A stretch of DNA of 64,000 nt from the NCBI RefSeq assembly GCF_000970025.1, contig NZ_CP009528.1, positions 1,785,168 through 1,849,167 on the forward strand, in the 5' to 3' direction. Positions within the stretch are counted from its first letter, which is position 1. Every line of letters starts with the position of its first letter. The notes below the pieces were generated by a model. The model was not told where the DNA came from. It ran no database searches and saw only the letters and a list, made by a program, of their open reading frames with translations. Positions 1-64,000 of the stretch are shown here, one piece after another. The translations under genes and the position numbers were made by a program. This DNA is from Methanosarcina barkeri MS (GTDB lineage: Archaea; Halobacteriota; Methanosarcinia; Methanosarcinales; Methanosarcinaceae).

Positions 1-1
1 C

Positions 2-3016
<3,015 letters not shown>

Positions 3017-3033
3017 ATGAATGGAGGCAAAAA

Positions 3034-3720
3034 ATGGAGAATTATCTGGTAGTAGCAGCATTTGTCATAGCGGAATTTTTGGGAGCTTTAATTTATTTCA
3101 AAACAGAAGATTCTGTGAAAAGAACGTTGTTGACCTGTCTTGGACTTGGTTTTGCCATTGCAGTGGTTCTTCTGGATATTATCCCGGATGCTACTGAGGA
3201 TTTTTCAGCAGGATACTGGTTGATTGTGATTGGGTTCATTGCAATGGTTGTGGCAGGATTCTACACTAAAAGTGTTGGAAAGTATTCAGCCGTTTTAGGA
3301 TTAGCAATTCACAACATTGCAGAAGGCGTGATTATAACCACTGAGTTTGGACCGATTTCTCCGATTTTAGCAGTCGGAGCAATTCTGCACAAACTGCCAG
3401 AAGGAATGGTTTCCTTTTCATTACTAGATGAATTAGAAGACAAAACCAGGTTTGCAATTGCAGCTTTGATCGCATTGTTAATTCCAGTCGGTGCGATTGT
3501 ACCTATCTCTGACAGCATTACAAAACCGCTTATGGCGCTTAGTGCTGGTGTTATCCTTTATGTTGTAGGAAACCTGTTGATCACTATCATTTCCAAATAT
3601 TATGTAACTGAAATCGATAAAGGAAAACTAAGTAAAAAGCACGATCTAAATATAACTACGCTATCCTCTGTGGCGGTTTTCGGAGCAGTAATAGCCTGGA
3701 TATCCTGTTTGATGGCGTAA
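3034..3720 (+). CDS. ZIP-family metal transporter inside the vnf cluster
   Basis: This is a 228-residue polytopic inner-membrane protein with about seven to eight hydrophobic helices. The paired ZIP metal-site motifs are present: HNIAEG in one helix and HKLPEGM in the next, about 27 residues later. ZIP proteins move divalent metal (Zn2+, Fe2+, Mn2+) into the cytoplasm. The gene lies 17 bases after vnfK with a GGAGGC ribosome site, so it is very probably co-transcribed with vnfDGK. Its place suggests supply of iron or another metal for cofactor synthesis, but the substrate cannot be read from sequence. Vanadate is an oxyanion and not a usual ZIP substrate. Confidence 0.88.
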   Translation: MENYLVVAAFVIAEFLGALIYFKTEDSVKRTLLTCLGLGFAIAVVLLDIIPDATEDFSAGYWLIVIGFIAMVVAGFYTKSVGKYSAVLGLAIHNIAEGVIITTEFGPISPILAVGAILHKLPEGMVSFSLLDELEDKTRFAIAALIALLIPVGAIVPISDSITKPLMALSAGVILYVVGNLLITIISKYYVTEIDKGKLSKKHDLNITTLSSVAVFGAVIAWISCLMA

Positions 3721-3810
3721 AGTTGTAGCTAACGCGATCAACAAATTTTTTAACAAATTTTTTATTTTTTGGTTGAAACCAATTTCACAAACTAGAAAAT
3801 AGAGGGGAAT

Positions 3811-5340
3811 ATGGTCGGCATTGCTAACGAAAGTGTAGTGTTTTTTGGGCATTTAAGCGAACTTTATCAATTAGCAAAAGAAGGGAAAATTGAAACTAAA
3901 CTCCAGGGCAGCCATACCCGTCCCTGTAAATTCTGGACGGCAATGAAAATCCTGAGTGGCATTAAAAATACTGTTGTCATTGCTCATGGTCCCAGTGGCT
4001 GCGCATTTGGAGTAAAACAGGCTTACAAGCTCACAAATTGTAGAAACAGTGGTTCTCCATATGAGTCCATAATTACTACAAATATAGACGAGAAAGCCAT
4101 TGTATACGGTGGCGAAAAGGAACTAAAAGGCGCCATACTGGAGGTGGACAAAAAGTATAAGCCTGACGTTATTTTCGTAGCAACAAGCTGTGCCACCGGA
4201 ATAATTGGGGATTATGTAGATGCCATAGTAAATAAAATCAAGCCCAAAATTAATGCCGAAATCATGGCCATTCACTGCGAAGGCTTTGCTGGAGAATACA
4301 GGAGTGGGTTTGACCTGGTTTTCAGGCAGATTGTTCAGCTTATGGATAAGCCTGATTCGGAAAGCAGATCAAAGCTTGCTAACTCCGTCAACATCGTAGG
4401 GGGCAAAATGGGTCCTGAGAGGACGGAGATTGAAACTGATGTTAAAGAATTGAGGCGGTTAATAGAAAGTATGGGTGCAAATGTAAATGCCGTGATAGCA
4501 GGCAATTGTTCACTGGAAGAAATAAAACAGGCTCCCAGTGTGGCGGTAAATTGTACCCTTTGCCTTGATCTGGGATATGCGATAGGAAGAGAGATGCTAG
4601 ACCAATTTGATACTCCCTTGAACTCCACTATCCTTCCTTATGGTATAAGCGCAACTGAGAGGTGGCTGAGAGAAGCAGCAAAGCATTTACACATGGAAAA
4701 TGAAGCTGAAAAATTAATCAAAAGAGAATATGAAGCCATCCGCATCGAGTTTGAAGAGGCAAAAAAATACCTTGCAGGCAAAATGGCAATTGTTGAAGGA
4801 CATGATGCGATAAAGTCTCTGTCAATTGCTCATATGCTTGAACGCGATTTTGGTATGAGGGCAGTAATATACAATTTTCATCCATGGAGTACGCAGGCAA
4901 GAGAAACAAGTATTGATTACCTCTTAGAGACCGGGCTTGATCCGGAAATACTGATCACAAAAGGTACGCTTGCCTTTGGAAAATATGAGGCAATGGTTCA
5001 GACTGAAAATGAGCTTATGGAATATCTGGGAGATCTGAATCCTGAGACAACCGTGTATTTTGGGTCATCAATGAGCTTTCCGAATATTCCAGTAGTTGAT
5101 TTAAATGCCATATTGAACCGCCCTAGATTTGGATATAGAGGAGCCTTAAAGGTAGCTAAATGCATCTGCACTGCTCTTGAGTATTCTTTCAGACCGCGCA
5201 GCTGGGTTACGAAAAAAATGGTATTCCCTGAAGACTCCGGGCTATGTTCAGCCCAGTCCCTTACACCGAAACTGGCTCAGGATTTGCCGGATTGCACGGT
5301 TTATGCAGGAAGGGAGAGAGGCAAATGTATGATGAGTTAA
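3811..5340 (+). CDS. vnfE: Nitrogenase cofactor scaffold, NifE-like (VnfE)
   Basis: This 509-residue protein belongs to the NifD/NifE superfamily. It is a scaffold half of the complex on which the NifB-cofactor is matured before insertion into the VFe protein. Family features include SHTRPCKFWTAMKILSGIKN, AHGPSGCAFGVKQAYKL and VATSCATGIIGDY, which place conserved cysteines as in P-cluster-type sites, and the C-terminal PRFGYRGALKVAK. The catalytic-cofactor His region of VnfD is absent, which fits a scaffold rather than the enzyme. A 90-base gap after the ZIP gene contains an AT-rich stretch, so an internal promoter is possible. The 3' end overlaps vnfN by 16 bases. The start at 3811 has GAGGGGAA just upstream. 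Confidence 0.9.
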   Translation: MVGIANESVVFFGHLSELYQLAKEGKIETKLQGSHTRPCKFWTAMKILSGIKNTVVIAHGPSGCAFGVKQAYKLTNCRNSGSPYESIITTNIDEKAIVYGGEKELKGAILEVDKKYKPDVIFVATSCATGIIGDYVDAIVNKIKPKINAEIMAIHCEGFAGEYRSGFDLVFRQIVQLMDKPDSESRSKLANSVNIVGGKMGPERTEIETDVKELRRLIESMGANVNAVIAGNCSLEEIKQAPSVAVNCTLCLDLGYAIGREMLDQFDTPLNSTILPYGISATERWLREAAKHLHMENEAEKLIKREYEAIRIEFEEAKKYLAGKMAIVEGHDAIKSLSIAHMLERDFGMRAVIYNFHPWSTQARETSIDYLLETGLDPEILITKGTLAFGKYEAMVQTENELMEYLGDLNPETTVYFGSSMSFPNIPVVDLNAILNRPRFGYRGALKVAKCICTALEYSFRPRSWVTKKMVFPEDSGLCSAQSLTPKLAQDLPDCTVYAGRERGKCMMS

Positions 5341-6665
5341 AATTCGATAACTGCAACCATAGCAAAGACCCTATGGTCGGATGTGCTCTTGAAGGTGCCA
5401 CCGGAGTGCTGGCTGGCATAAAAGACATTAGCATTGTCATACATTCCCCGCAAGGCTGCTCTTCAACGGTTTCGGCAGCTTATGACGTCCATGAAATTGA
5501 TTTTACGAAAAGAAAAGTTGCATGCACCAGGCTTTTTGAAACTGATGTGGTTATGGGCGCTTCAAGCAAGCTGAAAAACTTAATCGAAGAAGCCGACTCG
5601 AAATTTAAAACTAAGGCGATATTCGTAGTTGGTACATGTGCAGCTGATATCATTGGTGAGGATATTGAAGGCTTATGCCGAAATATCCAGCCACAAATTA
5701 ATGCGAAGCTTATTCCCTTGATGGCAGGAGGATTTAGAGGAAACCTCTATGATGGCATTGAACTGGGACTGAATGCATTATTTCCCTTTATAAAAAAACA
5801 GAAAGAAAAAATTCCAGATAGTGTAAACCTAATAGCGCCTCAGGCAAACCTGAACCCTACCTGGTGGGCAGACTTGAAATGGGTACGTGAAACCCTTGAA
5901 AAAGTAGGAATTAAAGTTCAGGCTGTACTTCCTCACGATACGTCTCTGGAAGAACTGGATAATGCTGGGCTAGCATCGGCAAATATACTTCTCAGTCACG
6001 ATGCGGGGTATAAGTTTGGGGTAAAAATGCAGGAAGTACATGGTATACCACTTATACTATCGGATATTCCACTCCCAATAGGACTTAAAAATACTGCAAG
6101 ATGGCTTCGTGCAGTGGGAAATTACTTTGGCGTCGAAGAAAAGGTTGAGGCAATAATAAAAGACGGAGAATATATGGCCATTGACGTTCTGAGACGCAGA
6201 GGACTGATGATGATTCCTAGGTACCGTAACTGCAGAGTAGCCGTTTCTGCAGATGCGACTATGGGAATAGGCCTGACCAGAATGTTATTTGAAGAGCTGG
6301 AGATGATTCCGGAACTGTTGCTGTTCAGATCGCCTGTTTCTGACTCCCAGTTGTTGCTGGAAAATGAGCTTAACGATATGGGAATTACTCCAAAGGTTGT
6401 CTTTTCGGCGGATGGATATCAGATAAAACAATCCTTGATGGAAAGCTGTGTAGATGCTGTATTTGGCTCTTCGTGGGAGTATTATCTGGCTGAAGAACTG
6501 GGGATAAAGTTTGTGTTTGATGTATTTAGCCCGACAAACCGACAGAATTACTTGAACAGGGCATATTTCGGATACGAAGGCATGTTGAACTTTTTGGAAA
6601 ATGTTGCAAACGACTGGGAAAGAGCTCTGCGTTCAAAGCACATTAACTGGGAAGAGTATTCGTAA
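5325..6665 (+). CDS. vnfN: Nitrogenase cofactor scaffold, NifN-like (VnfN)
   Basis: This 446-residue partner of VnfE would form the VnfEN hetero-oligomer. It has NifN/NifK-type blocks: DPMVGCALEGATGVLAGIKD, HSPQGCSSTVSAAYD, VVGTCAADIIGEDIEG and the C-terminal AYFGYEGMLNFLENV. An upstream in-frame ATG exists at 5244. The start at 5325 is preferred because it begins MYDELKFDNC, is preceded by a strong GGAAGGGAGAG site, and leaves a short 16-base overlap with vnfE. The gene sits immediately before the NifX-like carrier, as in many nif and vnf clusters. Confidence 0.9.
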   Translation: MYDELKFDNCNHSKDPMVGCALEGATGVLAGIKDISIVIHSPQGCSSTVSAAYDVHEIDFTKRKVACTRLFETDVVMGASSKLKNLIEEADSKFKTKAIFVVGTCAADIIGEDIEGLCRNIQPQINAKLIPLMAGGFRGNLYDGIELGLNALFPFIKKQKEKIPDSVNLIAPQANLNPTWWADLKWVRETLEKVGIKVQAVLPHDTSLEELDNAGLASANILLSHDAGYKFGVKMQEVHGIPLILSDIPLPIGLKNTARWLRAVGNYFGVEEKVEAIIKDGEYMAIDVLRRRGLMMIPRYRNCRVAVSADATMGIGLTRMLFEELEMIPELLLFRSPVSDSQLLLENELNDMGITPKVVFSADGYQIKQSLMESCVDAVFGSSWEYYLAEELGIKFVFDVFSPTNRQNYLNRAYFGYEGMLNFLENVANDWERALRSKHINWEEYS

Positions 6666-6690
6666 CTAGCTAAAAAATGGAGCTTGTAAT

Positions 6691-7140
6691 ATGGACACTG
6701 AATGTACAACTTTAAATGAGGTAGAAAAACAGAGCTCTGAAAAATTCAAGGTGGCAGTTACTTCAAAGGGTGGAAAACTTGTTGACCAGCACTTTGGGCA
6801 AACAACAGATTTTATGATTTTTGAGATTAATGGTGAAGATTATAAGTTTCTTGAGACTCGCTCGACAAAGAAGTACTGCAATGGAGGTCACGAGCTTAAC
6901 AAGCAATCTCATGGAAAAAAAGAAGCAATAGTAACTATCTCTGATTGTGATGCTGTACTTTCTATGAAAATAGGCCTGGGTGCACAAAAAAAGCTTGGGG
7001 AACTTGGAATCGAGTGCATTGAATATTGTTACACCGTTGAGAGGGGATTGAAATATTTGCAAACCATGAGGAAGCAAAAACAAATGAAAAAAATTAGCCC
7101 ACATTCTACAGCATTATTTAAAATCAATAATTTTTCCTGA
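6691..7140 (+). CDS. vnfX: NifX/NifB-C-terminal domain protein, likely VnfX-type cofactor carrier
   Basis: This 149-residue protein contains one dinitrogenase iron-cofactor domain (the fold shared by NifX, NafY and the NifB C-terminus), roughly residues 18-128. It has the family pattern GGKLVDQHFGQTTDF followed by KKYCNGG and a DCDAVLSMKIG block. Proteins of this type bind NifB-co or the maturing cofactor and pass it between NifB, the EN scaffold and the apo-enzyme. It lies 25 bases after vnfN with a GGAGCTTG site. The last 25 residues are Lys-rich and poorly conserved in type. The symbol follows the location; the exact step served is inferred. Confidence 0.8.
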   Translation: MDTECTTLNEVEKQSSEKFKVAVTSKGGKLVDQHFGQTTDFMIFEINGEDYKFLETRSTKKYCNGGHELNKQSHGKKEAIVTISDCDAVLSMKIGLGAQKKLGELGIECIEYCYTVERGLKYLQTMRKQKQMKKISPHSTALFKINNFS

Positions 7141-7277
7141 TTCCAGACAGTAATAAGCTGCCATATATTAAGAAGTATCTTTTTGATGATAGCAGATGCT
7201 ATGTCAAGAGTACCTTTGCCACTAATATTTGACTGGAAAATTATTGCTGTATTCTAAAAATAAAAAGAGGTACCTGG

Positions 7278-8417
7278 ATGAACAATAAAACAATAGTTAT
7301 TCTATTTGTTGCAATCACGGCAGTATTAGTTTTCACCGGCTGTACGGGAGAAAAAATCAGTCAGGTGGCACAGGATAATACTACAGAGGTATCCACTTCA
7401 AACGATAAAAATGTGGAAAATGCGACAAACGTATCCACTTCAAACGATAAAAGTGGGGAAACTAGAATTGTTACTGATTCGGCAGGCAGACAAGTAGCAG
7501 TTCCTATAAAAGTGGAAAGAGTTGCAGATACCTGGATGGGACATAATGAAGTGCTGGCTATGCTTGGAGCTGATGACAGGCTTGTTGCAACTATGTTCAG
7601 CTCCAAAAAAAGACCATGGGCGTATAAAGTTTGCCCGGCCTATTATAATGCTGTAACACTCAGCCCAACATATGATGTGGAAGCTTTGCTTGCTACCAAG
7701 CCAGATGTTGTTTTCATGCCAAGCAGAGATAAAAATATCGAGAAAGTATCCGCTCTTGGAGTCCCTGTTGTAGAGGTAAGTTTTACAGATTTTGATTCTA
7801 TGAAAAAATGTTTTTCAGATACTGCGAATGCTTTGGGAGACGAAGAGGCTTTAGAACGTTCACAGAAATATAATGCATATCTGGATAGCAAATTAGAATT
7901 GGTAAGAAATATTTCATCCAGAATACCTTACGACGAAAGGCCAAAAGTTCTCCATCTCGTATCACTGTCACCTTTGTGCGTAGATGGTGGCGGAAATATC
8001 ATCAGTGATTGGATTGAAGCTGCAGGAGGCATCAATGCTGCTGAAGAAGTAAAAGGTGGTATTATGCAGGAAGTTTCAATGGAACAAATCTTGAAGTGGA
8101 ATCCTGATATGATTATTCTTAGTGTGAATGCCAAATCTGAAGAAAAAGAGAAGATAATGAATAGCGAGTCCTGGAAGAAGGTTAAAGCAGTTCAAAATAA
8201 CAATGTGTTTGTAAATCCAGAAGGAGCGTTCATATGGAGTCGAGCCGGAGCAGAACAAGCTCTTCAGATTCAATGGGCTGCAAAAACCATCAATCCGGAT
8301 ACGTTTCAATCCATTGATATAAACAATGAAACAAAGTGGTTCTACAAGACCTTTTTTGATTACGAGCTTACAGATGAGGATGTTCAAAAAATTTTGAATG
8401 CACAGGCTCCAGATTAA
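7278..8417 (+). CDS. Lipoprotein substrate-binding protein of an ABC importer (FecB/BtuF type)
   Basis: This 379-residue protein starts with a hydrophobic signal and a lipobox-like FTGCTG with Cys22, so it is probably a membrane-anchored extracellular receptor. A Ser/Thr/Asn-rich linker with a duplicated VSTSNDK follows. The mature part fits the periplasmic-binding family that serves iron-siderophore, cobalamin and other metal-chelate importers (RIVTDSAGRQVAVPIKVERV, then KWNPDMIILS). No ATPase or permease adjoins it on this strand; the nearest are the minus-strand pair at 11411-13257. Its place behind the vnf genes suggests import of a metal needed for nitrogenase, which is inference. A 137-base gap precedes it, with a GAGGTACC ribosome site. 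Confidence 0.85.
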   Translation: MNNKTIVILFVAITAVLVFTGCTGEKISQVAQDNTTEVSTSNDKNVENATNVSTSNDKSGETRIVTDSAGRQVAVPIKVERVADTWMGHNEVLAMLGADDRLVATMFSSKKRPWAYKVCPAYYNAVTLSPTYDVEALLATKPDVVFMPSRDKNIEKVSALGVPVVEVSFTDFDSMKKCFSDTANALGDEEALERSQKYNAYLDSKLELVRNISSRIPYDERPKVLHLVSLSPLCVDGGGNIISDWIEAAGGINAAEEVKGGIMQEVSMEQILKWNPDMIILSVNAKSEEKEKIMNSESWKKVKAVQNNNVFVNPEGAFIWSRAGAEQALQIQWAAKTINPDTFQSIDINNETKWFYKTFFDYELTDEDVQKILNAQAPD

Positions 8418-8457
8418 TCAGAAACTTTAGTGTAAACTTTGGTTTTTTAGGGGTATC

Positions 8458-8494
8458 AAGTTGTTTTGCAAGGCTGAGATACATTAAACAACTT
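8458..8494. terminator. Hairpin after the vnf-cluster binding-protein gene
   Basis: AAGTTGTTT at 8458-8466 is the exact complement of AAACAACTT at 8486-8494, giving a 9-bp stem around a 19-base loop, 40 bases past the stop at 8417. It could end the vnf transcript, though no long T-run follows directly. Confidence 0.4.
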
Positions 8495-8527
8495 AGCCTT
8501 TAGCTTTGTGTTCAAGATCTCAGAATA

Positions 8528-8590
8528 AGTAAACAAGTGGACAGCTACAGTAAATAAGTGGACAGCTACAGTAAATAAGTGAACAGCTAC
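8528..8590. repeat. Three tandem 21-bp units
   Basis: Three direct copies of a 21-bp unit (AGTAAATAAGTGGACAGCTA plus C) lie in the leader region of the next gene. The first copy differs at AGTAAACAAG and the last at GTGAACAG. No coding frame is apparent. Confidence 0.85.
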
Positions 8591-8639
8591 TAAATTATTG
8601 AAACATTAACTAAAATTACTTTTCAGGTGAGGTGTGACT

Positions 8640-9149
8640 ATGAGTCTGATTATAGGCCGGGTCTGGAAATACGGAAACAACATTAATACTGATGAAATAA
8701 TCCCGGGTAAGTATTTGCGGAGCAAAGATATACAGATCTTTGCAGCTCATGCAATGGAGGGAATTGACCCGGAATTCACAAAAAAGTTCAGGTTTGGAGA
8801 TATCATTGTTGCAGGCACTAACTTCGGCTGTGGGTCTTCAAGAGAGCAGGCTCCTCTTGCCTTGAAATATGCAGGAGTGTCATGTGTTATAGCAAAGTCT
8901 TTTGCAAGGATCTTTTTCAGAAATGCAATCAATATCGGGCTACCTCTCATAGAAGTTGATATTGAATGCCAGGAAGGAGATAAAGTTAAAGTTGATCTGG
9001 CCAAAGGTGAAGTTATAGTCTCAGACAAAGACACATTCAGGGGAAATAAACTGCCGGATTTCCTTCTTGAGATACTCAACGATGGTGGACTTGTAGCTCA
9101 TAGAAAAAAACTCCAGAGAAAGAAAAACAAAACAATTATACCAGGTTAA
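8640..9149 (+). CDS. Homoaconitase / isopropylmalate isomerase small subunit-like protein
   Basis: This 169-residue swivel-domain subunit belongs to the archaeal two-subunit aconitase family (LeuD, AksE or HacB). It shows [22 protein letters not shown] and [16 protein letters not shown]. The loop after the first motif reads KYLRSKD. In Methanocaldococcus the small subunit with YLRT acts on homocitrate-type substrates and the one with YLVY on isopropylmalate, so YLRS leans toward homoaconitase. An upstream GTG at 8634 is possible, but the ATG at 8640 has AGGTGAGGTG at normal spacing. No large subunit lies in the window, so the partner must be elsewhere. Its neighbour genes make homocitrate, so it may link homocitrate to the coenzyme B pathway. 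Confidence 0.8.
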
Positions 9150-9187
9150 TTTAAAGAAAAATGTATGAGTTAATCGAAAGACTCTAT

Positions 9188-9270
9188 ATCCTATTGTACC
9201 TAAAACAGATCATATTGTGCCTAAAATACATCCTATTGTACCTAAAGCAGATCATATTGTGCCTAAAATA
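9188..9270. repeat. Two tandem 42-bp units between converging genes
   Basis: A 42-bp unit is present twice (period 42, starts at 9188 and 9230). Each unit consists of two related ~21-bp halves, ATCCTATTGTACCTAAAAC and ATCATATTGTGCCTAAAA. It fills most of the gap between the converging small-subunit gene and nifV-alpha. Confidence 0.85.
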
Positions 9271-9281
9271 AATAGTATGCC

Positions 9282-10175
9282 TTAAAGATTAGACACCAAA
9301 GACCCAACTACTGGCTTATATGGGAACAATGTCCTTTCACTTGCTCTTGAGACCATTTCAGCCAGAAACGGCAAAGCTTCAAGCTCAATTCCACAATCGT
9401 AGTTGTAAAAACGTTTTAATGAAAATGCTGTCTCTTCCATTGAGGCATTTCCAGCACGTTCCCCTAGCCCTGTTACTGTTACACTTGCAAACTTTGCTCC
9501 CGCTTTATATGCTGCCAGGGTATTTGCTACGGCCAGGCCGAAATCATTATGCGCATGAATTTCAACAGGAAGAGGGTTATGATCTGCAATTTCTTTTATT
9601 TTGCGATATGTTGTAAAATGGTCCAGGCATCCTACGGTATCCGAATATCGGATTCTTATTGCACCGTAAGAAGCTGCAATATCTGCATATTGAAGAAAAA
9701 ATTCTGGATCTGCCCTTGAGGCATCTTCAGCTCCTATAATAATCGTTACCCCGTAGTTTTGGAGATATTCCATGCATTTTTTCAATTGGTCCAGCACCCA
9801 GGTTCGGCTTTTTTGGAGTTTATGTTCAATATGCAGATCGGATACCGGCAAAGACACATGAACAAATTTAAATCCGCAATCAATAGACGCCTTTAAATCT
9901 TCTAAATTTGCTCTGTTCCATGCAATAAGGTTCGATTTTATCGGCAGGTTGAGCATTAGTTTCAGGTCTTCACATTCCTGTTTTCCCATAGCAGGAATGC
10001 CAGCTTCAATCCATTTCACTTTTGCTTTATCTAAAGCCAAAATTATATTCATTCTTTCTTCAACCGAAAACACAACACCTGCAGATTGTTCCCCATCACG
10101 CAATGTGGTGTCAATGATTTCAAAGCCTTCATTTCTAATCACAGGAGATTTCTCCTTTAATTGATAAGTGGACAT
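9282..10175 (-). CDS. nifV: Homocitrate synthase catalytic subunit, NifV-alpha type (no C-terminal domain)
   Basis: This 297-residue protein is a complete TIM-barrel half of a homocitrate/isopropylmalate synthase. The metal and substrate residues are visible: [10 protein letters not shown] (residues 21-30) and [10 protein letters not shown] with His207 and His209, then [13 protein letters not shown]. It ends shortly after the barrel and lacks the C-terminal communication and dimer region of full NifV. The upstream gene supplies that region, overlapping by 41 bases. This arrangement matches the split nifV-omega/nifV-alpha pair known from Clostridium pasteurianum. Homocitrate is the organic ligand of the nitrogenase cofactor, so the pair fits the vnf cluster it faces. 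Confidence 0.85.
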
Positions 10176-11325
10176 TAGATTCTTTTATCGCTTCCATATG
10201 TAAATTATAAAGAGTTTTAAGCTGAGCATCTGTCACCGGTTTTTTTTGCAGAACCGCTGTATGCCTTACTTTATCAAGCAGTGTAGCTGCTTCCTGCGGA
10301 CTAAGAGACAGATCCAGTTGTCGAAATTTTTGTGTTAAGGATGCTGTTCCTGAGTGTTTTCCTATCACTAAAAACCTGCTTAGACCAACTTCTTCAGGCT
10401 TGATCGCTTCATATAAATTTGGATTTTTGATAATACCGTCAACATGGATACCGGATTCGTGTGCGAATACATTTTTTCCTATAATGGCTTTTTCTCCGGG
10501 CAATATAATGCCAGCCCTGTGTAAAATGTTCTCACAATCTGCTGCAATAGTATAACCATTAGGTACCTGTTCATTTTTCCACAAATGCCTTGCTGCCATT
10601 AAGACTTCTTCCATGGCTGCTACTCCTGGAATCCCAATACCGCTAACTGCCGTTGCGACATACTCAACGCCTGCCCGTAATGCTGAAAGCGTATTGGCAG
10701 TAGCCATACCATAATTATTGCATCCCATGTATTCAACAGGACATTGAGCCATATCCGTGAAAAGATTAAGTTTATTATAAGTAGTGAAAGGGTCCATTTT
10801 CCCGTTTACATCGCCCAGTATCAACCTTTTTATCTCGTACTCAGCAATGAAGGGATCTAATATATCTACTATATTTACTTCTTCTACTGGGAATTCCAGT
10901 GCATTATCAATACTTAGATAAATTTCCTGATTATTACTACAAACTGTTTGCAGTACATGTTCAGTTAGTTTAAGTTTATCGTGTATGGAGGCAAATGGAT
11001 CCAGAGAAATATTGATTACTATTTTTGAAAACCCGAGCTTTTTCGCCTTGTATACCTCTTGCTCTGAACATTCCACTCTACATCTTAAATTTTCCAAAAG
11101 GTCATCGGTCTTAAATTTAACCATTTTTTTATCTAATTTAACCATACTTGTCTTTAATTTGACCACGTTTGTCTCTAAACTGCTCAAAGAAACATCTGCC
11201 ACGTCCAGTGAATACTTCTTTAAAACAGACAGAATAAACTTAAAATCGGCAGGATCATTAAATCCAAGGCGTAGTATCTCGTTTATTGTATAATCCACAA
11301 TTGAAATTTTATTGTTTTCCTTCAA
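10135..11325 (-). CDS. nifV: Homocitrate synthase accessory subunit, NifV-omega type (degenerate barrel plus C-terminal domain)
   Basis: This 396-residue protein is homologous to homocitrate synthase over its length. The first half has lost catalytic residues: the DTTLRDGEQ segment is replaced by VDYTINEILRLGF, the HxHND metal motif reads YMGCNNYG, and GLGERAGN reads GIGIPGVA. The second half keeps the regions missing from its neighbour, including NVFAHESGIHVDGI, VIGKHSG and a helical C-terminus. It should therefore pair with the catalytic alpha subunit to form one enzyme. A Lys/Val-rich insert with repeated VKLKTSMVKLDKKMVKFK occurs near residues 54-71. It is the first gene of this minus-strand pair. 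Confidence 0.83.
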   Translation of the reverse strand: MKENNKISIVDYTINEILRLGFNDPADFKFILSVLKKYSLDVADVSLSSLETNVVKLKTSMVKLDKKMVKFKTDDLLENLRCRVECSEQEVYKAKKLGFSKIVINISLDPFASIHDKLKLTEHVLQTVCSNNQEIYLSIDNALEFPVEEVNIVDILDPFIAEYEIKRLILGDVNGKMDPFTTYNKLNLFTDMAQCPVEYMGCNNYGMATANTLSALRAGVEYVATAVSGIGIPGVAAMEEVLMAARHLWKNEQVPNGYTIAADCENILHRAGIILPGEKAIIGKNVFAHESGIHVDGIIKNPNLYEAIKPEEVGLSRFLVIGKHSGTASLTQKFRQLDLSLSPQEAATLLDKVRHTAVLQKKPVTDAQLKTLYNLHMEAIKESNVHLSIKGEISCD

Positions 11326-11410
11326 TTCAATTCCTTTCCCGATATGTAATTTAACCTGGATTGATGTATTTGATCAAGTGAGTGAATAAGAAACTGTAAT
11401 CTTTCAAAAG

Positions 11411-12223
11411 TCAGGAAAATCCTGCATCCACATGTTGTTGTATTTGCATAGGAATACATGCTCTTCTATGCTCATCTACATCTATAATTCTAACATCAAT
11501 TCCATAGACCTGTTTCATATTATGTTCAGTGACAACAATTTCCGGTTTTCCTGTTTCCATAATTGTGCCCTGATTCATGATAGCTACCTTATTACAGGAT
11601 AAAAAGGCGTGGTCTGGAAAATGTGAAGTCATTACAACCGATAGCCCAGTTTTAGATAATTCCTTTATGACTTTGAGCGTTCGTATCTGGTTCCCAAAAT
11701 CCAGATGGGATGTTGGTTCGTCGAGGAGAAGGATTTCGGGCTGTTGAGCTATTGCTCTTGCCATTAAAACAAGCTGTCTTTCACCACCACTGATCTCAGT
11801 GTAGGTTTTATTCTTTAGATGCAAGATTCCAAGCCTTTCCAGAGCCTCTTCAGCAATTTTATAATCTTTCGTTCCGGGAACAGATGTTAAACTCAAATGT
11901 GGAGTTCTGCCCATCAGAACTATATCGAGAACTGAAAACGCAAAAATTGAACTATTTGATTGCGGGATATATCCGATGATTTTTGCAAGTTCAGTTTCTT
12001 TCATTGAGTAAATACTCTTATTTTTCAGTAATATCTCGCCGCTTTTCAGTTTAAGCAAGCTGTTCATACATTTGATTAAAGTCGATTTTCCGGTCCCGTT
12101 AGGCCCCAGAATACATAGGACGTCCCCCTTCTCAACTGAGAGGTTTACGTTTTTGAAGACGTTTTTCTTTCTGTTGTAAGAGAACTCTGCATCCCTAATA
12201 TCCATAATATTGCTCATGACCAT
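11411..12223 (-). CDS. ABC importer ATPase (FecE/BtuD type)
   Basis: This 270-residue cytoplasmic nucleotide-binding subunit has Walker A GPNGTGKST, Q-loop YIPQSNSS, signature SGGERQLVLMARAI, Walker B ILLLDEPTSHLD and the switch His in MTSHFPDH. It is the iron-chelate/cobalamin/heme-type family. Its 5' end overlaps the permease gene by about 10 bases, so the two are coupled. MSNIMDIRD, two codons in, is an alternative start. No binding-protein gene adjoins on the same strand, but two lipoprotein receptors of the matching family lie at 7278 and 13918. The substrate is unknown; a metal for nitrogenase is a reasonable guess. Confidence 0.93.
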   Translation of the reverse strand: MVMSNIMDIRDAEFSYNRKKNVFKNVNLSVEKGDVLCILGPNGTGKSTLIKCMNSLLKLKSGEILLKNKSIYSMKETELAKIIGYIPQSNSSIFAFSVLDIVLMGRTPHLSLTSVPGTKDYKIAEEALERLGILHLKNKTYTEISGGERQLVLMARAIAQQPEILLLDEPTSHLDFGNQIRTLKVIKELSKTGLSVVMTSHFPDHAFLSCNKVAIMNQGTIMETGKPEIVVTEHNMKQVYGIDVRIIDVDEHRRACIPMQIQQHVDAGFS

Positions 12224-13257
12224 CCCTCGTAGCCTTTCTGGAGTAAGTATATGAAAACTGGTGCTCCTATTATGGCTGTTAGTATTCCCAGAGGAATTTC
12301 AATGGATGTGGCTGTTCTGCACACATCATCAACCAGCAGAAGGAAAGTAGCCCCCAGTGAAATGCTTGCAGGCAAAAGCTTTCTGTGATCCGGGCCTACG
12401 ATCATCCTGGCTGCGTGAGGTATTACAAGGCCCACCCAGCCGATGATACCACTTATGCTTACAGCGGAGGCTGTTAAGAACGTACAGCAAAAAATTACCA
12501 GCAGCCTCATTTTTTCTGTGTTTACGCCCATTGAACGCGCTTCATCATCCCCCATTGAAAGAACGTTAATTCTCCATCCAATAAGCAGTAGTGCTGTAAA
12601 TCCGATCAGAGCAGGCCCTATTATCATCAAGACACTGTTACTGTTAACTGCAGAGAGGCTCCCCATAAGCCAGTATACTATTTCTGGCAGTTTGCTGTCA
12701 GGATCTGCAAGGTATTTGATACACGAAATGAGAGCAGAAAAGAGTGCTGCGATAGCTATCCCTCCCAGTACCATCACCAAAATAGTATTGCCCCTAAGCT
12801 TTTTGCTGAGAGAGTAAGTGAGGATAACTGCAACGAGGCCGAATAAAAAGGCTGTAGCCTGAATCATTACTGCGGAAAAACTGAACAAAATAGCTATTGC
12901 AGCTCCGAAACCTGCACCTGATGAGACACCCAGTATATCTGGAGAGACCAGCGGGTTCTGGAAAGTTCCCTGAAAAGCAGCCCCTGAGATTGAGAGGGCA
13001 GCACCTACAATCATCGCAGATATTATACGTGGCAGACGTATATCCCAAACTACTGTATAAATGGTTGAATCCAAATTTGTAGTGATAGGCGCAAAAACCG
13101 ACACTATAGCCAGTATTACTTCCATAGGAGATACTGGATATCTGCCAATCATAAAAGATCCAAAAAACAAAAGTATTGGGAGTAAAATCAATGTGGTTGT
13201 TAAAGATATATTTCTAATGGTTTCCCTGTTTATTCGCCTGTTCATTATTCTTTCCAC
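12214..13257 (-). CDS. ABC importer permease (FecCD/BtuC type)
   Basis: This is a 347-residue membrane protein with about ten hydrophobic helices. Family motifs include LPRIISAMIVGAALSISGAAFQ, LVSPDILGVSSGAGFG near residues 106-121, GIIGWVGLVIPHAARMIVG and the C-terminal ETPLGIL-like block EIPLGILTAIIGAPVFIYLL. Two such subunits with two ATPases form an importer of the vitamin B12/siderophore class. The start may be the internal ATG giving MNRRINRE (13245). It diverges from the receptor gene at 13918 across a 660-base intergenic region, so the two may be co-regulated and work together. Confidence 0.93.
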   Translation of the reverse strand: MERIMNRRINRETIRNISLTTTLILLPILLFFGSFMIGRYPVSPMEVILAIVSVFAPITTNLDSTIYTVVWDIRLPRIISAMIVGAALSISGAAFQGTFQNPLVSPDILGVSSGAGFGAAIAILFSFSAVMIQATAFLFGLVAVILTYSLSKKLRGNTILVMVLGGIAIAALFSALISCIKYLADPDSKLPEIVYWLMGSLSAVNSNSVLMIIGPALIGFTALLLIGWRINVLSMGDDEARSMGVNTEKMRLLVIFCCTFLTASAVSISGIIGWVGLVIPHAARMIVGPDHRKLLPASISLGATFLLLVDDVCRTATSIEIPLGILTAIIGAPVFIYLLQKGYEGWS

Positions 13258-13680
13258 ACCAAACGTTTACAAATTATCCGTGGTTTCTTTCGGAGTATCT
13301 TTTTCAAGCTCGCTCATTGAGTTCAAATTGTAGTTAGTTTGAGGCTTCAACTACTGGTTTTCTGTTTGACTATGTGAATTTTGTGTGTTCTATTTTAATT
13401 TCTCCTGTACTGTTTATTTCTCAATTTGAATTTCTTTGAACTTTTCTTAGGCGTTATGTTCAATTAAACATAACAAATTATATATGTTAAAATACCAGTA
13501 ATCAATTTCCTATACAATAATATAAATAATTTACTACAAACTCGCTTTCTTACCGTGCCTTCGTGCGAATAAAAAAGAGTTAATAGAAGCACCTCAGTTG
13601 GAAAGGTATGTTCTTTTTTAATCCGGTCGCTATCTCTTTTTTGCTTTTGATCCCTGCAGCCATTTCTTTTTTGTGATTTA

Positions 13681-13893
13681 TTCATACCTTCCTTTTGAAT
13701 AACATATTTCAACTGAAAACTTGAAAGGTCAATTTATGAAATAACTATATATATAAGATAATCGGTAATTGATTTCTGTATTAATTAAATATAATATTTG
13801 TTATGTCTAAGGGTACATATCACATATCAACTGTAGTATAAAATTTTAAAGTAGTATCCAAAGAAGTAAAATCGTAGGTTTTGGGATGGACTC
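13681..13893 (+). promoter_or_regulatory. Upstream region copy A (duplicated at 15290-15501) with TATA element and leader hairpin
   Basis: This ~212-bp stretch before the second binding-protein gene is repeated almost base for base before the gene at 15556. Shared blocks include ATATTTCAACTGAAAACTTG, GGTAATTGATTTCTGTATTA, a TATA-like TTAAATATA near 13785, and the leader AGTAGTATCCAAAGAAGTAA. In the leader TATCCAAA (from 13855) can pair with TTTTGGGAT (13879-13887), giving a small stem about 30 bases before the start codon. The shared sequence implies a common regulator or RNA element; its signal is unknown. Confidence 0.7.
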
Positions 13894-13917
13894 AAAAAAT
13901 AATGAAGGGCTATCAAG

Positions 13918-15054
13918 ATGAGAACAACAAAAAGGCAATTAAGTTTGTTTATCGTGCTGTGTCTGTTAATAACACTATCCATACTTCTTGTAAGTGGATG
14001 TTCACAGAAAACAAACGATGTTATGGATACGACATCAAATCCCAAAACTGAGATAACTGCTGCAACAAATATTGAGCAAGAAACAACAATGTCGGACACT
14101 GCACTGTCAGGTACTCGGGTAATTACCGATTTAGCAGGCAGAAATATTACATTGCCTGCTGATATTACTAGGATTTCAGTGTTACATCCGATACCGTGCC
14201 AAATGGTCTGGAGACTGGCGCCGGAAAAGCTTGTGAGCGCGGACAAGCAGTTTACTGAACGACTAGAATTTATGTCAGATAACGAAGAAAAGAGGCTGCT
14301 GGCTCTTCCGATTAATGGAGAATTCCACAGTGACATGAATGTGGAAGATCTTTTAGCAGTCAGTCCACAAGTAGTAATAACGTTAACAAAGGATACGAAA
14401 ATCGAATCCGAACAAAAAAAAGTTGGCATTCCATTCGTTGCTGCGTCAAAAGATACACTTGAAGAGATTGCAGATTCATGGAGATTTATCGGTAAAATTG
14501 TTGGAAATGAAAAAGAGGGAAACGAGCTTGGGGATTACTGGGATGAAACCATCAAAAAGGTTACCAATCAAACCTCGAAAATTAATGACAGTGATAAGCT
14601 CAAAGTATATTATGCGCAACCAGATGTCACCAAGACAGTTGGGTCCAGAACCATTATGGCGTCTATCATCAGTTTGGCGGGAGGCATAAGCTTCATGGAA
14701 GCAAATCCGCAAATGGAATCGGCCAATACAAGTGAAGAAATCCAGGTCTCACTGGAACAAATCTATCAGTGGAATCCAGACGTTATTATTACTAAAACTG
14801 CGAAAGGTCGTGATGAAATTCTCTCGAAAGACGCCTGGAAAGATATTGCTGCCGTAAAGAATAAGCGCGTTTACGCATCTACAAAATACGAGATGCTTGA
14901 CCGGACACAATCACTGATGGGACTTTTGTGGACCGCGAAAGTGCTTTATCCGGATAAAGTAAAAATTGACCTGGACAAAGAGGTAAAAACATTTTATTCA
15001 AAAGTATATCTTGATAATAACGTGACTAATGATCAAATCAGTCAGACAAATTAA
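13918..15054 (+). CDS. Second lipoprotein substrate-binding protein (FecB/BtuF type)
   Basis: This 378-residue protein has an N-terminal signal (hydrophobic residues about 9-27) with a lipobox-like LLVSGCS, then a Thr-rich linker and a metal-chelate-type binding domain (RVITDLAGRNITLPADI; YQWNPDVIIT). It differs clearly from the receptor at 7278, with only distant similarity. It diverges from the permease/ATPase pair and is the closest candidate receptor for that importer. The start has AAGGGCTATCAAG upstream. A 12-base piece of its 3' end (TCAGTCAGACAAATTAAT) is repeated straight after the stop. Confidence 0.87.
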   Translation: MRTTKRQLSLFIVLCLLITLSILLVSGCSQKTNDVMDTTSNPKTEITAATNIEQETTMSDTALSGTRVITDLAGRNITLPADITRISVLHPIPCQMVWRLAPEKLVSADKQFTERLEFMSDNEEKRLLALPINGEFHSDMNVEDLLAVSPQVVITLTKDTKIESEQKKVGIPFVAASKDTLEEIADSWRFIGKIVGNEKEGNELGDYWDETIKKVTNQTSKINDSDKLKVYYAQPDVTKTVGSRTIMASIISLAGGISFMEANPQMESANTSEEIQVSLEQIYQWNPDVIITKTAKGRDEILSKDAWKDIAAVKNKRVYASTKYEMLDRTQSLMGLLWTAKVLYPDKVKIDLDKEVKTFYSKVYLDNNVTNDQISQTN

Positions 15055-15104
15055 TAAAAATCAGTCAGACAAATTAATTTCATTCGAATACTCCGCTAGC
15101 TTGT

Positions 15105-15219
15105 AGGCTGTCCGATAATTATTGAAGTAATAAAAACATGCTAAAAAGAAAGCAAATAAGGCCTTTAAATCAAAAAAGAAGGAATTCAATAATTACCAGA
15201 GGTAATTGTCAGACAGCCT
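15105..15219. mobile_element. MITE-like element with 17-bp terminal inverted repeats
   Basis: The left end AGGCTGTCCGATAATTA (15105-15121) and the right end TAATTGTCAGACAGCCT (15203-15219) are inverted copies at 15 of 17 positions. An inner pair TTATTGAA/TTCAATAA extends the symmetry. The 115-bp body has no coding frame, which fits a non-autonomous transposon remnant. Confidence 0.65.
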
Positions 15220-15289
15220 GCTTGCAGCGAGGTGCACCAGCACAACTTTGATTTTTGATTCTGCCTTTATCTTTTTTTTGCGACTGATT

Positions 15290-15501
15290 TTCATAGTTTC
15301 CTTGTGAATAAGATATTTCAACTGAAAACTTGAAAGATTAGTTTAATAAATAACTATATATACTAAATAATAGGTAATTGATTTCTGTATTAGTTAAATA
15401 TACTTTTTGTTATATTAGAGAGAACATCTCACATATTAATTGTGGTATGAAATTTAAAAGTAGTATCCAAAGAAGTAAATCGTAAGTTTTGGGATAGACT
15501 C
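15290..15501 (+). promoter_or_regulatory. Upstream region copy B (duplicate of 13681-13893)
   Basis: This is the second copy of the duplicated upstream region. It keeps the GGTAATTGATTTCTGTATTA block, TTAAATATA and the leader hairpin TATCCAAA (from 15464) with TTTTGGGATA (15487-15496). Its distance to the downstream ATG is about 60 bases, versus 30 in copy A. Differences are scattered single bases, so the leader is conserved while both copies have drifted. Confidence 0.7.
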
Positions 15502-15555
15502 CTCAAAGATGTAAAGCTAAGAACTTGATTCGTTTTTAACCCAGGATGATAAATA

Positions 15556-16518
15556 ATGTTAGCTGTTGAAACAAGTGGACTCAAAGGAATAACGAGCTTT
15601 ACCACATATGATAGCGGCGAACTGAAGGACTGTAAGCTTGAAGAGTATAATTTAATTCACACAAGGTACGGAGATCTTGTTCCACAATATGGTGATCTAG
15701 GATTTCGAAGAAAGCAGCTAGCAGTATTGTCTTTCTACAAAAGTGGAAAAGTTAAAAATATCTCATTAGAGCAGCAGACTGAAATAAGCACACCAATAGG
15801 AACATTTCCGGCAGAACTGGTCACTTTTTTTGAGGATGGATCAATCAATAGTTTGTTCCCTCTAAACGGCCAGATCAGTGGTTTCTGGTCAGAGGAAGAA
15901 GAAGGCGAACTTGCACAAAAATTCCATTTTTCATTCCCGTTTGGGGAATTTTATGCAAAAATAATAGGTTTACGGTTTTATCCGGACGGAAGAGTCAGAA
16001 GCCTGATTTTGTGGCCGAATGAACGAATCATAATTGACACACCTGCAGGAAAAATGCCAGTTAGAATAGGATTTAAGCTTTTTGAAGATGGGAGCATAGA
16101 ATCAGTAGAACCTGCAGAGCCGTTCCCGATTGAAACCCCCATTGGTTCAATAAATGCATACGATGCGGATGCACTTGGTATCGATGCGGATAAAAACTCC
16201 GTGTGTTTTGACGAAAGAGGTAAATTAATTTCTCTCATTACTTTCGACATCATTACAGTCCGGAAAAAAACCGGTGAAAAAGAACTAATATTCCCAACGT
16301 TAAGGCCGGGTTTGACAACTGAATTTGAAAAAGTGCCGATTAAATTGATCTTTGATGATGATACAGTAAGCATTGGTGATGCCAGAGCAAACGACTACAA
16401 TGATGACGCCAAAACAGCCAGCTACAAGATAGCTGAATGTACGTTCTTAATCATGCGTGGTAACTATATGGAAACAAAATCATGCGACGACTGTTCCAGT
16501 TGTCAGGGTTGTATGTAA
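15556..16518 (+). CDS. MORN-like repeat protein with Cys-rich C-terminal tail, function unknown
   Basis: This 320-residue soluble protein has no signal peptide. It contains at least five copies of a short pattern, F-x-x-D/S-G-x-[VIL]-x-S-[LIV]: FYKSGKVKNISL, FFEDGSINSLFPL, FYPDGRVRSLIL, LFEDGSIESVEP and FDERGKLISLI. This resembles MORN or YwqK-type beta-hairpin repeats. TPIGTFPAEL, TPAGKMPVRI and TPIGSINAY repeats alternate with them. The C-terminus is CDDCSSCQGCM, a likely metal- or cluster-binding tail. It shares its upstream control region with the binding protein at 13918, so it probably belongs to the same metal response. I do not recognise a characterised family. Confidence 0.75.
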   Translation: MLAVETSGLKGITSFTTYDSGELKDCKLEEYNLIHTRYGDLVPQYGDLGFRRKQLAVLSFYKSGKVKNISLEQQTEISTPIGTFPAELVTFFEDGSINSLFPLNGQISGFWSEEEEGELAQKFHFSFPFGEFYAKIIGLRFYPDGRVRSLILWPNERIIIDTPAGKMPVRIGFKLFEDGSIESVEPAEPFPIETPIGSINAYDADALGIDADKNSVCFDERGKLISLITFDIITVRKKTGEKELIFPTLRPGLTTEFEKVPIKLIFDDDTVSIGDARANDYNDDAKTASYKIAECTFLIMRGNYMETKSCDDCSSCQGCM

Positions 16519-17197
16519 CCGATGTTTATAGTTGAGCTTGCTCCAAAACACTTTCAGTCCATTTAGACCAGTACTTTGGAGTAGATAAACAAGCTCTGTA
16601 GAAAGTATTAATAGTATACAAGGCAGGGCAAATGTTAAAAGATATGAAATTCTGAATTTCAATGAGCTGAACAGCCAGAAACACAACCAATACAGCTTTG
16701 AATAGGAATTGCACCTTACAAGACAGTTGTCCTCTGCAATATGGAGTCCTGCGAGGAAGTAACTGCTGCAGAGCCTACAAACCTGAAAATAACTTATATC
16801 TTACTCGTTGCTGCTGTATTTACTGCGCAAACTCAATCTGAATAGGGAATGAAAAAAGCGTAGTAAACCCTTTTGCCGCCCTGAAAGGATATCCCTATAT
16901 ATGCAATAGAAGTCGTAAGGGAAGAATCTCCAGATGAGGTTGCGACAAAGGCCAGAACCTAAAAATTTAAAAAAAAACGAGCCTTTATTTTTTAAATTGC
17001 AACCCTAACTATTCTTGAATCAGTAATTTCAACTGTTCTTAAATCAGTAATTCTACCTATTCTTGGATTTGCTATTTTTAATTCTCTTAAATTCACAGTT
17101 TTTACCATTCCGGATTTGGTATATTTTTAAATGGAAAAATGATAAATAGAGATAGAGTGCGTGTATACACCGAAGATAACGAAAAAAAGGAGTAAAC
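16519..17197. other. Intergenic, no supportable gene
   Basis: The stretch has no convincing coding frame. A 34-codon open frame at 16741 (MESCEEVTAAEPTNLK) is too short to support. From about 17011 there are loose ~27-bp direct repeats (ATTCTTGAATCAGTAATTTC and variants), then an AT-rich promoter-like TATTTTTAAAT around 17120 ahead of the asparagine synthetase gene. Confidence 0.5.
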
Positions 17198-18664
17198 ATG
17201 TGCGGAATAGCAGGAGCAGCAGGAACTCCTGATACAAATGAAGAAGTAAAAAAAATGCTTGCAGCCCTTGGACATAGAGGTCCCGATGCTTGCGGAACCT
17301 ATCAGGCCAAAGGACTGAGTATAGGAAATACCCTGCTTAAAATCACAGGCGACATGCTCCAGCCTCTGGTTGGAAAAGGGGCTCTGGTACTCAATGGAGA
17401 AATTTTTAATTTCAGGGAACTTGCAGCCGAACAGGGTATAAAAACCGATTCAGACACTGAAGTGCTTTTTGCCCTCATAGAAACAAAGATAAAGGAAGGA
17501 GAAACGCCTACAAATGCGATTTTTTCCGTACTTTCCAGAGTTAATGGAGATTACGCTCTGGCCTATGCCCTGGATAACGAACTTGTATTGGCCAGAGATA
17601 CTGTAGGAGTCAAGCCTCTTTTTTATTCCCTGGAAAAAGGAGTGGAAATACCTAAACTCGCTTTTGCTTCCGAAAAAAAAGCTTTTTACAGCCAGAGAAA
17701 CCAGATAAAACCTTTTCCACCTGGCAGAGTCATGTCTTTCGATATCAGAAATGGAAGGCTTGAAGAAAAATCCCTTACAATTGAGCCTCCGCAAGAAAGA
17801 ATCTCAGAAGAGCACGAAGCTGCTTCCAGCCTGAGGGCAGCCCTTGAAAAAGCTATCGAGATAAGGCTTACAAAAACTTCAGGAATTGCGTTTTCAGGAG
17901 GTATTGACAGTACCTTTTTAGCTGCCCTTGCCAAAAACATTGATCCCTCAATTTCCCTTTATGCCGTTGGGCTTCCTGATTCCCATGACCTTGCCCAGGC
18001 TCAGCGTGCAGCTGGAATTGCTGGCATGGAAGATTCCCTCAAGACCCATCTCCTTTCTCCCGAAGAAATAGAAGCTGGAATCCCGGATGTGATCTATTCA
18101 ACGGAATCGACGGACCCTATGAAAATTGCAATTGGGCTTCCACTCTATTTTGTAGCGAAAACTGCAAAAGGAGACGGAAAACGAGTCCTTCTCACAGGTC
18201 AGGGTGCAGACGAACTTTTTGGAGGTTATAGCAGGCATGAGGGCCTACTTGAACAGGGACCCGAGATGCTTGACAGAGCTATCTACTCAGACCTTAAAAA
18301 CATTTCAACTATAAACCTTGAGAGGGACGACATGGTTACCATGGCCAACTCCGTGGAGCTCAGGGTGCCTTTTCTGGATCAGGAGGTAATAAAAACAGGG
18401 CTTTCAATCAGTCCTGAACTTAAAGTCCTTAAAAGAGATAGCCTGTATATAAGAAAATATATCCTGAGAAAAGCCGCAGACGGCCTGCTTCCATCGGAAC
18501 TTCTCTGGAAAGAAAAGAAAGCAATCCAGTATGGGACAGGAGTTCAAAAGGTACTCGACAGGCTTGCCCGCGAGGCAGGATTTTCAAAAAGGGAAGGAAA
18601 CCATATAGAGAAGTATCTAAAACAGGTTGCTGCAAACGAGGGGTTTGATTTCATATTCAGGTAA
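17198..18664 (+). CDS. asnB: Glutamine-hydrolysing asparagine synthetase (AsnB)
   Basis: This 488-residue enzyme makes asparagine from aspartate, glutamine and ATP. The N-terminal glutaminase domain begins with the nucleophile Cys2 (MCGIAG), followed by LGHRGPDA, LNGEIFNF and DTEVLF. The synthetase domain carries the ATP-pyrophosphatase loop FSGGIDST near residue 231 and GQGADELFGGY. The length is slightly short for AsnB but has all motifs. It stands alone, with GGAG at good spacing before the start. Followed by a 12-bp tandem array. Confidence 0.93.
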   Translation: MCGIAGAAGTPDTNEEVKKMLAALGHRGPDACGTYQAKGLSIGNTLLKITGDMLQPLVGKGALVLNGEIFNFRELAAEQGIKTDSDTEVLFALIETKIKEGETPTNAIFSVLSRVNGDYALAYALDNELVLARDTVGVKPLFYSLEKGVEIPKLAFASEKKAFYSQRNQIKPFPPGRVMSFDIRNGRLEEKSLTIEPPQERISEEHEAASSLRAALEKAIEIRLTKTSGIAFSGGIDSTFLAALAKNIDPSISLYAVGLPDSHDLAQAQRAAGIAGMEDSLKTHLLSPEEIEAGIPDVIYSTESTDPMKIAIGLPLYFVAKTAKGDGKRVLLTGQGADELFGGYSRHEGLLEQGPEMLDRAIYSDLKNISTINLERDDMVTMANSVELRVPFLDQEVIKTGLSISPELKVLKRDSLYIRKYILRKAADGLLPSELLWKEKKAIQYGTGVQKVLDRLAREAGFSKREGNHIEKYLKQVAANEGFDFIFR

Positions 18665-18675
18665 AAGAGTTCCCT

Positions 18676-18745
18676 ACTGAATAAGATACTGGATAAGATA
18701 CTGAATAAGATACTGAATAAGATACTGAATAAGATACTGAATAGG
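18676..18745. repeat. 12-bp tandem array after asnB
   Basis: ACTGAATAAGAT is repeated about six times from 18676 with one ACTGGATAAGAT variant, starting just after the asnB stop. The remaining gap up to 19168 holds no other clear feature apart from an AT-rich promoter-like ATTTAAATATAAAT just before the CooC-like gene. Confidence 0.85.
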
Positions 18746-19168
18746 ATAATTAATTCCTTCCCTGGAAAATTTGTTATTTATATCCCTTAAAATGTCCTTT
18801 AATCTTTAATAAATATCTTTTTAACTCTTATAAAACGAAAAGACTTTAAATAATACTCTCTAAGGAATAACGGGATGAAGCCAGGGATAAATGAACAAGT
18901 ATAAACAGCTTGATGACTATACCCCTGCTTAGAAAACCACTATTGTTAATCTGAATTAACTATTAATCTAACTAGGACTTACGCAGTTGAACTGAAAAAT
19001 CAACAGCATCAGACCACTAACTGTAGTAGACCATTAACTGTATAAAACGTGACTTTAGTCCAAAGTCTTTGCCGTAATTGATTTTGTTTCTCAAGTGCAT
19101 ATAATCCTGCTAAATTAATAGTTGATCTAATACATTTAAATATAAATTAATGTTCAGGGGGAATCCTC

Positions 19169-19957
19169 ATAAAAATAGCAATTACCGGAAAAGGCGGCGT
19201 TGGAAAAACAACTCTCTCAGGCACTCTGGCCAGACTGCTTGCAAGGGATGGATACGAGGTACTGGCAATAGATGCAGACCCGGATATGAACCTGGCATCT
19301 TCGCTTGGGGTCGAAAATCCCCCTAAGCCCCTGACAGAATTCAAAGACCTGATTCAGGAAAGGGCAGGTGCCCCAGGTGGAGCTTTCGTCTACAACCCTA
19401 AAGTCGATGATATTGCAAGCAAATATGGCGTTATAGGACCCGATGGAGTCAGAATGCTTGTTATGGGCACCGTAGACCGCGGGGGAAGTGGATGCATGTG
19501 TCCTGCCTCGGCTTTCCTGAGGGCTCTTCTCAGGCACCTTATGCTCAAGGATAAGAGTGCAGTGATCCTTGATATGGAAGCAGGGATCGAACATCTTGGA
19601 AGGGGCACTACAAGAGGAATGGACCTCATGATCATTGTAGTTGAGCCCGGAGCAAGATCGCTTGAAACGGCTGAGAGAATAAAAAAGCTGTCTTCCGAAA
19701 TAGGGATAAAACACCTTGCTGCCGTAATTAATAAAGGAGGCTCAGGAAAAGTTAATGACAAACTTGAAGAGATGGGCATCCAGGTACTTGGAGAAATTCC
19801 CTTTGACACCATGTTAATGCAGGCCGACCTGGAGAAACGGGCTCCTATTGACGTAGGCGGCGAAGCTGTTGACGCTATAGTAAAAATTAAGGAAAAACTA
19901 ATGGAAGTCGTTGAAAAGATCGAGATAGAAGATGAAGATAGCAAGAGCAAAAAGTAA
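19169..19957 (+). CDS. cooC: CooC-like MinD/ParA-family ATPase with apparent ATA start codon
   Basis: This ~262-residue deviant-Walker ATPase begins IKIAITGKGGVGKTT with the P-loop at residues 7-15, then IDADPDMNLAS and a CxC pair (GGSGCMCPASAF, Cys109 and Cys111) as in CooC, the nickel-insertion factor of carbon monoxide dehydrogenase. The role here would be Ni loading of CODH/acetyl-CoA synthase. The first ATG in frame (19286) is inside the conserved domain and would delete the P-loop. Upstream, the frame closes at a TAA at 19148 with no ATG, GTG or TTG between. A GGGGGA site at 19157-19162 lies six bases before ATA 19169, where homologues have Met, so ATA is the likely initiator. Confidence 0.85.
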   Translation: MKIAITGKGGVGKTTLSGTLARLLARDGYEVLAIDADPDMNLASSLGVENPPKPLTEFKDLIQERAGAPGGAFVYNPKVDDIASKYGVIGPDGVRMLVMGTVDRGGSGCMCPASAFLRALLRHLMLKDKSAVILDMEAGIEHLGRGTTRGMDLMIIVVEPGARSLETAERIKKLSSEIGIKHLAAVINKGGSGKVNDKLEEMGIQVLGEIPFDTMLMQADLEKRAPIDVGGEAVDAIVKIKEKLMEVVEKIEIEDEDSKSKK

Positions 19958-19958
19958 A

Positions 19959-19984
19959 GGCCGATTTCCGGCCCTGCATTTTTC
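19959..19984 (+). terminator. Hairpin terminator after the CooC-like gene
   Basis: GGCCG (19959-19963) pairs with CGGCC (19969-19973) around ATTTC, starting right after the stop codon and followed by CTGCATTTTTC. It lies between two converging genes and could serve the plus-strand one. Confidence 0.6.
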
Positions 19985-20009
19985 ATCTCAAATTTCAAAA
20001 ATTCTTAAT

Positions 20010-20645
20010 TCAATTGAAGTCGCTGTCTGGAGAGTCAGTTAAAGTTCCTTTTTTATAAATAACTTCCAGAAGCCTCAATTTTTTTTCTCTGATTAGAACA
20101 TCAGTCGGATCGATATCAAGCGCGTTGTCATAACACTTCATGGCTTCTCCATATCTTCCAAGGCTTTCCAGAGCTAAACCTTTCTGATACAACGAGAATA
20201 CATCGTCAGGATTTACTTTCAGAACCTCATCATAAGACTCGATCGACTTTTCATATTCACTCAGGTTGTTAAAGGCAAAACCTTTGAGGCACCTGATCCC
20301 CAGATTTTCAGGGTCGATTTCAAGAGCCCTGTCATAGCAGTCAAGAGCTTCCTTTGATTTTCCCATCCTGTCCAGAGCGAAACCTTTCTGGATCCAGGCA
20401 TCGAGAAATAAAGGGTCCAGAGTTAAGGCTTTATCATACAGCCTGAGTTTGTCTTCGTAACTGCCAGCCTCGCCAGCTTTGACAAGGAGCTGCTTGAGAT
20501 CCTCTGGTTCTTCGGTTTTTTCTGCCGCTTGCAACTCCTTTTGCTTTGCTTTACTCATATTTTCACTCACATTTTCTTCTGTCATATCGGAATCCTCGCT
20601 TTTCCAGTGAAAGCTCATTCCGGACTCCTTCCGGGTTTTTGCCAC
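20010..20645 (-). CDS. Tetratricopeptide repeat protein
   Basis: This 211-residue cytoplasmic protein has an N-terminal acidic, charged segment (residues 1-50) and then about four TPR units from residue 55 to 195, with the typical A-W/L-G-A-Y/F-P pattern (ALTLDPLFLDAWIQKGFALDRMG; ALEIDPENLGIRCLKG; VLKVNPDDVFSLYQKGLALESLG; ALDIDPTD). TPRs mediate protein binding, and no enzymatic domain is present. The partner is unknown. Alternative starts are MSFHWKSE (residue 10) and MTEENVSE (residue 21). It converges on the CooC-like gene. Confidence 0.85.
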   Translation of the reverse strand: MAKTRKESGMSFHWKSEDSDMTEENVSENMSKAKQKELQAAEKTEEPEDLKQLLVKAGEAGSYEDKLRLYDKALTLDPLFLDAWIQKGFALDRMGKSKEALDCYDRALEIDPENLGIRCLKGFAFNNLSEYEKSIESYDEVLKVNPDDVFSLYQKGLALESLGRYGEAMKCYDNALDIDPTDVLIREKKLRLLEVIYKKGTLTDSPDSDFN

Positions 20646-20971
20646 ACCTGGCCGTTTTTACATTTCACGCATGGAACCAGAGCTAAAACTGGTATTTTGC
20701 ATTTTTTGTTTTCAATAAGATATACTTTTTCTGATTCGAATTTTCCCTAATATAAAAAAACTGTTTTGTAACTGAAGGAGTAAAATCGATTCTTAAGCTC
20801 AGGATAGAAGGAATAGATTCTATTTTTAAACTCAAAACAGGATAGGAAAATAAAGAATAATAGAAAGAGCTTAAAAAAGGCAAAAGAACTTAAAAAAAGG
20901 CAAAGGAACTTAAAAAAGGATAAAAAAACTTAAAAAAGGGTAAAACTCCAAAAAACAAACAAAATAACTCC

Positions 20972-21101
20972 AAAAAGCCCAACCCATATTTGATTGGGGA
21001 AAATATCAGGAAAAAGAAGGCAAATTTATGATGCCATTTGCAGTCCAGATTCATCACGCATTTGTTGATGGTATTCATATTGGCAAATTTGCGGATAATG
21101 A
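20972..21101 (+). pseudogene. Chloramphenicol acetyltransferase-like C-terminal fragment, copy 1
   Basis: A short open stretch encodes QPIFDWGKYQEKEGKF, then QIHHAFVDGIHIGKF, the active-site histidine region of the type A chloramphenicol acetyltransferase family. The N-terminal three quarters of the gene are missing, and the frame breaks soon after. Low-complexity AAAAAGG repeats precede it (20870-20945). Two further copies lie at 22135 and 23937. Confidence 0.75.
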
Positions 21102-21125
21102 ATTTCACTCCTGAAAGCTTTAAAA

Positions 21126-21415
21126 GTTCTTAAATACACACATACTCAAGAACATTAGCAAGCAAAAAGGAAAAACTGGATTTTGTTAAACCTGAGTATG
21201 AAATTGAAAGAATTGATTCCTATGATATAAGGCAAAAGATTCTCAATATTTCTTACGTTGGCTGGAAGAAGTTAGGATTTTCTAAAGGTACTTTAACATT
21301 ACATAAGCAGAACACGCAAGCTGATAAGCCGTTTACTCTTAACAGCCATGTTCTGGAAAGGGGAATAAATGGGAGGCTCTGGTTTCAGGTCAAAAGTAAA
21401 CTAGGCACTTTATAA
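21126..21415 (+). pseudogene. Cas1-like C-terminal fragment behind an inverted repeat
   Basis: An imperfect inverted repeat (GTTCTTAAATA/TACTCAAGAAC, 21126-21153) is followed by an open stretch without a start codon. It encodes FVKPEYEIERIDSYDIRQKI, then SYVGWKKLGFSKGTL and DKPFTLNSHVLER, and ends at TAA near 21415. From memory this resembles the C-terminal tail of Methanosarcina Cas1 proteins (type I or casposon), but I cannot confirm it. The same tail, shorter, recurs at 24290 and near 63930. Confidence 0.4.
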
Positions 21416-21419
21416 GCAA

Positions 21420-22130
21420 ATGTTTACAAAGAACAAGCAGATAGACCAGCTTAATGAAGTTACACAGAAACAGGCTGTTCATATCCAGAGCCTAATACAG
21501 GAAAACAGTAAATTGAATACGAAACTTTTTCCTGAGATTACCGAAAAACTCTGTTGGAAGCTGTTTTTCAATATTTAGCTAAAGAAAAGCCATTTAATTT
21601 CTATATATACGTTGACAAGCATAAGAAGGACCAGAACTATCAAATGCCAGCCTCGATAGTGTTTCATGTCTGGCTTAAGTTCCTTATCCCAGTCATCTTC
21701 ATTTATTTCTATATATTTTCCTCCTTCGTTTTTTATTGTTTCAATTCTTATTTTGCTGAAAGTTGTTTTGCAATATGATTCCAAAAAGCCATATCCTGCT
21801 TTTGTTTGCAAAATAAAGTAATTTAATAGCAGATATTTTTGACATATTCCACTGATCTCACTATTACACTGGATATATAAATATCAATGGAATATAATTT
21901 TTTCGAAAATGAACTAGCTGACATTGATAATATATTTTTCTGATGTATGTATTATACATTGAAATTAATTTTTTTAAAACCTTAGGGTAGATCAGCAGAA
22001 AAAACTGATTGTTTTTATTTGCATTCAAGCCGAATGATCAGGGAATTGGAATTATAGGCTAAACGCCACATAAACCTTATTTTCTTTTAACTTATTCTAA
22101 TTTTAATTTAATTTGTCTTTGATAGATGTG
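21420..22130. other. Intergenic decayed region
   Basis: There is no supportable gene. An open stretch from 21420 (MFTKNKQIDQLNEVTQKQA) looks like a coiled-coil fragment and stops at about 21577. A minus-strand frame at 21575-21811 (78 codons, IRIETIKNEGGKYIEINEDD) is possible but unsupported. The rest is AT-rich. Confidence 0.45.
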
Positions 22131-22134
22131 ATGC

Positions 22135-22532
22135 AATTTGAAAAAGATGAAGGGGTAATCTCAATTATCCCGGTATTTGGACAAAAACAGAATTATTTAA
22201 GGTAGTAAATGTTTCCATGCAGGATAAGATTGAGAAGTTTGTACAACTGGCAACCGTAACGGCAGAAAATCAAAAAGGACATTTTAAAGGACCTGTAGAA
22301 AACGATGTATATCAATTCTCTGCCTTTCCGTGGATAACGTTTACGCATATTTCGCACACGGATTTCGGAAACAGGGAAAAAGCGCAACCCATATTTTGAT
22401 TGGGGAAAATATCAGGAAAGAGAAGGTAAATTTATTATGCCGTTTGCAGTCCAGGTTCATCACGCATTTGTTGATGGTATTCATATCGGCAAACTTGCGA
22501 AGAAGCTGCAGAGATATCTGGATGAAATGTAG
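22135..22532 (+). pseudogene. Chloramphenicol acetyltransferase-like gene remnant, copy 2 (frameshifted)
   Basis: This is the longest of three copies. From 22217 it encodes DKIEKFVQLATVTAENQKGH, then FPWITFTHISHTDFGNREKA, and IF. An extra T in CATATTTTGATTGG (near 22397) shifts the frame. In the next frame come DWGKYQEREGKFIMPFAVQ, VHHAFVDGIHIGKLAKKL and a stop. Weak similarity continues upstream to about 22135. The enzyme would acetylate a hydroxyl of an antibiotic or sugar; this copy cannot make a whole protein. Confidence 0.75.
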
Positions 22533-22717
22533 ATTAATCAGTAGTTCACTAATTTTTACTTTTTTAGCCCACTTTCCACAGTATTTCCCAGATATTCACT
22601 ATTTCTTCCGTTATCAATTTTAATCTTAACGTCAATTTATTAGCTTTCTGTAAAAGAGTTCAAAATGGCTAGATGGTGTGTTCAGATACCAAAATAGATT
22701 GCATTATCTTTTTTTAC

Positions 22718-23848
22718 TTAAATCCCAAAGACATCTTTTAAGTTTCCGCTGAACGTGTTTCCTTCACTTGTAACATTGAATTTGCCAGGCACAGTAACAG
22801 CGATTGCATACCCTGCGTACGCGTCCCTATTAAAGGGAGCCACAGTATTCTTTATTTCATTGCCTGTAAGACGCACAACATACCCGGATCCTGCAGAAGT
22901 AGTTATGTAGGTTCCTATTCGGATACCGTTACAGTTACCATCCAGGACATTTTCCTGAATGTCTACCTCTGTCCACCCATCCAGACATATTCCGGCGACG
23001 GCTGAAAGTCTATCAGCAGTTTCTTTGTTTGCAATTACAGGCATTTGCCCACAGTTTGTTATGGTATTCCCTTTAATTGTAAGCCCGGTTGCTGCATCTA
23101 AAGCAGGTGCAGTATGACCAGCCGCCCAGATCCCTGGACCCTGGCACCCGTCAATAATGTTGTTGAGTATCCGGACATTCGATGTAGATTCGTTTGCCCT
23201 GGAGTTTTCAACCTGAATGCCTGGACCTGTACGAGGTTTGTACTTCACAGTGCTCTTTATTGTGTTATCTCGGAAAATTACATTCCTGGAACCTTTAGAG
23301 CGCAGGCCTGAATTGATCCTTGTATAGATCTCATTTCCTGAAGCTTCTACGCCAACACACCTTTCACAATAGAAACCATCATGTCCGACGCCGTATATTT
23401 TGTTTCCAGTGAAGGTTACATCTTTTGAGTCTAAAATCCTAACACCATCACCCTTTGAATTCTGAATTTTCACGTTCCGGATTTTGACTTTTGAAGCTCT
23501 GTTTCCTCCAAATAGATTATGGTAACCTTTCCCATGAAGCACATTCTGCTTATCAGCCAGCCCATCAAACGTGAACCCTTCAAACAGATAATTTTCGCCA
23601 GAGAAACTGAAGACTGGTACCTGTGGCTTCCAGAGGCACGTCGAAGCATATGGTATTAGCTGGATGATTGCTTTTTCATCTCCGGTTATGGTCGTACCAG
23701 GATGTAGCTGAATAGGAGTTTTGGCCGTAAATGTTGTCTTCGTTCCTGTTGTTTTGAGCTCTATTTCTTCGTATCTACGGCCATCGCCGACTTTATCAAA
23801 ACTACTCTGAAGAAATGTTCCTGGTGTTAGAGTTAGTACATTTGTCAT
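22718..23848 (-). CDS. Right-handed parallel beta-helix protein
   Basis: This 376-residue protein has no signal peptide or membrane helix. From about residue 95 it shows repeated short beta strands with Asn/Gly turns typical of pectate-lyase-like parallel beta-helices (VKIRNVKIQNSKGDGVRILD, VTFTGNKIYGVGHDGFY, VEASGNEIYTRINSGLR, VRILNNIIDGCQGPGIW). No catalytic residues can be assigned. Such folds occur in polysaccharide-active enzymes, surface proteins and viral tail spikes. It lies between copies 2 and 3 of the acetyltransferase fragment in a region of decay, so it may have arrived by transfer, yet its frame is intact. Confidence 0.75.
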   Translation of the reverse strand: MTNVLTLTPGTFLQSSFDKVGDGRRYEEIELKTTGTKTTFTAKTPIQLHPGTTITGDEKAIIQLIPYASTCLWKPQVPVFSFSGENYLFEGFTFDGLADKQNVLHGKGYHNLFGGNRASKVKIRNVKIQNSKGDGVRILDSKDVTFTGNKIYGVGHDGFYCERCVGVEASGNEIYTRINSGLRSKGSRNVIFRDNTIKSTVKYKPRTGPGIQVENSRANESTSNVRILNNIIDGCQGPGIWAAGHTAPALDAATGLTIKGNTITNCGQMPVIANKETADRLSAVAGICLDGWTEVDIQENVLDGNCNGIRIGTYITTSAGSGYVVRLTGNEIKNTVAPFNRDAYAGYAIAVTVPGKFNVTSEGNTFSGNLKDVFGI

Positions 23849-23936
23849 ATATTATGCAGGTTCCCCGGATGTTGAAAAAGAAAACTGAATTCTTATTGAG
23901 GTGTTTTAATTTTAAGACTTTTATATTTGCTGTTAC

Positions 23937-24138
23937 AAAGACACTTTCTCACACGTATTTTGAAAATAGGGAAAAAGCGCAACCCATATTTGATTGGGGA
24001 AAATATCATGAAAGAGAAGGCAAATTTATGATGCCATTTGCAGTTCAGGTTCATCATGCATTTGTTGATGGTATTCATATTGGCAAACTTGCAGATAAGC
24101 TGCAGAAATATCTAGATGAAGTGCAGATTAATCAGTAG
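23937..24138 (+). pseudogene. Chloramphenicol acetyltransferase-like C-terminal fragment, copy 3
   Basis: The frame encodes TLSHTYFENREKAQPIFDWG, then KYHEREGKFMMPFAVQ, VHHAFVDGIHIGKLADKL and a stop at 24136-24138. It matches copy 2 closely through and beyond the stop (GATTAATCAGTAGTTCA), so the two are parts of a duplicated segment. The N-terminal half is absent. An ATG at 23815 in frame precedes it, but the intervening 40 codons do not look like the family. Confidence 0.72.
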
Positions 24139-24239
24139 TTCATTAATTATTATTTTTTAAAGTTATGTCTTCAGAATATATAGGTTTTGTAGTAAAACAT
24201 ATCCATTTTTTAGTTTTACTCTCCTAAAAACCTTAAAAG

Positions 24240-24352
24240 TTCTTGAATACGAATATATTCAAGAACCCAAGGCAAGCAAAAAGAGATAAGTCCTTCACCC
24301 TTAATAGCCATGTTTTAGAGAGAGTTAAGGCTTGGAAAAAGTAGTTATTGGA
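24240..24352 (+). pseudogene. Inverted repeat plus second Cas1-like tail fragment
   Basis: A perfect 10-bp inverted repeat TTCTTGAATA/TATTCAAGAA (24240-24265, 6-base loop) is followed by CCAAGGCAAGCAAAAAG, as in the copy at 21126. Then comes a short frame for FTLNSHVLERVKAWKK and a stop near 24343. The pairing of acetyltransferase end, inverted repeat and tail occurs twice, so the whole segment was copied. The remaining gap to 24465 is AT-rich with nothing visible. Confidence 0.45.
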
Positions 24353-24465
24353 TGTAGATATATTTAATTTCTAAATTGAGGTGAGTTAAGGCATAGAGGA
24401 ATTAGTTTAATATGCTGAGGATTAAAGGGCTTCAAATTTTAAGGTAAAGGTTTTATTTTAAGTTT

Positions 24466-26019
24466 TTACTTAAGGTGTGAAGATCGGATATATTCTGAGA
24501 GGTCTATCATTATTGACAGTAAAGTTACAACTTTTTGCCTATCACCAATACTAGACATGTGTTCAGAGTAAACACTATTACTTTTCAACTGTCCGTAGTA
24601 GTCGTCTTTTTCTCGAATTGTCCCATCAATATAGGTATTATGATCTTTAATGAAATATTTCCATCCTTCAAAGCCAGTATATTTCCGTTTATAAGTAGGA
24701 TTATTATGTGCGTTTATAACAACAATTACTCCAAAGTTTCCATCTGTCAATTGTTCAATTATTTCAGTTATTGGCTCATAGGATTCCCCATTAAATCGCC
24801 ATAATATTTTAACTTCAATAGGAATATCATATCCTTCTCGTCTAACTGCTAGTAGATCTGTGGTTCTTCCAGAACTCAAAAATGCTTCTTTTTCAATATA
24901 CTCGACATCATCACTTTTATTGGAGGAAAGTGCCACTCTTAACAAATCTCTGAAATAATTTTCATTGTAATTCTCGTCCCTTATTTTTTGTTGAATGTCT
25001 TTTACTTGTTTAAAAGATTGAATGGCTTTATCTATAACAAGCAGTGTTTCAGAATTGTGTTTAAGTTTATTATAAGGTGTATAAACAATTGGATTAGGTT
25101 TAATAAGTTCAAAATATTGAGAATTCCTGAGCTTATCAAGCAAGGCTAATAAAGCATATCTTGGCTTTCTAGTGTGATTTGCACCAGAAATCCAATTAGA
25201 TTCTACAAAAAAATCATTTGGAATTTTTGATTTTGTCTGGAGCAAAATATCTTTATCTAAACCAAATAAGAAAAAAGTACACCATGTAAATGAATATTGA
25301 TCCCATTTATTAACTTCAATCATGTCTTTTAATACTTTTTTTATACTTGAATATATATCATTATATTCTGGATCAGAATATTTCTTTTGCAAGCATCGAA
25401 TAAGATTCAATGAATTAGCACGAATTTCATTTGATCGTTTGAAATATTTTAGTTTTCCATTATTTTTTTCATAAAGTAATTTTAGAAAAGATTTAATCTC
25501 ATCTAAATGAGTTGTATCTAGTATCTTGTCAGTATTCAATATTAATCGGATACATTCAAGATAAGAGAAAGCAGCTAATGGAACACTAGCTTTTTCCTTT
25601 CTTGAATAATTAAAGAAATTTGGGAATTTTTTTGCAAAATATTCTCCATCAGAATTTTCAAGCAAATACTCATTTAAATTTATTATATTAAATTTATGCA
25701 ATAAGTTCTTCATGCGTATTGTTTGCCAACAATCTAACCACCAATTATTCTCATTATTATAAAATCGGGAGTCGAATTTTAAAAATCTACTATAATAATC
25801 ATTCCTACATGGAAGTTGACATAAATCAAATAGGGATTGAATTCTACTGTCAGATATTATCTCGACGTTTGAGGAGGAATTTTCACGTATATAATTCAAT
25901 ACTTCAATACTGTCTAAAACCAAAGTTTTTCGGTTTTGCCACATATCGTGATCTCTTTCTAAATCATAGTCCAAAAAGCGTAGCCAATCACTAACCACGG
26001 ATGAATCATTTAATTGCAT
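24466..26019 (-). CDS. Large protein with C-terminal PD-(D/E)XK nuclease-like domain
   Basis: This protein has about 517 residues. The first ~340 residues are helix-rich and match no family I recognise. The C-terminal part has a restriction-nuclease-like core: NYFRDLLRVAL, then TTDLLAV (Asp392 when counted from the upstream GTG at 26031), then IPIEVKI (Glu406 and Lys408), followed by IIEQLTDGNFGVIVVIN. This D-x13-E-x-K spacing fits PD-(D/E)XK enzymes. The ATG at 26019 is preferred as the start: it lies one base after the stop of the nucleotidyltransferase gene and has AGGTG inside that gene's last codons. The pair is thus translationally linked. A toxin-antitoxin or defence role is inference from this linkage. 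Confidence 0.7.
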   Translation of the reverse strand: MQLNDSSVVSDWLRFLDYDLERDHDMWQNRKTLVLDSIEVLNYIRENSSSNVEIISDSRIQSLFDLCQLPCRNDYYSRFLKFDSRFYNNENNWWLDCWQTIRMKNLLHKFNIINLNEYLLENSDGEYFAKKFPNFFNYSRKEKASVPLAAFSYLECIRLILNTDKILDTTHLDEIKSFLKLLYEKNNGKLKYFKRSNEIRANSLNLIRCLQKKYSDPEYNDIYSSIKKVLKDMIEVNKWDQYSFTWCTFFLFGLDKDILLQTKSKIPNDFFVESNWISGANHTRKPRYALLALLDKLRNSQYFELIKPNPIVYTPYNKLKHNSETLLVIDKAIQSFKQVKDIQQKIRDENYNENYFRDLLRVALSSNKSDDVEYIEKEAFLSSGRTTDLLAVRREGYDIPIEVKILWRFNGESYEPITEIIEQLTDGNFGVIVVINAHNNPTYKRKYTGFEGWKYFIKDHNTYIDGTIREKDDYYGQLKSNSVYSEHMSSIGDRQKVVTLLSIMIDLSEYIRSSHLK

Positions 26020-26020
26020 A

Positions 26021-26329
26021 TTAATTAGCACCTTTTAGTATTTGCTTGTGAAATCTCAAATCATTTAGTAATTTATCATTAAATTGTGTAGGAGTATATA
26101 TAAAAATATCAAAATTATAGGGGATATCGACAAGCATCTTTTTCACGTACTTTTTGTTCTCAAAGTATGAATACTCTTCAAAAGACTTATCTACACATAC
26201 AATATCTATATCTGAATTTTCATAGTTCCAACTATCACTTAAAAATGAGCCAATTATAAAGAAATTTGATACTTTATTTTTGAAGCTTTTTCTAATTAGA
26301 TTTACTATATCTGATTTTGCTTGACTCAT
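26021..26329 (-). CDS. MNT-type nucleotidyltransferase
   Basis: This 102-residue minimal nucleotidyltransferase shows GSFLSDSWNYENSDIDIV with Gly27-Ser28 and the metal-binding Asp40 and Asp42, plus a third Asp at position 74 (YNFDIFIY), so the active site appears complete. Small MNT proteins often act as antitoxins that AMPylate a HEPN toxin. Here no HEPN gene is present; the partner is the nuclease-like protein directly downstream. The gene is first in the pair and is preceded by AT-rich DNA with only a weak ribosome site. Confidence 0.8.
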   Translation of the reverse strand: MSQAKSDIVNLIRKSFKNKVSNFFIIGSFLSDSWNYENSDIDIVCVDKSFEEYSYFENKKYVKKMLVDIPYNFDIFIYTPTQFNDKLLNDLRFHKQILKGAN

Positions 26330-26439
26330 ACTTTACATCTACATCGATTTTATTGAAAAAATGTCGTTCATACATAAACATATACTGCTATATTTCGAAC
26401 ACTTACCAAATATTTAAAAAACTAAATGAAATATTATTT

Positions 26440-27060
26440 TGAATTTACTACTTTACTATAAAAGTAGTTTGAAAAGAGAAAGAAGATTTGAAATGAATTC
26501 AGTTATTTAACAGAGGAATTTTTCAGCCGGAACGAGAAGGAATTTTCAGGCACAATTGAACTTTTACAGGATAAAATATCAAAATATTTATCCATTTAAT
26601 CGGATACTTCCATCTTATGAACAACCATAACGAAGCAGAAAGTTCAGGTCATAATTCAGTTCACTATGACGCCGATAAAATTCCAGGATGGAACGAAGAT
26701 CTTGAACTGGCTTTTTCTGCCTACAAAGGCCCCTACACTCCCGGAAGAGTTGCATTAAGGCATAAAACGGTCTGCGAGGTACTTGTCTCTGGGGCTGTCG
26801 TACAGGCGGGAATCTCAAGTGCACTTCTGAAATTGGAAAGCAGCCGGTTGTAGGGGATTTTGTCGTTTTGCTTGACCAGCCTGAACTGAGCTCACGCATA
26901 GGTGTGAATGTTCTTCCCAGGAAGAGGCGGTTGAAGACGGGATTATTCCAGAAGAACGGCTTACCAGCTATCACAGATTAACTGAAGAGCTCATATTCCA
27001 GTCAAAAAAGCAGAAATTGGGCTGAAACGACTTGAAAAGGAAAAATTCAAGAAAAGATAG
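26440..27060 (+). pseudogene. Truncated duplicate of rsgA with internal deletion
   Basis: This region copies the intact gene at 27666 together with about 180 bases of its upstream DNA (26440-26616 matches 27488-27665). It encodes the first ~70 residues ([20 protein letters not shown] onward), loses the frame at TTGGAAAGCAGCCGG, and then jumps. The junction AGGAAGAGG/CGGTTGAAGACGGG near 26930 joins the OB-fold region to the C-terminal zinc region, removing the whole GTPase core. It ends like the parent at GAAACGACTTGAAAAGG. No functional protein is expected. Confidence 0.88.
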
Positions 27061-27174
27061 GCTCTTAAGATCTTCTGCTGAATACTTTCTTACATATGTA
27101 TTTGTATAAAATCATCTAACATTTGAATAAGCGGATCAAATGCTCTTATATCTCCACTCTGATTGAATCACGTA

Positions 27175-27483
27175 CTATTTCCTCTCTTTTTCCCCATATA
27201 AAGCTCCAAAAATCATTCCAAAGGCAGGTCCGAGAGCAATCCCCATGGTTAGATTGTCCATCATAAGGCCAAGTATCAAACCGAATGACATGCCAATGGA
27301 AAGTCCAATCGCCATTGCGTCTTCTTTTTCATTTTCGCTCTCATTTTCTTTCTCTTTAGCACAGCTTCCAATGTATTTGTCAGCCTTATCGAGCCTTTTC
27401 CCTAAAAGTGAGGATATAAGTAAAACGGCTATAACAATGACAATAAAAATTACAATTATTCGTAAAGATGCAGAATCGATCAT
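27175..27483 (-). CDS. Small membrane protein with glycine-rich helix
   Basis: This 102-residue protein has an N-terminal hydrophobic helix (residues 8-26), a charged acidic/basic linker (KEKENESENEKED), and a second hydrophobic stretch rich in Gly and Met (AIGLSIGMSFGLILGLMMDN, then GIALGPAFGMIFGALYG) resembling glycine-zipper membrane segments. The function is unknown. It sits between the rsgA duplicate and rsgA on the opposite strand. The charged linker and hydrophobic ends make a chance frame unlikely. Confidence 0.65.
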   Translation of the reverse strand: MIDSASLRIIVIFIVIVIAVLLISSLLGKRLDKADKYIGSCAKEKENESENEKEDAMAIGLSIGMSFGLILGLMMDNLTMGIALGPAFGMIFGALYGEKERK

Positions 27484-27665
27484 TGCTTTGAATTTGTTAC
27501 TTTACTATAAAAAGAATTTGAAAATAGAAAGAGGATTTAATATGGAGTCAGTTCTCCGACAGGGAACTTTTTCAGCCGGAATGAGAAGGAATTTTCAGGC
27601 ACAATTGGATTTTTACAGGACAAAATCTCAAAATATTTATCCATTTAATCGGATACTTCCATCTT

Positions 27666-28775
27666 ATGAGCAATCATAACGAAGCAGAAAATTCAGGTCA
27701 TAATTCCATCCACTGGGACGCCAATAAAATTCCAGGCTGGAACAAAGATCTTGAACTGGCATTTTCTGCCTACAAAGGCCCCTACACTCCCGGAAGAGTT
27801 GCATCAAGGCATAAAACGGTTTGCGAGGTCCTTGTCTCTGGGGCTGTCGTACAGGCTGGAATCTCAGGCGCACTTCTGAAAATTGGGAAGCAGCCGGTCG
27901 TAGGGGATTTTGTCGTTTTGCTTGACCAGCCTGAACTGGGCTCACGCATGGTTGTGAATATTCTGCCCAGGAGGACCTGCCTTTCAAGAGGGGCAGCAGG
28001 AGATGGTGGCGGAGAGCAGGTAATTGCTGCAAATCTTGATACCATTTTTATCGTGACTTCAGTTGGTAAGGATCTCAACCTTCGAAGGCTTGAGAGATAT
28101 CTTGCCATTGTGTATTCTTCCGGGGCAAGCCCTGTGATTTTACTTAACAAAATCGACCTTGAAGATAACCCAACCCGGCTGGTAGAAAAAATCCAGTCCA
28201 TTGCAGGTAACGTGCCAGTTATTCCATTAAGCGCTCTTTCAAAAACCGGACTTGACGAACTTATCCCTTACCTCAACCCTGGGGAAACAATTGCATTAAT
28301 CGGTTCCTCAGGTGTTGGAAAATCCACGCTTATCAACGCTTTTCTTGGCGAAACCATCCAGAAAACCGGAGATATCCGGAAAGACGATGAAAAAGGCAGG
28401 CATACAACCACAGTCCGCCAGCTCTTCCTGCTTCCAAATGGGGCGGTTCTTATAGACAACCCCGGAATCAGGGAAATCCAGCTCGGAGACTCTGCAGACG
28501 GGCTTGAAAAAGCTTTTTCCGAGATTGTTGACGCAGCCCGCAATTGCAAGTTTAAAGACTGCACTCACCGCGACGAGCCGGGCTGTGCTGTCCTGAAGGC
28601 GGTTGAGGACGGGCTTATTCCTGAAGAACGGCTTGCCAGCTATCACAGATTAAACGAAGAACTCATATTCCAGTCAAAAAAAGCAGAAATTGGGCTGAAA
28701 CGGCTTGAAAAGGATAAATGCAAGAAAATAGCAGTGGATATTAAAAAATATAAGAAATTTACAGGCAAGTTGTGA
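27666..28775 (+). CDS. rsgA: Ribosome-associated circularly permuted GTPase RsgA (YjeQ/EngC)
   Basis: This 369-residue GTPase assists late small-subunit ribosome maturation in bacteria and is also found in some Methanosarcina. An N-terminal OB-like region (residues 30-110) is followed by the permuted GTPase order: G4 LLNKIDL, G5 PLSALSK, G1 [10 protein letters not shown] and G3 DNPGIRE. The C-terminal zinc knuckle [16 protein letters not shown] follows. A decayed copy lies just upstream. The start has weak ribosome-site support; the same upstream DNA occurs before the pseudogene. Likely acquired from bacteria, judging by the family's distribution. Confidence 0.92.
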
Positions 28776-28887
28776 AAATGCGTATTTTTAGGTAGAAGTT
28801 CTCAGGAATTTATCAGTCTCTTGAATTTATCAGCCCCTTAGCAGTATATTGTATTATATTTTGCTGCATCGGCATGCTAAGTGAATT

Positions 28888-28929
28888 TAATCGACTGAAG
28901 CTAATCGACTGAAGCTAATCGACTGAAGC
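28888..28929. repeat. Three tandem 14-bp units
   Basis: TAATCGACTGAAGC is present three times in direct succession in the gap between rsgA and the DUF362 gene. An AT-rich promoter-like stretch follows around 29005. Confidence 0.85.
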
Positions 28930-29044
28930 AGCGTTTTTAGTTTTCTCTCTTTCTCTCCAAACAGCGCAATGCCTAAAAATAAACAACACTTTTTTAACTT
29001 CATAGTTTTATAAAAACATTAATTCAGATTTAGGAGGCACTTAT

Positions 29045-30154
29045 ATGGCAAGTAAAGTTTATTTTTCAGATCTCAGAGCGAGAAATCCAGAGGAGAGTAC
29101 GATCAGCAAGATCCAGAAGCTTTTTGACAAAGCAGGTTTTGCTGAATTCCTTAGAGAAGGTGATCTGACTGCAATTAAAATTCATTTTGGAGAGTACGGA
29201 AGTGACGGATATATAAATCCGGTCTTTGTGCGGCAGGTCGTAGAAAAAATCCGGGCAGCCGGAGCAAAACCGTTTGTTACGGACACAAATACTCTTTACT
29301 CAGGCAGCCGGCATAATTCAGTTGACCACCTGACGACTGCGATTGAACATGGTTTTGATTATTCTGTGGTCAGGGCTCCGCTTATCATATCAGACGGTTT
29401 GAAGAGCCAGAACGCTGCAGATATAGAGATCGGGAAGAAGCATTTCAAATCCGTAAAAATAGGGTCGGATATTGCTGCTGCGGATTCCATGATTGTGATG
29501 TCACATTTTAAAGGGCACATTATGGCGGGCTTCGGAGGAGCTATCAAGAACCTTGCTATGGGCTGTGCTCCGGCATCCGGCAAGAAGGAACAGCATTTTC
29601 CGACAAGCCCGCATGTGGTTAAAGAAAAGTGCATAGGCTGCCAGAAATGTATTAAAATCTGTCCTGTAGGAGCCCCTTATCTTCTGGGAGAAGTCTCAAT
29701 GATCGATCCCAATATCTGTATAAGCTGTGGACAGTGCATGGAAGTTTGCCCTGCCGGAGCTATAACTATAGACTGGGAACATGATATTCCGAACTTCCTG
29801 GAATGTCTTACTGAGTACGCTTATGGGGCAGTAAAAGGAAAAGAAGGAAAAGTAGGTTACATAAATTTCCTGCTTAAAATTACACCTGACTGCGACTGCG
29901 TACCCTGGAGTGATGCTCCTATCGTACCGGATATAGGAATTCTTGCCTCAAAAGATCCTGTTGCCCTTGACCAGGCAAGTTACGACCTTGTAAATAGGCA
30001 GAAAGGGCTCATCAACTCCTCCCTTCAATGTAACCACGAAGCCGGAGCCGATAAGTTCAAAGGGGCGTGGCCAATGATCGATGGAACCCACCAGCTCAAG
30101 TATGGAGAAGAAATCGGGTTTGGAAGCCGTGAGTATGAATTTGTTGATATTTGA
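29045..30154 (+). CDS. DUF362-family protein with two [4Fe-4S] ferredoxin motifs
   Basis: This 369-residue cytoplasmic protein has an N-terminal DUF362 region (AIKIHFGEYGSDGYINPVF; VTDTNTLYSGSRHNSVDHL; SHFKGHIMAGFGGAIKNLAMG). Two ferredoxin-type cluster sites follow: CIGCQKCIKICPVG and CISCGQCMEVCPAG (about residues 197-240). The C-terminal third returns to DUF362 (GILASKDPVALDQASYDLVN). It is likely an electron-transfer or iron-sulfur redox protein; the substrate is unknown. GGAGGC lies just before the start. Confidence 0.9.
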   Translation: MASKVYFSDLRARNPEESTISKIQKLFDKAGFAEFLREGDLTAIKIHFGEYGSDGYINPVFVRQVVEKIRAAGAKPFVTDTNTLYSGSRHNSVDHLTTAIEHGFDYSVVRAPLIISDGLKSQNAADIEIGKKHFKSVKIGSDIAAADSMIVMSHFKGHIMAGFGGAIKNLAMGCAPASGKKEQHFPTSPHVVKEKCIGCQKCIKICPVGAPYLLGEVSMIDPNICISCGQCMEVCPAGAITIDWEHDIPNFLECLTEYAYGAVKGKEGKVGYINFLLKITPDCDCVPWSDAPIVPDIGILASKDPVALDQASYDLVNRQKGLINSSLQCNHEAGADKFKGAWPMIDGTHQLKYGEEIGFGSREYEFVDI

Positions 30155-30346
30155 GTTTATTTAAAGATGGACTGAGAGATTTGAGTTATTTTAAGACCGG
30201 TTGAAATTCAACCTCATTTAAGGAATGAACTCTCATGGTTCTCCACTTCAAATATTGAGAGAAATCAATTCTCAACAACTTTTTCTTTTTATTTGTTCAT
30301 TAAATAAAAAGTCCTGAATATAAATTTAGTTGGAAAGATTAACTAA

Positions 30347-30438
30347 GGTCAATTCTCAGGTCAATTCTCAGGTCAATTCTCAGGTCAATTCTCAGGTCAA
30401 TTCTTAATCAATTTACAGGTCAATTTTCAGGTCAATTT
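30347..30438. repeat. 12-bp tandem array
   Basis: GGTCAATTCTCA is repeated about five times and then decays to related GGTCAATTTTCA and AATCAATTTACA units. It lies in the gap 30155-30567, which holds no other feature but an AT-rich promoter region near 30520. Confidence 0.85.
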
Positions 30439-30567
30439 TTAAATCAATCCGCAAATCAACTTTAGTTGCTTTAATCGCAAATCTATTTTTTAAAAAGCTA
30501 AATATAGCAGATGCCACCACTTAATATATGAGTTAATCTTACCCAACTTTACTGGAGATGAATTAGA

Positions 30568-30753
30568 GTGACCATCTGGGAATATGATGTTAAAGAGATA
30601 AGGTTCAGTGAGTGGTCAAAAGCAAAAGAAGATCTTAACAGCCTCGGGACTGAAGGCTGGGAGCTCATCAAGTTTGCGGACGAGATCGACGAAAACGGTA
30701 TGATAGCAGCTGTTTTTAAAAGGCCGGTCGATTATGTTGACGCATCCTTCTAA
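30568..30753 (+). CDS. DUF4177-like small protein
   Basis: This 61-residue protein (MTIWEYDVKEIRFSEWSKAK onward) has the DUF4177 pattern of an initial WEYKV-like strand, LNxLGxEGWEL (LNSLGTEGWELIKFADE) and a final strand AAVFKRP. The start is GTG with GGAG about ten bases upstream. The function is unknown. It is short but a clear family match. Confidence 0.75.
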   Translation: MTIWEYDVKEIRFSEWSKAKEDLNSLGTEGWELIKFADEIDENGMIAAVFKRPVDYVDASF

Positions 30754-30854
30754 AGTTCTTTTTTAAATTTATCGTTTTTTGCCTTTTTTTGTGTGAAAAG
30801 TTCAGTTTAGAGAATCGGCCTGGTTAAGTTGAAAATCCCTGTCTCTTACATTCA

Positions 30855-31324
30855 TTTACATTCATTTTTTTGCTTTTTGAACATGATCCGGAACTCAGTT
30901 CCAGTGTATCTTTTAAGTTCAATACAACCTTCAATCTGTTCTACGAGAATATTTACAAGTTGAAGCCCAAGAGAATCGGTATTTCTGAAGCCGAAATTTT
31001 TGGGAATGCCTACTCCGTTATCGGCAACTATCAGAAGAGAAAATAAACTGAAAGCCTCCTTCGTTTTTGCAGACTCCTGGCTTCATTTTCTCTATTGCTA
31101 TACTCTGATGCAAAGAGACTTATGTGAATTTCTTCATCTTCTCTTTCTCCATCTTCTTTTTCTCCATTTTCTCTTTCTCCATCTTTTCCTTCTCCATTTT
31201 CTCTTTCTCCATCTTCTCCTTCTCCATTTTCTCCTTCTCCCTTCTCTCCTGCAGGAAAAGCATACTTCAGGGCATTTGAAACAAGTTCGTTTACTACGAT
31301 TTCCATAGGAGCAGCTGTATCCAT
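30855..31324 (-). pseudogene. Histidine kinase C-terminal remnant with low-complexity insertion
   Basis: From 31324 the minus strand encodes PMEIVVNELVSNALKYAFP, the N-box of a HisKA_2-type ATPase domain, then a run of Gly-Glu-Asn/Asp-rich repeats (GEGENGEGEDGE). After a frameshift near 31030 come VADNGVGIPKNFGFRN, then DSLGLQLVNILVEQIEG and a stop near 30855. The sensory domains and phospho-acceptor His are missing. It resembles the intact kinase at 33426. Upstream of it (31340-31410) are degenerate ATCCTAACTCTAACT repeats. Confidence 0.75.
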
Positions 31325-31725
31325 TCCCAGGCAGACCTGCTCAAGTCCTAACTCTACCTGATCCTAACTCTAACTAATCCTGACTCTACCTGATCCTAAC
31401 TCTAACTGATCCAAATTATCATAAAAATGTTTAAGAAGAAAAAGAAAGTTTCTATGCAAGTTGCCGTATGTACCAGTTCGTTATAATAATATTTTTCAAT
31501 TGTTTCAATCTTAACCTTGAATTTTATCTTCATAGAGTAGTACCTTTAGTTAACAATGTTTACTGATATTAATATAAAGCAAATTTCATATCTTATTAAT
31601 TATTACAATATTTCAGTAGATTAATATTTACAGTGGGTAAATATATGAGAATATTAAATTTTTAAAATTGATCTGTGAATTGATCTGTGAAAAGTATGGA
31701 AGAATTAATAAAAAGGAGATAGGGC

Positions 31726-33000
31726 ATGGAAAGTAATATTGATGATAAAGCGGAACCTGATACTGAAGTTAATGCACAGGCTACAGATAATAACAGATTA
31801 AAAAATGAACTCGACGCCAGTGTAAAGCTTAAAAATGAAGATGAAGCTGGAAATATTCTGGATTTAATGCAAAAGCCTGAGATCGATTTCGATCACTTTT
31901 TCAAGTTTATAGATTCTTCTATTCAGGGTTTAAAAGAGTACAAACTAATTGTTTCGGCTCTTGAGCTCGGAGTGTTTGAAGCACTTAAATCTCCTTTGTC
32001 AGCAGGGGAACTGGCTGAAAAGCTTGGCTGTGATCCTCTGCTCATGCCTCATTTCTGTGAAGCTCTCCATGGTCTCGGGTTCCTTGACAGGTTTGAGGAA
32101 GGAATAAACAAGGAAGAAGAAAAGGCGCAGATTATAAAAATAGATGCAATCGCCAGTCAAAACAATAGAAAACCTGAAACCGAATCTGAGAACCATGATA
32201 ATGGAACAAAGAATGGCGATGCAGTGTACCTTGTCTCTGAACTCAGTGCAACTTATCTCCTAAAAAGTTCTCCGTTTTCTCAGCAACATTACCTTGCCGA
32301 AAGGCTCAGAAATGTCGAACGCTGGGCTCGCCTCCCTCAGATTATAAAACAGGGGCCCGATGTTGTCGATAAAGGGCCTTTTTTCGGGGAAGTTGTTCAC
32401 TGTATGGCTGAAAATGCACGCTGTGGTCTGCTCCAAGAAACTGTACAGGTTGTCATGGAAAATGTTGACTTTACAAATGTCAAAAGGCTGCTTGACATAG
32501 GAGGAGGACACGGGCTTTATGCAATCGCTTTTTCAAAGCTAAATGAAGACCTTCAGGCTTTTGTATTCGACCTTCCACCTGTTACTGGAGAAACAAGATA
32601 TTTCATAGAGAAATATGGAGCTTCAAGAGTAGAGACAATTCCGGGAGATTTTTTTAAAGATGAACTCGGAAGTGGCTATGACCTTATTTTTTCTTCCTTT
32701 AATCCCGGAGGAAAAGTGCCTTCTCTAATCCCCAAGCTTTCTAAAGCCTTAAATACTGGAGGCATTTTCGTAACCAGGCAGATGCCTGATGAAAAAATGA
32801 AATCAAGTCCACTTATCAGCCTTGACTGGAACCTCTGGACTTTTGAAGGTGTGAAAAAAGGAGGATCAGGTTACAGTTTCGAAAACAGCGTCCCCTTTAA
32901 TGAGTATATAGAGATGCTTGGTAATTACGGGCTTGAAGTTTTCCGTACTTTTGACATGACGGATGGCTCAAGGATTGTGTTTGCACGGAAAACAACCTGA
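31726..33000 (+). CDS. SAM-dependent methyltransferase, O-methyltransferase type with winged-helix domain
   Basis: This 424-residue protein starts with a charged, low-complexity segment (1-50). A dimerisation/winged-helix region follows (LIVSALELGVFEALKSPLSA, GELAEKLGCDP), interrupted by a charged insert (residues 130-165). The SAM-binding core has LLDIGGGHGLYAIAF near residue 258, FDLPPV, and ETIPGDFF. This is the layout of acetylserotonin/hydroxyindole-type O-methyltransferases; archaeal members act on small molecules that are mostly unknown. The start has AAAAGGAGAT at good spacing. Confidence 0.85.
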   Translation: MESNIDDKAEPDTEVNAQATDNNRLKNELDASVKLKNEDEAGNILDLMQKPEIDFDHFFKFIDSSIQGLKEYKLIVSALELGVFEALKSPLSAGELAEKLGCDPLLMPHFCEALHGLGFLDRFEEGINKEEEKAQIIKIDAIASQNNRKPETESENHDNGTKNGDAVYLVSELSATYLLKSSPFSQQHYLAERLRNVERWARLPQIIKQGPDVVDKGPFFGEVVHCMAENARCGLLQETVQVVMENVDFTNVKRLLDIGGGHGLYAIAFSKLNEDLQAFVFDLPPVTGETRYFIEKYGASRVETIPGDFFKDELGSGYDLIFSSFNPGGKVPSLIPKLSKALNTGGIFVTRQMPDEKMKSSPLISLDWNLWTFEGVKKGGSGYSFENSVPFNEYIEMLGNYGLEVFRTFDMTDGSRIVFARKTT

Positions 33001-33022
33001 ACCTTGCAGGAGGATTGCCTTT

Positions 33023-33095
33023 TCCTCAGTTCCTTTTTTTCAGTTATTTATTCTCAGTTCCTTTTTTTCAGTTACTTATTCTCAGTTGTTTTTTT
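33023..33095. repeat. 29-bp direct repeat
   Basis: A unit containing TCTCAGTTCCTTTTTTTCAG and TTATTTAT occurs twice and starts a third time after the methyltransferase gene. The rest of the gap up to 33425 is AT-rich, with a promoter-like TTTATATGTATTTATTTA near 33316. Confidence 0.7.
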
Positions 33096-33425
33096 ATTAA
33101 TTGCGCTATTCTGATTATTATTATTCGAGATAGTCATTATTAACAATAGCATAATCAATTAATCATTATTACCCATCAAATTTATTACTTTCAAATTTCA
33201 AAAATTACTTTTTCCTTTCTTTCCTGAAGAGATAACTATTAATTATCATGAAATATAACCTAACTTATTGGCTAACGGTAAATTGAATTTAGAAAACGTC
33301 AAAAACTTTTTTTAACTTTATATGTATTTATTTAACCGTGTATCCTGTCCATTTGAAACATAGAGCTTATCTGTTAATTTGAGTGCCAAAAAACTTGATT
33401 TTCGAGAACCTCTTGGGGAAAGAAG

Positions 33426-35894
33426 ATGAAAGACTATAAGGAAGAACCAGAATGTCATGAAGAAACGACAGCACTGGTAAATAAAGATAAAAAGACAACT
33501 GAGCTAAAAGCCAATGATGTGGCTTGTAGTCAGGTTAAAGTATCTGATGAAAAAAGCAAGGTCTCAGATCTTATTTTTCGGGGTGGTCCTCGTATTATAA
33601 AAGATATGCTCGACACTATGGTTAATCCAGTCTCATACAAAGATAAAAATGGAGTTTTTCTTCTAGTAAATGAGGCGCATGCAAGGACAATCATTGGTCT
33701 CCCAAAAGAAGAGGTTATAGGGAGAACACTCCTCGAACTTGCCAGGAAATTTTCAGATATTCCCAGAAAATATATTGTAGAAAAGAGGGATCTCCTGGAA
33801 GGTTGTAACGAATGGATCCAGATAGAAACTGAAATCCTGAATCATGGTGGGACGAGAACCATAGAACAGGAACTTATAGTTGCGGACGGAACAACAAAGA
33901 CTTTTATTTTAAATAAATCAGCCTTATGCGACGAAAAAGGGGAGACTATAGGAATTGTTACTGTAATGCAGGATATAACCAAACTCAGGAAGACGGAAAA
34001 AATCCTGAAAGAGAGTCTCAGTTCTAAAAATGAACTGAGTGAACAAATTAAGAAAAACGAGGAAATGTACAAGACAATTCTTGAAAAAACAGGGCAGATG
34101 GTATACAATTGCGACATCGTGGCTGATAAGGTCGACTGGCTTGGCTCGGTTGAAGAAGTTACGGGATATACCCCTGAAGAATTAAAAAGTGCAGGTGTGA
34201 ACTTATGGATGAATTACGTTCACCCTGAGGACAGGTATAAGCTCTGGATAAACAATGAAACCCATATGAAAAATGGAAGAAACTGCCGTCTGGAATACCG
34301 GTTCCAAAAAAAGAATGGCAACTATGCTTGTCTTGAGGAAAACGTAACCGATATACTGGACTCAAGCGGAGGTATAAGCAGGGTCATCGGAGTTGTAAAA
34401 GATATAACAGAACAGAAGTTTGCAAGCCAAAGCCTGCAAGAAAGTGAGGAAAGATACCGTACTGCAGCCGAACAGACAGGGCAGTTAGTATTTGATTTCA
34501 GGATTGAGACACATGAGGTTGAATGGGCAGGAGCTATCCGGGAAGTAACAGGATATTCTCCGGATGAATTCAAAAATCTTGATGAATCATTGTGGATAGA
34601 GCATATTCATCCCAAAGACAGGACTGAGACGATTAAAAATCTGGAGAACTTCTTCAGGAAAAAAGCGAGAATTCAGGCCGAATTCAAGTTCAGGAAAAAA
34701 GATGGAAAATATATCTACGTTGAAATCCGGGGCGTCTGGCTAAAAGATGAAAAGGGAAAAGTTTACAGGGCCATTGGTGTGATGAAAGACATTACAGAAT
34801 GGAAATGCACACTGGAAAAAATTGAAGCGAGTGAAATGAAATACCGTTCTCTCATACAGAATTTCCAGGGGATTGCCTTCCAGACAGACAGGAATTTCAT
34901 TCCCATATTCATGCACGGAGCTGTTAAAGAGATCACAGGGCATACTGAAGAAGAACTTATGTCCAGAGCTAAGTGGAAAGAGATAATTCTTCCTGAGGAT
35001 CTGCCTTTACTCCTCAAAGAAGAGGAACGGATTCGTGATTCAACTTGTAATAAATATGCCAAAGTTGATTTTCGCATAACACACAGGGACGGAAAAATCC
35101 GATGGCTACACGAAATTTACCAGAAAGTCTTGGGAAAAGATGGGAATCCGAAATTATACCAGGGCACAATTTATGATATAACCGAAAGGAAGGAAACCGA
35201 AGAATTTCTTGCGAACATTAAAATTGCCCGCCAGAGAGAAATACATCACCGTATCAAGAATAATCTCCAGGTAATCTCTTCCCTGCTAGACCTCCAGGCT
35301 GAAAAGTTCAACAACATGGAATGCGTTACGAATTCGGAGGTACTTGAGGCCTTCAGGGAAAGCCAGGACAGGGTAATCTCTATTGCCTTAATTCACGAGG
35401 AATTGCATGAAGGCGAGGGAACTGAGAAGCTTAACTTTTCTCCGTACCTTCAGAAACTCATTGGAAACCTTTTCCAGACTTACAGGCTTGGAGATGCAGC
35501 TATCAGCCTCAAAACGGAGCTGGAGGAGAATATTTTCTTTGACATGGATATTGCTGTACCTTTAGGGCTAATTGTCAATGAACTGGTATCAAATTCCCTG
35601 AAGCATGCGTTTTCCAATGGGAAAAACGGAGAAATTCGGATCAGACTTTCCAGAAACGACAAGCTCGGACACCTCAGAGAAGAGATAGGTCCAGAAGGCG
35701 AAAGTACAGAATTTAACCTTACGGTCTCGGACAATGGGAAAGGTATCCCGGAAACTGTAAACCTCGAAAATCCTGAAACCCTTGGCTTGCAGCTGGTAAG
35801 CATCCTGGTTAATCAGCTGGAAGGCGAAATCGAATTGAATAGAGAAAACGGAACCGAGTTCAGCATGAGGTTCAAGGTGGAAAACAAATTATAA
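33426..35894 (+). CDS. Multi-PAS sensor histidine kinase (HisKA_2 type)
   Basis: This 822-residue soluble sensor kinase has no membrane helix. There are four PAS domains, roughly residues 50-180, 215-335, 345-460 and 470-585, three of them ending in the PAC-type VIGVVKDITE, AIGVMKDITE and GTIYDITE. The phospho-acceptor region REIHHRIKNNLQVISSLLDL has the His pair at 607-608. The ATPase domain has LIVNELVSNSLKHAF, VSDNGKGIP and TLGLQLV. Cytoplasmic PAS sensing of redox, heme or a ligand is typical of the family. No response regulator adjoins. A related decayed kinase lies at 30855. Confidence 0.93.
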   Translation: MKDYKEEPECHEETTALVNKDKKTTELKANDVACSQVKVSDEKSKVSDLIFRGGPRIIKDMLDTMVNPVSYKDKNGVFLLVNEAHARTIIGLPKEEVIGRTLLELARKFSDIPRKYIVEKRDLLEGCNEWIQIETEILNHGGTRTIEQELIVADGTTKTFILNKSALCDEKGETIGIVTVMQDITKLRKTEKILKESLSSKNELSEQIKKNEEMYKTILEKTGQMVYNCDIVADKVDWLGSVEEVTGYTPEELKSAGVNLWMNYVHPEDRYKLWINNETHMKNGRNCRLEYRFQKKNGNYACLEENVTDILDSSGGISRVIGVVKDITEQKFASQSLQESEERYRTAAEQTGQLVFDFRIETHEVEWAGAIREVTGYSPDEFKNLDESLWIEHIHPKDRTETIKNLENFFRKKARIQAEFKFRKKDGKYIYVEIRGVWLKDEKGKVYRAIGVMKDITEWKCTLEKIEASEMKYRSLIQNFQGIAFQTDRNFIPIFMHGAVKEITGHTEEELMSRAKWKEIILPEDLPLLLKEEERIRDSTCNKYAKVDFRITHRDGKIRWLHEIYQKVLGKDGNPKLYQGTIYDITERKETEEFLANIKIARQREIHHRIKNNLQVISSLLDLQAEKFNNMECVTNSEVLEAFRESQDRVISIALIHEELHEGEGTEKLNFSPYLQKLIGNLFQTYRLGDAAISLKTELEENIFFDMDIAVPLGLIVNELVSNSLKHAFSNGKNGEIRIRLSRNDKLGHLREEIGPEGESTEFNLTVSDNGKGIPETVNLENPETLGLQLVSILVNQLEGEIELNRENGTEFSMRFKVENKL

Positions 35895-35929
35895 TTGCTG
35901 CTTTTTCTGCAAAGGCAATGTTATCAAGG

Positions 35930-36010
35930 AATGAGATTGTTTCGGATTGCATTGTTTTAGATCGCTTTGTTTCAAATCGAATTGTTTCAGATCGTGTTGT
36001 TTTAAACCCT
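35930..36010. repeat. Degenerate ~18-bp repeats
   Basis: Loose copies of GTTTCAGATCGNNTTGTTT (for example GTTTCAAATCGAATTGTTTC) follow the kinase gene. They are too diverged to count exactly. Confidence 0.6.
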
Positions 36011-36137
36011 ATTGTTCCAGATAGTATTACCAGGTTCAGAAACTTACACATGAGTTGACAACTTCTTCCTAAAAAACTGAAAAATCTGAAACAGCAACGT
36101 TATTATGCTGTAAAACAATTTCTAAATGGGGATTGCT

Positions 36138-37190
36138 GTGATAAAAGAAGCCATGCTCTACGAGAAAATCGGAGATAATAAAGTACACTGCAAGCTCTGT
36201 GCCCATAGTTGCAAAATTTCCCAGGGAAAAAGGGGCTTTTGCGGAGTTCGGGAAAACAGGGATGGAGAACTATATACTCTTATCTATGGAACGGTTTCAA
36301 GCGAGGCAGTTGATCCTGTCGAAAAAAAACCCCTTTATCACTTTTATCCAGGTTCTTATGTTTATTCTGTCGGGTCAATAGGGTGCAACTTCCGATGTAA
36401 GCACTGCCAAAACTGGTCGATTTCTCAGGTCTGCCTGGAAGATGCTTACACAATGGATATTCCACCTGATGAACTTGTTGAAAGGGCGCTCCTCTCACGT
36501 TCAAGCTCCATTGCCTGGACCTATAATGAGCCCACAATCTGGCATGAGTATACCTACGAGTGTGCAAAACTGGCAAAAGAGGCAGGGCTTGGAACAATCT
36601 ATGTGACAAATGGGTATATGACGCCTGATGCCCTCAGACACATAGCGCCCTATCTGGATGCCGCGAATATCGATATCAAAGCATTCACTGAAAAATTCTA
36701 TCACGATGTAGCCAGCGCAAAACTCGCCCCTGTGCTCGAGGCTTCTGCTCTTGCAAAACAACTTGGAATACATGTTGAGATTACAAACCTCATTATTCCA
36801 AGTGTAAACGATTCCCTTGATGAAATAAGGGAACTTTCAAAATGGGTATATAAAAATCTCGGACCTGAGACTCCCCTGCATTTTACCCGTTTCCATCCCC
36901 AGTACAAGATGCAGGACCTCTACCCGACACCTGTAAAAACCATGGAGGAAGCCTGTAAAATTGCAACTGAGGAAGGGATGAAGTATGTTTACATGGGCAA
37001 TGTTCCTGGCAGTGACCGCAACAATACTTTCTGCCCGAACTGCGGAAAAATGTTGATCAAGCGTGGCTATTTCGATATTGAAAAGTATGAGATCACACCT
37101 GAGAAAACCTGCCCGAAATGTGGGGAACACATTCCCATAGTAGGTGAATATGCCGGTTCAAAACATCCACCGAGTGAATACGGATATTAA
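36138..37190 (+). CDS. amrS: AmmeMemoRadiSam-system radical SAM protein
   Basis: This 350-residue enzyme binds a [4Fe-4S] cluster through GCNFRCKHCQNWSIS and belongs to the pyruvate-formate-lyase-activase-like group linked to AMMECR1 and MEMO proteins. An N-terminal Cys motif (CKLCAHSCKISQGKRGFCG) precedes it, and two C-terminal zinc-ribbon knuckles follow (FCPNCG, CPKCGEH). SAWTYNEPT-type SIAWTYNEPTIW is visible. The GTG at 36138 is preferred because GGGGAT lies five bases upstream; an ATG at 36126 is in frame. The substrate is unknown. It stands alone. Confidence 0.88.
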   Translation: MIKEAMLYEKIGDNKVHCKLCAHSCKISQGKRGFCGVRENRDGELYTLIYGTVSSEAVDPVEKKPLYHFYPGSYVYSVGSIGCNFRCKHCQNWSISQVCLEDAYTMDIPPDELVERALLSRSSSIAWTYNEPTIWHEYTYECAKLAKEAGLGTIYVTNGYMTPDALRHIAPYLDAANIDIKAFTEKFYHDVASAKLAPVLEASALAKQLGIHVEITNLIIPSVNDSLDEIRELSKWVYKNLGPETPLHFTRFHPQYKMQDLYPTPVKTMEEACKIATEEGMKYVYMGNVPGSDRNNTFCPNCGKMLIKRGYFDIEKYEITPEKTCPKCGEHIPIVGEYAGSKHPPSEYGY

Positions 37191-37355
37191 GCGGAGTACT
37201 CAGCAAACGACAGATAAGAATAAGCACCAGACAAGAATCGGAAAGAAACTCCAGGGCAAAACCGCAAATTTACCAGTTAGGTATTCTTTGCTGAACCAAT
37301 CATGATTCTTTACTGAACCAATTATGTATTCTCACTGAGAGAGTTCCATTAGATC

Positions 37356-37904
37356 TCAAAAAATATATTTTTCGCACCCTTCGCGGAAAATTTTTATAAT
37401 TCCTTCTCGCAGGGAAGGCGTATATTTCTCAGGTTCAGTTTTGACAGCCCTATGCAGTTCTTCAAGTTCAATCCATTCTACAGATACGGCTTCTTCCGGA
37501 TCAGGCCGAATTAAGCTTGCATTTTTTTCCGAACAAAGGCCTGAAAATACCATATGAAAGGCTCCTTTGTTTTCGACGACGCAGGGAATTTTAAATAATT
37601 TTTGGAATGGAACCGAGATTCCTATTTCTTCAAGCATTTCCCGTGCCATGCAGGCTTCATAAGACTCATTTGCTACAGTACCGCTTACCGAGTATGTATA
37701 ACGTCCCGGAAACCACCGTTTTTGAGGTGCTCTTTTCTGGATAAGCATTTTATTTTCAGGGTTGAGAAGGATAAGTTGGGCAGCCCTATGAATATGTTTT
37801 CCCGAATAAAACTCCTCTCGTTCACGCAGCCCGAGAAAGTTATCGTTGTTGTCGACTTCAGTGATTAGCTCTGCCACAAAAACACTCCTGTTAAGTTGTT
37901 TCAC
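37356..37904 (-). CDS. NUDIX hydrolase, IPP-isomerase-like
   Basis: This 182-residue protein has a NUDIX box near residues 76-98: NESYEACMAREMLEEIGI, containing REMLEEIG, with the first Gly position read as SGTVANE. The N-terminal part (NFLGLREREEFYSGKHIHRA) resembles the isopentenyl-diphosphate isomerase-like subgroup with HxH-type metal ligands. It may hydrolyse a nucleoside diphosphate derivative or be a diverged isomerase. A CACTCCTG complement (CAGGAGTG) before the start gives a good ribosome site. Confidence 0.82.
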   Translation of the reverse strand: MKQLNRSVFVAELITEVDNNDNFLGLREREEFYSGKHIHRAAQLILLNPENKMLIQKRAPQKRWFPGRYTYSVSGTVANESYEACMAREMLEEIGISVPFQKLFKIPCVVENKGAFHMVFSGLCSEKNASLIRPDPEEAVSVEWIELEELHRAVKTEPEKYTPSLREGIIKIFREGCEKYIF

Positions 37905-38032
37905 TACTCTTTATTCTGGCAGGACAAAAAATAAAAATTTCGGTTAAAATAAAAAAGAGAAACTTAATTAAAAAAGGTTAAACCTGGAATAATGCCATGA
38001 AAAGAAAAAAGAAATTCACTTTTCAGGATTTT

Positions 38033-38338
38033 TCAGGGTTCTGAGACCTCTTTTGGTTTTTCTGCGGCTTTCTGGATCTCCTCCAGAAGCTGATCATCGG
38101 TCTTTCCTCTTATGTCAATCCCGAGTTTCTGGGCAGTTTCCTGTACCTTGCTCTTTGGAGTTATGGGGTCTGTTATGGATTTTTCAAATTCCTTAAGGCT
38201 TAGTTCGGATTCCTTCTGAGCTTTCTTGAATTCGCCCACTGAACTTCCCATGGACCTTGCCAGTTCGGGAAGTTTAGAAGCCCCAAAAAGGAGTACAATT
38301 ATTGCGAAAATCGGTATAAGTTCTTGTGGACCTATCAT
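38033..38338 (-). CDS. tatA: Twin-arginine translocase TatA
   Basis: This 101-residue protein has one N-terminal transmembrane helix (IGPQELIPIFAIIVLLFGAS) followed by [19 protein letters not shown], the hinge and amphipathic helix of TatA, then a charged tail. It would form the pore of the Tat pathway, which exports folded, often cofactor-bearing proteins. It is followed on the plus coordinate side by a second TatA and TatC on the same strand. Confidence 0.93.
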   Translation of the reverse strand: MIGPQELIPIFAIIVLLFGASKLPELARSMGSSVGEFKKAQKESELSLKEFEKSITDPITPKSKVQETAQKLGIDIRGKTDDQLLEEIQKAAEKPKEVSEP

Positions 38339-38563
38339 GGCTTAACCTCAAGCTTTTCGTTTTCTTAAATAAGTAAAATTCAGCAGTAATAATGATCTAA
38401 TAAATTGAAAATATCTATAAATTAAGCTAAGATTTTTTATGGTATATAAAGTTTCTAGTTCTATTTATATCTTAAATGTTTTATATTTATTTTTTTCTAT
38501 TTGATTTTGATCTATTCAGTCTGTCTCTTTATTCTCCTTTTATCTTAGCTTGGTCCCAATGCT

Positions 38564-38962
38564 TCAGCTCTTTCGAGACTCTTCCTGTTCGGAGAGAGAT
38601 TTTTCAGCTTCCTGCTTATTTTCCAAGTCTGTACCGGTTTTCAGTTCTGTATCAGTTTTCAGCTCTGTACAGGTTTTTTGCTCTGTATAGGTTTTCAGCT
38701 CTGAATCGGTTTTTGCTTCTTTACTACTGCCTGGAGTTTCTTTTTGTTCCTTCTCTTTCTCTTTTTCCTCAGAAGCGACTGTATTTGCAGCCTTTCGGGT
38801 GTAGGCATCGAATTGATTGAGCTCAAGCTCAGAAGCGCGCTGGGCTTTTTTAAATTCTCCCATCGCACCTCCTAAAGACCGTGCAAGCTCAGGAAGCTTC
38901 TGGGGCCCAAAGAGAAAGAGAACAGCAACGAGAATTGCTATCAATTCGGGTGTACCTATCAT
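38564..38962 (-). CDS. tatA: Twin-arginine translocase TatA/TatB-like, with repetitive acidic tail
   Basis: This 132-residue second TatA-family protein has the helix [19 protein letters not shown] and [19 protein letters not shown]. The tail is long and repetitive, with alternating ELKT-D/Y-TE units ([19 protein letters not shown]), encoded by tandem DNA repeats at about 38610-38710. It may play the TatB-like role or act as a second pore component. It lies between tatC and the first tatA. Confidence 0.88.
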
Positions 38963-39091
38963 TGTTGGCTATTATCAACAATCTAATATAAAAGTTCTTG
39001 TAACAACATCGGTGGACTGGCTTATTTGGAGATTATTTTAAAAATACATGTTTTTAAAAATAAATAATCCCATAAATATGCAAACCGACTA

Positions 39092-39874
39092 TCAAAATAG
39101 TCGGATAAGTAACAGGCTGAACTCAAAAAGGACTACAAGTAAAAATGCCACAAGGATTTGGGCAATGAATGTAGGATCAGGCGAAAGGAATAGTGAAACT
39201 GCCATAATCACACTGTAGACCAGTATCCTCTGCTTTTTAAGAGTCTGGTATTCTATAAGTCCCATTTTCACGGCAAAAACCACAAGCAGGGGAAGCTGGA
39301 AGACGATGCCGAAACCTGCAAGGATTGTGGTTACTGCTGAGAGAGTATCCTGAACGGAAAGTTGCGCTGTAGCCGCATCGCCTGAGTAAAATAGAATGTA
39401 CTTGAACATTACAGGCAGGACGATAAAGTAACCTATAACGACCCCGAAGATAAAAAGCAGGAAAGATGCAGGTATGACCTTGAGGAAAAAGCGCTTTTCA
39501 TGAGGATAAAGTCCCTTGCCTGCAAACCTGTAAAGCTGATAGAATAGCTGCGGAATAGAGATCGCAAGGGCGAATACAAGACAGAGCTTGAGACGAGCAA
39601 AGATCCATTCAAGGGGCGAGTACGCTGTCATGTAAATGTCAGTACTTATAAATTCCTTCCAGATAAGCAACATCCCTTTTGCCGAGAATGGGAAAGCAAG
39701 AATTATTCCCAGAAAAAGCCAGATTAAAACAATTGCCAAACGGTTCCTTAGCTCTAACAGGTGGAACGTAATGGGTTCTTCGACATCTCCCGGAACACCG
39801 GAGGTATATGAATTGATTCCCGATGTTTTTCCGTTAGGAGCTGTTGTTCCGTTGGCTGTGTGCTGTGAGTCCAT
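39092..39874 (-). CDS. tatC: Twin-arginine translocase TatC
   Basis: This 260-residue membrane protein has six predicted helices after a hydrophilic N-terminus of about 35 residues. Family blocks are FHLLELRNRLAIVLIWLFLG, SPLEWIFARLKL, FYQLYRFAGKGLYPHEKRF and the C-terminal LFLSPDPTFIAQILVAFLL. TatC recognises the twin-arginine signal peptide. It heads the minus-strand tatC-tatA-tatA group. A second, diverged tatC lies at 40643 on the other strand. Confidence 0.93.
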   Translation of the reverse strand: MDSQHTANGTTAPNGKTSGINSYTSGVPGDVEEPITFHLLELRNRLAIVLIWLFLGIILAFPFSAKGMLLIWKEFISTDIYMTAYSPLEWIFARLKLCLVFALAISIPQLFYQLYRFAGKGLYPHEKRFFLKVIPASFLLFIFGVVIGYFIVLPVMFKYILFYSGDAATAQLSVQDTLSAVTTILAGFGIVFQLPLLVVFAVKMGLIEYQTLKKQRILVYSVIMAVSLFLSPDPTFIAQILVAFLLVVLFEFSLLLIRLF

Positions 39875-40357
39875 TTATTTCCGCTCTTATGTGTACCTGG
39901 ATAAATATATTAATATCGAAACATAATATTAAATGTGAATCTGCATCCCATTCGAGATATTTCGGTTCTCAGGTGCAGGAGATCTTCGGGATGCAGCTTA
40001 TGGTTCTTTTTCACAATATCTTTCTACTATATATTTGCATACCCAATAGCGGCATATCTGAAGATTTATGTCACCCGAGTCATTATAATAGAAACACTTT
40101 ATAATAGAAACACTTAAAATGATTAATATAATCAGATTAAACAAACTATCTTAATCCGGTAAAGGAAATAATATAACTTAATTAAGATAATTTATAGAAT
40201 ATACTTATCGTAATTAATATAAATTAGTTGAGAATTTATAATATATTTATGGTAATTGGTACAACTCAATTAAGATAATTACTATAGCCTGACTAAGGTA
40301 ATAAATATAATACACTTATTATAAATATAAGTTTTTAAGATAACTACTTATTTCCCG

Positions 40358-40426
40358 GTACTTGAACACTATTGTTCCCCGTACTTGAACACTATTGTTC
40401 CCCGTACTTGAACACTATTGTTTCCG
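40358..40426. repeat. Three tandem 23-bp units between the two tatC genes
   Basis: GTACTTGAACACTATTGTTC plus CCC is repeated three times. The stretch 39875-40357 is AT-rich with several GTAATTAATATAAATTA-type near-repeats but no gene. Confidence 0.85.
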
Positions 40427-40642
40427 TACTCGAACTTTGTGGCTTCCGAGAATCGAATTCCTCCTGAATGGTGGCAGTTTCAGGAAATATTTGAAGGATT
40501 CCATGAAAAGAGCCGGATAAACCCAAAGCGAAAAAACAAAATAGGTAAAAAGAGAGTTGATGATAAAAATCCCTGCAGTGAATAAGAGTTCCCTCAAATG
40601 GGATAAAGAACTTTCTTTTGCTTTTCCGGATAGGTACTCCAT
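40415..40642 (-). other. Possible small membrane ORF back to back with the second tatC
   Basis: A 75-codon frame starts two bases from the plus-strand tatC start. It encodes SLSHLRELLFTAGIFIINSL and more hydrophobic residues. HLREL recalls the conserved TatC N-terminus, but there is no typical follow-on. Its tail runs into the 23-bp repeats. Chance or a TatC remnant are both possible. Confidence 0.25.
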
Positions 40643-41425
40643 ATGTCTGAAGCCATTGAAAACCTCAGTGTAATCCTGCTGACCCTGCGAAATAAGTTAC
40701 TTGTGATTTTCGGGGTTTTTACTGCAGGCATTATTCTCTCTTTCCAGTTTACAGGTCCTATAATTGAGAAAATGAAAGTTGACCTTCTGCCCGAGGGCGC
40801 AAAGCTGGTTTATGTGTCTCCTCTTGAAGTAATGATGCTGAAGCTAAAGCTCTCTATTATAATAGGAGTGCTCCTTATCCTGCCTATTATTGCATTCTAT
40901 GCTTATAGGGCTATCTCGAAACGGTACTCAATTAAAGTTCCAGTATCTATTGGAAAGGGGCAGTTTACCGTTCTGAGTTTAGCGGTCATTGTCATGTTTA
41001 TTCTTGGGGCTTCATACGCTTACTTTATTATGTTGCCTCTCTTTCTGAAATACCTTTACATGGATGCAGCAGGCTCAGGAGTGACTGCAACTTATTCGAT
41101 CTTTAAGTTTATTTCATTTGCAGCTTCATGCACGGCAATCTTTGGTGTGATCTTCGAACTTCCAATAGTTCTTACTTTCTTGACCCGTAACGGATATGTA
41201 AAATATAGTACTCTTGCGACCTACCGCAAGCATATATACATTCTGTTCTTAGTCGTAGGAGCTATTATCACTCCTCCCGATGTTTTCAGTCAGATAATGG
41301 TTGCCGTGCCTATGGTGGTTTTCTTTGAGATCAGTATGGTGGTTGTGCGGTTAGTTGGAGTAAAGAACCGACTTCCCAAGTCTGATCCTTCAGCAACTGC
41401 TTTTGGAATTACAAGAAAAAACTAA
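40643..41425 (+). CDS. tatC: Second TatC-family protein
   Basis: This 260-residue membrane protein has six helices and matches TatC in architecture: VILLTLRNKLLVIFGVFTAG at the N-terminus, YVSPLEVMMLKLKLS, FILGASYAYFIMLPLFLKYL, then IFGVIFELPIVLTFL and ITPPDVFSQIMVAVPMVVFF. The N-terminal HLxELRxRL is weakened to VILLTLRNKL. It may form a separate translocase with its own cargo or pair with the first TatC, as in archaea with two TatC proteins. Orientation is opposite to the other tat genes. Confidence 0.85.
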   Translation: MSEAIENLSVILLTLRNKLLVIFGVFTAGIILSFQFTGPIIEKMKVDLLPEGAKLVYVSPLEVMMLKLKLSIIIGVLLILPIIAFYAYRAISKRYSIKVPVSIGKGQFTVLSLAVIVMFILGASYAYFIMLPLFLKYLYMDAAGSGVTATYSIFKFISFAASCTAIFGVIFELPIVLTFLTRNGYVKYSTLATYRKHIYILFLVVGAIITPPDVFSQIMVAVPMVVFFEISMVVVRLVGVKNRLPKSDPSATAFGITRKN

Positions 41426-41526
41426 GGAAAAAATGTGATAGAATAAGTACAGTTTAGGGATCTGAAAGTAAAATAAAGTTTGATAATGTGCAAGTTAACT
41501 TCAATTAAGACCATAAATTATTCAGC

Positions 41527-41548
41527 AGTCCAGATCTAGATCTGGACT
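41527..41548. repeat. 22-bp perfect palindrome
   Basis: AGTCCAGATCT followed at once by its exact reverse complement makes a 22-bp perfect palindrome, with TTTAAAAATATTATTTTAAT after it. It could form a hairpin terminator for the tatC gene about 100 bases upstream, or be a transposon end or protein site. Confidence 0.7.
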
Positions 41549-41567
41549 TTAAAAATATTATTTTAAT

Positions 41568-41700
41568 AGAGCTCATCCCAGAACTCAAAATTGCTTTTCT
41601 GAATTTCATATTCTGGATTATCAATAGAGATTCTGATCCTGAATGATAATTCTAAAACTCTTACTGATGTGGGAATAATATTGGTTTTGAGATGAGCTCA
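41568..41700. mobile_element. MITE-like inverted repeat (GAGCTCATC type)
   Basis: GAGCTCATCCCAGAACTCAAAA near 41570 faces TTTTGAGATGAGCTCA near 41685, an imperfect inverted pair about 130 bp apart. No coding frame lies between. A related half-end, TTTTGAGATAAACTC, occurs near 52045. Confidence 0.5.
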
Positions 41701-41725
41701 TATGTATTTTTTAAAACAGACTTTA

Positions 41726-41878
41726 CTATAGGACTTGCACATTCGATGTTTTGCAATCAGGGCAGATATATTCTCTATCCTTTAATGTCAAATCTGAATT
41801 CTAATATCCACAAACGTTACAAAATTTAGAAGACGGTTCAAATCTTCTTATTTTCAGGATAGTTTTACGAACCAATCT
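41726..41878 (-). pseudogene. TnpB (IS200/IS605 family) C-terminal zinc-ribbon remnant
   Basis: The minus strand encodes KTILKIRRFEPSSKFCNVCG, a Tyr and a TAG codon, then NSDLTLKDREYICPDCKT and a stop soon after. This is the CxxC...CPxC ribbon of IS605 TnpB proteins. The catalytic body is missing. The TAG inside the ribbon is a decay mutation or, in a pyrrolysine-using archaeon, a potential Pyl codon. Confidence 0.7.
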
Positions 41879-42063
41879 GCTTTATTTATATAATAATATA
41901 TAATTGGAAAAAAATAAAAAGTGGTGTGTATAGAGAATGGGCATCTGTAAAGGACGAGATTAGAGAGTCTGTCAAAACTCTTTATTTATTTTGAAGCGCA
42001 CCTTCTCAGATATCCATATTTATGATCGCTTTTTGAATCTCTAATATGAAAGTATCAAACTGT

Positions 42064-42332
42064 CTTTCCGCAGATGTCCTCTTAAATGAATAATTTTCTT
42101 GCTATCGTTTTTGGAGAAATTTCCAAAATTTAGTATTGAGATTGTCTGAGATCTCAATTGTTGCTACCAAAAAACAAGAAGGAAAACCTTTACTGAATAT
42201 AAAACCTTTACTGAATATATAATGTTTAAATGAATGAGTGAACTAAGAAATACAATTTAAAATAATAGATAGATATATTGAAAAAAACGATGTCGGGAAA
42301 AATAGTGGAATTTATCAGACATCTGCGGAAAG
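42064..42332. repeat. 15-bp perfect inverted repeat about 240 bp apart
   Basis: CTTTCCGCAGATGTC (42064-42078) and GACATCTGCGGAAAG (42318-42332) are exact inverted copies. The 239 bp between have no coding frame but contain a short direct repeat (ACCTTTACTGAATATAAA). It may mark a decayed insertion element. Confidence 0.6.
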
Positions 42333-42442
42333 TGGGATCAAAAAGTATACTATACTTTTATATATTGTGTTATTAATAAATTTTATACTGCAAGTTGGAT
42401 AAGTCTGTAATTTTTCATTACATTCAGTGTTTCAAGTTATAA

Positions 42443-42518
42443 AGTTACAAACCACTCATAGAGTTACAAACCACCCATAGAGTTACAAACCACCCATAGA
42501 GTTACAAACCGTTCATAA
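42443..42518. repeat. Four tandem 19-bp units
   Basis: AGTTACAAACCACCCATAG is repeated four times at a period of 19, with edge copies diverged. It ends just before the stop of the minus-strand peptidase gene. The rest of 41426-42534 is described under the elements above. Confidence 0.85.
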
Positions 42519-42534
42519 AGTAGTTATACTGGCT

Positions 42535-43272
42535 TCAAAGTACATATTTCCAGCCGTCTATTTTCAAGCTATTCCTGTATTTTTCATAATCAGGCATGAG
42601 TTCTCGGACAAGTTTCCAGAACCTTGCAGAATGATTTTTCTCTTTTACGTGGCAGAGTTCGTGCACTACTACGTACTCAAGCTGCTTCGGCGGGCCCATC
42701 ATAAGCTGGAAATTTATCCTCAATACATTCTTTGCAGAACAGCTTCCCCAGCGCTTTTTCTGGTACTTTACCATAAAAACCGGAGTGGATACCCCGAATT
42801 TTTTTGAGTAAATCTTCAGAAGCTTTTCAACTTCCTCTTCGGCACGTTTGCTATAAAAGTTCCAGACAGCTTCTTTTACCAGAAAAGGAAGCTGATCTTC
42901 AGAAGTATTCTCAGAAATCTCAACCGTGAGTTCGGAATTCTTGAAAAAAGCCAGAGGTTTTTTAATGTCATTCACGAATGTGATTCTCAGAGGACATTCT
43001 CTGCCCAGATAAAGATAAACTTCCCCTTCACAATACTGCTTTTTTTGATCAGGCAGTCTGTTTGCCTCAAACCATTCAAGCTTTTTAAATATCCACTGGG
43101 CTTTTCCTTCAACCATTCCCCGAATAGTATCCGCACTTAGACCCTGAGGTGCTCGAAACTCGACTCTCATGTCCGGGCGGACTAAAATAGCTGCTCTCTT
43201 TCGCTTTTTGCTGTACACTATCTCGTAATTTATAGTCTTGCCACAGGCACTGACCCTATCGTTTTTCCTCAT
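42535..43272 (-). CDS. YgjP-like (DUF45) M48-family metallopeptidase
   Basis: This 245-residue protein has the zinc-protease motif VVHELCHVKEKNHSARFWKLV near residue 203, with HELCH binding zinc and the downstream His in NHS. KKRWGSCSAKNVLRINFQLM before it is the family hallmark. The N-terminal half is a beta-rich region (VRPDMRVEFRAPQGLS). Such genes often travel near restriction-modification or defence loci, but here it stands beside transposon debris. The substrate is unknown. Confidence 0.9.
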   Translation of the reverse strand: MRKNDRVSACGKTINYEIVYSKKRKRAAILVRPDMRVEFRAPQGLSADTIRGMVEGKAQWIFKKLEWFEANRLPDQKKQYCEGEVYLYLGRECPLRITFVNDIKKPLAFFKNSELTVEISENTSEDQLPFLVKEAVWNFYSKRAEEEVEKLLKIYSKKFGVSTPVFMVKYQKKRWGSCSAKNVLRINFQLMMGPPKQLEYVVVHELCHVKEKNHSARFWKLVRELMPDYEKYRNSLKIDGWKYVL

Positions 43273-43439
43273 TTCGGTTTCCTCGAATTATAACGAGTTT
43301 TCAATTCAATTGTTCTTTTATTGTTCTCTTGTTTTTATTTTTGTTCTTTTGTTCTTTTTTGTTCTTTGTGTTTCCTTAATTACTTCCTATCCAGATTTGA
43401 TTTGTCCTTTTCATCCATTGAATTTTTTGTAAAGGTAGT

Positions 43440-44096
43440 TGCCGTTACCTGAAAGATCAGGATGAATATTATGAGCGCCAGAATATCCAATAGTGGTGGA
43501 AATAACGATTTACCGGTATTGCATACTCAATCATATCATTTCCACAGGTAAGAGGCGACACCATTGAGATCTGCCTGCCAATCCTGGGTATTGACATCGA
43601 GACCTGAGGTTGGTTCATCCATAAACAGCAAACGTGGACTATTAACCAGTCCCATTGCAAGCGTAAGACGTCGTTTCATCCCCTTTGAAAAAAACGTGAG
43701 TTTTGTCGTTGCGCCGGTTGTATAATTTAAACTTTTTGAGCAGTTCCTCTGCCTCGTTTTCTCTTTATTTCCGCCCCACATGGTAGAGTTCGTCGGAAAG
43801 CACCATTTTCTGCCATGCAGTAAGGTCGTCATAAACATTTGAATTTTCGTACACTATGCCCATTGACTGCCGTGCGGCAATAGTGCCGTGCTCAATATCA
43901 TGGCCAAAAATAGCTGCAGTTCCCGACGTCGGTCTTGAAACTCCGGACAAAATACGAATGGTAGTGGTCTTGCCAGCGCCGTTGGGACCCAAAAAACCAA
44001 ATGTTTCTCCCTCACCAACTGAGAAACTAATATCATTGAGTGTGTGGTAAGAGAACCAAATTTCTTGATTAGATGAGATACCTCAATTGCTTGCAT
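43440..44096 (-). pseudogene. ABC transporter ATPase, frameshifted and truncated
   Basis: Pieces of one ATPase appear in at least three frames. From the 5' end: [16 protein letters not shown], then Walker [18 protein letters not shown] with [20 protein letters not shown], then after another shift the signature [15 protein letters not shown] and Walker [15 protein letters not shown], and then the frame is lost. A short stretch at 43440-43530 may be from the following permease. The family is the multidrug/ABC-2 exporter type. No functional product is expected. Confidence 0.85.
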
Positions 44097-44278
44097 ATAT
44101 CCTGATACTGTGTTTAAAACTTAAATCATTCTCACAATCTATTTTTCAAAAAAAGCTTGACAAAAAAATAGTACAGGTGATGTATATCACAACCTTTTTT
44201 CAAAAAAGCTTGGCCAAAAAACAGCACTTGACCAAAAACAGTACTCACAAAGTCTGTCTTTACTATATTCACCTCGAT

Positions 44279-44560
44279 TCACGCATAAGCAGTATGCATG
44301 TTATATGCCCGCGTGTAATGCTCAAAAACTAACATGGTAAGGATATTTGTATCACGGTCAAAAGTATAGACCAGCACGAAGGGTCCGATATGAATTCTCC
44401 ATTTATCTTCAAACTCGGCTTCAAGGGGAATGCCCATTTCCGGCCTGTAAGCCAGAAGTCGGAGGCGGTGTTTCACGTAATCATAACCTGGCCTGTCAAG
44501 TCTATACAAATTTTTAAGGTTTTTGCAGACTGAGGGATGAAGGGCTACTTTGTATGTCAT
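44279..44560 (-). CDS. RelE/ParE-type toxin
   Basis: This 93-residue protein has the RelE-like pattern: VALHPSVCKNLKNLYRLDRP, DKWRIHIGPFVLVYTFDRDT and a final strand ILTMLVFEHY. RelE toxins cut mRNA on the ribosome; ParE relatives act on gyrase. The start overlaps the antitoxin stop by 4 bases (ATGA), the usual antitoxin-first arrangement. Confidence 0.82.
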   Translation of the reverse strand: MTYKVALHPSVCKNLKNLYRLDRPGYDYVKHRLRLLAYRPEMGIPLEAEFEDKWRIHIGPFVLVYTFDRDTNILTMLVFEHYTRAYNMHTAYA

Positions 44561-44751
44561 TCCTCTACCTTCTCGAAAAGTTCATCAAGCTCAAAAGCAG
44601 GCAGCCGGTTGATCAAACTATCCTGTTCTGCTTTACGTATTTTAAAAGAGAAAGATGGCTGAAAAGCAGTTTCAAGCGGGTACTTGATCTCATTAAATTT
44701 TTTCTCAAGCTCTGTTAGCTGGTTGAAAATTTCCGTAAGTGTCATACCCAC
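44557..44751 (-). CDS. Antitoxin partner of the RelE-type toxin
   Basis: This 64-residue acidic protein (MTLTEIFNQLTELEKKFNEI onward) sits directly upstream of, and overlaps, the toxin gene. No DNA-binding fold is obvious. The ATG two codons in (MTLTEI) is an alternative start. Its role rests on gene order and size. Confidence 0.65.
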   Translation of the reverse strand: MGMTLTEIFNQLTELEKKFNEIKYPLETAFQPSFSFKIRKAEQDSLINRLPAFELDELFEKVEE

Positions 44752-45039
44752 CAGCGCAATTGGTTTATAAAGATTTCAGGAAATTCCTTTTAAGTTTTAA
44801 GGTTTTATTAGAACTATGTTTAAAGATATACTTTAATAGGACGGTTTCTATAAAATAGCTATATTTAATCATGATAATTAAATCTTGAAAAAAACTTAAA
44901 AACTAGTTTTTCATTAAAAACTAGTTCTTAAAACTATATCAAAATCATTTTGAACTGTACAATTGAGTAATGCCCATTTCAATTTTTAATTGATTTCAAC
45001 AAGAACAGATTAATTTTCATAGATCAACATAGCTTATTT

Positions 45040-45290
45040 GCTATTCTAGCTCGAATTTTCTCTTTATTCCAGCCTTAATTTCTCCCCCTATCATTTCTTT
45101 TAAAAGGAATCTCAAATGCAGCAGGACAATAATAACAGTCTTTTTCTTTATCGTATTTAAGAAAGATTTTCTGAACTTCCTGTTTTTCCTTCTTATCAGC
45201 TTTATACAAATTATTAGGGATATAGGCATCAATACCTTCTTCCAGTAAAAATTCCAGATTTTCATCTGAAAATACCTGTATCTGAAAGCA
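45040..45290 (-). pseudogene. IS1182-like transposase fragment
   Basis: The minus strand encodes ENLEFLLEEGIDAYIPNN, then a charged stretch and YDKEKDCYYCPAAFEIPFKR, ending in a stop. The GIDAYIPN and DCYxCP blocks are those of IS1182-family transposases. Both ends of the gene are missing. The gap 44752-45040 before it is AT-rich and empty. Confidence 0.65.
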
Positions 45291-45350
45291 TTATTGTTGG
45301 CTTATATCCCAGTGTATTTTTTGCCATACCTAAATTTGAGCGTGCACCCC

Positions 45351-45428
45351 TTCAGAATCAATCTTTCAGAATCAACCTTTCGGAATCAACCTTTCAGAAT
45401 CAACCTTTCAGAATCAACCTTTCAGAAT
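45351..45428. repeat. 14-bp tandem array
   Basis: TTTCAGAATCAACC recurs about six times at period 14 and runs into the 3' end of the next minus-strand gene. Confidence 0.85.
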
Positions 45429-45982
45429 GCAGCTGCTGCTTGAGGCCCTTTTTTCTTTTTCTCTGCAAATTTAACAGCTTCTGTCAGTTCTTCCCCAACT
45501 GCAATGAGCAGCTCGGGTGTGAGCATACCCTGGGAGACCATCACGCCCCCTGCATCTCTGATTGCCTGTTTTAGGTTTTTTGCCCATAGGTGTTCGATAA
45601 TAAGAATAGCAGCAGCAGTACCTTCAGGTATAGCCTCAGTTATCTCCAGAATATCTTCTTCAGTGATTCCATAATTCTCCTGGGCTGCTGCCAGGAGTCC
45701 TGCCTCTGTGCCTCCCCTAGCTCCTTCTTCACCGCCAGCTCCATACCCGATAAGCCCCCCTACGACAGCGCCAAAACGCATTTTTTCTTCTTCATCCAGT
45801 TGTGTAGTCTCAAGAGACTTGATATTCCCAGCTTCGTCTTTCCATATAAACAACAAATCAATAAGCCTGACCATTCCTTTATTCATGACTGAGTCAAGTT
45901 CACGGCGGATCTGGCCGTGGAAGTTCGGATTGTCGAATACTATAACTAAGAGCTGCATTGGTCCATACAGTACTTCATCCAT
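45422..45982 (-). CDS. DUF6325/DUF1269-like protein
   Basis: This 186-residue protein starts EVLYGPMQLLVIVFDNPNFH and continues RRELDSVMNKGMVRLIDLLF, matching the family of proteins described as DUF6325 or DUF1269. A Gly-rich middle (FGAVVGGLIGYGAGGEEG) and an amphipathic part with ILIIEHLWAKNLKQAIRDAG follow. The function is unknown; relatives are thought to associate with membranes. The 3' end overlaps the 14-bp array, which encodes the last residues. Confidence 0.75.
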   Translation of the reverse strand: MDEVLYGPMQLLVIVFDNPNFHGQIRRELDSVMNKGMVRLIDLLFIWKDEAGNIKSLETTQLDEEEKMRFGAVVGGLIGYGAGGEEGARGGTEAGLLAAAQENYGITEEDILEITEAIPEGTAAAILIIEHLWAKNLKQAIRDAGGVMVSQGMLTPELLIAVGEELTEAVKFAEKKKKGPQAAAAF

Positions 45983-46335
45983 TTATTTACTCCCCCTATT
46001 CGAAGTTCTGCTTCTGCTGTGCAGTTTATGCTGCGCTGCTTTTCACGGCTAACTGGTGACCACATGAATGAGATATGAAATCTCGTACAGTTCCTGTAGT
46101 CTTCTTCCCCCTCTTTCAGGAACTCTACAATCAAAAGACAATTACAATAGTATTAACAGGTAGTATTAATACAAAAAATATATAAAATTAAATATATATA
46201 TAAACTAGCATATCTAATATTCGGGTTAAGATTACGAGTGAACAGGCAAAAAATATAGACGGATTAAAATATAGACGGATTTTTTGTATCTTTACAAAAC
46301 CGATAGCTTCCGAGTATCTCTTCATCGGTCCGGAT
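45983..46335. other. Intergenic, nothing clear
   Basis: The 353 bases between the DUF6325-like and AI-2E genes contain an AT-rich promoter-like ATATATAAAATTAAATATATA near 46178 and a direct repeat AAAATATAGACGGATT (46250-46280). No gene is supported. Confidence 0.5.
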
Positions 46336-47400
46336 TTAATTTTCTTTTTCCTGCCCTGTACTTTCCTTAGCTTCTGCTTCGTTTCCTACCGGGCCCATAA
46401 ATCCGGCAAGCCATCTGGTTTCATTAAAACTCTCCAGGATGATCTTCAAAATCATGGTAAGAGGCGTGGCAAGCAGCATTCCTGTAGCTCCAAACACATA
46501 ATTCCAGTAGAGAAGGGACAGAAATACAATAGCTGGAGATAGTTTCAAGCCTTTTCCTGCGAGTGAAGGAAAGATTACGTTTTCCGTGAGTGCATTGACT
46601 ATCGAGATAGCGATAATAACAGCCAGAGCCCCTACAAGCCCATACTGGAGAAGCCCGAAGAACGCAGGTGGGATTGTAGTTAAAGCCAGACCTATGTAAG
46701 GAATATAACCTAGAAAAAATGCCATGATGCCCCAGAAAACCGCAAAGTCGATGCCTCCTATAAGGAGAATAACTGCAATTCCAATGGCTGTAACAAGATT
46801 TACTTCTGTTCTTATAACAATAAACTCTATCAGACCCTTACCAAATTTATTCAGACGTGATTCGAGTGCGAGCTGTTCTTCAGCCTTTTGTTCTGTTTTT
46901 TCCTGAGCTCCGGCAGCACCCAGCAGCAAAAATGCTGCTGTGACTATGATTATTCCAACTGTTGTCCCGGCATTTATGAGTCCGTTAAGGGCGCTTACCG
47001 TGAGGCTAACTGCAAGTGATGCAATACCACGAAGAATAGACTGCAGGGATAGTTCTTCGGTAGATGGAAGATATGGTGACAGTTTGTCCAGGATCTCTGC
47101 CAACTGACTCTGATAGTTTGGAAGTTGGTTTCCAATCTGGATTGCAGCTCCTACAACCACTGCCCCGAAAAGCGAGATAATTAGGGTTAATAATAAAATT
47201 ACCAGAAGCACACTCAGTACTCCTGGAATACCTTTTCGATTGAACCAGCGGACAGGTGGGGTAAGTATCAGTGCAACGAAGATTGAGAAAAATACGGTTG
47301 TGAGTATAGAGGATATTTCCCTCATTCCTATTGTCAGGATAACAGCAAAAGTACTGTACACTAAAATCTCAGCAGGTACCGAGATTCTATTTATTTTCAT
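46336..47400 (-). CDS. AI-2E family transporter (PerM/TqsA-like), paralogue 1
   Basis: This 354-residue membrane protein has about eight helices. Family blocks are SIFVALILTPPVRWFNRKGI near the N-terminus, LPNYQSQLAEILDKLSPYLP in the external loop, AFFLGYIPYIGLALTTIPPA, and the C-terminal LSPAIVFLSLLYWNYVFGAT with GATGMLLATPLTMILKI. Members export signalling molecules or exchange ions in bacteria; the archaeal substrate is unknown. A closely related paralogue lies at 50092 on the same strand. Confidence 0.88.
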   Translation of the reverse strand: MKINRISVPAEILVYSTFAVILTIGMREISSILTTVFFSIFVALILTPPVRWFNRKGIPGVLSVLLVILLLTLIISLFGAVVVGAAIQIGNQLPNYQSQLAEILDKLSPYLPSTEELSLQSILRGIASLAVSLTVSALNGLINAGTTVGIIIVTAAFLLLGAAGAQEKTEQKAEEQLALESRLNKFGKGLIEFIVIRTEVNLVTAIGIAVILLIGGIDFAVFWGIMAFFLGYIPYIGLALTTIPPAFFGLLQYGLVGALAVIIAISIVNALTENVIFPSLAGKGLKLSPAIVFLSLLYWNYVFGATGMLLATPLTMILKIILESFNETRWLAGFMGPVGNEAEAKESTGQEKEN

Positions 47401-48291
47401 ATTTTACAATTCCCCCCATGTCATTTTACAGTAAGCTGATTCTTTTTTTCATAACCCGTTAACGCAGGTTGATTAATGCCTCCAGATAAATAATGTATCC
47501 GATAACCTTTGTAGAATAGTGGAGGAGTATCTGGTTAGCTTTCCAACCCCTGAAACCATAATAACACTCGAACCTGCTCCCAAATCTAGTTCAAACTAAT
47601 GGCTCTTCGAAGTGCCCCACACCTATTCTCATGAGCAAATAGATGAAAAATATATATTCAAATTGATTTATAATATCTTGCATTTTTATGGGCTTAAGAT
47701 ATCATTGTGAACTTTAAGGAAAACTATGAATTAAATCACAGAGTATCGCTATAATACGATACCTTTTGCCCGCAAAAGTGAGCCTGAAGATGTCCTGTAT
47801 GGCATTATCGGCAGAAATTCAAGGAAGTTTTCTTTCCTTACACCGAGTTCCTTTAAATTAAGCAGGATCCTGAACATCTCGTGTTATAGTTTCCTTTCCA
47901 TAGACAACGGATTCACGCAGGTATTTCAAAATAAGTTCTAAAATTAAAAACATTGGATCAAAACAAATAATCACAGTAAACGCACATGATATTCTTTGAA
48001 TAACATGCGCAAGCAATGAAAATGCTTGCAGGTGGCAGCATTTTCATGCTAATCTACAGCAATGTTTTTACCTTACTTTTTCATCCGGTTTTTGAGATGG
48101 TATCTGAACAATAACATGTTTTTATGTTCAAATCTATAAGATTCGATTAGCTGCAAATATTTCTTGAAGCCAATCTATAGGATTCGATTAGCTGCAAATA
48201 TTTTTTGAAACCAATCTATAGGATTCGATTAACTGCAAATATTTCTTGAAACTAATTTGTATGAAATAGATATTATATATATAATTATATT
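47401..48291. other. Intergenic with a short coding-like remnant
   Basis: On the minus strand between about 47935 and 47749 there is a coding-like stretch in two frames: KYLRESVVYGKETITRDV, then MFRILLNLKELGVRKENFLE ending GIVL and a stop. It is probably a gene fragment, not identified. The tandem array at 48131 is listed separately. Otherwise nothing is visible. Confidence 0.4.
48131..48253. repeat. Three tandem 41-bp units
   Basis: A 41-bp unit (AATCTATAGGATTCGATTAG, CTGCAAATATTTCTTGAAAC) is present three times, at 48131, 48172 and 48213, directly before the DUF389 gene remnant. Confidence 0.88.
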
Positions 48292-49553
48292 ATGCGTCTT
48301 GTTCAGGTACTCATTCCAGTAGGCAAGCGACAGCCTGTGCTCGCAGTGCTAGATGAAGAAGGGATAGACTATGCCGTATGGGATGAAACAGGCCGAAAGG
48401 ACTTTGAAGCCCTTGTTCAGTTTCCGGTTCCTCCTGTTGGTGTAGAACCAGTACTTACCAGATTGAGCAAGGCAGGAATTAGAGAAAATACATACGATCG
48501 TCCTGACACCTGAAACTATAGTATCAAGAAAGACGCATTGAAGTTCTAAAGCAGCGCTACTTTGGAACCCGTATCTCGCGGGAAGAATTGATTGCACGTG
48601 CAGAGAACCTAGCACCTGAAACTTCTACTTATCTCTCGTTTCTTGTTCTGAGCACGATTATTGCAACTGGAGGACTCTTGCTTGATTCGGCTGCAACAAT
48701 CATCGGAGCAATGGTCGTGGCTCCACTTATGGGACCTGCAATTACTGCAAGTGTAGTCACTGTTCTTGATGACAGAAAACTTGCGTCTCGAGGAATTAAG
48801 ATGCAGATTGGAGGGCTTCTGCTCGCAATTGCAGTGGGTACCCTTATCGGCATGCTTCTTAAAGAATCAATACTTTTGCTACCTGTCCTCGATATCCGAG
48901 AAATATCCCAGATAGCCGAGAGGACCAGCCCTAATTTCCTTTCTCTTTTCCTTGCTCTGGGATTGGGTATAGCAGGAGCTATCAGTATTATCCGGAATGC
49001 AGGGTCTGCCTTTGTGGGTGTCGCAATTGCAATTGCTCTCGTTCCACCAGCTGCAACGTCAGGGTGGGTACTACCCTTAGTAGCAGTTGCAGCTGCCGTT
49101 CTCGTGCTTGTTAACCTTCTTGCTGTCAATGTATCAGCTCTCATAATGTTCTGGGTTTCCGGGTTTCGTCCGGTAGAGAAAGAAGCAGTTGTACATGCCC
49201 GTTCTTCTGTGATCTCGCATGTAGCTTTACTTGTCATTGCAATTGCCTCACTCTCTGTAGCTCTTGGGCTTGTTACTTATTCTTCTTTTCAGACAATTCT
49301 TGTTGAGCAGGAGATTAATGGAGAATGATAGCTATGTTCAAAGATTCCGAATATGCAGAAAAAGATTTGACACTTGAAAAAGTTACAGTAGGCTATATGC
49401 CTTTAGATTTCTTGTTAATAAACCTGTAAAAGTATCCCTCCTGATAGGCCGCAAAGTAGGTCAGGAAGACCTTCCAGATATGCCAGTAAAGCTGCTTACC
49501 GCCTGACAGAAGCTACAGGTAAAGATGTCAGAATTAATATCGGCTTTGTATAG
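48292..49553 (+). pseudogene. DUF389 membrane protein gene with several frameshifts
   Basis: The first part (48292-48513) encodes MRLVQVLIPVGKRQPVLAVL and ends early. Single-base shifts near 48495 and 48535 then reach IVLTPETIVSRKT and IEVLKQRYFGTRISREELIA. The main membrane part (48588-49328) holds LLLDSAATIIGAMVVAPLMG and about six helices. Further shifts follow, and the C-terminus AYRLTEATGKDVRINIGFV ends at 49553. At least four lesions are needed to restore one frame, so it is a pseudogene unless the read is poor. The 246-codon membrane core could still be made alone. Confidence 0.75.
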
Positions 49554-50091
49554 TCACAGAAATTCCCGTAAGTGCTCCCCTGTAATTACTTTTCATAAAC
49601 ACAATTTGTAAATTTTTGCTTTTTGGAAAGTAGTTTCTGGAAAGTAGTTTCTGGAAAGTAGTTCTCTCCTTTTTTCCAGATCTTATAGCCAAAACTCTTT
49701 ATCCAAGGTAAGGTGCATAGAGAATATGATTAATGACTGGTACAGGATAATCTGGCAACGCCACTTGTTTGTAAAGAGCTTACCCGAATTGCTTTTTCAT
49801 AAATCCCCTAATTCCCCAATTCAAATTTTGCTCTGCTAACCGTCTCTATTTTCACTGCACCTGGCAAGTACATTGTTTACCGAATTATAGTCACGCCTGT
49901 AATTGTTGCAACAAAAATCTCATTGTATCTCATTTGAGCAGTTGCATTATTTAGCCGCGTGACTATAGCATGACTATAACTATGGAATTTCTTCAGTCAC
50001 TTTTTATACTTTTATCTAATCTGACGGCTTCATAGTGTTTTCTTGTCTTTCCGGAGTAATAGTTATTTTTCCTTGTCCTGGTTTTTTCAAG
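49554..50091. other. Intergenic with 15-bp repeats
   Basis: TTTCTGGAAAGTAGT occurs three times near 49627-49665. The inverted-repeat element at 49886 is listed separately. No gene is supported. Confidence 0.5.
49886..49967. mobile_element. 82-bp MITE-like inverted repeat
   Basis: TATAGTCACGC (49886-49896) and GCGTGACTATA (49957-49967) are exact inverted copies, and weaker complementarity continues inward (GTTGCAAC against GTTGCATTAT). A partial third copy, GCATGACTATAAC, follows directly. No coding frame lies inside. Confidence 0.55.
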
Positions 50092-51159
50092 TTACTCTAT
50101 ATCTCCTGGTGGATCCATTAATCTGGCCATCCATTTTGTTTCATCAAAACTCTCAAGCATGATTTTCAAAGCCATTGTAAGAGGTATGGAAAGCAATGCA
50201 CCTGCGCCTCCGAGTACAAAATTCCAGTAGATTAGGGCAAGAAATAAAAAGGCTGGAGATAACTGCAGGCCTTTTCCCATAAGTGAAGGAAAAAGGACAT
50301 TTTCTGTAATCCCATCGACAGCAGTGATAACAACAATGACTGCAAGAGCACCTAAAGGCCCATACTTAAAAAGCGCAATCACTATGGGAGGGATGGAAGC
50401 TACAACAAGACCAATATAGGGGATGTAACTAAGAATGAATATAAAAACTCCCCAGAGAATCGCATAGTCGATCCCACCGATAAGGAAAGTAATAGTAATT
50501 GCAACGGCTGTGATAAGATTTATTTCAGCTCTTATAACAATAAATTTTACTAACTTCCTGCCAAAGATACTTAACCTCAATTGGAGTTCAGATTGCTTTT
50601 CAATTTTCTCATTTATTTTATTAGGAACATTTGCAGCCTCTATTAACATAAAGGCCGTCGTGAGTATGATAATTCCAACTGTTGTCCCAGTATTTACAAG
50701 TCCATTAACAATGTTTACAACAAATGAAACCGTAATTGATACGATGCCACGAATAATCGACTGCACGGAAAAACCGTCATATGAAGGGATATATTTTGCA
50801 AGATTACTCATGAATTCAATTAACTGATTTTGATATAGCGGGATCTGGCTTCCAAATTGGATTGCCGCACTGGCAACTATTAACCCAAGAATCAGGACAA
50901 TGAAGGCGAATAAAAGAATTACCAGAAAGACACTCAGTACCCCGGGGATTCCTTTTTTCTTAAGCCATCGGACAAGCGGAGTTAAGATCAGTGCGATAAA
51001 TACAGAGAAAAAGAAGACTGTAAGTATTGAAGCAATCTCTCGCATTCCAATAGTCAGGATAACCGCAGCTGTACTGTAAAGTAAAATCCTAGCTGGTATC
51101 GACTGATTCTCTATATCCATATAATGCCCCACCTGTTTTTTATACTTTTTAATTAACAT
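50092..51159 (-). CDS. AI-2E family transporter (PerM/TqsA-like), paralogue 2
   Basis: This 355-residue paralogue of the protein at 46336 shares its layout and many blocks (TAAVILTIGMREIASILTVF, SVFIALILTPLVRWLKKKGI, FILSYIPYIGLVVASIPPIV, LSPAFLFLALIYWNFVLGGA). The likely start is the ATG at 51120 (MDIENQSIPARIL), 13 codons in, by comparison with the paralogue. The pair flanks the broken DUF389 gene, which suggests an old local duplication. Confidence 0.87.
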   Translation of the reverse strand: MLIKKYKKQVGHYMDIENQSIPARILLYSTAAVILTIGMREIASILTVFFFSVFIALILTPLVRWLKKKGIPGVLSVFLVILLFAFIVLILGLIVASAAIQFGSQIPLYQNQLIEFMSNLAKYIPSYDGFSVQSIIRGIVSITVSFVVNIVNGLVNTGTTVGIIILTTAFMLIEAANVPNKINEKIEKQSELQLRLSIFGRKLVKFIVIRAEINLITAVAITITFLIGGIDYAILWGVFIFILSYIPYIGLVVASIPPIVIALFKYGPLGALAVIVVITAVDGITENVLFPSLMGKGLQLSPAFLFLALIYWNFVLGGAGALLSIPLTMALKIMLESFDETKWMARLMDPPGDIE

Positions 51160-52060
51160 TAGCGGGAACAGTTATTCCTAACTATCTAACTGTATTTATC
51201 TCCTTCTATGCCGGAAAGCTCAAAACAGTCCGATAATACAGTAAATCACTTCATCAGGGTTAAGAAATCTCTTTTTCGATTCTGACGTAAAAATTCTTCA
51301 AAATACTGCAATGGATAATATATCTTTACAAAATCACGTGAAAATTACAAAATTAAGTCCCAAAATTATGAACTTCATTGAATACACGTTTCTTATGAAA
51401 TTCTTCAGCGTCCATAATACATGATTTGTATACCCTATTGACGGAGGCTATGTTTGCAGAATAAATGAAGAAGATTATTTTCCCTAAAGTACTACTTATT
51501 AAAATGTTAGAAGATGAACATAAAAAAAGAAGTGATGGAAGCTTTGATAATCATTATAAATTGGCAATTCCAATTAATATTATGATCGTTATTATTAACG
51601 CACCCATTATATCCCAGAAGCTTTCCCAGAAATTAGTACGTGACATACTTCACCCCCCTTACGGTAAAAAGAGAAAATAATTAATAAAGTTAGTTATTCT
51701 CATCTATTTTTTGAAAAGAGTTTCGAACCGGTATCTCCACACAAATTAACTGAGTTGGAGGAAATAGTTTATCAAACGAGATCGGTATATGGTTTCTGTG
51801 GAGGAAAACAGGATTCTATGGGTTTCAAGAGAATATCATTGACTTCACGGAATGACAAACTATTGTATTATAATTTCAAGAATAGTATAATTTCAAGAAT
51901 AGTATAATTTCAAGAATAGTATAATTTCAAGAATAGTATAATTTCAAGAATAGTATAATTTCAAGAATAGTATAATTTCAAGAATAGTATAATTTCAAGA
52001 ATAGTATAATTTCAAGAATAGTATAATTTCAAGATAATATTAGTTTTGAGATAAACTCGT
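51160..52060. other. Intergenic region, one doubtful small frame
   Basis: A 71-codon plus-strand frame at 51465-51680 (MKKIIFPKVLLIKMLEDEHK onward, Lys-rich, with GGAGGC about 20 bases upstream) might be a small protein but matches nothing I know. The 17-bp array at 51869 is listed separately. Confidence 0.35.
51869..52034. repeat. 17-bp tandem array, nine full copies plus a partial
   Basis: TATAATTTCAAGAATAG is repeated nine times without a base change (51869-52021), with a partial tenth copy to 52034. A half-end TTTTGAGATAAACTC follows. Perfect identity suggests recent expansion. Confidence 0.95.
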
Positions 52061-52669
52061 TCACAAAAGTTTTCCTCTAACAACCATTAACTCCTCAAAA
52101 GAAACCTTTTTTCTTGCCACAACATCAACCACAAACCCCATATCTATCATTTTCTCCTTAACGGCATCCAGCCCTGTAATAGAAGAGATAAGCACAAGAA
52201 TTTCTCCTTCTGGCTTGAGATAATTTCTTATTTCATCTAGGAACATGTTAAGAGTGTCTCTTCCGCTAATTCCACCATCAAAAGCATAATTCAGCCAGCC
52301 AGGAACCTTTTCTTCCTCAGAAGTCGGGAGATAGGGCGGATTAAAGAGAATAAGGTCAAAAAGAATATCAGGATTTTTGGACTTTATTCCTCTAAAAAGA
52401 TCAGTACGAATAACCTCCACGCCATTTACTTTTGCACAGCGAGCGGCATGGGGGTTAATTTCCGTAGCGACCAGACAAATCCTTTTCAGGTTTGCAAGAA
52501 GTACAGCAGATACAAAACCCGATCCTGTTCCGATTTCAAGAATGCGCATGCCTGGCTTTGCCTCTTTAAGGACTGCGTCGGCAAGTAAAAAAGAATCTTC
52601 TGCAGGCTCATAGACAAGGTCCGTGTCCCCGAGCTTAATCCGAGCTTTTCTGTATTCGATTTCAACCAT
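52061..52669 (-). CDS. HemK/PrmC-family N5-glutamine methyltransferase
   Basis: This 202-residue enzyme has the SAM site ILEIGTGSGFVSAVLL and the NPPY motif (LFNPPYLP) that positions the amide for methylation. Archaeal members (Mtq2-like) modify the GGQ glutamine of release factor aRF1. It is the last gene of the conserved minus-strand block and directly follows ksgA. EPAEDSFLLADA near the N-terminus is typical. Confidence 0.9.
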   Translation of the reverse strand: MVEIEYRKARIKLGDTDLVYEPAEDSFLLADAVLKEAKPGMRILEIGTGSGFVSAVLLANLKRICLVATEINPHAARCAKVNGVEVIRTDLFRGIKSKNPDILFDLILFNPPYLPTSEEEKVPGWLNYAFDGGISGRDTLNMFLDEIRNYLKPEGEILVLISSITGLDAVKEKMIDMGFVVDVVARKKVSFEELMVVRGKLL

Positions 52670-52714
52670 AATTTTCGAGTTCTTTATTTTTTTAGTTATA
52701 TTGCCCTAAGCTTT

Positions 52715-53551
52715 TTATTGCTCATTTAATTCATTTTCAAAAAATGACTTTTTTAAATCAATTATTTGATTTGCAACCTGTGCAAGCTCTTCAGGAGTCA
52801 AGTTTTCAGCGCGTTTGCTTATTATATCCTCAGGCAGCCGGGCAATAACCTCTTTGATGCTGGGAATTTTGAGTACATGGTTCATGTTCAGAATCGCATT
52901 TTTCAGTTTTTTCCGTCGCTGGCTGAAGACTGCAGATACAAAATCCATGAAAAAGGCCTGGTTTTTGACTTCGAAAGGCGCAGGGCGGGGAACGAGTCTG
53001 ATAACTGCCGAATCAACTTCCGGTGCCGGCTGGAAAGCACTTTTTGGAACCTTCATCAATATAGAAGCATCAGCAAAATAGCAGGTATCGACTGTTAAAC
53101 GTGAATAATCCTTACAATTGGGTAAGGAGACCATCCGGGCTGCAAACTCATACTGGTACATGAGAATGCCAAGTTTGAAGTTATGGCGAAGAAGCTTGAA
53201 AGTTATCTCAGATGAGATGGAATAAGGAAGGTTTGAGACGACCTTATTGAATTCCGGGAACTCGACTTTCAGTGCATCTCCTGCAATAATCTCAATATTT
53301 TCGACTTTATCGAAACGGTCATGGAGAACTCTGACAAGGACAGGGTCGAGTTCAATTGCAATTACCTTTTTTGCTTTTTTTGCAAGTCTTTCAGTCAGGT
53401 TTCCGATACCTGCACCGATTTCAAGAACTACATCCTCAGGTCCAAGCTCAGCAGCAGCTACTATTCTGTCTAGATAGCCTGCATCGACCAGAAAATGCTG
53501 ATCAAAAGTGCCTCCTTTTATATTATATTTTTTAAGAAGAGAACGAACCAG
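52715..53551 (-). CDS. ksgA: 16S rRNA dimethyladenosine transferase KsgA, probable CTG start
   Basis: KsgA dimethylates two adjacent adenosines near the 3' end of 16S rRNA. The SAM motifs are VLEIGAGIGNLTERLA, IELDP and the catalytic NLPYSIS; the C-terminal domain has VFSQRRKKLKNAI. A frame from ATG 53593 adds 14 residues (MYSIYYSIYSGGFS) foreign to the family. A strong GGAGGT at 53558-53563 lies six bases before CTG at 53551-53549, giving a 278-residue protein starting VRSLLKKYNIKGG, as expected for archaeal KsgA. CTG is therefore the likely start codon. Confidence 0.9.
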   Translation of the reverse strand: MVRSLLKKYNIKGGTFDQHFLVDAGYLDRIVAAAELGPEDVVLEIGAGIGNLTERLAKKAKKVIAIELDPVLVRVLHDRFDKVENIEIIAGDALKVEFPEFNKVVSNLPYSISSEITFKLLRHNFKLGILMYQYEFAARMVSLPNCKDYSRLTVDTCYFADASILMKVPKSAFQPAPEVDSAVIRLVPRPAPFEVKNQAFFMDFVSAVFSQRRKKLKNAILNMNHVLKIPSIKEVIARLPEDIISKRAENLTPEELAQVANQIIDLKKSFFENELNEQ

Positions 53552-53644
53552 ACTGAAACCTCCTGAATAAATCGAGTAATAAATAGAGTACATTGCTAAG
53601 TAAATTAAGTACTTTGATCTAACACGGAATCTTTGGTCAACATT

Positions 53645-53695
53645 TGGTCAATAATGGTATCTGGATCAATAATGGTATCTGGATCAATAATGGAA
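53645..53695. repeat. 18-bp direct repeats upstream of ksgA
   Basis: GGATCAATAATGGTATCT appears about three times, with the first as GGTCAATAATGGTATCT. It separates the DUF655 gene from ksgA. Confidence 0.8.
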
Positions 53696-53791
53696 TTACT
53701 ATAATTTAAATGATGAAAATCAAAAACTGAAAAAGTTAACCTTAAGAGCCATACTGAAAAAATAGATCCGAGAGAGGTCATCTCACTCGGC

Positions 53792-54514
53792 TTACTGTCG
53801 GCGCGGTGGAGCTGTGAACAGTCTGTACTTGATGAAATCATCCTTGAGTTCCTCTTCAATCCTGTGGGCAAGGACTTTAGCCGGGTCATGCAGGCTTGGA
53901 ATTCTTTCCCGGATATCCTGAAAACTCTTGAAGTCTCCTTTTTTGCGCTCATCGATTATAGACCACATGAGTTTTTTTCCTATCCCGGGAAGGAGGTCAA
54001 GCATGTGCAGGCGGGTAGTTATGGAATGCGCATCGTTGAAAAACTTTACAAAATGTGCTTCCTGATACCTCACACAAGCCTCAAGGATAAAAGGCAGTTC
54101 GAGATTCGCTCCTGTCGTAAGATCCAGGTGTCCGATTCTCTGCTTTACGTGGTCGATTTCATCCCGGTCTCCCGATCCTATATAAACTCTTGACTGAATC
54201 TGAGGAACCACACCGTTTTTGGGAACAAGCTCCATAAGAGTGAATTTTTTATCTCCCACAGCCTGGACAAGAGGTTTTTTCTGGTATGCAGAAGTGCCGT
54301 CAACTGATTTTCCATATGGAAGATAGTCAAGAACCCATGCATACTCTTCTCTCTCCTGTGAGCTTTCCAAGGACTTTCTGGATGAGCGCGGAGCTCTTTC
54401 TGATCGTCTCTCGAATTGCGGTTTGCCTGTCGGACGCCTGCCGCCATAAGAAGGTTTTTCAGCAGCTGATCTGCCAGCGTACGATCTACCTGATTGCGAC
54501 TTATCTACTCTCAT
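53792..54514 (-). CDS. DUF655 RNA/DNA-binding-like protein
   Basis: This 240-residue archaeal protein has a basic, Ser/Arg-rich N-terminus (residues 1-60) and then DUF655: EEYAWVLDYLPYGKS, FTLMELVPKNGVVPQIQSRV and YIGSGDRDEI. A helix-hairpin-helix-like LHMLDLLPGIGKKLMWSIID follows. The start at 54514 (MRVDKSQ) is preferred over the ATG at 54622 because GGATGGGTG precedes it and the extra 36 residues are not family-like. It sits between rpoF and ksgA as in many archaea; a nucleic-acid role is inferred. Confidence 0.87.
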   Translation of the reverse strand: MRVDKSQSGRSYAGRSAAEKPSYGGRRPTGKPQFERRSERAPRSSRKSLESSQEREEYAWVLDYLPYGKSVDGTSAYQKKPLVQAVGDKKFTLMELVPKNGVVPQIQSRVYIGSGDRDEIDHVKQRIGHLDLTTGANLELPFILEACVRYQEAHFVKFFNDAHSITTRLHMLDLLPGIGKKLMWSIIDERKKGDFKSFQDIRERIPSLHDPAKVLAHRIEEELKDDFIKYRLFTAPPRRQ

Positions 54515-54856
54515 CAGCACCCATCCTATCAATTGATATGAAATCCCAAGGAAATCTGTGTTCAGGACATATCTTCTCCTGATATGCCCAACTCGCGTCC
54601 ATTCGGTTTGGAACCTATTCATTAATCGACTGTCGACAATTCACAAATTTCTGGTGTTCTATGTGTCCTGTAAAACTTTAAACTACCCTGTAACCAGCAT
54701 CCCCGGACTCTATATTCAATAACCCAAAGAGTCCTCTGTGTTTGAATTCGGGTCAGGTATTCCCTGACACTTTAAAGTACTCTAAGTTTCGGATACTTCC
54801 CTTATAAATAAGAAGATGAAAACTTCTATATAGGTTATTCCCTTTGCATTTAAGTT

Positions 54857-55210
54857 TTATTCAATCGTTTCCAACACGTAATCGAGAATTTGATCAAGTT
54901 CTTCATTGCTCAGGGTATATTTTTCTTTAGCGTAGATTGATCGGATTTCATCCCTGGATTGAGGCAGAATATCTGCGATCCTGATCGCAATTGAAGGCTT
55001 CATTTTTTCGAGTTCTAACAGCCTGTTAACCAGTTCTCTTGATTTTTCTCCACTGATCTTTGAGAATTGTTCAGCATGGCGAAGAGCTTTTCTAAATCCA
55101 TATCCGACTTCAAGTCCCTTCTCTCTGCGCTCTTCGGCGATCCTGGTAAGTAGTTCTCTGACTTCGGCCAAGGTCAATAAATCTTCACTGAGGACTTCCT
55201 TAACTATCAT
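54857..55210 (-). CDS. rpoF: RNA polymerase subunit RpoF (Rpb4)
   Basis: This 117-residue subunit pairs with RpoE to form the stalk of archaeal RNA polymerase. It begins MIVKEVLSEDLLTLAEVREL and ends with YTLSNEELDQILDYVLE. An in-frame ATG at 55246 adds 12 residues, but the start at 55210 matches homologues. The next upstream gene encodes L21e, the usual neighbour. Confidence 0.9.
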   Translation of the reverse strand: MIVKEVLSEDLLTLAEVRELLTRIAEERREKGLEVGYGFRKALRHAEQFSKISGEKSRELVNRLLELEKMKPSIAIRIADILPQSRDEIRSIYAKEKYTLSNEELDQILDYVLETIE

Positions 55211-55725
55211 TGGAATACACTCTTTTCGACTTAAAAGTTGTAACAATCTGCCATTCCCTGCTGAGTAATCTCTTCAAATCACTCTTCAATTCTCCAGGAG
55301 TTCCCGGCAAGTAAATTTCTGCCTGTAAATATCCGGAAATCTGAATTGGCCCCGAGATTGCTTACCTTTTCTCATAGATAGGCACTCTTCAGATTACCGT
55401 TATGCACGAAATTCGATCTTATTTAATAATCTAAAATTGTTCCGAATAATCTTTTCCTGATCTGGATCAGGTATATGTCTGACAAACGATATATAATTAT
55501 AGATATTCACATCTCGAGATAATAAATCACCATGTAGGAATAAAGGACCAATTTTTTAAAATCAGTTTTCTTTAAGTCCCCCACCTCTTTTAAGCAGTTT
55601 TCCAGGGGACACTGGGTTTTTTACATTTAATTACAGATCCTTATCTTATTACAAGTTACCGAAAACCCTGACATGAGCCCGAGCCTACGGCAAAAGCCTG
55701 CATACTGTAAACTCAGGTAAAATGA
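55211..55725. other. Long gap between rpl21e and rpoF
   Basis: These 500 bases separate two genes that usually lie close together. An AT-rich promoter-like TATATAATTATAG near 55490 and a CCCCCACC/GGGGACACTGGG pair near 55580-55615 are visible. No gene or known RNA is recognised. Confidence 0.45.
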
Positions 55726-55745
55726 GTTAGGTTTTACAACCTAAC
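55726..55745 (-). terminator. Hairpin after rpl21e
   Basis: GTTAGGTT and AACCTAAC form a perfect 8-bp stem around TTAC, 15 bases beyond the L21e stop. On the minus strand it is followed by CATTTTACC. It may attenuate or end the upstream transcript. Confidence 0.6.
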
Positions 55746-55760
55746 TGCCTGGAATATATA

Positions 55761-56084
<324 letters not shown>

Positions 56085-56202
56085 TTAGTCTATAGTATAT
56101 ACAGTTTTTCTCTAGATAAGATGGATATTATTTAAATAAGACGTTCAGTCAGGCAGTATTTTCCTGACTCTACATATTAAATAAATCTGATTCAGATTGA
56201 GT

Positions 56203-57498
56203 TTAAATATCGACGTTGACCACATCAAGATCTTCCACAAGCGCAGGAATCCCTAAAAGTCCGCTCAGACTTGGGTTTGTCCTGCCCTCATCTCCGGAAA
56301 CAAGCTCTTTTACATACAGCCCGCCTTCGCAGTTTACTGTTATGTAAGCGTAACCTTCGTCTGTCAGTTCGTCGAGCTTGATGCCATGCACATGCCTTTT
56401 CCTGACAAGGTCGGCCCGCCTGTGAACTACCCGCCTTGGAGTCTGCTGTGAGATCTCTATGCCACTCAAAGCCTCAAGGCTGGATTTAAGCTTTTCCTCC
56501 GAAACAGGCTCTTTAAATGTAACTTTAAGCTTATAAGTTTTATCCGCCTTTGAGCTTTTCAAGGTCTCAATCATATTCTTTCCGGTGAAAGAAAACTCTC
56601 TTACCTCAACTTTTCCGGCAGCTTCCTCGTTAATATTTCGCATAAGCTCTTCAAGGTCTGTGCTTCGCTTTACAGGGGATTTTGCTTCTACTACAAAAGG
56701 CCTGCCGCTTCCCAGCATCAGGGCATCGATATCTTCCCTGCCAGAGCCATGAAAAGCCGTATCAACTGCCTGGAAAGCCTTAACTACAGGCCCTTTTATA
56801 AGTTCATCTACGGATTCCTGATACTGTTTTCCTGTAAAATTGCAGCGTTCACATCCTTTGCCCTTGCATTTCCTGCAAGGCCAGCGCGTCTGGGGAATTC
56901 CCCTGATAAGTTTGCGGTAGCGCCCTAGAAGATATACCGAGCGGAGCTGGAGATCAAGCTTGTTTTTTGCGAGGTCAAGAGTAATTGTAATATCAGGGTT
57001 TTCAAAATCCACGTCTTTCTGGACTTTTTCGGCTATCCGCTTGCCAACTTCCCTGTTTAGCTCGGTCTTAAGCTGTTCGGCATATGCAGTCCCAGCCTCA
57101 GCCCAGAGCATCTCCTCGTTTTCACTCAGAAGCCCGCTGACCTTTGTACCTACAAGAAATGTAGAATATTCGAGTCCTTCAAGGGCTTTTACAGCTTTAT
57201 CGGCCCATTCATCCAGCTTTTTAAACTGGTCAAGGCAGACCCAGCACTGTTCATCTTCACCCTCTATTCCGAGAGCCTTTCTCGCAAATACACTGCAAGG
57301 AGCAAGTTCTTTGAGAAGGGAATCATCATTTTCAGTTTTGTAGATCCGGTCCCCTTCAAGGACAAGGGCGAGTTTCAGGGCCTGCCCCCGTTCTCTGTTG
57401 CTCAGGCCTGTGGATAATTTTGCAAACTGACGGCCCAGACAGTGGTCACATATCGGGCCTTCATGCAGAATCTTTTTTGAAATTTCGAGTACATCCAT
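56203..57498 (-). CDS. pus10: tRNA pseudouridine synthase Pus10
   Basis: This 431-residue enzyme isomerises uridine 54 and 55 of archaeal tRNAs. The N-terminal zinc/THUMP-like part has CDHCLGRQFAKLSTGLSNRE, CWVCLDQF and the CRKCKGKGCERCNFTGKQY zinc cluster. The catalytic part has GSGREDIDALMLGSGRPFVV with the catalytic Asp in ED(I)DALMLG, followed by QTPRRVVHRRADLVRKRHV and GLYVKELVSGDEGRTNPSLS. Length and motifs are complete. The neighbour at 57632 modifies the pseudouridine it makes. Confidence 0.95.
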   Translation of the reverse strand: MDVLEISKKILHEGPICDHCLGRQFAKLSTGLSNRERGQALKLALVLEGDRIYKTENDDSLLKELAPCSVFARKALGIEGEDEQCWVCLDQFKKLDEWADKAVKALEGLEYSTFLVGTKVSGLLSENEEMLWAEAGTAYAEQLKTELNREVGKRIAEKVQKDVDFENPDITITLDLAKNKLDLQLRSVYLLGRYRKLIRGIPQTRWPCRKCKGKGCERCNFTGKQYQESVDELIKGPVVKAFQAVDTAFHGSGREDIDALMLGSGRPFVVEAKSPVKRSTDLEELMRNINEEAAGKVEVREFSFTGKNMIETLKSSKADKTYKLKVTFKEPVSEEKLKSSLEALSGIEISQQTPRRVVHRRADLVRKRHVHGIKLDELTDEGYAYITVNCEGGLYVKELVSGDEGRTNPSLSGLLGIPALVEDLDVVNVDI

Positions 57499-57631
57499 TT
57501 TCTTTCACTTTCTTACGCTCTTTGTTTGGGAAATAGACCTGGGAATGAGTGATAAAATTAAAGGATAAGTAAAGGGTAAAAGCTTCTTATCATCTCTTAA
57601 TGCTTCTGGTCATCATTTAATATGTTACCAC

Positions 57632-58267
57632 TCAATCTTCGACCCTGCTGTCAGCTTCTCCGGGGAATTCTCCCCTTTCAGCCTCAGCCCTGTCCAATTC
57701 ATTATGTATAAGGGTTATGCAGTGATTAGAATGGAGGGAAAGAGGACCTACCGAGATAATTTTCGCCCCTGCCTTAAAGAGCTGTGCTTCCTCCTCTTCG
57801 GTAACTCCTAAATGGTCTCCAAGGATGAAGACCGGGTCACGGATTTCATTTGCAATTGCCCTGATATCCTCTCCGTCTTCTCTCAGGTAGAGCAGAGTGC
57901 GACCCTCAAATTTCGAGAGCAGGGAATCGAGATCTCCTCTACGAATCCAGACACCTGGAGTGGAACGAATATCCTGTTCGCTTGCGTCCTTCTGCAGGGC
58001 TTTCTGGATAAGTGAACCGCTGCTCCGCTCGTCCGGGTTAAGGTATCTAAGGTGCAGTCCTTCAAACCTGATGATTTTTCCGGGATCAGGTTCTCCCAGA
58101 AGGAGCAGGTGTACATTTACGTCCCTGCGCATTCCGAAAGAGAGAAAAAGGGCAGAACTCACGCAGCGGCAAAGAATATCCATTCTTCCCGCAGAACCTG
58201 GAAGATCATTTAAAGTAAAGTCGCCGCTTGTATATGCTTTATGCCCTATAATAACGATATCGCGCAT
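57632..58267 (-). CDS. trmY: tRNA (pseudouridine54-N1)-methyltransferase TrmY
   Basis: This 211-residue SPOUT enzyme adds a methyl group to N1 of pseudouridine 54. It shows DLPGSAGRMDILCRCVSSAL, LNPDERSSGSLIQKAL, the knot FILGDHLGVTEEEE and HSNHCITLIHNELDRAE, as in Methanocaldococcus TrmY. The ATG at 58267 (MRDIVIIGHK) is preferred; a frame open to 58456 adds 63 residues not found in the family. No clear ribosome site precedes 58267, so the message may be leaderless. It heads the conserved minus-strand block. Confidence 0.93.
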   Translation of the reverse strand: MRDIVIIGHKAYTSGDFTLNDLPGSAGRMDILCRCVSSALFLSFGMRRDVNVHLLLLGEPDPGKIIRFEGLHLRYLNPDERSSGSLIQKALQKDASEQDIRSTPGVWIRRGDLDSLLSKFEGRTLLYLREDGEDIRAIANEIRDPVFILGDHLGVTEEEEAQLFKAGAKIISVGPLSLHSNHCITLIHNELDRAEAERGEFPGEADSRVED

Positions 58268-58382
58268 GGGCACTATATTTACGCAAGAGGTATAAAAGAT
58301 GTACGTAAACTTTTTTGGGAAAAAAGGTTTTTTGGTTCCAAACCTTATATTAGCGAATTTGTTTACAAAGTGAAGGTTTTTA

Positions 58383-58626
58383 TCAATTAAAAGAATCGAG
58401 AATGGTTCTGGCTTCAAAGTAATTAAAAAAGACGACAACCATGTGATTTTCAACATAAAAACGATAGATTAATAAATCAAAGTAACCGGATTTGTCAATT
58501 TTGCAGGTTGGGAACTTAACGTAACTGACGATGTAATATATATTAACCCCGGAAATGGTAGAGTGGGGGGAAATCATATAGTGTATGCTGACAATCATTG
58601 TGTTACTTTATCTAATTACGGTTTTG
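58383..58626 (+). pseudogene. Unidentified coding-like remnant
   Basis: Two coding-looking pieces lie in succession: RIENGSGFKVIKKDDNHVIF then NIKTID and a stop (about 58395-58473), and VNFAGWELNVTDDVIYINPG then NGRVGGNHIVYADNHCVTLS with a stop (about 58494-58635). They have no start codon. The second has the look of a secreted or beta-rich protein C-terminus. Neither is recognised. Confidence 0.35.
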
Positions 58627-58674
58627 CAGTCTAAGTTGCTTCATAACTTGCTATCTAATAGAAGTTATTCTCTC

Positions 58675-58706
58675 CAGTTTTAGGATACTCAAATATCCTG
58701 AAACTG
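58675..58706. terminator. Strong hairpin
   Basis: CAGTTTTAGGATA and TATCCTGAAACTG form a 13-bp stem with one T-G wobble around CTCAAA. It lies behind the remnant at 58383 and may be its terminator or an insertion-sequence end. Confidence 0.5.
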
Positions 58707-58933
58707 GTAGCTCTACTCAATGAAAATCAACACACCAGAAAATTTTATATAGAATGGTAAACAACTTATAGAGTATTGGCTCGGCATCAGAATTACGCTT
58801 TTTTATTCATTTTATGCTATAAGTGTTAAATAATCGTAAGTTGCTGACTCTTTTGCTAATTGAATTGGCGTGATTACTTGATGCTTTCAAGCTGCAAACG
58901 ACTTAATGTAAGAATAACAAGAGATGTTAATAT

Positions 58934-59149
58934 ATGTCATGTAATCATTACCAAAGACCAACTAAACCCGTTGGAATTATGACAGAATCTGGATTAAAGG
59001 TTATACAGCCCGAAGAAATCAAAAAATTTTGTACAGCTTTTTGTGTAAGATACTACCCATCAGTAGAGGAGAAGAAAGACTATTGTACAAGTGATAATTT
59101 CGAAAAATGTGAACGATATATGAAACGACATCGTGGACAAGCTAGATAA
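58934..59149 (+). CDS. Small cysteine-containing protein, unknown
   Basis: This 71-residue protein has Cys3, FCTAFC (Cys33 and Cys37), DYC (Cys50) and KCERY (Cys59), a spacing that could bind zinc or an iron-sulfur cluster. The tail is basic (YMKRHRGQAR). GAGATGTTAATAT precedes the start. No family is recognised. Codon use is ordinary and the frame is well bounded, so a real gene is plausible. Confidence 0.5.
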   Translation: MSCNHYQRPTKPVGIMTESGLKVIQPEEIKKFCTAFCVRYYPSVEEKKDYCTSDNFEKCERYMKRHRGQAR

Positions 59150-59236
59150 TGACTGAAGCTGAGCCGGCTTAAATCTCTATTAGTGATTGGAATATTTGGG
59201 CATGCTAAATACCCCAGCAACCGACCAAGCGCAAAC

Positions 59237-59731
59237 TTAAACAGTGCCACAGTATTCGTTTATATTTCGGAACATATCAAGGATGTCAGTAAATAGAAGA
59301 TCAAACTGATTTGGAAGGCTATCTGGATATTCCCTACCCCAAGCATCGTGGCTAACAATGTTAGACCACTTTATCATAGGTCGCATTCGGGCTGTGAACT
59401 CTACTAATTTGTTAGACACTTCATCGGGTAATATGCCAATAGAACTAATTTCATTCGCAACGAAGACGAATTGGTCTACATGATACTCAAGTCTTTTATC
59501 ATCGGCTATAAACATAATATACTGAGCGTCGTCATTGAAATAGATTTGATCAGCTGTTGAATAAGACCTCCAGTCGTTAATAAATCCCAACAGAACTTTG
59601 TTTACTAAAATTTGAGCTGTCAGCACACGATCTTCTTCAGCTATTCTTTTGTCCCGCATTCTTAAAATTTCATTATATAATATATCAGATAGAGCCATAG
59701 AAATGGCTATGCTTCGATATATATTAAACAT
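59237..59731 (-). CDS. Hypothetical protein, 164 residues
   Basis: This protein begins MFNIYRSIAISMALSDILYN and is mixed helical with a Trp-rich segment (GFINDWRSYSTADQIYFNDD; MIKWSNIVSHDAWGREYP). No membrane helix, signal or known motif is seen. The ATG 12 codons in (MALSDILYN) is an alternative start. It stands alone in an accessory stretch. Confidence 0.55.
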   Translation of the reverse strand: MFNIYRSIAISMALSDILYNEILRMRDKRIAEEDRVLTAQILVNKVLLGFINDWRSYSTADQIYFNDDAQYIMFIADDKRLEYHVDQFVFVANEISSIGILPDEVSNKLVEFTARMRPMIKWSNIVSHDAWGREYPDSLPNQFDLLFTDILDMFRNINEYCGTV

Positions 59732-59897
59732 TCTTATTTTATTTTAATAACACTTCAGGTATATTTGACGTTTTTCATCGCCACAGTATGCTAACGAGAT
59801 GTTTGACTAAAATATTGACTAAAATAAAAAACTTTTCATAAGATTACACTGCTTAATCTAACAAACATATAAAAATAACTTCATAGAGGATTATAGA

Positions 59898-60128
59898 GTG
59901 GTAGATATAAACAGTATACATGGAGATAAAATCGAGTTCCTTAAGTCGAATATTGCGGCGTATGAAAAAAGAATCGAAAAGATTAAAAGAGAAAAGCTAA
60001 AAGCACAAAAAATACTTGGTCCGAATATCATTGATGATGTTTATGATATGCGTATAAAAACAATTGAAGATGGAAAGCAGCGTTTCGAAAATTTATTGAA
60101 AGAGTTAATGGAAAATCAAGCGATGTGA
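59898..60128 (+). CDS. Small coiled-coil protein, unknown
   Basis: This 76-residue, Lys/Glu-rich protein (EFLKSNIAAYEKRIEKIKRE onward) is predicted to form one long helix. The start is GTG with AGAGGATTATAGA upstream. Nothing further can be said of its role. Confidence 0.45.
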   Translation: MVDINSIHGDKIEFLKSNIAAYEKRIEKIKREKLKAQKILGPNIIDDVYDMRIKTIEDGKQRFENLLKELMENQAM

Positions 60129-60145
60129 CATATTTCTAGGCATCG

Positions 60146-60167
60146 GGATATGCACAAATATACCAAC
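60146..60167. repeat. 22-bp direct repeat, left copy
   Basis: GGATATGCACAAATAT plus ACCAAC matches 21 of 22 bases of a copy at 63979-64000. A diverged inverted relative (TTGGAATATTTGGGCATGC) lies near 59186. The copies bracket the tRNA-like fragment and the 896-residue gene. Confidence 0.75.
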
Positions 60168-60659
60168 AACTAGCCCGGGCTTGAATCTCTACTGGAGCCG
60201 GAATACTTGAGGAGCTGGCCAATCCCTACTGTACGTTACGTAGATCGACGCTACTGGGTTTTAAGGATATGCTTGAACAAATCCTAAGACAATATCCCTG
60301 AGCCAGAGGATTGCTGAAGGGACAATGTTGTCACATCGAGGTAAAACCTGAAGCCATCAACTATAGTAAAGATAGTTTTAACCTTAGTTGACTCGAACTG
60401 GCCAGAGCCACAAAATCGATTACAGTTTAACAAATCTCGGACCTTTATGGTTAAGATTTTCTTTATCTTATTCCTAATAAAGTAAAGTAATAGCCTGTCA
60501 TAGCAAAAATATAACGGTATCAGCCAAAAGCGATTTTTGAGATATACCTGGAATAATTACACTGGCTGGAGTATATCTATGATATGGAAGATTAAGCTGA
60601 GCAGGAAGAGGTTGAGCAATGTTGCAGTAGCTTCTGAAGATTATTCACGAAGCAATGTC

Positions 60660-60738
60660 TATTTTAGCCAACTGTGAAGACTTAAGATCTAGCTTTAAAG
60701 GAGTTCAGGGGTTCGAATTCCATCCATCACACTAAATT
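60660..60738 (+). other. tRNA-like 3' fragment
   Basis: CAGGGGTTCGAATTCC has the sequence of a T-arm with the seven-base TTCGAAT loop, followed by ATCCATCACA as a possible acceptor strand. CTTAAGA upstream resembles an anticodon loop (UAA). No 5' acceptor strand GTGATGG is found, so it is not a complete tRNA. It could be left over from integration at a tRNA gene. The rest of 60168-61063 is non-coding and turns very AT-rich after 60770. Confidence 0.35.
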
Positions 60739-61063
60739 TTGGGGTTATAGGTAACTCTAAAAAATGCAATGCAGTTTTGTGTAAATAATGCACACCATTT
60801 TTTAAAAATCCCTGTAAAATAATTCTTTATTCATAATTTTCTTCAAATAAAACTCGAAAAGTATAACCTATTGTAAAATATAAACAGTGCTATTTTTCGG
60901 TTCTTAATTGGTCATATATAAAAATACATTGTTAAATTATATTCAGCTTTTTATATACTTTATTTTTAGTTAATATTTACTCAAATGAAAATGTTAATCT
61001 ACTGTGAAAATTAAAACAGACAATATATACTCTAATTCTAATATTTAATAAGATCTGGTTTTA

Positions 61064-63754
61064 ATGGTAAACGGCTCCAGTGATTTAGATTCTGAATTTG
61101 AAAAGCATATAATTAACCCACTTGAAGATGAATTAAAAAATTTAAAAATAAATTTGAGTGAAAACGGAACTAAGTTAGAAACCTTAGATAAATCAATTCA
61201 ATCGAAACATAAAGATTATGCCAACGGATTAAGTATCTATAGCAACGAATTGAATACTTACAGAAATGAAGTAGTAACTAAAATTACTAAATGTTTAAAC
61301 TCCAGTAGAAATATTATTGATTCTGGTAAAAAAATTTTTAACAATTGTATAGATCATTTTTATAACCAATTACTTAAAAATGTTGCATTAGTTAGCTTTT
61401 TGTTTATCGTGTCAGTATTTTTTTTAGGAATACGTGGCTTAAATACTGATGTTTTTGGAGGAAATCATACCTACTTACTTGGGAATAGTTTTCCTATAAA
61501 TAGCAAAGTTTCCAACATGCTAATTAACTTACTACTAGTTTTATTATATATCGTTGCAATTTTTCTTTCAGTATATATCTCTAGACAAAAATCTAAAACA
61601 AAATTGAAACTAACTCAAGAAAGTTTTACAACTAATATTAATGCTCTAGAAAATGATACTAGTAGTATAAGACAATTAAAAGACAAACCTTATTCTACTG
61701 ATCTGTGTTCTATTGACTCTGAAAATAAAAAGAAACAAGAGGTTTTTCGAGAATTTGCGAATTCCTTCCAAGATTCGATAACAGTATTTAAAAGAACAAT
61801 TCCAGCCTATAGAGAAATAAATGAAATGGAAAAGTATAGAGAAAAATGGCATTTGGAATGTAATAAATTAAAAACTGTGGTTGCTTTCTTTGGTTTGGAT
61901 GAACTAAAAGATATAATAGACAATGTGGGAAAAACTCCTGTTATTAAATTGAAAGGCTCAGATGATAGAACCATTAAAAGCTCTATTATTAACTCAGTAT
62001 GTGAAAGAGCCTTCTTTGATGAAGTTTTAATGAATCTTTTTGTGTCATATTACGAAGAAAGTAGAAAAACTGAAAATATTTGGGAACAAATCAAAGTTGA
62101 TAATAACAAATTACATCCACTAGCTGAGATATTGTTAAAATTAAAAAAGCTAAATTTTGATAAGGATGTTTTAACCGGAAATATTCTACAAAAAATTCTC
62201 GCTAAGACTCAGTTTTTTAATCTAACTTTAATAACAAACAATGTTTCATTATACATCCGTATACGTAAGTTCCTAATAAACTATCGAGAGAAACTTCATA
62301 ATGAAAATATATTTTTGGAAATTCAATTAAATGATGAGGAAATTGTTGAGAATATAAGTTTTGAGGATACTTTTGAAAACAATTTTTTAAATGTTTTCTG
62401 CAAAGAACTACACCAATCTTTAAATGTAAATTTCAAAGATGCCTATGTAGATGCGTTAGTGGCAATTATTTTAAATCAGGATATTAATTTCAGGGACGAA
62501 GTATGCAAGATCGCATCAAGAAATGATGAAGCCGTATATGTTTTGATGGCCTATCACGATTTACGTAAACAAAAAGGAGAAGGAAACGAACAGTTTTTAC
62601 TCTCCAATATCTTTGATCAAGGTGAAACGCCTTCCCAGATGAAAGAAAAGATTGAAATCGACCAAGGAAGTAAGAAGACATATCAATATTTTAAATTGGG
62701 TTTATCTAGAGGGGAATGGTATGAGTCGAGTCAAATAATAACCCAAAAAATGATTAAAGAACTTTCAGACAGAATAGACCATGAACAAAAATATCGTTCT
62801 CTCAAAATTGCATTTACAAAAGTTCTAACAAAAGTAAATATAAATACTTTAGATAAAGCGGTTGATGCAGGACTTTTTTCTGTATACTTGATTCTTACTT
62901 CAAAACCTGCAAAAGGAAGGTTTCTAGATAATATAGTGGATAAACTTTCAGTTAGAAGTAATAAATGCGAAAAAAGGAAAAAAGGAACTTCAACTAGAAG
63001 TTATGATACTGATATAGTTGAATCTTTTAAATCAAAATTTGGAATTTCACTGCTTTTTGATTCAAGCACTCCAATATATGATTTTGAGAAATACTCTGCA
63101 TCTACTAGAATTGGTATACTTGATAAAAAAATTTCATTTACTACTTTTGTTGATAGGATAAATAAAGACATTGAGAAGTTATTGAAAGCAGAGAATGAAA
63201 AAGATCCTACTAAGAAGTGGGAAGATATAGGTTTTATAGTGTTGAGAATTAGTCCTTCAAAGTATAGTTTTGGAATAATGAATGAAAAAATAGAAAAAAC
63301 TTGCAATGTTACATCAACAAATTTAGATATTGCAAAAAAAATTGCAACACTTGCTTCAGATTATCTTTCAGATGCTGAAAAGACAGTTATCTCTACTTTT
63401 GATAATACTGTAAATCTTGTAGATATAATTGAGCAGCTTACTATTTTTGACTTCATGTCACCAGTAGTACAAAAAGAATTTAGTAAATATAATAGTTTCT
63501 TAAAGGATGAAGACTTAAGAGTTTCTATTTACAAATGTTTGGAAGAGAATGGCATTGATTCTTTCAAACAGTTAAGTATTTTCCTTCATCATGATAAAGA
63601 ATTAAAAAATAAACTCAAAAACTCTTTCTCTTCTTGTCTAGATAGCTTGTATTTTACCAAAAGAAGATCAAGACTCAATAAGAGTACACAAGAAGTTTTT
63701 GTTAATGAATTTTTGGATACACTAGAATCATTAAATGAAATTTGGAATATGTAA
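61064..63754 (+). CDS. Large two-TM protein of unknown function
   Basis: This 896-residue protein has a coiled-coil-like N-terminus (residues 12-95), then two membrane helices (about 105-123, NVALVSFLFIVSVFFLGI, and 151-173, NMLINLLLVLLYIVAIFLSV) separated by a short loop. A ~720-residue, Lys-rich, mostly helical cytoplasmic part follows. No Walker, nuclease, kinase or protease motif is visible. It is very AT-rich, more so than the window's core genes, which suggests transfer. It sits between 22-bp direct repeats next to a tRNA-like fragment. The start has only a weak ribosome site. A defence or mobile-element role is possible but unproven. Confidence 0.7.
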   Translation: MVNGSSDLDSEFEKHIINPLEDELKNLKINLSENGTKLETLDKSIQSKHKDYANGLSIYSNELNTYRNEVVTKITKCLNSSRNIIDSGKKIFNNCIDHFYNQLLKNVALVSFLFIVSVFFLGIRGLNTDVFGGNHTYLLGNSFPINSKVSNMLINLLLVLLYIVAIFLSVYISRQKSKTKLKLTQESFTTNINALENDTSSIRQLKDKPYSTDLCSIDSENKKKQEVFREFANSFQDSITVFKRTIPAYREINEMEKYREKWHLECNKLKTVVAFFGLDELKDIIDNVGKTPVIKLKGSDDRTIKSSIINSVCERAFFDEVLMNLFVSYYEESRKTENIWEQIKVDNNKLHPLAEILLKLKKLNFDKDVLTGNILQKILAKTQFFNLTLITNNVSLYIRIRKFLINYREKLHNENIFLEIQLNDEEIVENISFEDTFENNFLNVFCKELHQSLNVNFKDAYVDALVAIILNQDINFRDEVCKIASRNDEAVYVLMAYHDLRKQKGEGNEQFLLSNIFDQGETPSQMKEKIEIDQGSKKTYQYFKLGLSRGEWYESSQIITQKMIKELSDRIDHEQKYRSLKIAFTKVLTKVNINTLDKAVDAGLFSVYLILTSKPAKGRFLDNIVDKLSVRSNKCEKRKKGTSTRSYDTDIVESFKSKFGISLLFDSSTPIYDFEKYSASTRIGILDKKISFTTFVDRINKDIEKLLKAENEKDPTKKWEDIGFIVLRISPSKYSFGIMNEKIEKTCNVTSTNLDIAKKIATLASDYLSDAEKTVISTFDNTVNLVDIIEQLTIFDFMSPVVQKEFSKYNSFLKDEDLRVSIYKCLEENGIDSFKQLSIFLHHDKELKNKLKNSFSSCLDSLYFTKRRSRLNKSTQEVFVNEFLDTLESLNEIWNM

Positions 63755-63859
63755 TTCAGGGGTTAAGAACCTCTGAAAGATAATTTTAATAGCTTAGAGC
63801 TAATTCCCAGCTTTTTATACCTAGATTAATATTTGTTTTATAACTTCATATTAAACTGT

Positions 63860-63978
63860 CTCTCTCTTTATTTCCTTGACTTTGGACTTTAACCTCTTGT
63901 GGCCAAGTTTTCCCAGGCTTTAATCCTCCCCAAAACATGGCTGTTAAGGGTGAAAAGCTTATCACTTTTGGCCATAGA
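63860..63978 (-). pseudogene. Third Cas1-like tail fragment
   Basis: The minus strand encodes MAKSDKLFTLNSHVLGRIKA, then WENLATRG and a stop near 63898, matching the tails at 21340 and 24300. It starts right beside the 22-bp repeat. Only the C-terminal end of the parent gene is present. Confidence 0.4.
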
Positions 63979-64000
63979 GGATATGCACAAATATCCCAAC
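63979..64000. repeat. 22-bp direct repeat, right copy (may extend past the window)
   Basis: GGATATGCACAAATAT plus CCCAAC matches 60146-60167 at 21 of 22 bases and runs to the last base of the window, so its true length is unknown. Confidence 0.75.

Follow-up and report, generated by a model that had tools for sequence, protein, structure and literature searches.

A repeated promoter region with ModE-type palindromes beside the vanadium-nitrogenase genes of Methanosarcina barkeri

Genes and repeats at the locus

The window, meaning the whole analysed stretch of 64,000 nucleotides from Methanosarcina barkeri MS, opens in a vanadium-nitrogenase cluster. The products of 80-1276 and 1631-3016 score above the curated cut-offs for VnfD and VnfK, and vnfH (L055) lies about 1.7 kb ahead of the window. 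A ZIP-family metal transporter gene (3034-3720) stands between vnfK and a vnfE-like gene. At 9282-11325, on the minus strand, a NifV-type homocitrate synthase is split into two genes, one matching the C-terminal part of the NifV model (10135-11325, model positions 139-365) and the other its N-terminal part (9282-10175, model positions 1-278).

Transport genes follow. An ABC ATPase (11411-12223) and a FecCD-type permease (12214-13257), both on the minus strand, form an operon (11411-13257) that diverges from the gene of a Peripla_BP_2 binding protein on the plus strand (13918-15054). The permease has HI1471 (MolB) as its best solved-structure match (E 1.3e-76), and the binding protein has HI1472 (MolA) as its third match (E 6e-18). 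A second Peripla_BP_2 gene is found in the cluster at 7278-8417, with no ModE-type site among the window's best; both binding proteins may work with a single permease.

Beyond the binding-protein gene, the gene at 15556-16518 on the plus strand encodes a 320-aa protein that has no match in Pfam or NCBIfam. Its predicted fold is all-beta (mean pLDDT 79), and the model has no match in the PDB at E <= 0.001. The preliminary description of this DNA had termed the gene MORN-like, a name that the all-beta model, having no fold match, neither confirms nor replaces. In two other genomes the orthologs (L067 in G001, L063 in G014) stand directly behind a nifV-like or homoaconitase-like gene, as judged by eye. 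Neighbours of this kind elsewhere link the 15556 gene to homocitrate or nitrogenase genes independently of the copied promoter described below.

The control regions of these two plus-strand genes are repeats of each other. The first copy, upstream of the binding-protein gene, occupies 13681-13893, and the second, between that gene and 15556, occupies 15290-15501; they are 85% identical, each preceding an unrelated gene. Against the whole genome, blastn reports them as a single alignment over query bases 1-213 (85%, E 1.6e-64). An ungapped alignment covers 190 nt (13681-13870 and 15290-15479, 85%), followed by a 25-nt continuation at 92%. More diverged homology extends the second copy leftwards to about 15249 when the alignment is read by eye, giving it an approximate span of 15249-15501. 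The regions had been called near-identical, with unrelated coding regions behind them. Two copies do lie in these places, and the two proteins are unrelated: their best BLASTP match has E = 10, and one belongs to Peripla_BP_2 while the other falls in no Pfam family.

A third copy, inverted and missed in the preliminary description, lies on the minus strand at 13455-13531 (blastn, 75% identity over 77 bp, E 7.7e-5), where it makes up the promoter region of the divergently oriented FecCD permease/ATPase operon.

A shared promoter layout

The three promoters were aligned together with their orthologs from four more species. Common to all three are a TATA box, a GGWAATTGATTnCTG block and a 22-bp palindrome, set at equal spacing. 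TATA-box-like sequences are found at 13520-13529 (minus strand) in the fecCD promoter, at 13745-13755 in the first copy, where the sequence is invariant across orthologs, and at 15354-15362 in the second. The block follows as GGAAATTGATTACTG at 13496-13510 (minus strand) and as GGTAATTGATTTCTG at 13764-13778 and 15373-15387. Transcription would start about 25 bp past the TATA box, within the GGWAAT part of the block; in the first copy the block overlaps this predicted start site. The palindrome begins about 54 bp downstream of the start of the TATA box.

The TATA element, a GGTAATTGATTTC block and the leader segments TATCCAAA and TTTTGGGAT had been reported for both copies, and all of them are found there. 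The two segments were thought to pair, so that the leader would be conserved as a structured RNA, either a riboswitch or a hairpin. Both arms are indeed present as sequence in both copies and are partly conserved across five species, yet nothing supports their pairing. Folding of the 142-nt leaders is no more stable than that of shuffled sequence (z +0.54 and +0.20), none of the proposed pairs shows a double change, and two pairs are broken, in two sequences each. RNAalifold found no covariation, a search of the whole window against Rfam gave no match, and the third copy has neither arm. A structured RNA is thus a most improbable explanation of the repeat.

One proposal is that the region is mainly a nitrogen-responsive promoter and that the GGTAATTGATTTC block is the operator of NrpR or of another nitrogen regulator. 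The genes do adjoin those of the vanadium nitrogenase, and the block does not vary among the copies and has a similar counterpart in vnfH. However, the reported NrpRI operator, GGTAn6TACC (PMC3177094), was not found in the three promoters with up to 1 mismatch, the shared block was not found in the nifH upstream region, and related blocks occur ahead of apparently unrelated genes. Nitrogen control as the main function is therefore quite improbable, though a nitrogen signal may act as a second input alongside ModE. The GGAAATnnGATTCTGTATTCC form of the block has few matches genome-wide, and these precede unrelated genes, so that no regulator can be named from them. A scan of the gap for sigma-70 promoters and terminators gave nothing that exceeded shuffled sequence.

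Another repeated leader is found elsewhere in the genome, at three loci (L088, L092 and L093, around base 1501). There a TATA box, a GGAAAYAnGATTCCGTWWTYC block and the start of a similar small ORF recur.

The same layout and spacing are found at vnfH promoters, namely those of G000 and G003 and of one of the two vnfH-like genes in G001. They consist of a TATA box, GGAARTAnGAAnCTGTATTCC and the palindrome. Between the vnfH and binding-protein promoters of G000, 33 of 62 upstream bases are identical, a value matched by 6 of 2000 shuffles. In the same comparison the modA promoter scores at chance and that of fmdE only marginally. The composite promoter is thus characteristic of the vanadium-nitrogenase and transport group and is not a trait of all ModE targets.

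The palindrome has the best form GTTATGTn8ACATAAC (22 bp). It is present as GTTATGTTTAATTGAACATAAC at 13453-13474 on the minus strand in the fecCD promoter and as GTTATGTCTAAGGGTACATATC at 13800-13821 in the first copy, both recovered by pattern search and weight matrix. A weaker version, GTTATATTAGAGAGAACATCTC, at 15409-15430 in the second copy, was recovered by the matrix. The pattern GTTATGTY-N6-RACATAAC is exact at fecCD, carries 2 mismatches at 13800 and is weaker at 15409, where the half-sites are degenerate (GTTATAT and ACATCTC). A first version of the pattern was too loose and was dropped, giving 421 matches against 493 in the control.

With 0-1 mismatch the pattern has 7 sites in M. 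barkeri MS. These lie upstream of modA-modB, fmdE, a FwdF-like polyferredoxin gene, two more Peripla_BP_2 genes, vnfH and the fecCD operon. When up to 2 mismatches are allowed, the count of 11 is hardly above the control (8). A weight matrix built from six sites, all outside the window, gives the three promoters the top three scores in the 64 kb, with 27.3, 15.6 and 10.9 bits against 8.1 for the next site. The fecCD site had seeded the search pattern, and its place in this order is therefore no independent result; the other two sites had not been used.

Across 31 genomes of the genus the exact palindrome occurs 43 times, and the reversed control 0 times. In the relatives, 29 of the 30 different sites checked adjoin molybdenum, tungsten or nitrogenase genes: FmdE-FwdF, ModA-ModB, VnfH and, in one case, a VnfD-like gene at a distance of 1.3 kb, with two of the ModA-like assignments resting on only 24% identity. 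At one exact palindrome (L099, base 1501, in G006) no gene for molybdenum, tungsten or nitrogenase was recognised nearby; its neighbours resemble, by eye, genes for a peptidyl-prolyl isomerase and for a protein of HTH type. A second, weaker palindrome with 2 mismatches (L058, base 1501, C2:1782742) lies upstream, between the vnfH promoter and a radical-SAM gene.

Conservation agrees with the action of a protein. In five species neither promoter, that of the binding protein or that of fecCD, shows any change in the core, GTTATG plus ACATA, whereas their spacers differ by pairwise means of 0.75 and 0.43, compared with 0.19-0.20 in the other promoter columns. Invariant half-sites around a freely varying spacer form the pattern of a protein footprint.

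Origin of the second copy

Related genomes show how the second copy may have arisen. It is present in G000 and G004. In G003 the 15556 ortholog begins 103 bp past the binding-protein gene, in G030 the two genes are 292 bp apart, and in G028 the gap is longer; none of the three has a promoter copy there. Past the breakpoint, on its right, G000 has the leader CTCAAAGATGTAAAGC, matching TCTCAAATATATAAAGC in G030, whose leader is uninterrupted. From the absence of the copy in relatives and this match, it follows that the second copy was most likely inserted between the two neighbouring genes. The earlier view that the control region itself was copied is supported, since G000 and G004 carry a copy between genes that have none between them in G003 and G030. 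Through the insertion 15556 would have acquired a promoter of its own.

Between G000 and G004 the second-promoter sequences show 95% identity, and they branch outside both genomes' binding-protein promoters, which places the copying before the split between G000 and G004. This grouping, whose deeper placement has a support of 0.16, would also fit an ancestral second copy that G003, G030 and G028 have since lost. Such a history would have to account for three relatives without the copy, for the short gap of G003 (103 bp) and for the fit between the sequence right of the G000 breakpoint and the uninterrupted leader of G030. Ancestral presence followed by loss is accordingly unlikely.

The breakpoint carries a trace of a mobile element. 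Each copy ends on the right in a short sequence (TTTTGGGATGGACTC at 13879-13893 and TTTTGGGATAGACTC at 15487-15501, both on the plus strand). The first is an exact match to a dispersed MITE's right terminal repeat, the second is the corresponding MITE-like repeat, and the homology between the copies ends exactly there. This terminal repeat, TTTTGGGATRGACTC, also contains the 3' arm of the supposed hairpin. When one mismatch is allowed, TTTTGGGATNGACTC matches 77 sites genome-wide, while the control has 1. Many of these sites terminate complete MITEs about 130 bp long, and one locus contains remnants of an IS4/5-type transposase.

Compared with the IS5-like MITEs of the genome, both copies have the terminal repeat TTTTGGGATRGACTC exactly at their right end, whereas the left repeat shows at best a weak resemblance, by eye, and the copied segment contains no transposase. 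Because the segment stops exactly at the MITE-like repeat, the copying was probably caused by aberrant transposition or a microhomology event, in which a transposon end or microhomology would have taken part. The locus is a clear example, seen by comparing genomes, of promoter copying between two adjacent genes, with its breakpoint at a MITE-like end.

Two other repeats lie near the insertion. Just left of the promoter copy, 15108-15221 resembles a second kind of MITE, with an inverted repeat (arms 15111-15126 and 15185-15200) and flanks GGCTGTC and GACAGCC; it is present in G004 too. At 15035-15078, repeats of a 21-nt unit, AAATCAGTCAGACAAATTAAT, span the point where the binding-protein gene stops, including its stop codon, and G030 has more copies of the unit.

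Proposed molybdenum control and the transporter

ModE is stated to control modABC in Methanosarcinales and to affect nitrogenases (PMC9765008); a ModE box or regulon in Archaea is attributed there to Studholme and Pau (2003). The E. coli ModE consensus is ATCGNTATATA-N6-TATATANCGAT (PMC545781). Like the box of E. coli modABCD, the palindrome described here is a 22-bp dyad with TAT(A/G)T half-sites and a central spacer, and the half-sites of both share GNTATNT. A site also lies upstream of modA in the same genome, which encodes a ModE-like protein. The half-site differs in reading GTTATGT and not GNTATAT, the palindromes stand downstream of the predicted start site, and the vnf-type promoters add a further conserved block.

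The candidate regulator is a protein of 204 aa (L060, 1444-2058), the genome's one match to the ModE helix-turn-helix model TIGR00637 (E 1.3e-17, below the curated cut-off). It differs from ModE in having one Mop domain, which matches TIGR00638 above the cut-off, and it matches ModE among PDB structures. Judged by its sequence, its gene associations and the presence of this regulator, the palindrome is a ModE-type operator. The suggestion of a metal-responsive promoter made in the preliminary description thereby gains sequence evidence, whereas those of a nitrogen-responsive promoter and a structured RNA do not.

The repeated region is best read as one molybdenum-repressed promoter type of the vanadium-nitrogenase regulon, of which one copy was duplicated; we put the probability of this at about 0.8. 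Such a promoter would drive the FecCD/ATPase operon, the binding-protein gene and, by way of the later duplication, 15556, and the vnfH promoter has an equal layout. When molybdate (or tungstate) is plentiful, metal-loaded ModE would bind just downstream of the start site and repress. When molybdenum is scarce, the block would lift, and the transporter, the vanadium nitrogenase and the 15556 protein would be made together. Because ModE sites may activate too, repression is what we infer and not a property of the sites as such. Degenerate-pattern palindromes in the window occur at chance level and are not rarer. As the copied palindrome is weaker and such matches are no rarer than chance, 15556 is the one of the three for which molybdenum control is least assured.

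The transporter resembles a known metal-oxyanion importer. HI1471 and HI1472 are parts of the H. influenzae molybdate/tungstate importer MolBC-A, whose molB gene is repressed by molybdate (PMC4031551). The permease is closest to HI1471 and the binding protein matches HI1472. In contrast to MolBC-A, the transporter here lies beside vanadium-nitrogenase genes, and its binding protein is in a separate, divergent transcription unit. The family also includes importers of vitamin B12, heme and siderophores.

In Anabaena variabilis, the vanadate importer VupABC is encoded beside the vnf genes and repressed by molybdate (PMC4284476). According to the same review, VupABC is the only characterised type of vanadate importer, and genes like it are absent from Methanosarcina barkeri (PMC4284476). 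The transport genes described here likewise adjoin vnf genes, while VupABC belongs to another, tungstate-importer-like family. A candidate importer is useful precisely because the VupABC type is reported absent from M. barkeri (PMC4284476). Tentatively, and with the odds still against it, the FecCD/MolA-like transporter might be the missing vanadate (or dual molybdenum/vanadium) importer for the Methanosarcina vanadium nitrogenase. It would be induced together with vnfH and 15556 by the molybdenum-repressed class of composite promoters, a transposon-end event having added a promoter copy as a new point of entry into the regulon.

Promoters with ModE boxes are already known, in Archaea as well, so the finding is ordinary in kind. 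What it adds is specific: a third copy, a composite layout of the vnfH type, the link to a transporter and the insertion of a promoter. An unexplained repeat becomes a testable regulon, with an operator, a candidate regulator, a candidate metal-oxyanion transporter and the 15556 protein. The candidate transporter and the 15556 protein should respond to molybdenum together with the vanadium nitrogenase of the methanogen.

Follow-up and report, generated by a model that had tools for sequence, protein, structure and literature searches.

A minimal nucleotidyltransferase gene coupled to a gene for a putatively nuclease-like protein at an exchange site in Methanosarcina barkeri MS

A stretch of 64,000 nucleotides from Methanosarcina barkeri MS (here called the window) carries a gene for a minimal nucleotidyltransferase (MNT) directly followed by a gene for a large partner protein. 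The MNT has an intact active site, the two genes are coupled, the usual HEPN partner is absent, and the pair occupies a location whose contents vary between related genomes. We tentatively read the two genes as an accessory module at an exchange site, possibly an MNT-controlled and putatively nuclease-based toxin-antitoxin or defence system that would be a rare variant of MNT modules. The coupled genes and the ribosome-binding-like site of the second are as follows.

26021-26329, minus strand: first gene, the MNT, 102 aa, recognised by a PF01909 match and its catalytic set
24466-26019, minus strand: the 517-aa partner protein (from translation), which has no family, a mostly helical N-terminal part and a putative PD-(D/E)XK nuclease-like C-terminal part
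26029-26035, minus strand: Shine-Dalgarno-like AAAGGTG, read from the sequence, 9 nt before the partner ATG and within the end of the MNT gene

The first gene matches the Pfam family NTP_transf_2 (PF01909) above its cut-off (E 2.2e-5, 25.2 bits, cut-off 21), and the PADLOC model PDC-M05A matches it weakly (E 2.5e-4). When the protein is aligned to nine archaeal MNTs, G27 S28, D40-x-D42 and D74 fall in invariant columns, and the ARG that usually follows GS is absent. The spacing is GS-x11-DxD, one residue more than the GSX10DXD motif of HEPN-paired MntA (PMC7641770). The partner starts with the ATG at 26019, one base past the MNT stop; with the alternative GTG at 26031 as start, the two genes would overlap. 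With this one-base gap and a ribosome-binding-like site inside the first gene, the coupling of the two genes is operon-like. Their GC contents are 29.3% and 25.2%, against 38.3% for the whole window, and we infer that an open frame of 517 aa in 29% GC DNA is no chance product. An earlier note on this DNA had described a minimal MNT with a complete Gly-Ser/Asp-Asp/Asp site, a protein of ~517 residues one base after its stop and an AT-rich pair, and it was right on all of these points.

MNT antitoxins are abundant in archaea, and it is with HEPN toxins that their mode of action has been established. This genome contains eight PF01909 matches. Three other small MNTs (L003-L005) each have a gene of 97-121 aa downstream (3/3) that carries an RX4HXY-type motif and is labelled HEPN by that motif, not by a family search; a fourth small MNT (L007) has no HEPN neighbour in the stretch examined. 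Five aligned MNT relatives from the order (24-31% identity) all adjoin genes that are HEPN-like by the same motif reading, and some weaker matches do not. No HEPN ORF lies beside the MNT of the window and no HEPN family is found in its partner, which is four to five times the size of the HEPN partners. A HEPN domain hidden in the partner was considered and ruled out, as the protein has a single R-x5-H (residue 102), which is expected by chance in 517 residues.

Like HEPN/MNT systems (HepT/MntA, type VII) and PDC-M05, the pair begins with a gene for a minimal PF01909 nucleotidyltransferase that is coupled to a second gene, and MNT first, then toxin, is the gene order in MNT-HEPN pairs (PMC3710099). 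Type VII differs in having a HEPN toxin with RX4-6H and an MNT spacing of x10, whereas the pair of the window has a spacing of x11 and a 517-aa partner with a nuclease-like C-terminus; PDC-M05, an archaeal defence candidate, is itself an MNT and HEPN system (PMC12988326). Archaeal operons with MNT and REase (DUF1626) genes have been noted together with PaREP-type HEPN (PMC3710099), so there is a precedent for linking both kinds of protein. The likeness is that of a nucleotidyltransferase gene tied to a restriction-endonuclease-fold protein in archaea, a fold that is putative in our partner; those operons also hold a HEPN gene, and their REase belongs to a named family, whereas the partner here matches no Pfam family. 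MenAT is alike in having two genes, one of them for a nucleotidyltransferase. MenT, however, is a larger nucleotidyltransferase toxin, while the pair of the window combines a minimal MNT with a nuclease-like partner and showed no match to MenAT-type families.

Two parts of the partner bear on what it may do.

24700-24963, minus strand: putative PD-(D/E)XK core, residues about 353-440, a sequence pattern of E353, D388, E402-x-K404 and Q423
24469-24729, minus strand: C-terminal tail, residues 431-517, the sole part with a detectable relative

Going by its sequence pattern, a PD-(D/E)XK nuclease at the partner C-terminus is plausible. Enzymes of this kind typically show an E upstream, then D, then ExK and a Q downstream. 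Near the C-terminus of the partner we located the D-x13-E-x-K spacing that had been pointed out before, as D388-x13-E402-x-K404; E353 falls in the helix-like stretch before it, and Q423-L424 follow ExK. A loose regular expression for the order of the core, written post hoc, fits 158 of 20,000 shuffles (~0.8%), so the motif is suggestive and no proof. MmcB-like, itself a PD-(D/E)XK family, is the third-ranked Pfam match of the partner and is below threshold (residues 378-404, E 0.2), and it is gone when the isolated segment is searched alone against Pfam. The D-x(n)-ExK arrangement is common to the partner and to MmcB-like and other PD-(D/E)XK families, from which the partner differs by its long helical N-terminus and an extra conserved tail. 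The Pfam matches to RIH_assoc and Lge1 lie below the cut-off and were set aside as helical-composition matches. No fitting family was found in Pfam, NCBIfam, PADLOC or PHROG and no sequence relative in the PDB, and single-sequence hhalign comparisons with nearby REase and RT domains did no better than background, which is informative in neither direction. AlphaFold models built without relatives reached a pLDDT of 37 for the full partner and 32 for its C-terminal 200 residues, both unusable, and the lack of a significant Foldseek match to the former is meaningless for such a model. At a pLDDT below 50, the full-length model places strands at 386-392, 402-408 and 430-436 and a helix at 415-425, so that an otherwise poor model has the helix-strand-strand-helix-strand order that the motif predicts.

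We looked for relatives of the partner in 393 genomes that span the phylum, in 186 genomes from the order and in 58 from the ANME-1 class. Apart from the partner's own genome, a credible match came up only once, in a Methanophagales MAG (L011:140-430): a degraded C-terminal piece with 45-47% identity to the last 87 partner residues. It begins in decayed sequence close to the end of a contig, beside unrelated secreted proteins, and this 5.8-kb contig carries no MNT. GFxGWK and DHxTYIxGTxRE are conserved in the tail; the region of D388 and ExK lies outside the stretch that the relative covers. Because the tail is kept at 45-47% in another archaeal order, the partner represents a real protein family. 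Searches of plasmid, phage and viral collections, tblastn on plasmids and phages among them, came up empty, scans of genome contigs yielded no full-length relative, and none of 15 contigs matching the GFxGWK pattern encodes a relative. For bacteria the coverage consisted of tblastn on plasmids and phages and, for the chromosomes, of short peptide patterns only, so that bacterial relatives may be missed. Two archaeal matches to the C-terminal domain (G102 and G266, E about 0.005) are in frames that overlap unrelated genes, and we regard them as chance. No second MNT-partner pair was found in the 393, 186 and 58 genomes or in the plasmid, phage and viral collections, and the pair is missing from all other searched genomes of the order (186), a patchy distribution.

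The genomic setting of the pair was delimited by blastn.

24210-26432, no strand: module-specific insert, delimited by comparing the window with 13 related loci (blastn); no counterpart in the compared genomes of the genus; edges approximate
22718-24209: left anchor (blastn), a beta-helix-like gene (22718-23848, minus strand) and CAT-like debris (23945-24209)
26433-28775: right anchor, rsgA debris (26433-27055), a small gene (27175-27483, minus strand) and intact rsgA (27666-28775)

The pair is thus the cargo, about 2.2 kb long, between the beta-helix gene and rsgA. The left anchor is present as 93-94% identical blocks in G310, G379, G499, G501 and G227, and the right anchor has blastn matches in 26 of 31 genomes from the genus. 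What lies at the same site differs from genome to genome: a retron-class reverse transcriptase (RT_III-A, E 7e-105) in G355, a type IV mREase (E 1.8e-57) in G499, a 905-aa TPR protein in G488, a 630-aa pentapeptide protein in G310, two unknown genes in G379, PfkB-like and M48 peptidase genes in G501, genes that read as transposase-like in translation in G487, and about 0.5 kb only in G227; in G381 an Mrr_cat gene adjoins the right anchor. Such varied cargo at one site in related genomes makes it an exchange hotspot; of the cases that can be clearly assigned, a minority are antiviral genes. The counterpart of 22718-28775 holds other cargo in each compared Methanosarcina-type genome, and one site (L085) is nearly empty.

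The module that we tentatively prefer could work as follows. The MNT would be made first and would act as the control, antitoxin-like subunit; using ATP or another NTP, it would nucleotidylate the large partner or bind it, and so keep it off. The helical N-terminal part of the partner would sense or scaffold, and its putative C-terminal PD-(D/E)XK-type nuclease would cut nucleic acid once control is lost, for example on virus infection. Release of the partner might then lead to growth arrest or restriction, toxicity and an antiviral role both being suppositions here. The stronger claim that the MNT restrains a PD-(D/E)XK nuclease specifically by nucleotidylation, and that the pair is a new antiviral class of toxin-antitoxin system, we consider unlikely. 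If it were true, the reach of MNT-mediated control would extend from HEPN RNases to nucleases of another fold, and switching off by nucleotidylation would be more general than is known.

An MNT-controlled module is favoured by the MNT-first order, the coupling and the intact MNT site (PMC3710099, PMC7641770). The candidate toxin-antitoxin or defence module of the earlier note survives in part: the MNT is real, the partner is not HEPN, the spacing is operon-like and the site is exchangeable, with antiviral genes in some relatives. The nuclease fold and the recurrence of the pair remain candidate features. For the fold there is no family match and no usable structural model; for the recurrence, the sole relative is a degraded piece at the edge of a contig that carries no MNT, which speaks neither for nor against the conserved adjacency that the note had named as support. 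Counting against a module, besides the lack of a recurring pair in the genomes searched and of family, PDB or structural support for the nuclease, are the x11 spacing and missing ARG of the MNT and the presence of cargo unrelated to defence (PfkB-like, M48) at the site. The partner might instead be a stand-alone restriction-like or abortive-infection nuclease, with the MNT as a chance neighbour, left over from an MNT-HEPN pair after loss of the HEPN gene, the two having landed together in one hotspot. Hotspots do gather unrelated cargo, within the order the closest relatives of the MNT mostly have HEPN genes as neighbours, and the one relative of the partner has no MNT nearby. Against this origin stand the one-base gap, the ribosome-binding-like site within the MNT gene and the undamaged catalytic set, and we judge it rather unlikely, if the least so of the alternatives.

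The roles of the two proteins could also be reversed, the MNT being the effector, as a MenT-like toxin or a small-molecule nucleotidyltransferase, and the large protein an antitoxin, substrate binder or target selector. Nucleotidyltransferase toxins exist, MenT being one (PMC10435456), and 517 aa is far above the typical size of a single-domain toxin. This MNT, however, consists of one minimal domain, as the HEPN-paired antitoxins do, and it is the large protein that bears a nuclease-like motif and lies downstream, as the toxins of MNT modules do, which makes the reversal improbable. Slightly less improbable, and still doubtful, is that the C-terminal motif is due to chance, that the partner is a helical scaffold or adaptor and no nuclease, and that the two genes form an accessory operon with some unrelated function. 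This would fit a protein with no family or fold match, a loose core pattern that turns up in about 0.8% of shuffles, and conservation across species in the tail after the motif, the motif itself lying outside the stretch that the relative covers. Against it stand the order of elements, which is the one expected (E on a helix, D and then ExK on strands, Q on a helix, then a further strand), with the strands taken from a low-confidence model, and the fact that in three other genomes restriction-type or RT genes occupy the site or adjoin it.

The insert is flanked by duplicated gene debris, as had been noted earlier, with CAT-like copies on one side and rsgA fragments on the other; both gene names are readings of translations. 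A 170-nt C-terminal fragment of a CAT-like acetyltransferase is present in three copies (at 20989, 22395 and 23989, within 20972-24209) that are 66-90% alike, and the rsgA fragments (26433-27055) lie beside the intact gene. Relatives that lack the pair (e.g. G310 and G488) have the same debris, so the insertion probably came after the duplications. Many further copies of the CAT-like fragment occur at related loci.

Whatever the pair does, the rsgA-adjacent exchange site of Methanosarcina-type genomes is a compact hunting ground for undescribed archaeal antiviral genes. At one hotspot locus (L060:11591-13306) the retron-class RT is 572 aa long and has a PD-(D/E)XK-like C-terminal stretch (KLDFKFLV...CAEFKL...KQLP), with a gene for a YqaJ-like nuclease near it. 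At another (L059:3549-6688) a gene for a 135-aa protein with a weak PDC-M14B match precedes that for the 905-aa TPR protein, whose C-terminus looks PIN-like, and the two are a candidate defence pair. A third (L062:2099-4383) holds adjacent genes for proteins of 298 and 459 aa, to which neither Pfam nor PADLOC assigns a family. Elsewhere in the window, a 15-base tandem repeat (31115-31264) encodes a charged repeat in a histidine-kinase-like ORF fragment (31031-31324, minus strand).
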